IMG/VR virus record: IMGVR_UViG_3300024518_003532
Span: 1-20,164 of that record
DNA: 20,164 bases
Direction: 5' to 3' (one strand)
Source: a virus
How positions within the stretch are numbered: position 1 is the stretch's first letter; the number at the start of each line of letters is the position of its first letter. This document shows positions 1-20,164 of the stretch, piece after piece. A program made the position numbers and the translations under genes. The notes below the pieces were generated by a model. The model had not been told where the DNA came from. It ran no database searches and saw only the letters and a program-made list of their open reading frames with translations.

Positions 1-614
1 GTACCGGAGACCTGGATGCGAAACGAGCCGTTGTAGACGCCTGGCTGCACCAGAATCGTGTCCCCTGGCTTGGCCGGGGAGTCTGGCGCCAACATCACCC
101 TGAGCTCCGCAGCCGTGCCAACCGGGAAGATATTGCCGTCCTCTCCTGGAATCGGCGGAGGCGGAGGCGGATCGTCGGGCGGAGGAGGCGGTGGCGGCTC
201 GGATGTCGGCTCAACGCGAACCTTGCCGAAGTCCGCAATCTCAATCACGGCCACGGTCGCCGACTCTGGAGCTACGAACTCCGATCCGTCGTCGAACCGG
301 ATCACGTCGCCCGGGCTCAGAAGCGTCTGGATCTCGACCGCATCGGTTGACGGCGGTGGAGGCGGAGGCGGCGCCACCTGGGCCACGACCACCACAAGCT
401 GATCCAATGCCGTCCCGACCGCCGCTCCAATCGTCGCGGAGCCCTCGGCTGCTGGCGCCGTCCACTCGCCCGATTGCGAGATCTGGCCCACGTCGGCGGA
501 CCACGCTGCCGGACCGGTCGCCTCGGCATAGAACCGAACCGTCTCGCCCGGCGCTACCATGAGCGACTTGGCAAACAGTGAAATTGCAAATAAGTGCAGT
601 AGAATGAGTCTCAT
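1..614 (-). CDS. Secreted/virion adhesin with proline linkers and beta-helix start (3' part outside window)
   Basis: The gene begins at an ATG (612-614) and is still open at the window edge, so about 204 N-terminal residues are visible. The first ~19 residues (MRLILLHLFAISLFAKSLM) are hydrophobic and look like a signal peptide. A beta-rich region follows, then two separate runs of prolines (coded on the opposite strand as GGCGGAGG repeats) that look like flexible linkers. The last part, with LRVMLAP and KPGDTILVQPGVYNG, resembles the first coil of pectate-lyase-type right-handed parallel beta-helices, a fold common in phage tail spikes and polysaccharide lyases. It starts 2 bases after the stop of the Mu F-like gene, so it is in the same transcript. 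A role as tail adhesin or depolymerase is inferred; no catalytic site is visible. A signal peptide would be odd for a virion protein, so a surface-exposed host-cell protein is an alternative. Confidence 0.6.
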   Translation of the reverse strand, partial: MRLILLHLFAISLFAKSLMVAPGETVRFYAEATGPAAWSADVGQISQSGEWTAPAAEGSATIGAAVGTALDQLVVVVAQVAPPPPPPPSTDAVEIQTLLSPGDVIRFDDGSEFVAPESATVAVIEIADFGKVRVEPTSEPPPPPPPDDPPPPPPIPGEDGNIFPVGTAAELRVMLAPDSPAKPGDTILVQPGVYNGSFRIQVSG

Positions 615-616
615 GT

Positions 617-1489
617 CTATTCGTCGTCTCCTGCTATAACCCAAATGTGGCGACAATTGAATCCGCCGCCCGCCGTCATGATCGGCCTCAGCTTCGATGG
701 CTTCGCGTTGAGTCGGTTGATCTGCTTCTCAGTCCTGGGCTTGTTGTTGGCGAGAGTCCGCCGGCAGAACGGGCGGTTGAGTTTGTCTCGAGGGCCGGCG
801 TAGACTAACTTCAGCGGCCCGACGTCCTGTTGCTCCTCGATCAGCCTGTAGGCCTGCCTGTGGAGCGTCCTGTAGTGCGCTGTGAGCGTCGTGGTCGACA
901 GCGCCTCTACTCGGCCCCAGGAAGAGCCGAACTGCTCCGCCAGGATGCCCGTGAGCTCTCGCTGGCCCACTGCGCCGAACGACACCATCGTCTGGCTGGC
1001 TGACTCGGTAGCGATTATCCCGACTTCGTTCTCTAGAGCCTTGATCGACGTCAGCTTCTTGGACGAGAACAGCCTGGCGTCCTCTTTCCTCCACCTCGGC
1101 GGCTCGAGCGGCGTCTTCAGCCTCTTGTTGATCTCTGCAAACGTATCGTCGAAGAACTTGAGTTGGGTGTCCTTGATGGCGAGATCAGAGCCCGGCGCCG
1201 CCATGACGCCAGCGAAGCCCTCTATCTCCTCTCGGTAGCCGAGACCGTCGAGGATTTCGATGAAGATGCTGTCGGCCCGCCGCAGAATCCGCTGCGTTGC
1301 CGGCGATTGCGTAATCTGCCCGTCTACTATTAGCCCTTGGGCGCTCGCAAGGTTCCTGATCTCGATCGCCGTCTTGGCCGAGGCCTTGAGGGCCATCTTC
1401 TCGAGATTGACGCGGAGTTTCGCCGCCCGCAAGTCTACCCATCCGTCATGGGCCTCCAGTAACTCGAAGAATCTGTCTGTTTGTGGCAT
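617..1489 (-). CDS. Mu F / SPP1 gp7-like minor head protein
   Basis: This 290-aa protein is mostly helical and charged over its first ~210 residues. Its C-terminal ~75 residues read YAGPRDKLNRPFC ... GGGFNCRHIWV, the signature of the Mu F / SPP1 gp7 minor capsid domain (a G-x-x-D-x-x-x-R-P-F-C motif followed by GG-F-N-C-R-H-x-W). Members sit in the procapsid near the portal and take part in head morphogenesis or are ejected. The gene usually lies directly after the portal, but here it is about 7 kb downstream, beyond the coat gene. The ATG has only a weak ribosome binding site. The family call rests on the C-terminal motif; the role is inferred. Confidence 0.65.
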   Translation of the reverse strand: MPQTDRFFELLEAHDGWVDLRAAKLRVNLEKMALKASAKTAIEIRNLASAQGLIVDGQITQSPATQRILRRADSIFIEILDGLGYREEIEGFAGVMAAPGSDLAIKDTQLKFFDDTFAEINKRLKTPLEPPRWRKEDARLFSSKKLTSIKALENEVGIIATESASQTMVSFGAVGQRELTGILAEQFGSSWGRVEALSTTTLTAHYRTLHRQAYRLIEEQQDVGPLKLVYAGPRDKLNRPFCRRTLANNKPRTEKQINRLNAKPSKLRPIMTAGGGFNCRHIWVIAGDDE

Positions 1490-1648
1490 GGCAGGGCCGC
1501 CGGTTCGGGGGAGCAGCAGGCCGCCCGCTTGCCGGGATGGTCATCCCCTTTGGCTTTCGCCTGACTGACCGGATCAGGTTGCTCGGTCGGACACCGAACC
1601 GACGACCCTACACGCATCGGGAGGCTCAGTGAGAAGCCCCCCGAAGAC
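1490..1648. other. Intergenic stretch with hairpins
   Basis: This 159-base gap separates the neck/tail-like gene from the Mu F-like gene in a block that is otherwise tightly packed. It holds at least two inverted repeats: 1533-1546 (GGGATG / CATCCC with a 2-base loop) and the stronger hairpin at 1619-1642 listed separately. A small minus-strand frame runs across it, but it has no recognisable domain and overlaps both neighbours, so I do not call it. Confidence 0.4.
1619..1642 (-). terminator. Terminator-like or processing hairpin after the 314-aa virion gene
   Basis: The arms GGGAGGCT and AGCCCCCC pair over 8 bp (one G-U pair on the minus-strand transcript) around an 8-base loop, 7 bases past the stop codon of the upstream gene. 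No U-tract follows, so it may be an mRNA processing or stabilising hairpin, or a partial terminator that lowers expression of the Mu F-like gene. Confidence 0.35.
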
Positions 1649-2593
1649 TTAAACCTTGACGTCAAAGAAGATCTCAGGCCTTTGTCCTTGGTTCGGCTTC
1701 AGGCCGGATGTCAGCAACGTGTCGAGGTTGTAGGTTTGCGTCGCAATCGGAATCGGTGTCGAGTTCTGCAGGTACATGCTCGTCAGAGCCAGCCCTGCAT
1801 ACACGTTCCATCCAGTCGGCGTCTTCCAGGTGATGACCCTCTCTCCAAACGTGCCTGTCGTCGGAGGGGTCGGATTCAAGTTCGCAATCGAGACCGTGAT
1901 TCTACCGTCACCGCCGCCGCCGGCGGCCACCGTCACCGCGAATGCGTCTGTCGGGGCTGACTCTCCGTTGCCGCGATGATCGTGCGTCGTCACATAGTTG
2001 GCATCGGTGTAGGTGACCGCAACGTAGTACGATGCAGCCGCCAAACTACCCGATCCATTGGACGGAGTCGCGTCGGACGCTGCGAAAGAGCCGGAGTTCG
2101 CTACCCGTAGCGCTCCCGGCCTCGCCAGCGGGCTAATCACCCCCGGGAGGCCTAGTTGCTTGAGAACCCGCCAGCGCTCTGACGCTCTGCTTTCCCAGTC
2201 CAGCTTGGCGTCCGTGATTCTCGTGTCATTGAAGCGAAACTCGGCTGTTGCGTACATGCCCTCGATGACTCGGGACACAGCCCAATCGTGCAGCGCCGAG
2301 CCTCGCTCTTGGCGCCTCGGATCGTCTACAACCAGTTGCTCGATGTAAATCGGCGGCTTACCTCTCGACACGCCCGTATTGAGCAACGCCGCCATGTGGT
2401 TCGGCGGGATGTCGCCAGACCCATACCCAAACCCCGTTGACTTGCCTTCGATCTCGTGGGTGAGATTGCCGAGCACGCGGCGGATCACCTCGTCAGGATC
2501 GAGCACCTTGTTATCGTCAGCTTCCCTCAAGACGTGCGCCGAGAACGCCGCGATGTCCTCTTCCAAGACGAATGTTTTGTCGATCCAGAGCAT
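1649..2593 (-). CDS. Virion protein, probable neck/tail component with Ig/FN3-like C-terminal domain
   Basis: I do not recognise the family of this 314-aa protein. The first ~155 residues are mixed helical and charged (EDIAAFSAHVLREADDNK, IYIEQLVVDDPRRQ). From about residue 175 the sequence becomes rich in Ala, Gly, Thr and Ser with alternating beta pattern (SYYVAVTYTDANYVTTHD, GRITVSIANL, GWNVYAGLALTSMY), as in fibronectin-III or Ig-like domains of phage tail proteins. It lies between the possible decoration protein and the Mu F-like protein, supporting a structural role. No clear Shine-Dalgarno precedes the ATG: the purine-rich stretch upstream lies within a 10-bp hairpin (2603-2628). The virion call is inferred from position and composition. 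Confidence 0.5.
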   Translation of the reverse strand: MLWIDKTFVLEEDIAAFSAHVLREADDNKVLDPDEVIRRVLGNLTHEIEGKSTGFGYGSGDIPPNHMAALLNTGVSRGKPPIYIEQLVVDDPRRQERGSALHDWAVSRVIEGMYATAEFRFNDTRITDAKLDWESRASERWRVLKQLGLPGVISPLARPGALRVANSGSFAASDATPSNGSGSLAAASYYVAVTYTDANYVTTHDHRGNGESAPTDAFAVTVAAGGGGDGRITVSIANLNPTPPTTGTFGERVITWKTPTGWNVYAGLALTSMYLQNSTPIPIATQTYNLDTLLTSGLKPNQGQRPEIFFDVKV

Positions 2594-2602
2594 GATGTGA
2601 TT

Positions 2603-2628
2603 AAGGGGGAGGCGCTAACCTCCCCCTT
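2603..2628 (-). terminator. Perfect 10-bp hairpin after the capsid-associated genes
   Basis: The arms AAGGGGGAGG and CCTCCCCCTT are perfectly complementary with a 6-base loop. On the minus-strand transcript the hairpin lies between the stop of the 119-aa gene and the start of the 314-aa gene, followed by UUAAUC. A strong GC stem with a short U/A tail fits a partial terminator ending the highly expressed coat module. Its 5' arm also holds the only Shine-Dalgarno-like sequence before the next start. Confidence 0.55.
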
Positions 2629-2650
2629 GTCTCCTAGGCTTGAACGGTCC

Positions 2651-3010
2651 CTAGACCACGACCGCTCGGACGAGTGCGTCCGTGCCCTGGACGAGGTGGA
2701 TACGGACCTTTCCGTTGGTGTTTCCCCAGCCAAGCGGGAACAGCGACCGCTTGTGGAACTTGTGAACGTGATCGGCGCCGCCAACCACGGGAGCCTTACC
2801 CCAGGCCACGGCCACCGGAATCGGGGTCGTGAAGTCTGCGGCCTCGACCACTTCGATCAACAGGCAGTAGTCCGTTGTCGTTGCGATCGCTCGGACTCTG
2901 ACCTCTACGACTATGTCGTCATCGTAGGCGTTGCCCGAAATGTCGAGCGGCGAAGCTGTGACGTCAGTCGCGTCCATGGACGTCTCGGCTTGGATTTCAA
3001 CTTGTGCCAT
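2651..3010 (-). CDS. Possible capsid decoration protein
   Basis: This 119-aa acidic to neutral protein is predicted to be mostly beta (IVVEVRVRAIATTTDYCLL, KVRIHLVQGTDALVRAVVV). The start is well supported: AGGAG lies 6 bases before an ATG read MAQVEIQ. It is encoded shortly downstream of the major capsid and upstream of a strong hairpin, where small capsid decoration or head-fibre proteins often lie. I see no diagnostic motif, so decoration protein is an inference from position, size and beta content. Its leader (3015-3037) is repeated upstream of the 142-aa gene at 7974, suggesting co-regulation or a duplicated expression signal. Confidence 0.5.
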   Translation of the reverse strand: MAQVEIQAETSMDATDVTASPLDISGNAYDDDIVVEVRVRAIATTTDYCLLIEVVEAADFTTPIPVAVAWGKAPVVGGADHVHKFHKRSLFPLGWGNTNGKVRIHLVQGTDALVRAVVV

Positions 3011-3014
3011 TGTC

Positions 3015-3037
3015 TTCTCCTGTGTTTCGCTGCCCTT
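3015..3037 (-). promoter_or_regulatory. Leader/RBS block shared with the leader at 7979-8017
   Basis: On the minus strand it reads AAGGGCAGCGAAACACAGGAG followed by AA. The same two blocks (AAGGGCAGCGAAA and ACACAGGAGAA) occur before the gene starting at 7974, where about 15 extra bases separate them. It supplies the ribosome binding site for the 119-aa gene. Confidence 0.6.
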
Positions 3038-3485
3038 AGCCGGCGGCGTCTGCTTCTTTCTTCGGCTCAGCAGGGGGTTCGGCCCTGCCCTCTCCCGCTA
3101 CATCCGAGAGCATGCGACCGATGGACCCGAGGTTGGAAATTCGTCGCATCTCCGCCTCGTGCATCGCTTCCGCCTGCTCGGCTTGGTCGGCTTTCGCCTT
3201 CTTTACCTCAGCCGGGGTTGCCATCCTGTGGTCCCCGTGAGCCAGCATGTCAGCGGCTACGTTTTGGGTAGTCTCGCAAGCCAGTCCGATGACCGGCCTG
3301 ACCTGTTTCACCAAATCGTAGTCTCCTAGCCTGATGATCCAGACATCCTTGGCACCGAACTCCTCCCTGAGAACTCTCAGGTTGTGGGCTCTCTTCTGTC
3401 TCACGCTTCGAGAGATCCCGCCCGGCTGTAGCTGCTGACTAACGCTTTGCTCCTTCGAACTGTCAAAAAGCTGTTTCTTCGACAC
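3036..3485 (-). CDS. Hypothetical charged protein downstream of major capsid
   Basis: This 149-aa protein has no family I recognise. The N-terminus is polar (MSKKQLFDSSKEQSVSQQLQ), a short ordered core follows (LRVLREEFGAKDVWIIRLGDYDLVKQ, a strand-helix pattern), and the last ~60 residues are Ala/Glu/Lys-rich and probably helical or disordered. The start is a GTG with GGGAGC about 10 bases upstream, and that ribosome binding site borders a small hairpin (3499-3513). Its place between coat and possible decoration genes suggests a head-assembly or completion role, which is unproven. Confidence 0.55.
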   Translation of the reverse strand: MSKKQLFDSSKEQSVSQQLQPGGISRSVRQKRAHNLRVLREEFGAKDVWIIRLGDYDLVKQVRPVIGLACETTQNVAADMLAHGDHRMATPAEVKKAKADQAEQAEAMHEAEMRRISNLGSIGRMLSDVAGEGRAEPPAEPKKEADAAG

Positions 3486-3498
3486 TGTGTTTTTTGCT

Positions 3499-3513
3499 CC
3501 CTTGAAACAAGGG
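3499..3513 (-). promoter_or_regulatory. Small hairpin overlapping the ribosome binding site of the 149-aa gene
   Basis: CCCTTG and CAAGGG pair perfectly around a 3-base loop. On the minus-strand mRNA the 3' arm CAAGGG runs into the Shine-Dalgarno sequence GGGAG, so folding could limit ribosome access and lower translation right after the coat gene. Confidence 0.4.
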
Positions 3514-3552
3514 GCCGCTATCGACCCCCAGTCTGTCGTGTGATGCTTGCGC

Positions 3553-4449
3553 CTACGTCAGGACACGCAGCCCGAAAGCGGCCCGAACCGTTGCGACGCC
3601 GTACAGCACGTCCACCGTCCACTGCTGTTTCATGGTGGCGTGATTGTAGCTGGTCATGATCCGCATGCCGTAGCCGTCTTCCTCGGCGTACACGGCAACG
3701 GCGCCAGTGCCCGGGTCGGGAGCCGGCAGCCGGCGCATCGCCAGGGTCATCGCACCCGGCGCAAACGCCAGGTTATGAGTCGACGCAGGGCCGGAGCCCG
3801 TCACCGGGACAAGCTGCGACCGAAGGACGTTGAAGCCCTTCAGTTGGCCGAGCCGGCCCGTCACGATCGCGGTGCCGCTGTTGATGGCGTCCACTTCGGA
3901 GAAGCGGGCGATTTGACGCAGTACCGAGTACGGCGTCGAGGCGCATGCCAGCCACAGCGGAGACGAGGACGGAACCTTGTTGTCGAACAGCGTGCGCTCG
4001 GCCTGGTCGATCAAGCCCTCGGTCGGGTTGACGCCAGCGGTACCGATGCTCGCGAAGTTCGGGTACAGGTTGTAAATGTCGGTCTCGATCGCCTCCGCAA
4101 TCGCGATCATTGCCGGCTCGAGCAGCAGGTCGACAGCGTCGATCCCGCCGTTGATGATCCGAGCCATGTCGGTCACCGCGAATGGCACGACCTTGTGCTT
4201 GCTCAGCACGACCTGAGCGAAGTCCGGCGTAGGCGCCTGATCGGTGTAGGTCGCTCCCTCGCCGACCTCTTCGACCGTCAGTGTCGGAGGGATCGGAACC
4301 TGGACGGTATCGCCCTCGCTCGAGATCTGCGGCTCGAAGTTCCGCCCGATGATCTGACCCATGAAGATAGCGCTACGAAGCGAAGGGATCGCCCGCGAGC
4401 TCAACACGGTCAGGAATTGCTGCAGTTGTGCAGTTGTGTAGTCTGCCAT
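3553..4449 (-). CDS. Major capsid protein, P22 coat (gp5)-like
   Basis: This 298-aa protein matches the pattern of P22 gp5-type coat proteins (HK97 fold). An N-terminal helix is followed by GDTVQVPIPPTLTVEEVGEG, then SKHKVVPFAVTDMARIINGG and LLEPAMIAIAEAIETDIYNLY, the conserved 'GDTV-I-P-P ... V-F-TD-E ... P-A--LA--ID' order of that family. It ends in a beta-rich P-domain-like segment. It forms the icosahedral head shell. The ATG follows AGGAGAG, a good ribosome binding site. The upstream neighbour is a scaffold-like protein, the normal order. It is somewhat shorter than P22 gp5 (about 430 aa), probably lacking the large inserted domain. Confidence 0.8.
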   Translation of the reverse strand: MADYTTAQLQQFLTVLSSRAIPSLRSAIFMGQIIGRNFEPQISSEGDTVQVPIPPTLTVEEVGEGATYTDQAPTPDFAQVVLSKHKVVPFAVTDMARIINGGIDAVDLLLEPAMIAIAEAIETDIYNLYPNFASIGTAGVNPTEGLIDQAERTLFDNKVPSSSPLWLACASTPYSVLRQIARFSEVDAINSGTAIVTGRLGQLKGFNVLRSQLVPVTGSGPASTHNLAFAPGAMTLAMRRLPAPDPGTGAVAVYAEEDGYGMRIMTSYNHATMKQQWTVDVLYGVATVRAAFGLRVLT

Positions 4450-4481
4450 TTGTCTCTCCTAAACCTCTCCGAAACGCGGCG

Positions 4482-5273
4482 CTAACTGGTTTCCTGCGCC
4501 AATTGAGCGAGGCCTTTCGCTGCTTCCTCTTTGGTCATATTGGGGTGGAATTTCACCTTGCCCCCACCGCCAGAGTTTCTGCCCGAATCCGACCCCCCGC
4601 TACTCGGCGCCTTGACGAGCACGGCGCCATCTCCTGTCAGCCAGTCCGACACGTACCCCTTGAGGGCTCTGTCCTCGTCGCCAACAACTAGTTCGCTGTC
4701 CGGGTTGTCCGGATCTGCCCTGCGAACGTCTTGAAACAACGCCTTGTAGGCTAGCGTATCGCCTTTCTCGACCAGTGTCACCTTGTTCTCGCCAACCGCC
4801 TCGGCGATGGCTTGCCGAACTTGGTTCTCGCGGTCCGACTTCTCGGCCTTGGCTGCGTCGCTCTTGCGGGCGGAGTTAAGTTCCTTGAGCTCCTGCTCGA
4901 GCCTGTCGTTGCGCTTTTTCTCTTTGCGCATCGACTCCCGCAAGGCTCGCGTCCCTTCGTCGTCGCCCCCTTCCTTTTTCCTGCCGTCAGGGAAGAGCTT
5001 TTTCTGGTCACCGTCGTCGGTGTTGTCATCGGTATCGTCGTCCGGGTCCTTTTTCAACGCCTTGACGATCGATCCGACCGACTCGGTCAGGCCATCTAGG
5101 CCCTTGAGTTTCGCCGTGATCGGGCTTACAGCCGCACTCAGCTTCTCGTCCACGAGCTTGCCGACGTCAGCTAGTGTCAACGGCGGCGTCTCGTTGCCGC
5201 CACCCCCCCCGCCCCCGTCGTCGTCCTTGTCGTACAAGCGGCTGCTCCGAAGCATGTACTGTCCAATTCTCAC
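4482..5273 (-). CDS. Capsid scaffolding-like protein
   Basis: This 263-aa protein is highly acidic and low in complexity, with a glycine run near the N-terminus, an Asp-rich segment (DPDDDTDDNTDDGD) around residues 76-90, and a charged region likely to form a coiled coil (RKEKKRNDRLEQELKELNSA). The C-terminal ~30 residues are Gly/Ser-rich, then basic (GGGGKVKFHPNMTKEEAAKG), reminiscent of the coat-binding tail of scaffold proteins. It lies directly upstream of the coat gene, the usual place for scaffolds. The start is a GTG with GGAGGA 5 bases upstream; an in-frame ATG follows six codons later. The identification rests on composition and position. Confidence 0.65.
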   Translation of the reverse strand: MRIGQYMLRSSRLYDKDDDGGGGGGGNETPPLTLADVGKLVDEKLSAAVSPITAKLKGLDGLTESVGSIVKALKKDPDDDTDDNTDDGDQKKLFPDGRKKEGGDDEGTRALRESMRKEKKRNDRLEQELKELNSARKSDAAKAEKSDRENQVRQAIAEAVGENKVTLVEKGDTLAYKALFQDVRRADPDNPDSELVVGDEDRALKGYVSDWLTGDGAVLVKAPSSGGSDSGRNSGGGGKVKFHPNMTKEEAAKGLAQLAQETS

Positions 5274-5291
5274 CTGATCCTCCGTTTTTTC

Positions 5292-5319
5292 TTGACTGCC
5301 TGCTGATCTGTGCTATAAT
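5292..5319 (+). promoter_or_regulatory. Sigma70-like promoter for the isolated plus-strand gene
   Basis: TTGACT, a 16-base spacer and a perfect TATAAT preceded by TGC (extended -10). The block ATCTGTGCTATAATTA is nearly identical to the -10 region of the early promoter at 13436-13466, implying a shared phage promoter type. Confidence 0.75.
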
Positions 5320-5328
5320 TAAGAAGAT

Positions 5329-5352
5329 GGCCCCGCAATCTCTACGGGGTCG
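5329..5352 (+). promoter_or_regulatory. Leader hairpin after promoter 5292-5319
   Basis: GGCCCCG and CGGGGTC pair over 7 bp (one G-U) around a 9-base loop, just after the expected transcription start. The early promoter at 13436 is also followed at once by a CCCGC/GCGGG hairpin. Possible roles are transcript stabilisation or attenuation. Confidence 0.45.
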
Positions 5353-5392
5353 CCATGAACGATTGTATCAGAGCCCAGAGAGATGGTAACCC

Positions 5393-5689
5393 GTGCAAGA
5401 ACTAGCCAGTCACATCAAAACCGCAGTCACGTCCTTGCGCTCTGCGTCACATCACGCCAACAAGCTAGACATGGATGGTGCCGCTAAACGCCTCGACAAC
5501 GATGCTGCCCGGTGGGGAGAATGGCTCTCACGCTTCATGCTGAAAAATGGCTTGTTCCCGAACTGTACGGTGTGTAATCTGCCAGTCAACACGCTCGGTC
5601 GAAAGCGCCCTAACCGCATAACCATGCACAAGAACTGTCGCGAGGCGGCCAAAAAACGACGTTGGAGAAAAAAGTCCGGCAGAAACTAA
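5393..5689 (+). CDS. Small zinc-finger-like protein, moron candidate
   Basis: This 98-aa protein is the only plus-strand gene inside the minus-strand structural block. The N-terminal half is helical (IKTAVTSLRSASHHANKL). The C-terminal half holds C-x2-C (CTVC) about 22 residues before H-x3-C (HKNC), followed by a very basic tail (REAAKKRRWRKKSGR), resembling short Cys/His zinc-binding modules with an Arg/Lys tail that could bind nucleic acid. The start is a GTG after AGAGAGATGG; the ribosome binding site is mediocre. It has its own strong promoter (5292) and leader hairpin and overlaps the end of SSB by 4 bases in convergent orientation. Function is unknown; a regulator or host-modifying moron is inference. 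Confidence 0.7.
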   Translation: MQELASHIKTAVTSLRSASHHANKLDMDGAAKRLDNDAARWGEWLSRFMLKNGLFPNCTVCNLPVNTLGRKRPNRITMHKNCREAAKKRRWRKKSGRN

Positions 5690-6093
5690 AACGGAACGTC
5701 GTCGTCCGCCAGTCCTCTAGTCCCGGGATCGTCGCTATCTTGCGGCTGCGGCCTACCGCCTTTGCCTTCGCCCTTCGGGAGTAGCTGTAGGTCGGTCGCC
5801 ACCACCTCGGTACGATACCGCTTGTTGCCGTTCTGGTCTTCCCAAGACCGCGTCCGCAAGCGACCCACGACCAGCACGCAGCGGCCTTTCTTCAAGTACT
5901 CGACGACGTTCTCGGATCGCCAGTACACGATGTCGTGCCAGTCGGTCTCCTCTTGCTTTTGGCCTTGGTCGTCCTTCCACTTGCGGGTTGTCGCCATGGA
6001 GAAGTTCGCCACGGAGACCCCGCCTGGAGTTTGTCGCTGTTCTGCGTCCTTGCCGAGGTAGCCCAGCAAGAACACCTTGTTGCATGACGCCAT
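5686..6093 (-). CDS. ssb: Single-stranded DNA-binding protein
   Basis: This 135-aa protein has the complete bacterial-type SSB pattern: an OB-fold over residues ~1-108 (NKVFLLGYLGKDAEQRQTPG, VANFSMATTRKWKD, TDWHDIVYWRSENVVEYLKKG, VLVVGRLRTRSWED), a Gly/Gln/Pro-rich linker and the acidic tip DDDVPF that recruits partner proteins. It binds and protects ssDNA during replication and recombination and is a likely partner of the RecT encoded at 17842. The ATG directly follows the stop of the upstream gene (TAAATG) and is preceded by AGGAGCG. It sits in the structural strand, away from the replication genes. Confidence 0.9.
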   Translation of the reverse strand: MASCNKVFLLGYLGKDAEQRQTPGGVSVANFSMATTRKWKDDQGQKQEETDWHDIVYWRSENVVEYLKKGRCVLVVGRLRTRSWEDQNGNKRYRTEVVATDLQLLPKGEGKGGRPQPQDSDDPGTRGLADDDVPF

Positions 6094-6636
6094 TTACGAG
6101 ACGCTCCTAGCATACGCCATTGCAGACTCGCGGGCATCCTCGAAAGTCTTGATCGGCCTCCGGCCATGCTGTCTTGGCATCGTCATGTCGTCACCGAAGT
6201 CCTCTTCGAAGACCATGTCGCCGCCACCAAACGAGGCTATCGCACGATGCGACCAGCCCGCCCACCGCCCAGTATTAGGGCAGAATCCGCTACACGCGAC
6301 AGTGCCGCCATCATGGCCCGGTTGAAGTTGCACTATTCCGCCATCGCTGTACTCGTGGAGGAACTCCGCCACATGCGGATCGCCAAGGTACAGCCCGGAA
6401 GTCTTGTCGTAGCCTTTCTCTATCGTGAATTCGAACGTGCGACCCTCTACGGGCGCTCCGAAGTCCCGATACAGCACCGTCCGGATCTCGTACCAATGAC
6501 GGTCTTCAACCGCGATGACCTTCGTCCAGAGATCCTGGTCAATCGGACCGTAGTCCACTTTCTCCCAGCCGCTCAGGCGGCGAGTGAAGGCAACAAGTGC
6601 GGCCATGAATGCCGCGAAGAACTGAAATCGACTCAT
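6094..6636 (-). CDS. Hypothetical protein with WAGWSHRAI motif
   Basis: This 180-aa protein has an N-terminal hydrophobic stretch (FQFFAAFMAALVAF) followed by Arg-Arg, possibly a weak membrane anchor. The soluble part holds mixed alpha/beta sequence and a conspicuous WAGWSHRAIASFGGGD segment around residue 125, ending with a helix (EDARESAMAYARSVS). I recall similar GWSHRA segments in uncharacterised phage proteins but cannot name a family. I chose the ATG at 6634-6636, with AGGGAGC nearby, over an upstream in-frame codon that would overlap the previous gene. It is followed at once by SSB (TAAATG junction). Function unknown. Confidence 0.6.
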   Translation of the reverse strand: MSRFQFFAAFMAALVAFTRRLSGWEKVDYGPIDQDLWTKVIAVEDRHWYEIRTVLYRDFGAPVEGRTFEFTIEKGYDKTSGLYLGDPHVAEFLHEYSDGGIVQLQPGHDGGTVACSGFCPNTGRWAGWSHRAIASFGGGDMVFEEDFGDDMTMPRQHGRRPIKTFEDARESAMAYARSVS

Positions 6637-6638
6637 CG

Positions 6639-6851
6639 CTAGTGCTCCCTGAACGCTGCGCAAGTGCACGGCGTCCCTACGCTTGTCTTTCCTCTCGCTC
6701 TCCAGATCTTGACCTTGCAGCCCGGGCGGTGATCGTTGCGGCAGTGTCGGCAGTTGCGGCAGAGCGTATACGGGTCAGGCTCCGGGAACAGCTTGTTGAA
6801 CCACCGCCGTAGCCCGTCTATTAGTTTCCCTGTCACCGCTTCAGCACCCAC
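6639..6851 (-). CDS. Small Cys-rich, probably zinc-binding protein
   Basis: This 70-aa protein has a basic amphipathic N-terminus (LIDGLRRWFNKLF) and a Cys cluster C-x2-C-x2-C ... H-x2-G-C ... C-x-C (CRNCRHC, HRPGC, CTC), consistent with a small zinc-binding fold. The start is a GTG that lies within the end of the preceding 27-aa frame; AGCGGTG-type purines upstream are weak. The TAG stop is 2 bases before the next ATG. Function unknown. Confidence 0.55.
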   Translation of the reverse strand: MGAEAVTGKLIDGLRRWFNKLFPEPDPYTLCRNCRHCRNDHRPGCKVKIWRARGKTSVGTPCTCAAFREH

Positions 6852-6916
6852 GCCAGCCAGCCAGCGGCTCCGCAGAGCAGACAGAACGCGACCAGATCCC
6901 CTACTGCATCGCTCAC
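6833..6916 (-). CDS. 27-aa membrane peptide, GTGA-coupled
   Basis: The frame starts at a GTG overlapping the TGA of the upstream gene (GTGA) and encodes VSDAVGDLVAFCLLCGAAGW followed by LAWVLKR. Nearly the whole peptide is one hydrophobic segment ending in a basic residue pair, like a tiny inner-membrane protein. It overlaps the start of the Cys-rich gene by 19 bases. The coupling and membrane character argue for reality; size and lack of homologues in hand argue for caution. A holin-like or spanin-accessory role is speculation. Confidence 0.4.
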   Translation of the reverse strand: MSDAVGDLVAFCLLCGAAGWLAWVLKR

Positions 6917-7320
6917 GGTACCGTCCAACCCTCAGACCAGGTCAAATCGCCATCACCTTGGATACAGTAGGCCGTAGTGCACGCCAGCCAACTGCCGCCG
7001 AGTTCGCTCTCCATCACCGTGCAACAGTTGCAGTTGTCGCCGGCTGATACCTGCCCCTCTGGGCACTGGTGGCCGCCGTCCCAGATCTCGCCGTCCTGGA
7101 TCGTCTCGTCATAGACGGGCAGTACGGTCTCAGCGCTAGCCTTTTTGGCTGGCGCCGGACATGGCTCGACAATGATCTTGTGGGTCAGGCAGCCTTGCAT
7201 GACCAGAAAGAACACTATCAGCATGGCGACCCAGCCGACCCAGAACGCAGCCCGCCCTAGCGGATACACGAAGTCCGCATGAACCTTCGCCCAGTAGATT
7301 TGCTCTCTGACCCACCGCAT
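6913..7320 (-). CDS. Membrane-anchored protein with Cys-rich external domain
   Basis: This 135-aa protein has one clear transmembrane segment (residues ~25-45, FWVGWVAMLIVFFLVMQGCL) after a basic N-terminus. A Pro/Ala/Lys stretch follows, then a C-terminal domain with about eight cysteines (HQCPEG, DNCNCCTVM, LACTTAYC) suited to disulfides outside the cytoplasm. Topology N-in, C-out is inferred. It starts one base after the stop of the 47-aa membrane protein (TGACATG) and couples to the 27-aa peptide through GTGA. A lysis/envelope role (e.g. an i-spanin-like element) is possible, but no endolysin is seen in the window. Confidence 0.6.
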   Translation of the reverse strand: MRWVREQIYWAKVHADFVYPLGRAAFWVGWVAMLIVFFLVMQGCLTHKIIVEPCPAPAKKASAETVLPVYDETIQDGEIWDGGHQCPEGQVSAGDNCNCCTVMESELGGSWLACTTAYCIQGDGDLTWSEGWTVP

Positions 7321-7321
7321 G

Positions 7322-7465
7322 TCACCACCCGCCTCGCTTCTCTTCCTCGATTAGCTCAACCGCTTGCTCAGGCCACACCAGGGCCACGATTGCATAGAGC
7401 AGCCAGATCAGACTTGAAACCACACACCCTGCCGACAGCCTCACACGGTCAGCCAATCCAATCAT
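7322..7465 (-). CDS. 47-aa single-span membrane protein
   Basis: The ATG at 7463-7465 opens a 47-codon frame with a basic N-terminus (MIGLADRVRLSAG), one hydrophobic span (CVVSSLIWLLYAIVALVW, residues ~14-31) and an acidic/basic tail (ELIEEEKRGGW). The stop is one base before the next ATG (TGACATG), the spacing expected within an operon. The ribosome binding site is weak. The size and one span would suit a holin or an accessory membrane peptide, but nothing proves this. Confidence 0.5.
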   Translation of the reverse strand: MIGLADRVRLSAGCVVSSLIWLLYAIVALVWPEQAVELIEEEKRGGW

Positions 7466-7487
7466 GATGCTCAATTGTAACACAAAC

Positions 7488-7524
7488 GGGGGTCCGGACC
7501 CGTATAGCTACAGCGCCCGAACCC
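7488..7524 (-). terminator. Hairpin with perfect palindrome after the 142-aa gene
   Basis: On the minus strand GGGGGTTCGG and CCGGACCCCC pair over 10 bp (one G-U) around a ~17-base loop, 20 bases past the stop of the 142-aa gene. The 3' arm includes the 12-base palindrome GGGTCCGGACCC (7490-7501). The following CGTTTGTGTTAC is only moderately U-rich, so terminator strength is uncertain. Confidence 0.4.
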
Positions 7525-7545
7525 CCTTCCTTGGTGTGGTTTGCC

Positions 7546-7974
7546 TTACGGATTCGTCCCGCCGGATGGGAACGCCGCGTCCAGCGTCTCCGCCGGATCA
7601 ACGTCGATGCGGTTGAGCGAATCCAGGATGTCGAGAAGGTTCTGTACCGTCAGGTTCTTGGCGAAGCCGCTGGCGCCCGTGCCGGGGGTGACCAGCGAAA
7701 TCGTTCCGCCGCTGGTGTACGCCCCGTTCCCAACCGACCCGAGCAGGATGAAGTCGTCGGCGTCAACAACCTCGATCGCCCAGATACCGTCAGCGTCCGT
7801 GTTGCCTCCAACGCTGTCGATTTGGACGATGTCACCGCTTGATAGGCCGTGGGTCGTCGCCGTGATTACGATCGGTGTTGCATTCGAAGCAGCCTCGACT
7901 GCGTCCGTTGCGCCGAATGTCCCGTTCGGCTCGAGCAGCGCACGAATCGCCGCACTTGTGAGAGGTGAAGCCAT
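7546..7974 (-). CDS. Virion-associated protein with FCCH-like beta repeat
   Basis: The frame can extend upstream to 8145, but the ATG at 7972-7974 has AGGAG 6 bases upstream, giving a 142-aa protein starting MASPLTSAAIRALL. Residues ~25-90 contain THGLSSGDIVQIDSVGG, NTDADGIWAIEVVDADDFIL and GAYTSGGT, the 'HGLSxGDxVxI ... G-W-I--VDADTF-L ... GAYTSGG' repeat often annotated in phage tail proteins as ubiquitin-activating E1 FCCH-like. In phages it is a small beta-barrel module, unrelated to ubiquitin in function. The C-terminus (LTVQNLLDILDSLNRIDV) is helical. A minor structural role is inferred. Its leader resembles that of the possible decoration gene at 3010. Confidence 0.65.
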   Translation of the reverse strand: MASPLTSAAIRALLEPNGTFGATDAVEAASNATPIVITATTHGLSSGDIVQIDSVGGNTDADGIWAIEVVDADDFILLGSVGNGAYTSGGTISLVTPGTGASGFAKNLTVQNLLDILDSLNRIDVDPAETLDAAFPSGGTNP

Positions 7975-7978
7975 GTTA

Positions 7979-8017
7979 TTCTCCTGTGTCTTCCCGTGCA
8001 GCCCTTTCGCTGCCCTT
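7979..8017 (-). promoter_or_regulatory. Leader/RBS block shared with 3015-3037
   Basis: On the minus strand AAGGGCAGCGAAA, about 15 intervening bases, then ACACAGGAGAA before the ATG. The intervening insert gives a GCAGC/GCTGC mini-hairpin. It provides the ribosome binding site that fixes the start at 7974. Confidence 0.55.
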
Positions 8018-8025
8018 TTTGAACA

Positions 8026-8034
8026 ATAGTAGCA
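8026..8034 (-). promoter_or_regulatory. Possible extended -10 promoter element
   Basis: TGC-TACTAT on the minus strand, matching the TGC plus -10 arrangement of the two plus-strand promoters, about 50 bases before the start at 7974. No convincing -35 is seen, so this is weak. Confidence 0.25.
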
Positions 8035-8260
8035 GGGGCGGGGGCCTTCAGCAGTGAGCGCAGCCCCACGGTCACGTCGCCAACGTCTCACGCCGGTTCG
8101 CCCAGTTCGGCGACTCCAGACTGCCATTCCGGGAGCCTTATCCACCTCAAGGATGACCTCGGCTCCGGGTGTGAGGTGTTATGCGAGCTTTGCGCTGCTC
8201 TCCCTCACCGGCCCGGCGCTAGCCTCACACTTCCCAGCCCGCTTCCGGGCCTCCCCATCT
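8035..8260. other. Untranslated stretch between the tRNA array and the 142-aa gene
   Basis: Between tRNA-Pro and the leader of the 142-aa gene I see no supported coding region. A 5-bp GCCCG/CGGGC hairpin at 8237-8250 lies 10 bases past the 3' end of the tRNA array and could be a processing or weak termination signal; no U-tract follows. Confidence 0.35.
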
Positions 8261-8335
8261 TGGTCCGGGTGGAGAGATTCGAACTCCCGACCCCCTGGTC
8301 CCAAACCAGGTGCGCTACCACTGCGCCACGCCCGG
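8261..8335 (-). tRNA. tRNA-Pro (TGG anticodon)
   Basis: Cloverleaf with acceptor CCGGGCG, D arm GCGC/GCGC, anticodon stem CCTGG/CCAGG with loop TTTGGGA (anticodon TGG, reads CCA), T arm GGGAG-TTCGAAT-CTCTC, A73 and an encoded CCA. The acceptor has one C-A mismatch at pair 6-67. Last gene of the six-tRNA array. Confidence 0.93.
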
Positions 8336-8340
8336 AAAAC

Positions 8341-8415
8341 TGGAGCGTCCTGGGAGATTCGAACTCCCACCCCTTGGTTGGAAGCCAAGAGTGCTGCCGT
8401 TGACACCAAGGACGC
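8341..8415 (-). tRNA. tRNA-Gly (TCC anticodon)
   Basis: Acceptor GCGTCCT/AGGACGC, anticodon stem CTTGG/CCAAG with loop CTTCCAA (anticodon TCC, reads GGA), T arm GGGAG-TTCGAAT-CTCCC, U73 as in bacterial tRNA-Gly, and encoded CCA. A 5-base spacer (GTTTT on the minus strand) separates it from each neighbour. Confidence 0.95.
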
Positions 8416-8420
8416 AAAAC

Positions 8421-8496
8421 TGGAGCCGGCGAGAGGACTCGAACCCCCAACCTCCTGATTACAAAACAAGAGCTCTACCAATTGAGCTACACCGGC
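8421..8496 (-). tRNA. tRNA-Thr (TGT anticodon)
   Basis: Acceptor GCCGGTG/CGCCGGC (imperfect), D arm GCTC/GAGC, anticodon loop TTTGTAA (TGT, reads ACA) on a stem with one T-T mismatch next to the loop, T arm GGGGG-TTCGAGT-CCTCT, encoded CCA. Only one base separates it from the next tRNA. Confidence 0.9.
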
Positions 8497-8497
8497 T

Positions 8498-8590
8498 TGG
8501 AGGAGGGTGCAGGGATCGAACCCACGAACGGCTCTTCACCGCATCAACTGTTTTCGAAACAGCAGCCTTACCAGACTCGGCCAACCCTCC
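8498..8590 (-). tRNA. tRNA-Ser (CGA anticodon)
   Basis: Class II tRNA with a long variable arm. Acceptor GGAGGGT/ACCCTCC, D arm GGCC side, anticodon loop TTCGAAA (CGA, reads TCG) on stem GCTGT/ACAGT, T loop GTTCGATC, encoded CCA. Position 73 is U, whereas bacterial tRNA-Ser usually has G73. Confidence 0.92.
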
Positions 8591-8600
8591 TGGAACTGTT

Positions 8601-8692
8601 TGGAGGAGGGAGCAGGATTCGAACCCGCAAGAGCCTGACTAGACTCTGCTACGCCTTAGCAGGGCGACGCCTTACCGTTCGGCCACCCCTCC
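8601..8692 (-). tRNA. tRNA-Ser (GCT anticodon)
   Basis: Class II tRNA: acceptor GGAGGGG/TCCCTCC, anticodon loop CTGCTAA (GCT, reads AGC/AGT), variable arm with AGAG/CTCT stem, T arm GCGGG-TTCGAAT-CCTGC, encoded CCA. The outer parts closely resemble the neighbouring tRNA-Ser(CGA), including U73, suggesting duplication and divergence. Confidence 0.92.
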
Positions 8693-8733
8693 CCGATTGT
8701 AGATGATGATGTCATGGTTGACTCCGCCAAAAC

Positions 8734-8810
8734 TGGTGGACCGTGTAGGATTTGAACCTACGACATCCGCGTTGCAAACGCGGCGCTCTGCCAGCCTGAG
8801 CTAACGGCCC
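8734..8810 (-). tRNA. tRNA-Ala (TGC anticodon)
   Basis: First gene of the array. Acceptor GGGCCGT/ACGGTCC (one G-U), D arm GCTC/GAGC, anticodon stem CCGCG/CGCGG with loop TTTGCAA (TGC, reads GCA), T arm GTAGG-TTCAAAT-CCTAC, A73 and encoded CCA. Its first base is the G of the portal gene's TAG stop codon, so tRNA processing would cut the portal mRNA exactly at its end. Confidence 0.95.
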
Positions 8811-10369
8811 TAAGCCTCTTCGTCTCCGTCGTCGTCCTCGCCGCCAGCCGCCGCAGCAAGCTGCTCAGCACGGAGCTTCTCTTTGCGCTCCGCCTCTTCC
8901 TTGCTGCTTGGAGCGTCCTCGAGTTCCTTGATGGCGCCTTCCTTCACCTCACGCTGGGCGTCGGCAAGAGCGCTCTGCAGCCAGACCTTCCGAAGGTACT
9001 GGATCGCTGTCGGCGTCACCGTCTCAAGACCGAGCAGCCTCGCATCTTGGAGATTCGTGCTAGCCATCCGGGCGGCTTCGTCCGGAGTGAAGTGCAGGCC
9101 GCGAATGTCGACGAGCTCGATCTCTCGCCCACCAGCTTTCGCAGCTGCGTTGACCGTCTCGATCAGGAACTTTTTGACCTGGTCGCCCATCCCCTCCAGG
9201 ATGCTCATCGTCAGGCGGAAATCCATCTCTTTCGACACGCCTGACTGATTCATCGACGTCGTGCCGGCGTCGCGGGCCAGCGGCAATAAGTGAGCCGCCC
9301 TCAGTACGGCGTCCTTTTTGGCTGCCACTCGCCGCTCGCCGTCCGCCAGAATCGCCACCTCTTGCTGGAGGTAGCCCACTTCGTCCTCAGGCTCTAGGAG
9401 CATGAGCCCGACGCCGTCTCTCGGTACGGCGGCATCGAAGCGGTCAGCCTTTTTCGTCTTGATCCACGGCTGAGCCAGCAGGGCGTTATTCATCGCCCAA
9501 GAGAGCTCACTGTCCGCGTTGAGCATGTCGCTCTGGATATAGCCCGCCCGGTCCGCAAGCCACAACTGGGGCGACACCGTCAGGCGCAACACCGGAACTA
9601 TGCCCTCTTCCGCTAGCGGGTGCCTGCCTTCGTCTTGGAGAGCCGCGAAGTCCTCTTTGGCTCCCTCCGGCGTCTCAACGTGCTGGTAGTGAGCAAACTC
9701 CTCCCGATCGTACACGAAAAAGTCCGTGATCTTCGACCGCTTCCCGGTTGCGATATCAAAATCTCCCAGCCGATGCGTCTCGATAACGACCTTCTCCAGT
9801 AACCCGTCCTTATCCTCTGACCAGTTGATGACCTCCAGCGGCGACCGCATGACCACGTACGGGTCGTTCTCTTCTTGTCGGTCATCCGCAAGGGTCGCAC
9901 CCTCCGCCAGCTTCGGGCGATCGATGTGAACCCAAGAGCAGCAGTACGTCGTGAAGTGCCGCACAGCCTCCCGGGCGACCTCGACGAGGTCGGTCCCGGC
10001 ACGGTCGGCGTTCTTGCGGAACCGCTCGAACCATTCCTTATTTGGTCCGCCTTGCTCTTTCTTGGCGAAGTCAAACCCAGGCTCATCAGAAAACAACTCC
10101 GACGAGTACCAGCTAAGCGCCGACGCCAGAGGGGAGTCCGGAGCGAACCGCTCAAGACGCTTCTCCCAAGCCGTTTTATCCTCCGCCACCCGCCGTGTCA
10201 GGACCGCAGTAGCTGACCCCTTGAGCTTAGCTCCGCCTGACATCAAAGCATCGTACAGCCTCCAGTGATTCTCCCACTTGACGTATTCGGGATGCTTCGT
10301 CCGGATCGCGGTGAGTTTCACCTTCCCGGGAAACTTCGCCGGAGCCTCTGTTACTAGTTCGTCTGGCAT
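8810..10369 (-). CDS. Portal protein
   Basis: This 519-aa protein has the size, acidic C-terminal tail (AAAAGGEDDDGDEEA) and gene position (after the terminase genes) of a portal. It begins with helical segments typical of the portal wing (WRLYDALMSGGAKLKG), has a beta-rich middle and a later segment (LLPLARDAGTTSMNQSGVSK followed by helices) like the stem and crown of DUF4055-type portals. It would form the dodecameric ring at the head vertex, dock the terminase and pass DNA. I prefer the ATG at 10367-10369 with GAGAG upstream to a TTG 14 codons earlier. The stop codon overlaps tRNA-Ala by one base. The family call is from overall pattern, not a single decisive motif. Confidence 0.65.
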   Translation of the reverse strand: MPDELVTEAPAKFPGKVKLTAIRTKHPEYVKWENHWRLYDALMSGGAKLKGSATAVLTRRVAEDKTAWEKRLERFAPDSPLASALSWYSSELFSDEPGFDFAKKEQGGPNKEWFERFRKNADRAGTDLVEVAREAVRHFTTYCCSWVHIDRPKLAEGATLADDRQEENDPYVVMRSPLEVINWSEDKDGLLEKVVIETHRLGDFDIATGKRSKITDFFVYDREEFAHYQHVETPEGAKEDFAALQDEGRHPLAEEGIVPVLRLTVSPQLWLADRAGYIQSDMLNADSELSWAMNNALLAQPWIKTKKADRFDAAVPRDGVGLMLLEPEDEVGYLQQEVAILADGERRVAAKKDAVLRAAHLLPLARDAGTTSMNQSGVSKEMDFRLTMSILEGMGDQVKKFLIETVNAAAKAGGREIELVDIRGLHFTPDEAARMASTNLQDARLLGLETVTPTAIQYLRKVWLQSALADAQREVKEGAIKELEDAPSSKEEAERKEKLRAEQLAAAAGGEDDDGDEEA

Positions 10370-10581
10370 GCTGTTGTACTCTCGGCTGTAACCCGTCTGA
10401 GTCTCGAGCAAAGCTGAATCGCTCGCCCGTTAGAACTGATTCTATCCAATCGCCTACAGTCAGGGAGCGCCTCCGTGCTCGAAGACTGCTCCCCGTTTGT
10501 GGCGGTACTCTCCCCGCCAGTCACACCACTATGGCAATGTGTCGCCCGTTGGCGGCAAGCCTCGTCCCAACGATCGTTACG
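10370..10581. other. Gap upstream of the portal
   Basis: About 210 bases between the 196-aa gene and the portal start. A 57-codon minus-strand frame with a GTG start exists but has no ribosome binding site, low-complexity Ser/Arg sequence and overlaps the portal start, so I do not call it. No convincing promoter or terminator was found. Confidence 0.35.
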
Positions 10582-11172
10582 TCAACCTCTGCGGTTGATC
10601 GCGTTCCGTCCTCGCACCCAAGCCGGCAGCTTCGGATGCGGATTCTCCAAGCGGTAGCCCCTATTGATAAGGTCGGCTTGCTTGTTCACGACGTCAATGT
10701 CACTCATCGGCCACTCTGTCCGCTGGAGCATGCCGTGGGGCGACGCCCAGAAATGTAGATGTCGCGAGTCCGGCCACGGAATATCTGCATCGACGAACAC
10801 CGCCAAGACCTGGCCGGATTTCAACTTCAGGTTGTAGCAGATCGGGACCACGGTCTGCCCCTCGTGGGTGATCGTGAAATACTCCGATGCTGCCGCTGAT
10901 TGAGCGCTCTCAAGCACCGTGACCGACTCCACGCCCTCCGTGAAGCGCAGCCAATACGCCCGTGCCCAACCCGGCTCACCTACTCGATCACGGTTGAGTA
11001 GGTCCCGCAGGTCACCCTGGAATAGGGCGGCCTTCGTGCCCGCTTCCTGGTACTCCGTCCGCACGCCCCGGCCCACCTTGCAGAGGGTCTCGTCGGGCAG
11101 CATCTGATTGAATGGCGTCTTCCGGATCACCCGTCCGTCCGGGCAAAATACGTAGTTTTTCTCTGAGTTCAT
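10582..11172 (-). CDS. Hypothetical protein between TerL and portal
   Basis: I do not recognise this 196-aa protein. The start (MNSEKNYVFCPDGRVIRK) has GGGAGC 6 bases upstream. The middle is beta-rich (ESVTVLESAQSAA, EYFTITHEGQTVVPICYNLK, GQVLAVFVDADIPW) and the end is basic. Its first 161 bases overlap the end of the preceding 177-aa gene in another frame, unusually long for a phage. Position suggests a packaging or head-related role, but no motif confirms it. Confidence 0.6.
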   Translation of the reverse strand: MNSEKNYVFCPDGRVIRKTPFNQMLPDETLCKVGRGVRTEYQEAGTKAALFQGDLRDLLNRDRVGEPGWARAYWLRFTEGVESVTVLESAQSAAASEYFTITHEGQTVVPICYNLKLKSGQVLAVFVDADIPWPDSRHLHFWASPHGMLQRTEWPMSDIDVVNKQADLINRGYRLENPHPKLPAWVRGRNAINRRG

Positions 11173-11545
11173 TGAGTAGCTCCCTTGCTTTCTTCGTTTC
11201 GGGCTCGAAACCCTCCACGTTTTTCATGCGATCTCGCTTCACCTTGTTGTGCTGGATCACCACCTTGCCCGTGAGGATGTCATACGCAGCCCGCAGGGCG
11301 GCCTCTATGGCGTCCGGGCCTCGCCATCCCGCCGCTTCAAGCCAGAACTTCAGCAACTCCTCTTCCTGAGTGAAGAACCTCAGCGCCGACAGGCGCTCTT
11401 TCGGCCAGCCGTTCTTCAGGTCGTCGTAGGCCTGCCGCAGCACTGACGCTGCCAGCTTCGTGACCTCAGAAGATTCGCCCCGGCCTGAATTCGGTTTTTC
11501 CGCCGATTTCGGAGAATTCTTGCCATACGTAGTAGCCGAAAGCAT
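11012..11545 (-). CDS. Hypothetical protein overlapping TerL and the 196-aa gene
   Basis: This 177-aa frame overlaps the last 80 bases of TerL and the first 161 bases of the 196-aa gene. Residues ~30-125 look like real protein: helical, with AASVLRQAYDDLKNGWPKER, EEELLKFWLEAAGW and AIEAALRAAYDIL. The two ends, which lie over the neighbours, are compositionally poor (Arg/Gly/Pro-rich at the C-terminus) and may be by-products of the overlap. No Shine-Dalgarno is seen at the ATG, and the true start may be an internal codon after the TerL stop. Function unknown. Confidence 0.55.
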   Translation of the reverse strand: MLSATTYGKNSPKSAEKPNSGRGESSEVTKLAASVLRQAYDDLKNGWPKERLSALRFFTQEEELLKFWLEAAGWRGPDAIEAALRAAYDILTGKVVIQHNKVKRDRMKNVEGFEPETKKARELLNELREKLRILPGRTGDPEDAIQSDAARRDPLQGGPGRADGVPGSGHEGRPIPG

Positions 11546-12896
11546 CAGAGGTGTGAGTCCTTCTCGGGTCCGATTTGTCGAGCGTCGGCGCCACTACGCC
11601 AGCCTTGTCCATCTTCCACGCCACCCGCCGGAAGTCCTGGATCGTCTCCTTGCAGGATGGATCGACGAACGCCCTCAAGTGTAGCCCATCATGCCTCGCC
11701 GTAGCGAAGACCGAATTCACTACCCTAACGCGATCTTTGACCGGCGGGTTGGAGCTATTGATGAAGTACGACACCTGGACGCCGTGCTTGGAACGAAACC
11801 AGAGCTTCACCGCATCCCAGTCGCTCTCAGCCCCTGCTCCACTGTGGTACTTCGACGACCCGGACGAGTCTCCGTAGACCCTGACGTTGAGACTCGAGAC
11901 GCCTGGGGCCGTCCGCTCCACCCATGCCTGGAAGTGATCGCAGGCGTTCTCGATTGTCGCCCCCTCGAGCACGATCTCGTGTAGCACTTGCACGTAGGGG
12001 TCACCGCCCGTCTCCGGCTGCCGCTCTTGGCAGATCAGCCACGACATCGGGGTGATATTGAAATCGCACGCCAGGATGAGCGGTTTACTGAAGTCCGGCT
12101 GCGCCTCCCGGATGTTGAGATCCGAGAAGGCGTAGTAGACCCGGCCCGTGAACAGGTCAAGGTATTCGCCCAGCGCCTCTTGGCGGTAAAACCGCTCGTC
12201 GTAGCTGTCCTTGAGGCGGCTGTAGAACTCCGGATCGACATCCAGGATGTACGTGTTCTCCGCCGGCGACGCTACGACCGCCTCGAAACCCGGCAGCTTC
12301 TCCGGGCCGATGAACATGTCATAGACGTAATCGTAGCCTTTCGGCGTCCATGCCCCAAACCCACAGCGCTCTCTCGCCTTGGGGTCTCTGATGCGACCCT
12401 GTAGAATCTTCCAGGCTTGCTCTTTACAGTAGGTGAGCTCGTCGACCCCGAAGAATGCCAAGTTCGGCCCACGCAAGCGATCGGGGTGCTCGGTCGACCG
12501 GAAGATGATGCCGCAATCAGCTTCCGTGAGATCAACCCGCATCTCCGACCGCTTCTCCCTGTACGGGAACTGCTCCCGCTCGCAGGTCTCGATGAACTCC
12601 GTCATCGTGACATCCATCAACATGCGGTAGGTCGGAGCGCAGATCATCCCGACGCAGCCAGGATTCAGATAGGCCAGCCTCAGGGCCTCGTACGCGAACG
12701 CCTTAGTCTTTCCGGACCCGATTGGGCCGCTGAATCCCTTGAACTTGGCTGGGGTGTGGTGGAAGCTGTACTGACTCTGGAGCGGTTCGTAGCTAGGTTG
12801 CAGCCTCTCTGGCCTCTGCCGGTTCTGGCTTCTTGAATTCAACGAGGATTGGGCTTTTTCCCTCAACGCCTCCGTCAGGTCGTGGGGCTTCGCCAT
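11466..12896 (-). CDS. Terminase large subunit
   Basis: This 476-aa protein is the ATPase-nuclease motor that packages DNA into the procapsid. It has Walker A GPIGSGKT (residues ~57-64), preceded by KFKGFS, and Walker B NLAFFGVDE (~145-153). The C-terminal RNase H-like nuclease has acidic residues in ILACDFN (~278), VYGDSSG (~343) and HTSDAFGYYV near the end. The ATG at 12894-12896 with GGGGTG upstream is preferred to one 10 codons earlier without a ribosome binding site; it still overlaps the small subunit gene by about 100 bases, and the first ~30 residues lie in that overlap. Confidence 0.9.
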   Translation of the reverse strand: MAKPHDLTEALREKAQSSLNSRSQNRQRPERLQPSYEPLQSQYSFHHTPAKFKGFSGPIGSGKTKAFAYEALRLAYLNPGCVGMICAPTYRMLMDVTMTEFIETCEREQFPYREKRSEMRVDLTEADCGIIFRSTEHPDRLRGPNLAFFGVDELTYCKEQAWKILQGRIRDPKARERCGFGAWTPKGYDYVYDMFIGPEKLPGFEAVVASPAENTYILDVDPEFYSRLKDSYDERFYRQEALGEYLDLFTGRVYYAFSDLNIREAQPDFSKPLILACDFNITPMSWLICQERQPETGGDPYVQVLHEIVLEGATIENACDHFQAWVERTAPGVSSLNVRVYGDSSGSSKYHSGAGAESDWDAVKLWFRSKHGVQVSYFINSSNPPVKDRVRVVNSVFATARHDGLHLRAFVDPSCKETIQDFRRVAWKMDKAGVVAPTLDKSDPRRTHTSDAFGYYVWQEFSEIGGKTEFRPGRIF

Positions 12897-13446
12897 CACC
12901 CCAGATATTATCGGCGTTGATTCCATGTAGGGACATCCCGCTCTGCACCGCCCGCCGGCGCATCTCTGACGCCGTCTTCGCCATCGCCGTGACCTGGGCT
13001 AGGGTGGTGGCCGGGAGGCCTAAAACAAGCACCTCTTCGCCGGTCACCGGCATCCTTTTGGCGCCCGGGCCGACGTCCTTGGCGAGATCTAGGTAGTTCC
13101 GGCAAATCTCAAGCATCGCGTCGGCAATCTTAGTGTCATCATCATCGCAAGCCTGCCAGCGTCGAAGCCATTCGGATCGGTTCCCCCGGAGATCATCCTC
13201 CAGCCCGTCCTGGGCGATCTTCGCCATGTGGTGGTCATAGGCGTCCGTCCGGCGTGCCCAGTCCCACTGGTAGGCCCACTTGTGGACCAAGGTTTCACTT
13301 TTACCCAACCGCTTGGCAACTTTTGCTTGACTTCTCTGGGGTCCGAGGTTCAGATACTCAGCCAGGGCCTCGTACGGCCTGGCGCCCTCTCTCTTCCCCT
13401 TCTCTTCGTCTAGGGCTCCCTTCTCCCAGATTTGCTTGACTTCCAT
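12793..13446 (-). CDS. Terminase small subunit-like protein
   Basis: This 217-aa protein precedes the large subunit, the standard order. Residues ~38-70 (RSQAKVAKRLGKSETLVHKW) form a helix-turn-helix of the kind terminase small subunits use to recognise the packaging site, followed by the W-x-W-A-R-R-T-D-A-Y-D motif frequent in such proteins, a helical oligomerisation region and a charged C-terminus. The ATG has no evident Shine-Dalgarno and lies inside the -35/-10 spacer of the divergent early promoter, so the two transcription units are packed back to back. A later start cannot be excluded. Confidence 0.75.
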   Translation of the reverse strand: MEVKQIWEKGALDEEKGKREGARPYEALAEYLNLGPQRSQAKVAKRLGKSETLVHKWAYQWDWARRTDAYDHHMAKIAQDGLEDDLRGNRSEWLRRWQACDDDDTKIADAMLEICRNYLDLAKDVGPGAKRMPVTGEEVLVLGLPATTLAQVTAMAKTASEMRRRAVQSGMSLHGINADNIWGDGEAPRPDGGVEGKSPILVEFKKPEPAEAREAAT

Positions 13447-13466
13447 TGGTCAATCTGTGCTACAAT
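13436..13466 (+). promoter_or_regulatory. Early promoter of the plus-strand operon
   Basis: TTGACT, a long 19-base spacer and TACAAT with an upstream TGC (extended -10). The -10 region ATCTGTGCTACAATAA nearly repeats that of the promoter at 5292. The -10 lies within an inverted repeat GTGCT-acaata-AGCAC (13457-13472), which could be an operator. Confidence 0.6.
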
Positions 13467-13474
13467 AAGCACGT

Positions 13475-13513
13475 CCCGCCCGATGCGGGTAGCCAGGCTT
13501 CAGTATAGCCTGG
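13475..13513 (+). promoter_or_regulatory. Tandem leader hairpins
   Basis: Two perfect stems follow the early promoter: CCCGC/GCGGG with a 5-base loop (13475-13489) and CCAGGCT/AGCCTGG with a 7-base loop (13493-13513). They lie between the transcription start and the ribosome binding site AGAGGAG. Neither has a U-tract, so leader stabilisation or protein binding is more likely than termination. Confidence 0.5.
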
Positions 13514-13533
13514 AACCAAGAGGAGCCGAACAA

Positions 13534-13845
13534 ATGCCGCTGATTTCAATCCCGGTTGTGGCGAGAGACAAGCACATCATGTACGCCGCGATCATCGTAC
13601 TAGAACGAGACGTACTAGGCGGCCACATGGGCGACTTCTTTGAGCGCCGGTACGAGGGGTACCACGAGGCCGTCGCTGATCTGCATCGTGACGCCTCTGG
13701 CCTGCTAGTCTGTGACCACGACGTCGCCCTTGAACGCTTCACAAAGGACCCCGCCCTCGCCGTGGACTTCCTGCGAGAACACTTCCCGTACGACTGGACC
13801 TTGAAGCGGTTACCGCCCGACCGGTTCCCAGAGAAAACCCCATGA
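13534..13845 (+). CDS. Hypothetical early protein
   Basis: This 103-aa protein is the first gene of the plus-strand operon, with a strong ribosome binding site (AAGAGGAG, 8 bases before the ATG). Sequence features: a hydrophobic beta start (PLISIPVVARDKHIMYAAII), an acidic middle and a basic end (KRLPPDRFPEKTP). No family recognised. Its stop overlaps the next start (ATGA), showing translational coupling. Small first-position early phage genes often act on the host, but no direct evidence of that is present here. Confidence 0.65.
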   Translation: MPLISIPVVARDKHIMYAAIIVLERDVLGGHMGDFFERRYEGYHEAVADLHRDASGLLVCDHDVALERFTKDPALAVDFLREHFPYDWTLKRLPPDRFPEKTP

Positions 13846-14030
13846 GATACAAAATGCTCTACGACGGACCGGCTCGTGAGCTTTGCTTGACCCTGGCAAA
13901 GCTCTGCCAAGCAACTCAGGAATGGGTCGGCGCTCGCATCCTACACCGGGCCGCCGAACACCTGTACTGCGAACATGTAGGGGTCGACAAGGACTGGCGA
14001 GAAACCGCCGCCACAACCCCAACGCCATGA
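13842..14030 (+). CDS. Hypothetical 62-aa early protein
   Basis: Starts within the ATGA of the preceding gene and ends in an ATGA with the next, so it is coupled on both sides. The protein is largely helical (ARELCLTLAKLCQATQEWVG, ARILHRAAEHLYCEHV), with a Thr/Pro C-terminus. No motif recognised. The coupling is the main evidence that it is real. Confidence 0.55.
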   Translation: MRYKMLYDGPARELCLTLAKLCQATQEWVGARILHRAAEHLYCEHVGVDKDWRETAATTPTP

Positions 14031-14539
14031 CCGAACTCGAGCGAGCACACTTCCAGGAGCGCCCGGACAGCAGCCCACGGCTGGACGCAATCGACTACTG
14101 GCCGAAGTTCTCCGCTACGGCCCTGATTGAGTACCGTGAGGACCGGATCATTGACGAAGAGGAGCGCCGCCTACGAGAATCCCGGCAAGCTGACGACTTC
14201 GACAGCGACCGTTCCCCGTCAGCCCGTCGCCGCCGTGGCGAGAGCGCTCTATCCGAGCCAGACAATTACGTTGGAAACACGCCCAGGAGAACGACGATGA
14301 GTATAATCAGAATCACATGGCAGATCGACGACGGCTACGCTGGAGGAGGTTCCAGGCCTCACGAGTTCAGTCTCGACCTTGACAACTTCGAACCAGGAGA
14401 CACCATCGAGGACCTCGAAGAGGAACTCTTCGAGTACGTCGATACTGAATTCTCGAACAAGGTTAGTTGGGTCTGCGACATACCCGCATTCGCCCGCCAA
14501 ATCCACGAGGCGCTGAAGGCTCAAGACGATGGAGACTGA
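14027..14539 (+). CDS. Hypothetical acidic protein with a likely internal start
   Basis: This 170-aa protein starts by ATGA coupling. Its first ~90 residues are charged (EYREDRIIDEEERRLRESRQ, then RSPSARRRRGESA). The remainder (from MSIIRITWQIDDGYAGGG) is a compact, acidic alpha/beta domain. The second half begins at an in-frame ATG (14297) with AGGAG about 7 bases upstream, so a separate 80-aa product may be made; alternatively these are two fused genes. It overlaps the methyltransferase start by 11 bases. No family recognised. Confidence 0.55.
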   Translation: MTELERAHFQERPDSSPRLDAIDYWPKFSATALIEYREDRIIDEEERRLRESRQADDFDSDRSPSARRRRGESALSEPDNYVGNTPRRTTMSIIRITWQIDDGYAGGGSRPHEFSLDLDNFEPGDTIEDLEEELFEYVDTEFSNKVSWVCDIPAFARQIHEALKAQDDGD

Positions 14540-15783
14540 AGACCATGTGGCTCTACGTACCATCAGCTTGTGTTCCGGAGGCGCCGGACTGGAACTCGGA
14601 GTCCGGCTTGCCGGACGAGTCGACGGTTTCCGCTCTCGCGTCGTCTGTTACGTGGAAAGGGAAGCTTACGCAGCCGAGATCCTGGTTAAACGCATTCAAG
14701 AAGGCCTCTTGGACGAGGCGCCTATCTGGAGTGATCTCCGCACGTTCGACCCTCAACCGTGGCGCGGAAAGGTGGATCTCGTCACTGGCGGATACCCGTG
14801 TCAACCGTTCTCCTCTGCCGGTAGACGAGCGGGGGCCGACGACCCCCGCCACCTCTGGCCCGTCATCTCAGAGATCATTCGGGTGGTCGAGCCCGGAATC
14901 TGCTTCTTCGAGAACGTCGACGGACACCTCTCCCTCGGTTACCGAGAAGTCCGACAAGAGTTGGAAGGCATGGGCTACTGCGTTACGGAAGAGGTCGTTA
15001 GCGCGGCGGAAACAACTGCGCCACACCTTAGAAAGCGACTCTTCATCATGGCCGACCGCCACCGTGACGGACCACAAGGCGGGAGCGGAGGGATACTCGA
15101 CCGAGAGCGGACGCCTCAGCAGCACGACGCTGACGGACGCGATCAAACAGTGGGGAACTCCCCGCGTGAGCGCCTACAGGGCGGCAGAGGGCGGGCTACA
15201 ACGCCACCACAGAGAGAGGGTGAAAGACCAATCGATACAATGGCTGACCCCGGCGACTCCGAGCGGCGGACGCAGCGTGCCAGCCTCGACAGTGGAGAGC
15301 CACGGCTCGACCCAGGAAGGCAAGCGCCAGGTGGGCCTGGAGAGCCAGACGAAGCACTGGCCGACGCCAGCCGCCATGATGAACGATGGCGAGACCTTCG
15401 CGACCTTCGACAGCCGGGCGGAGAAGCTGAAGGAGAAGAAGATCAATGGCAATGGTGCGGGACGGCTATTGGGTCCGGAATCAACCCGGTTTACCCTCCA
15501 GGCCCTCAGCAGCACGACGCCTGGACCGGAGTGGCTCCAAACCTACTCCCTGCTCTCCCGCGTGTGGGAATCCTTCGAACTTCGCAAGAGTTTGAGGCTG
15601 AACCCGGATTTCACCGAGTGGTTGATGGGCTGGCCTCCTGGCTGGAGTCGGCTTGGGACTGTCGAACCGAGCGACTACAACTACTGGGAAACGGCGTCGT
15701 CCCGCTTGCTGCAGCGCTTGGTTGGATTCTATGCAGCCGACAACTCTTCCCAATCAACGAACCAAAGCGCTGACCCATCATAA
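14467..15783 (+). CDS. Overlapping alternative frame through the methyltransferase gene
   Basis: A 438-codon frame, +1 relative to the methyltransferase, stays open through that whole gene and ends 10 bases after it. A plausible start is the internal ATG at 14545 rather than the first ATG. It contains repeated Trp-Pro-Thr motifs (WPTATVTD ~195, WLTPATPSGG ~259, WPTPAAMMNDG ~298) and LNPDFTEWLMGWPPGW (~378-393). Such WPTP and NPxFxEWLMGxPxGW sequences are, to my recollection, common in phage proteins annotated beside or as methyltransferases. In this gene the WPT motifs are the second reading of (M/L)AD-x in the methyltransferase. Whether it is translated, alone or by frameshift, is unknown. 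Confidence 0.4.
   Translation: MGLRHTRIRPPNPRGAEGSRRWRLKTMWLYVPSACVPEAPDWNSESGLPDESTVSALASSVTWKGKLTQPRSWLNAFKKASWTRRLSGVISARSTLNRGAERWISSLADTRVNRSPLPVDERGPTTPATSGPSSQRSFGWSSPESASSRTSTDTSPSVTEKSDKSWKAWATALRKRSLARRKQLRHTLESDSSSWPTATVTDHKAGAEGYSTESGRLSSTTLTDAIKQWGTPRVSAYRAAEGGLQRHHRERVKDQSIQWLTPATPSGGRSVPASTVESHGSTQEGKRQVGLESQTKHWPTPAAMMNDGETFATFDSRAEKLKEKKINGNGAGRLLGPESTRFTLQALSSTTPGPEWLQTYSLLSRVWESFELRKSLRLNPDFTEWLMGWPPGWSRLGTVEPSDYNYWETASSRLLQRLVGFYAADNSSQSTNQSADPS
14529..15773 (+). CDS. C5-cytosine DNA methyltransferase
   Basis: This 414-aa enzyme would transfer a methyl group from S-adenosylmethionine to carbon 5 of cytosine. Motif I is ISLCSGGAGLELG (residues ~12-24), motif IV GGYPCQPFSSAG with catalytic Cys91, motif VI FFENVDGH (~127-133), motif VIII HLRKRLFIMA (~166-175) and motif X LLGNGVVPLAAALGW (~385-399). 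The long Gly/Arg/Asp-rich stretch between VIII and X is the variable target-recognition region. No restriction enzyme gene is adjacent, so it is an orphan methylase, probably protecting phage DNA against host restriction. It lies last in the early plus-strand operon. Its whole length is also open in a second frame (separate entry), which probably explains the odd composition of the variable region. Confidence 0.88.
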   Translation: METEDHVALRTISLCSGGAGLELGVRLAGRVDGFRSRVVCYVEREAYAAEILVKRIQEGLLDEAPIWSDLRTFDPQPWRGKVDLVTGGYPCQPFSSAGRRAGADDPRHLWPVISEIIRVVEPGICFFENVDGHLSLGYREVRQELEGMGYCVTEEVVSAAETTAPHLRKRLFIMADRHRDGPQGGSGGILDRERTPQQHDADGRDQTVGNSPRERLQGGRGRATTPPQREGERPIDTMADPGDSERRTQRASLDSGEPRLDPGRQAPGGPGEPDEALADASRHDERWRDLRDLRQPGGEAEGEEDQWQWCGTAIGSGINPVYPPGPQQHDAWTGVAPNLLPALPRVGILRTSQEFEAEPGFHRVVDGLASWLESAWDCRTERLQLLGNGVVPLAAALGWILCSRQLFPINEPKR

Positions 15784-15786
15784 GTC

Positions 15787-15870
15787 CTATCGCGTGCTGT
15801 CCTCACTCCTGACGAGGATCGCTAGAGCTATGATGATTCCAGCGATCGCCGCCCATCCTTCCCACGTCAT
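15787..15870 (-). CDS. 27-aa membrane peptide
   Basis: An ATG with GAGGGG upstream opens MTWEGWAAIAGIIIALAILV followed by a charged tail (RSEDSTR). It is a single hydrophobic span, N-out or N-in undecided. It overlaps the end of the 68-aa gene in another frame and would be the last gene of the minus-strand cassette. Support: ribosome binding site and a clean membrane span; against: small size. Confidence 0.4.
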   Translation of the reverse strand: MTWEGWAAIAGIIIALAILVRSEDSTR

Positions 15871-16009
15871 AATCACCCCTCGGCCCACGGTTCGCTCTCG
15901 CCCGCATTTGAGCCCTGGCCTTAGCCAGGCTCTCGTGTAGGGCTTGCGCCCGTGCCTGCTCTATTTCCTTGTCGGGGTCAAAAAGAAAGTTGCTATTGTC
16001 GAGCCGCAT
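15803..16009 (-). CDS. Small charged hypothetical protein
   Basis: This 68-aa protein starts in a TAATG overlap with the HNH gene stop, with AAGGGACG upstream. The sequence is helical (DPDKEIEQARAQALHESLAK) with Arg/Gly/His-rich C-terminus. No family recognised. Translational coupling to the HNH gene supports it. Confidence 0.5.
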   Translation of the reverse strand: MRLDNSNFLFDPDKEIEQARAQALHESLAKARAQMRARANRGPRGDYDVGRMGGDRWNHHSSSDPRQE

Positions 16010-16290
16010 TATCGTCCCTTAAAGGCTTCCACGTACAACAACATCAAATTGATTGGATTCAGGCCCCAGCGATCCACAAAGGCTTTCTCGCTGCCTGAAT
16101 GGTACGCTTTTCGCCCGGTCCGGTGGCAATGAGCGCATAGCGGAAGCACCGAAAGATCTCCCGCCTTCTTCCCTATACCCTCGGTGCCGTCCCTGAAGTG
16201 CGCCACCTCGGACGGCCCTGGTACTCCGCACGCCACGCACGGCTGCCGGCGCAAGAACTTGTGGTACTCAGAGTTGGAAAAACTCAGCAT
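16009..16290 (-). CDS. HNH-type zinc-finger protein of phage recombination cassettes
   Basis: This 93-aa protein (ATG at 16288-16290, GAGA upstream) has C18-x2-C21 (CVAC), H31 (VAHFRDG) and PLCAHCH (C52-x2-C55-H56), then H64, a typical HNH endonuclease/zinc-binding arrangement seen in short phage proteins next to ninB (often annotated DUF968/NinG-adjacent HNH). It probably binds or cleaves branched or nicked DNA. It overlaps the NinB-like gene by 23 bases; an upstream GTG (16323) would lengthen both the protein and the overlap. The function is inferred from motif and neighbour. Confidence 0.65.
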   Translation of the reverse strand: MLSFSNSEYHKFLRRQPCVACGVPGPSEVAHFRDGTEGIGKKAGDLSVLPLCAHCHRTGRKAYHSGSEKAFVDRWGLNPINLMLLYVEAFKGR

Positions 16291-16693
16291 TCTCGTTCGG
16301 CTCTGGAATCCAAAGCGGCTCACCTAGTAGCGTCCCGTCCGAGGCGTCGACTCGGATCTTGGTGCAGAAGTCTTCGAACTCGGCTGTCGTCAGGTTGGAG
16401 GTGTGCTCGACGTACTCGACGCCGCTCGGCGAGATGCGCCGCAAGTACTTGAACTTGAGGCCTTCCTTGACTTGATCCTTGTCGTCCCCGGTGTGCTCGG
16501 CGATGATCGGCAGGATGACGCCGTGGAAGTAGCGATTCTCTGGAGTCGTCCGCGTCTTGCGCCACGGCCAGAACTGCACCCAGATTTTTTTGCCTTTTAG
16601 CCTGCGGAGTTCGTTGGCCGGCAGCGCTGGGTTATCGAAGACCGGCTTGCCGTCTTCGCCCACGTCCGCCAGGAACTTGGGTATTGCAGGCAT
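16268..16693 (-). CDS. ninB: NinB/Orf-like recombination protein
   Basis: This 141-aa protein matches the lambda NinB (Orf) pattern: a beta N-terminus with KKIWVQFWPWRKTRT, then PENRYFHGVILPIIAEHTG, KEGLKFKYLRR, a Thr-rich connecting strand and LTTAEFEDFCTKIRVDA, ending near WIPEPNE. Lambda NinB binds SSB-coated ssDNA and helps strand-annealing recombination, which fits the SSB and RecT in this window. The ATG is immediately after the stop of the 55-aa gene (TGAATG). It is encoded opposite to RecT. Confidence 0.78.
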   Translation of the reverse strand: MPAIPKFLADVGEDGKPVFDNPALPANELRRLKGKKIWVQFWPWRKTRTTPENRYFHGVILPIIAEHTGDDKDQVKEGLKFKYLRRISPSGVEYVEHTSNLTTAEFEDFCTKIRVDASDGTLLGEPLWIPEPNENAEFFQL

Positions 16694-16861
16694 TCAGGCC
16701 GTCGCCACTACAAAGATCACAGCCAGAACCCCAAGCAACACTCCGAACATGAAGCCTCTCACAAACCCTTTATCCCATTCGGCTTCCTTGCCTAGCTCGC
16801 CCAGTGCTTCGTCGAGGTCCGCCGATTCAATCAACCTGCAATCGTCTTTCATGAGTTTCAT
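16694..16861 (-). CDS. 55-aa membrane protein
   Basis: The ATG overlaps the TGA of the upstream gene (ATGA), and the stop is directly before the NinB ATG (TGAATG), so it is coupled on both sides. The N-terminal half is acidic (MKLMKDDCRLIESADLDEAL), the C-terminal half is one transmembrane span (GFMFGVLLGVLAVIFVVATA) ending at the C-terminus, i.e. a tail-anchored topology. Function unknown. Confidence 0.6.
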   Translation of the reverse strand: MKLMKDDCRLIESADLDEALGELGKEAEWDKGFVRGFMFGVLLGVLAVIFVVATA

Positions 16862-17241
16862 GAGAAGTACCTCGGATCAAGCCCCGGCTTGTGCCGTATC
16901 GCCCAGTGGTTCTTGACGTTGGTGCGGGACTCGTGGCTGTAGGTGTCGGACTGCTGGGTGATCTTGGTCGGCCTCACGCCCTCGAGCGGGCCGACGACGA
17001 CAACGCCATTCGACAGGATGATATCTCGCATCGTCCCGCTGTCGACGAGTCTGATTGCCTCTGGGGTCTCGACCTTCTTTAGGGCGTCGCCTCGATGATC
17101 GATGATGATGACTCGGCGGTACCTTGGCGTCTTGCCGGGCTTCGCAAACCCAAGCTCAAGCGCCCGCTCGACTTCGACTATCGGTCTGCGCCGGCGCTTG
17201 CCGCGATCCACCCAGACGAACTGTTTGTTGATCGGACGCAC
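16858..17241 (-). CDS. Hypothetical basic protein
   Basis: This 127-aa protein starts at a GTG (AAGG about 14 bases upstream, weak) and is the first gene of the minus-strand cassette. It has a basic patch near the N-terminus (VDRGKRRRRPIVEVERAL), a beta/alpha core (YRRVIIIDHRGDALKKVETP, DIILSNGVVVVGPLEGVRP) and a polar tail. The patch could bind nucleic acid, but no known fold is recognised. Ends in an ATGA overlap with the 55-aa membrane protein. Confidence 0.6.
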   Translation of the reverse strand: MRPINKQFVWVDRGKRRRRPIVEVERALELGFAKPGKTPRYRRVIIIDHRGDALKKVETPEAIRLVDSGTMRDIILSNGVVVVGPLEGVRPTKITQQSDTYSHESRTNVKNHWAIRHKPGLDPRYFS

Positions 17242-17545
17242 GTTCGCTGCAGCGCCTTCTAGTCCGGGTGCGGTGTCAAAGCCCCGCTATGCTCCTTGCC
17301 CCCCGGCGGGCTGATGTCTTAGCCCCTCAAAAGTGCGGGACTTGGCTGACACTCGTTTGTAGAAAAATTGAGCACGTTGGATGCGCTCTTGTCGGAGTCG
17401 CGTGTAGTGTTCGGCGCCAAGCCCCGCTCCCGCAAAGAGACAACGAAAGGATAGCTCAATCTTCCGGATCTGTCAACTCCCGAGCACGAAAGAATGTCAG
17501 CTTGTGCACCGAGCCGATTTCTAGACCGACCGCAGCGCTTTTTTC
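17242..17545. promoter_or_regulatory. Divergent regulatory region with repeated elements
   Basis: No supported gene lies here. The stretch separates the minus-strand NinB cassette from the plus-strand RecT operon. It contains a direct repeat AAGCCCCGCT at 17279-17288 and 17419-17428, and the second copy is part of a long-range inverted repeat, GCGGGACTTGGC (17335-17346) against GCCAAGCCCCGC (17416-17427), 11 of 12 matching. These could be operator half-sites. No clear minus-strand promoter was found. Confidence 0.4.
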
Positions 17546-17573
17546 TTGACAGTCAACGACTTTGGGGTTTAAT
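17546..17573 (+). promoter_or_regulatory. Sigma70-like promoter of the RecT operon
   Basis: Perfect TTGACA, 16-base spacer and TTTAAT, 25 bases before the 100-aa gene. The -35 is the left part of an odd palindrome TTGAC-A-GTCAA (17546-17556), a possible repressor site. It lacks the extended -10 block of the other two promoters. Confidence 0.6.
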
Positions 17574-17597
17574 CTTGGTGGCGATACGGAGGAGACC

Positions 17598-17900
17598 ATG
17601 TGCACATCGGAGTCAGTCGAACGTGCGAAGTTGCTCCTAGAGGAAGGCTTGCGGGGGACTTTGCCGTGGGGCGTTGCCTCTTCGTCAGCCATTGAAGCTC
17701 TTCGCCAACTACCTGACGGCCTGCGGATAGTCCCGCTTGGGCTCGAGATCCAGCGCCTCTATAACGCTGGCTCCCCTGCTACAAAACTCGCTCTCCTCAA
17801 CCAACTGAAAATTGTCGTCGCCGGCCTGGAGGACCACCTGTATGGGCGCACCCGCAAAGAACAAGAACTACCGTCGAGAGCTCACGATTCAAGCGCTTAA
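17598..17900 (+). CDS. Hypothetical protein preceding RecT
   Basis: This 100-aa helical protein (SVERAKLLLEEGLRG, SSAIEALRQLPDGLRI, LALLNQLKIVVAGLEDHLYG) starts at an ATG with GGAGGAG 5 bases upstream, an excellent ribosome binding site. It overlaps the RecT start by 59 bases in a different frame, so the two are translationally linked. No family recognised. In recombination operons this place is often taken by a nuclease or accessory factor, but the protein is too small for a RecE- or YqaJ-type exonuclease. Confidence 0.6.
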   Translation: MCTSESVERAKLLLEEGLRGTLPWGVASSSAIEALRQLPDGLRIVPLGLEIQRLYNAGSPATKLALLNQLKIVVAGLEDHLYGRTRKEQELPSRAHDSSA

Positions 17901-18903
17901 CGAACTGTACGTTACAAAGAAAGGGCTCGTCGAGTCCTACCTTCCCAAGCACATCAACCAAGACCGCATGCTGCGGCTGATCTACTCAGCCTTCACCAGC
18001 ACACGAGGCCTGAGTTCCTGCTCGGCCCTGTCGATCGTCAACTCGATCATGCACGCCGCCCAGGTCGGCCTGGAGTTCAACACCCTCCAAGGCCATGGGT
18101 GGATCATACCACGCTGGAACAGCCGTGCCGGCGTCATGGAAGCCAGTTTCCAGCCCGGGTACCGTGGTCTCATTGATCTCGCCTACCGCTCCAACCTCGT
18201 CACGGCGGTCGCCAGTGGCGTCGTCAAGGCTCGCGACGACTTCGAGTTCGACGACGGCACCCAGCCAACCATCACCCACCACTGGGACCTCACGAAGGAC
18301 CGTGGCGACTGGGTCGGCGCCTGGGCTCGAGTCGATGTCAAGGATGGCCGCTCGATCATCGAAGTGATGCAGCGGTCGGCTATTGAACTGATCCGCGACA
18401 CCTACGCCCCTCGCAAGAAGAGCGGCGAGATGGTCGGCCCTTGGATCACCCACCCTGATGCGATGATCCGAAAGACCGCCGCGAAACGCCCTCTGAAGTT
18501 CGCCCCGGCTAGCACCGAACTCGCCAACGCCATCGGCCTCGACGACGTCCTAGAGTCCGCAGAGCCGATCCCCACGCTCGTCAACGTTGAGGACTTCCAA
18601 GGGACAGACGTCTCCAAGGAAGACCTGCTCGACGCGACCGAGCCAATCCAGATCACCGGCTCGAAAGCAGCCGAGGACGAAGTACTCCAGGACAAGTTGG
18701 AGCAGACCGGCATGCCCAAGAAGCAGGCCTGGGCGGAAACGATCTTCAAGCGGCTCGGCAAGAAGCAGCAGGCCGCCCTGAAGGCGTACGCCGCTGTTGA
18801 CGGCAAGGGAACGGCAATCGACCTACTGGCCGGGTGCGACCATCCCGAAGCCGCCCAGCAACTCGTTGATACAGCCACGGAGGTGATGAATGCCACCAAG
18901 TGA
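17842..18903 (+). CDS. recT: RecT family single-strand annealing protein
   Basis: This 353-aa protein shows the RecT core. Helical N-terminal segments (LPKHINQDRMLRLIYSAF) lead to AAQVGLEFNTLQGHGWIIPR (~72-91) and ASFQPGYRGLIDLAYRS (~101-117), the conserved 'GLEPN---G-AYLIP ... FQ-GYRG-I-LA-RSG' order. A central beta region includes DGRSIIEVMQRSAIELIRD and KTAAKRPLKFAP. The C-terminal ~90 residues are an extra acidic, then helical tail. RecT proteins anneal complementary ssDNA during recombination-dependent replication. The start at 17842 has GGAGG about 10 bases upstream. Likely partners are the SSB and NinB-like proteins. No cognate 5'-3' exonuclease is seen in the window. Confidence 0.88.
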   Translation: MGAPAKNKNYRRELTIQALNELYVTKKGLVESYLPKHINQDRMLRLIYSAFTSTRGLSSCSALSIVNSIMHAAQVGLEFNTLQGHGWIIPRWNSRAGVMEASFQPGYRGLIDLAYRSNLVTAVASGVVKARDDFEFDDGTQPTITHHWDLTKDRGDWVGAWARVDVKDGRSIIEVMQRSAIELIRDTYAPRKKSGEMVGPWITHPDAMIRKTAAKRPLKFAPASTELANAIGLDDVLESAEPIPTLVNVEDFQGTDVSKEDLLDATEPIQITGSKAAEDEVLQDKLEQTGMPKKQAWAETIFKRLGKKQQAALKAYAAVDGKGTAIDLLAGCDHPEAAQQLVDTATEVMNATK

Positions 18904-19162
18904 AGACTACTACGACCAAGATCATTGGGAGTCCGTAAAGCGGCGCCGAGTTCATCGGATAGCGGCACAAGAGGACGCTCGCCTAGTTCGTGAGCGAATT
19001 CAATCGGAAGGGTTCGCTCGCCGAGCGACTCCAGCCGAGCTACTGAATGAGATCATCGGTTACCTTGGGGCTTCTCGCCACACTCCCGACCAAATTGACC
19101 GGGAGAATATCGCCGAGGCCCTGAAGCTCTGCCACTTGCTATCAAAAACCCTGAATCCGTGA
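18890..19162 (+). CDS. Hypothetical helical protein
   Basis: This 90-aa protein is charged and helical (SVKRRRVHRIAAQEDARLVR, TPAELLNEIIGYLGASRHTP, ENIAEALKLCHLLSKTL). Its ATG overlaps the end of RecT by 14 bases and follows GGAGGTGATGA. It ends in a GTGA overlap with the replication gene. No family recognised; context suggests a replication or recombination accessory protein. Confidence 0.6.
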   Translation: MPPSEDYYDQDHWESVKRRRVHRIAAQEDARLVRERIQSEGFARRATPAELLNEIIGYLGASRHTPDQIDRENIAEALKLCHLLSKTLNP

Positions 19163-20097
19163 TCGACGAACTCATCAGATCGAAAGGCCAAGCCCTGCGG
19201 GTATTCATGGCGCTCTACGTCCGGGAGCCGCAGTCCGTTCACCAGTTGACGGAGTCGACCGGACTTGGCAGAACCGCCATCCTTAACGCAATTGGTGAGC
19301 TAAAAAGACTAGATTTGATACATGCTCAAATCACCCCATATTTGCTCAAGTGGGCCGCCAGGGCGGACTGTATGAGTCCGCCTGGGTGGACCGCAGTCCG
19401 CCTACGCGGACCAAACCCAGAACGTCTAGGGGTCCACGAGGACGGCCTCCCTACTCAAATCTCCTCACCGGGCCGCCAGGGCGGCTCCCTAGAGGCCGCC
19501 AGGGCGGACTCTGGTGTACCTCCAGTTGAGCCAGCCTCCGGGTCGGTTCCACCTTCCGGAAAACCCCCCTCTCCTACCCCCCCTATAGTCCCCCCCGTCC
19601 TCTCCCCCCTTTTGGCACCAGAATCACCACCGGAAGACCTGTTCGACCGGTTCTGGCGCCAATGGCCTCGGAAGGTCGCCAAGGCGGACGCCAAGAAGGC
19701 CTGGGGGAAGCTCAACCGAACCGATCAGCGGGCGGCTCTCATGACCCTCAAGGCCTGGGTCGCCCACCTGAAGACCCGGGAACTCGACAAAGTGCCCTAT
19801 CCGGCCACATTCCTGCGCCGTGGGGACTGGCAAGAGGCTCCGCCCTCCCAGGACTCCTCCGAGCCAGACAAAGGCTTAGAACGGCCCCCAGAGCCCGAAT
19901 GTCCAGCCTGCAAGGGAACCGGGTGGGTGGAGGATCTCGCCGGCGGCGTCCGACAGTGTCAGCACGTCCTGCTGGCTTCCAAGCGAGCACGCCAAGCCCT
20001 CGGAGACCATGACGAGGAGCCACACGCCAGAGACGGCCCTACTACGATCGCAGAATCAGGTCTTGTAGATGTTTTGAAACAGAAGGTGAACAGCTAA
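19159..20097 (+). CDS. Replication initiation protein, lambda O / DnaD-like organisation
   Basis: The protein has 312 aa and a GTG start coupled to the upstream gene. Residues 1-60 form a winged helix-turn-helix (SVHQLTESTGLGRTAILNAI, GELKRLDLI). A low-complexity linker, Pro/Gly/Ser-rich (~70-158), follows. Then comes LFDRFWRQWPRKVAKADAKK with KVPYPATFLRRGDWQE (~161-226), a domain common in phage replication proteins. A C-terminal zinc motif CPACKGTG ... CQH (~248-269) completes it. It would recognise the origin and recruit a helicase loader. The coding region for the linker contains repeated and inverted sequences (19353-19510), as in lambda O, where the origin iterons lie inside the gene. 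Function is by analogy of domain order. Confidence 0.7.
   Translation: MIDELIRSKGQALRVFMALYVREPQSVHQLTESTGLGRTAILNAIGELKRLDLIHAQITPYLLKWAARADCMSPPGWTAVRLRGPNPERLGVHEDGLPTQISSPGRQGGSLEAARADSGVPPVEPASGSVPPSGKPPSPTPPIVPPVLSPLLAPESPPEDLFDRFWRQWPRKVAKADAKKAWGKLNRTDQRAALMTLKAWVAHLKTRELDKVPYPATFLRRGDWQEAPPSQDSSEPDKGLERPPEPECPACKGTGWVEDLAGGVRQCQHVLLASKRARQALGDHDEEPHARDGPTTIAESGLVDVLKQKVNS
19353..19510. repeat. Iteron-like repeat cluster, candidate replication origin
   Basis: Three copies of GGCCGCCAGGGCGG followed by ACT or CTC lie at 19353-19369, 19471-19487 and 19494-19510. Each contains CCGCC-AG-GGCGG dyad symmetry. Between copies 1 and 2 are the inverted repeats GCGGACT-gtatg-AGTCCGC (19363-19381) and GTCCGC-ctac-GCGGAC (19396-19411), so the octamer GGCGGACT or its complement occurs four times. 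A relatively AT-rich stretch (about 19297-19350) borders the cluster. Location inside a replication-initiator gene matches lambdoid origins. Coding bias for Arg/Ala/Asp may contribute. Confidence 0.5.
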
Positions 20098-20100
20098 GCC

Positions 20101-20164
20101 ATGAACCCAGCCACCCAACACCAAACGATGACCGCCTCCGTAGCAGACCGCTTCGGACAACTCG
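20101..20164 (+). CDS. Start of next gene (partial)
   Basis: An ATG 3 bases after the stop of the replication gene opens a frame (MNPATQHQTMTASVADRFGQ) that runs off the window. GAAGGTG lies about 12 bases upstream. A helicase loader or helicase often follows an O-like protein, but the 21 visible residues do not show what it is. Confidence 0.5.
   Translation, partial: MNPATQHQTMTASVADRFGQL

Follow-up and report, generated by a model that had tools for sequence, protein, structure and literature searches.

Does the gene of the replication initiator at one end of this phage fragment also contain, within its own coding sequence, the origin at which the initiator acts? The whole stretch of DNA that was analysed (the window, 20,164 bp) is a virus record representing a fragment of the genome of an uncultured tailed phage, and a first-pass annotation had proposed an iteron-type origin inside this gene. 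As judged from sequence, the region is very probably a theta-type replication origin, and the cluster of iterons within the initiator gene is real and probably functional, which would place the replication origin of an uncultured phage to within approximately 250 bp. The phage appears, like lambda, to carry its origin in the gene of the protein that recognises it, with GC-rich sites of its own. In-gene iteron origins are a kind already known, and the initiator belongs to a family distinct from lambda O; the same arrangement seems to recur in many distantly related phages of this family, which is unrelated to lambda O.

Genomic setting of the candidate origin

The genes of the window encode terminase, portal, a P22-like capsid, SSB, RecT, an Orf/NinB-like protein and a C5-cytosine-specific DNA methyltransferase (14529-15773, + strand; PF00145, E 1.4e-26). 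The RecT-like annealase gene (17812..18903, + strand; PF03837, E 6.8e-38) lies upstream of the initiator gene, rep (19159..20097, + strand). Six tRNA genes (Pro-tgg, Gly-tcc, Thr-tgt, Ser-cga, Ser-gct and Ala-tgc) form an array at 8261-8810 on the - strand, and the ORFs on the + strand over this array are probably tRNA-derived artefacts. Another virus record, IMGVR_UViG_3300024520_000436 (26,137 bp), matches the window at 100% where the two were compared (terminase; 3,091 bp to ~16,090) and adds a further 10 kb of the virus on the left side of the window; the rep gene is absent from that contig.

The rep gene ends 67 bp before the end of the window. GC skew is negative across the available 30 kb without a switch, the candidate origin being located within 1 kb of the end of the contig. 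No DnaA box (TTWTNCACA) occurs in the window, which therefore lacks this mark of a DnaA-dependent origin. A single-sequence search of viral contigs identified no close relatives of Rep or RecT. Planctomycetota were considered as the host and rejected, as 392 genomes gave three weak matches to the C-terminal domain of the initiator, none of them a near relative.

An initiator with a disordered linker

The initiator (replisome organiser) was recognised by its PHROG matches, an AlphaFold2 model and the alignment of its C-terminal domain. Through this domain it matches PHROG 270, 9327 and 9474 (replication initiation/primosomal) with E values of 1.5e-13 (phrog_270) to 1.9e-8, and both the profile match and the alignments identify the domain as the FxxFWxxYPRK...PATWLNxGRWEDE type of phrog_270, with the motif F..FW..WPRK...ATFLRRGDW in the window protein.

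The first-pass annotation had located the candidate origin in codons of a linker between a winged helix-turn-helix (wHTH) and a C-terminal domain, and the AlphaFold2 model agrees. The protein consists of a wHTH-like N-terminal domain (residues ~10-57), a disordered linker (~71-157) and a helical C-terminal domain (161-226). In the model (20 sequences; overall confidence low, mean pLDDT 61.5, pTM 0.32), the N domain has a wHTH-like fold of helices 11-22, 27-34 and 38-50 and a strand 54-57 (block pLDDT at most 83), residues 71-157 are mostly disordered, and the C domain is helical and confident (blocks mostly at pLDDT 84-95). Residues 10-56 also match MarR_2, a MarR-type winged helix, at E 0.0037, under the Pfam cut-off, and a sequence search of solved structures gave no relative of the initiator. 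The protein is thereby predicted to join a DNA-binding N domain to a replisome-recruiting C domain, with helicase recruitment assigned by family annotation. The tail of Rep (19885-19970) encodes CPACKGTGW...RQCQH, which resembles a small zinc-binding motif (Cys/His) and is not seen in the aligned relatives.

Iterons within the linker codons and the AT-rich stretch beside them

Five imperfect palindromes of ~16 bp, at 19353, 19376, 19396, 19471 and 19494, are found in the part of the initiator gene that encodes the linker. Their axes are 23, 20, 75 and 23 bp apart, so that they form two groups on either side of a 75-bp gap; this spacing between groups is atypical and counts against an origin. 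The three near-identical 17-base units pointed out by the first-pass annotation are iteron 1 (19353..19369, + strand; GGCCGCCAGGGCGGACT), iteron 5 (19494..19510, + strand; GGCCGCCAGGGCGGACT), which is identical to it at 17/17 positions, and iteron 4 (19471..19487, + strand; GGCCGCCAGGGCGGCTC), which is an 82% match and is read in a different frame from the other two. Two further copies share this register, one at 19376 (GTCCGCCTGGGTGGAC) within iteron 2 (19375..19392, + strand; AGTCCGCCTGGGTGGACC) and the other at 19396 (GTCCGCCTACGCGGAC) within iteron 3 (19395..19412, + strand; AGTCCGCCTACGCGGACC). Every unit is in itself an imperfect dyad with 6-7 of 8 pairs, of the form GTCCGCC-NN-GGCGGAC or GGCCGCC-AG-GGCGGAC.

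Iterons 1 to 5 are read in frames 2, 1, 0, 0 and 2, and encode WAARAD, SPPGWT, VRLRGP, GRQGGS and EAARAD, respectively; therefore, the repeat exists at the level of DNA and not of protein. The initiator coding sequence contains at least three near-identical repeats beyond what coding constraint explains: the in-gene direct repeats were equalled in none of 300 protein-preserving codon shuffles (p=0.001 with 999 shuffles), and the 13-base iteron core has 11 matches with at most two mismatches, against 1.7 expected. Over 30 kb of the virus, no other non-tRNA repeat cluster scores as high as the iterons, two segments of the tRNA array coming next, and iterons 2 and 3 are the only tandem array (TRF) in the window. 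The anatomy of the locus, and a constraint on its DNA that extends over all three reading frames, are matters of observation.

When the window was ranked by a PWM, the five iterons scored 17.4-20.7 bits, followed by a possible outlying sixth site (19674..19689, + strand; GGTCGCCAAGGCGGAC; 17.1 bits), which falls in conserved C-domain codons and may be due to chance, and then by an unrelated site at 14601 (12.8 bits); the PWM was built from the iteron units themselves, and the informative part of this ranking is therefore the gap to the remaining matches. A weak, doubtful iteron-like site at 19432..19447 (+ strand; GTCCACGAGGACGGCC) scored 11.9 bits, less than the best unrelated site.

The adjacent AT-rich stretch of the first-pass annotation was confirmed at 19279..19350, 5′ of the iterons. 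No other 66-nt segments in the 20 kb are as AT-rich as those found here, the one at ~19284 being in the top 0.02% for A+T, and the AT content of the stretch was reached by none of 5000 recodings with the codon usage of the virus itself. The composition of this stretch is that of the unwinding region that adjoins the iterons of an in-gene origin, and it may be tentatively annotated as a DNA unwinding element. At such an origin, the wHTH domain, probably as a dimer, would bind the iterons to form a nucleoprotein complex, after which the AT-rich segment 19279-19350 would melt and the helical C domain would recruit the replicative helicase or a helicase loader. The disordered linker would accommodate the residues that the iterons impose, and the location of the sites within the gene would keep the initiator and its cognate origin linked.

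Comparison with known origins

In lambda and the Stx phages, the origin is in the middle of gene O, each iteron is an inverted repeat, and an AT-rich region is present; in-gene origins have been proven in these phages (PMC7466680) and for oriL of the Bacillus phage SPP1 (PMC6316719). The first-pass annotation described the layout as a copy of that of lambda O/ori, and this holds. As in lambda and the Stx phages, the candidate origin lies inside the initiator gene between a wHTH-type N domain and a C-terminal region, and as in lambda, the iterons are imperfect dyads of ~18 bp adjoining an AT-rich region, with the same statistical signature (lambda O, the positive control of the codon-shuffle test, gave p=0.004, and lambda P gave 0.55). 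The four annotated iterons of lambda start 20, 24 and 23 bp apart. In contrast, the iterons of the window are composed of GC-rich GTCCGCC/GGCGGAC elements in two groups with a 75-bp separation. The likeness also does not extend to the side of the AT-rich segment, which is 3′ of the iterons in lambda and 5′ of them in the window, or to the protein. Membership of the lambda O family was rejected: the phage_O N-terminal signature (TIGR01610) is absent, the window protein having no NCBIfam match to it (lambda O as control, E 5.4e-39), Pfam Phage_rep_O has no match either, blastp against lambda O gave nothing significant (E of at least 2.7), and lambda O belongs to PHROG 277/2365 rather than 270/9327/9474 and has a different C domain.

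SPP1 also resembles the window: its oriL consists of direct repeats and an AT-rich unwinding element within gene 38, the gene of the initiator G38P (PMC6316719), and G38P, a replisome organiser, is likened to the window initiator by layout. SPP1 differs in having a second origin ~13 kb away. The pri-rep-ori modules of Gram-negative PICIs have iterons and an AT-rich region beside a dedicated Rep (PMC6092414), as does the window, but the PICI ori is 3′ of the rep gene and its iterons are on both sides of the AT-rich region.

The homologues of the C domain are proteins of phrog_270/9327/9474, such as those of Arthrobacter phage Andrew (gp47), Pseudomonas phage MR15 and prophages, which are 27-41% identical to it in the alignment. 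Arthrobacter phages Andrew and RedFox have linker repeats 22 bp apart inside the rep gene, and RecT is encoded near rep in Arthrobacter phages Andrew, LittleTokyo and Galaxy. These proteins differ from that of the window in their N domains, which are HTH_36, DUF1376 or unassigned, and in the sequence of the repeats, which is specific to each group.

Repeats in the initiator family

The C domain of 14 homologues was aligned and used to scan GTDB genomes (80 loci), which, together with phage records and a small number of viral contigs, gave a set of 102 rep genes; 197 other ORFs from the same loci served as controls. With codon shuffles, significant in-gene repeats were found in 57 of the 102 initiators and 14 of the 197 control ORFs at p<=0.05, and in 43 and 6, respectively, at p<=0.01. 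The sample is phylogenetically non-independent, with many Pseudomonas prophages, and several loci are closely related, so that these counts are not independent events; some of the positives reflect AT-rich or simple sequence with repeats of short period and not clear iterons. Approximately 45% of the family members have no significant in-gene repeats at the sensitivity of the shuffle test used. The repeats cluster 60-240 nt ahead of the C-domain codons, frequently with spacings of 21-24 bp, but also of 15, 18, 30 and 36 bp, which arise partly from short-period repeats. Their sequence differs by lineage: Arthrobacter phages Andrew and RedFox have ACGGGGTG with a 22-bp period and Pseudomonas phage MR15 has GCACGAAGCGTGCAC, whereas an Algicola locus has GCGAAATCGCCTAAACCA, a Crossiella locus CCGTGACGTCACGG, a Bacilli MAG TATAGACAAAAATGTC and a Gemmataceae MAG GTGCGGACACAA. 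The C-domain alignment was also used to scan IMG/VR, where 67 of the 80 loci formed one cluster, which was excluded from the linker test because its representative is a short C-domain ORF without a recognisable DNA-binding domain. In many of the IMG/VR loci L037-L116, the C domain seems to be encoded by a short ORF of its own that lacks a DNA-binding domain (124 aa in L076).

The repeats also follow the N domain. A repeated 8-mer was shared by 59 of 71 pairs of initiators with N domains at least 75% identical, by 78 of 269 pairs with N domains 35-75% identical, and by 41 of 3938 pairs without detectable N-domain similarity. Shared ancestry accounts for part of this sharing, and repeated words were therefore compared with single words of the same linkers: in the 35-75% pairs, the fraction present in the partner linker was 0.226 for repeated words and 0.044 for single words (a fivefold difference), an excess of which part may come from repeated words being commoner or lower in complexity. 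This tracking of repeat words with N domains fits recognition of the repeats by the N domain, without being proof of it. None of the initiators sampled has an N domain detectably related to that of the window initiator, which leaves the iterons of the window without a close relative for comparison. The iteron-type origin first proposed for the window is nevertheless supported by its C-domain relatives, whose genes have similar repeat clusters in the corresponding part, and by the tracking of repeat sequence with the N domain.

The most useful outcome may be a positional rule for the whole family, applicable to raw sequence: where an initiator has a C domain of the FxxFWxxYPRK type, the origin should be sought 60-240 nt before the codons of that domain. 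A limited literature search found no such origin survey for this initiator family. The link between N domain and repeats could provide pairs of initiators and iterons for studying the co-evolution of a DNA-binding domain and its target within one gene.

Alternative explanations

The main rival to an origin, an improbable one, is that the dyads are operators at which the wHTH domain autoregulates the initiator gene without any role in replication initiation. Dyad sites would suit a dimeric wHTH regulator, and a weak promoter-like site is present in the AT-rich stretch (19315-19342); this match is only 9/12, however, and two such matches were found in the region against 0.5 expected. The sites lie downstream of the gene start, 190-350 nt into the gene, and at comparable depth in family members, whereas the precedents in lambda and SPP1 are origins (PMC7466680, PMC6316719), and regulation could in any case coexist with origin function. 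Hairpins formed in rep mRNA by the GC-rich dyads, controlling translation, decay or termination, are a very improbable explanation. Every unit is an inverted repeat that could form a stem, but in the family the repeats are direct and regularly spaced, several of them being not obviously palindromic (ACGGGGTGMACG of the Arthrobacter phages, GTGGGGCAGGAG of locus L171 and CCCCTCCTGACAAAA of locus L030), their sequence tracks the DNA-binding domain, and no + strand terminator was found in the region.

It is just as improbable that the units are copies of a mobile palindromic (REP/RPE-like) element. The disordered linker would tolerate insertions of GC-rich palindromes, but viral contigs have the 17-mer in 13 unrelated coding contexts, as a single copy in each contig and never clustered, good matches in the window are clustered at the iteron region alone, and the sequences that relatives have at this location are unrelated. 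Least credible of all is that codon or amino-acid bias produced the repeats as a by-product of a low-complexity linker: the linker is rich in Pro, Ala and Arg and has AARAD twice in frame, but the codon-shuffle null was rejected (p=0.001), the sites occur in three frames, and such repeats are rare in control ORFs.

A G-quadruplex motif beside the iterons

Just 3′ of the iterons, and additional to what the first-pass annotation recorded, four C-tracts (6, 7, 7 and 6) on the + strand at 19564-19609, separated by loops of 6-7 nt, constitute the sole G-quadruplex motif of the window, on the - strand. C-tracts of at least five arose in 0.2% of codon shuffles (p=0.0022) and in 0.02% of recodings with the codon usage of the virus (p=0.0002), figures that are optimistic because the motif was picked after the sequence had been seen. 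It is unlikely, though worth stating, that this tract is a second working part of the origin, one that lambda does not have. The - strand fold would then form once the duplex opens and would help to hold the bubble or to position the helicase, a part that would suit an origin with GC-rich initiator sites. Across the family, G-quadruplex motifs are weakly enriched, occurring in 8 of 102 rep genes and 4 of 195 flanks (p=0.026), and some of them are the iterons themselves.
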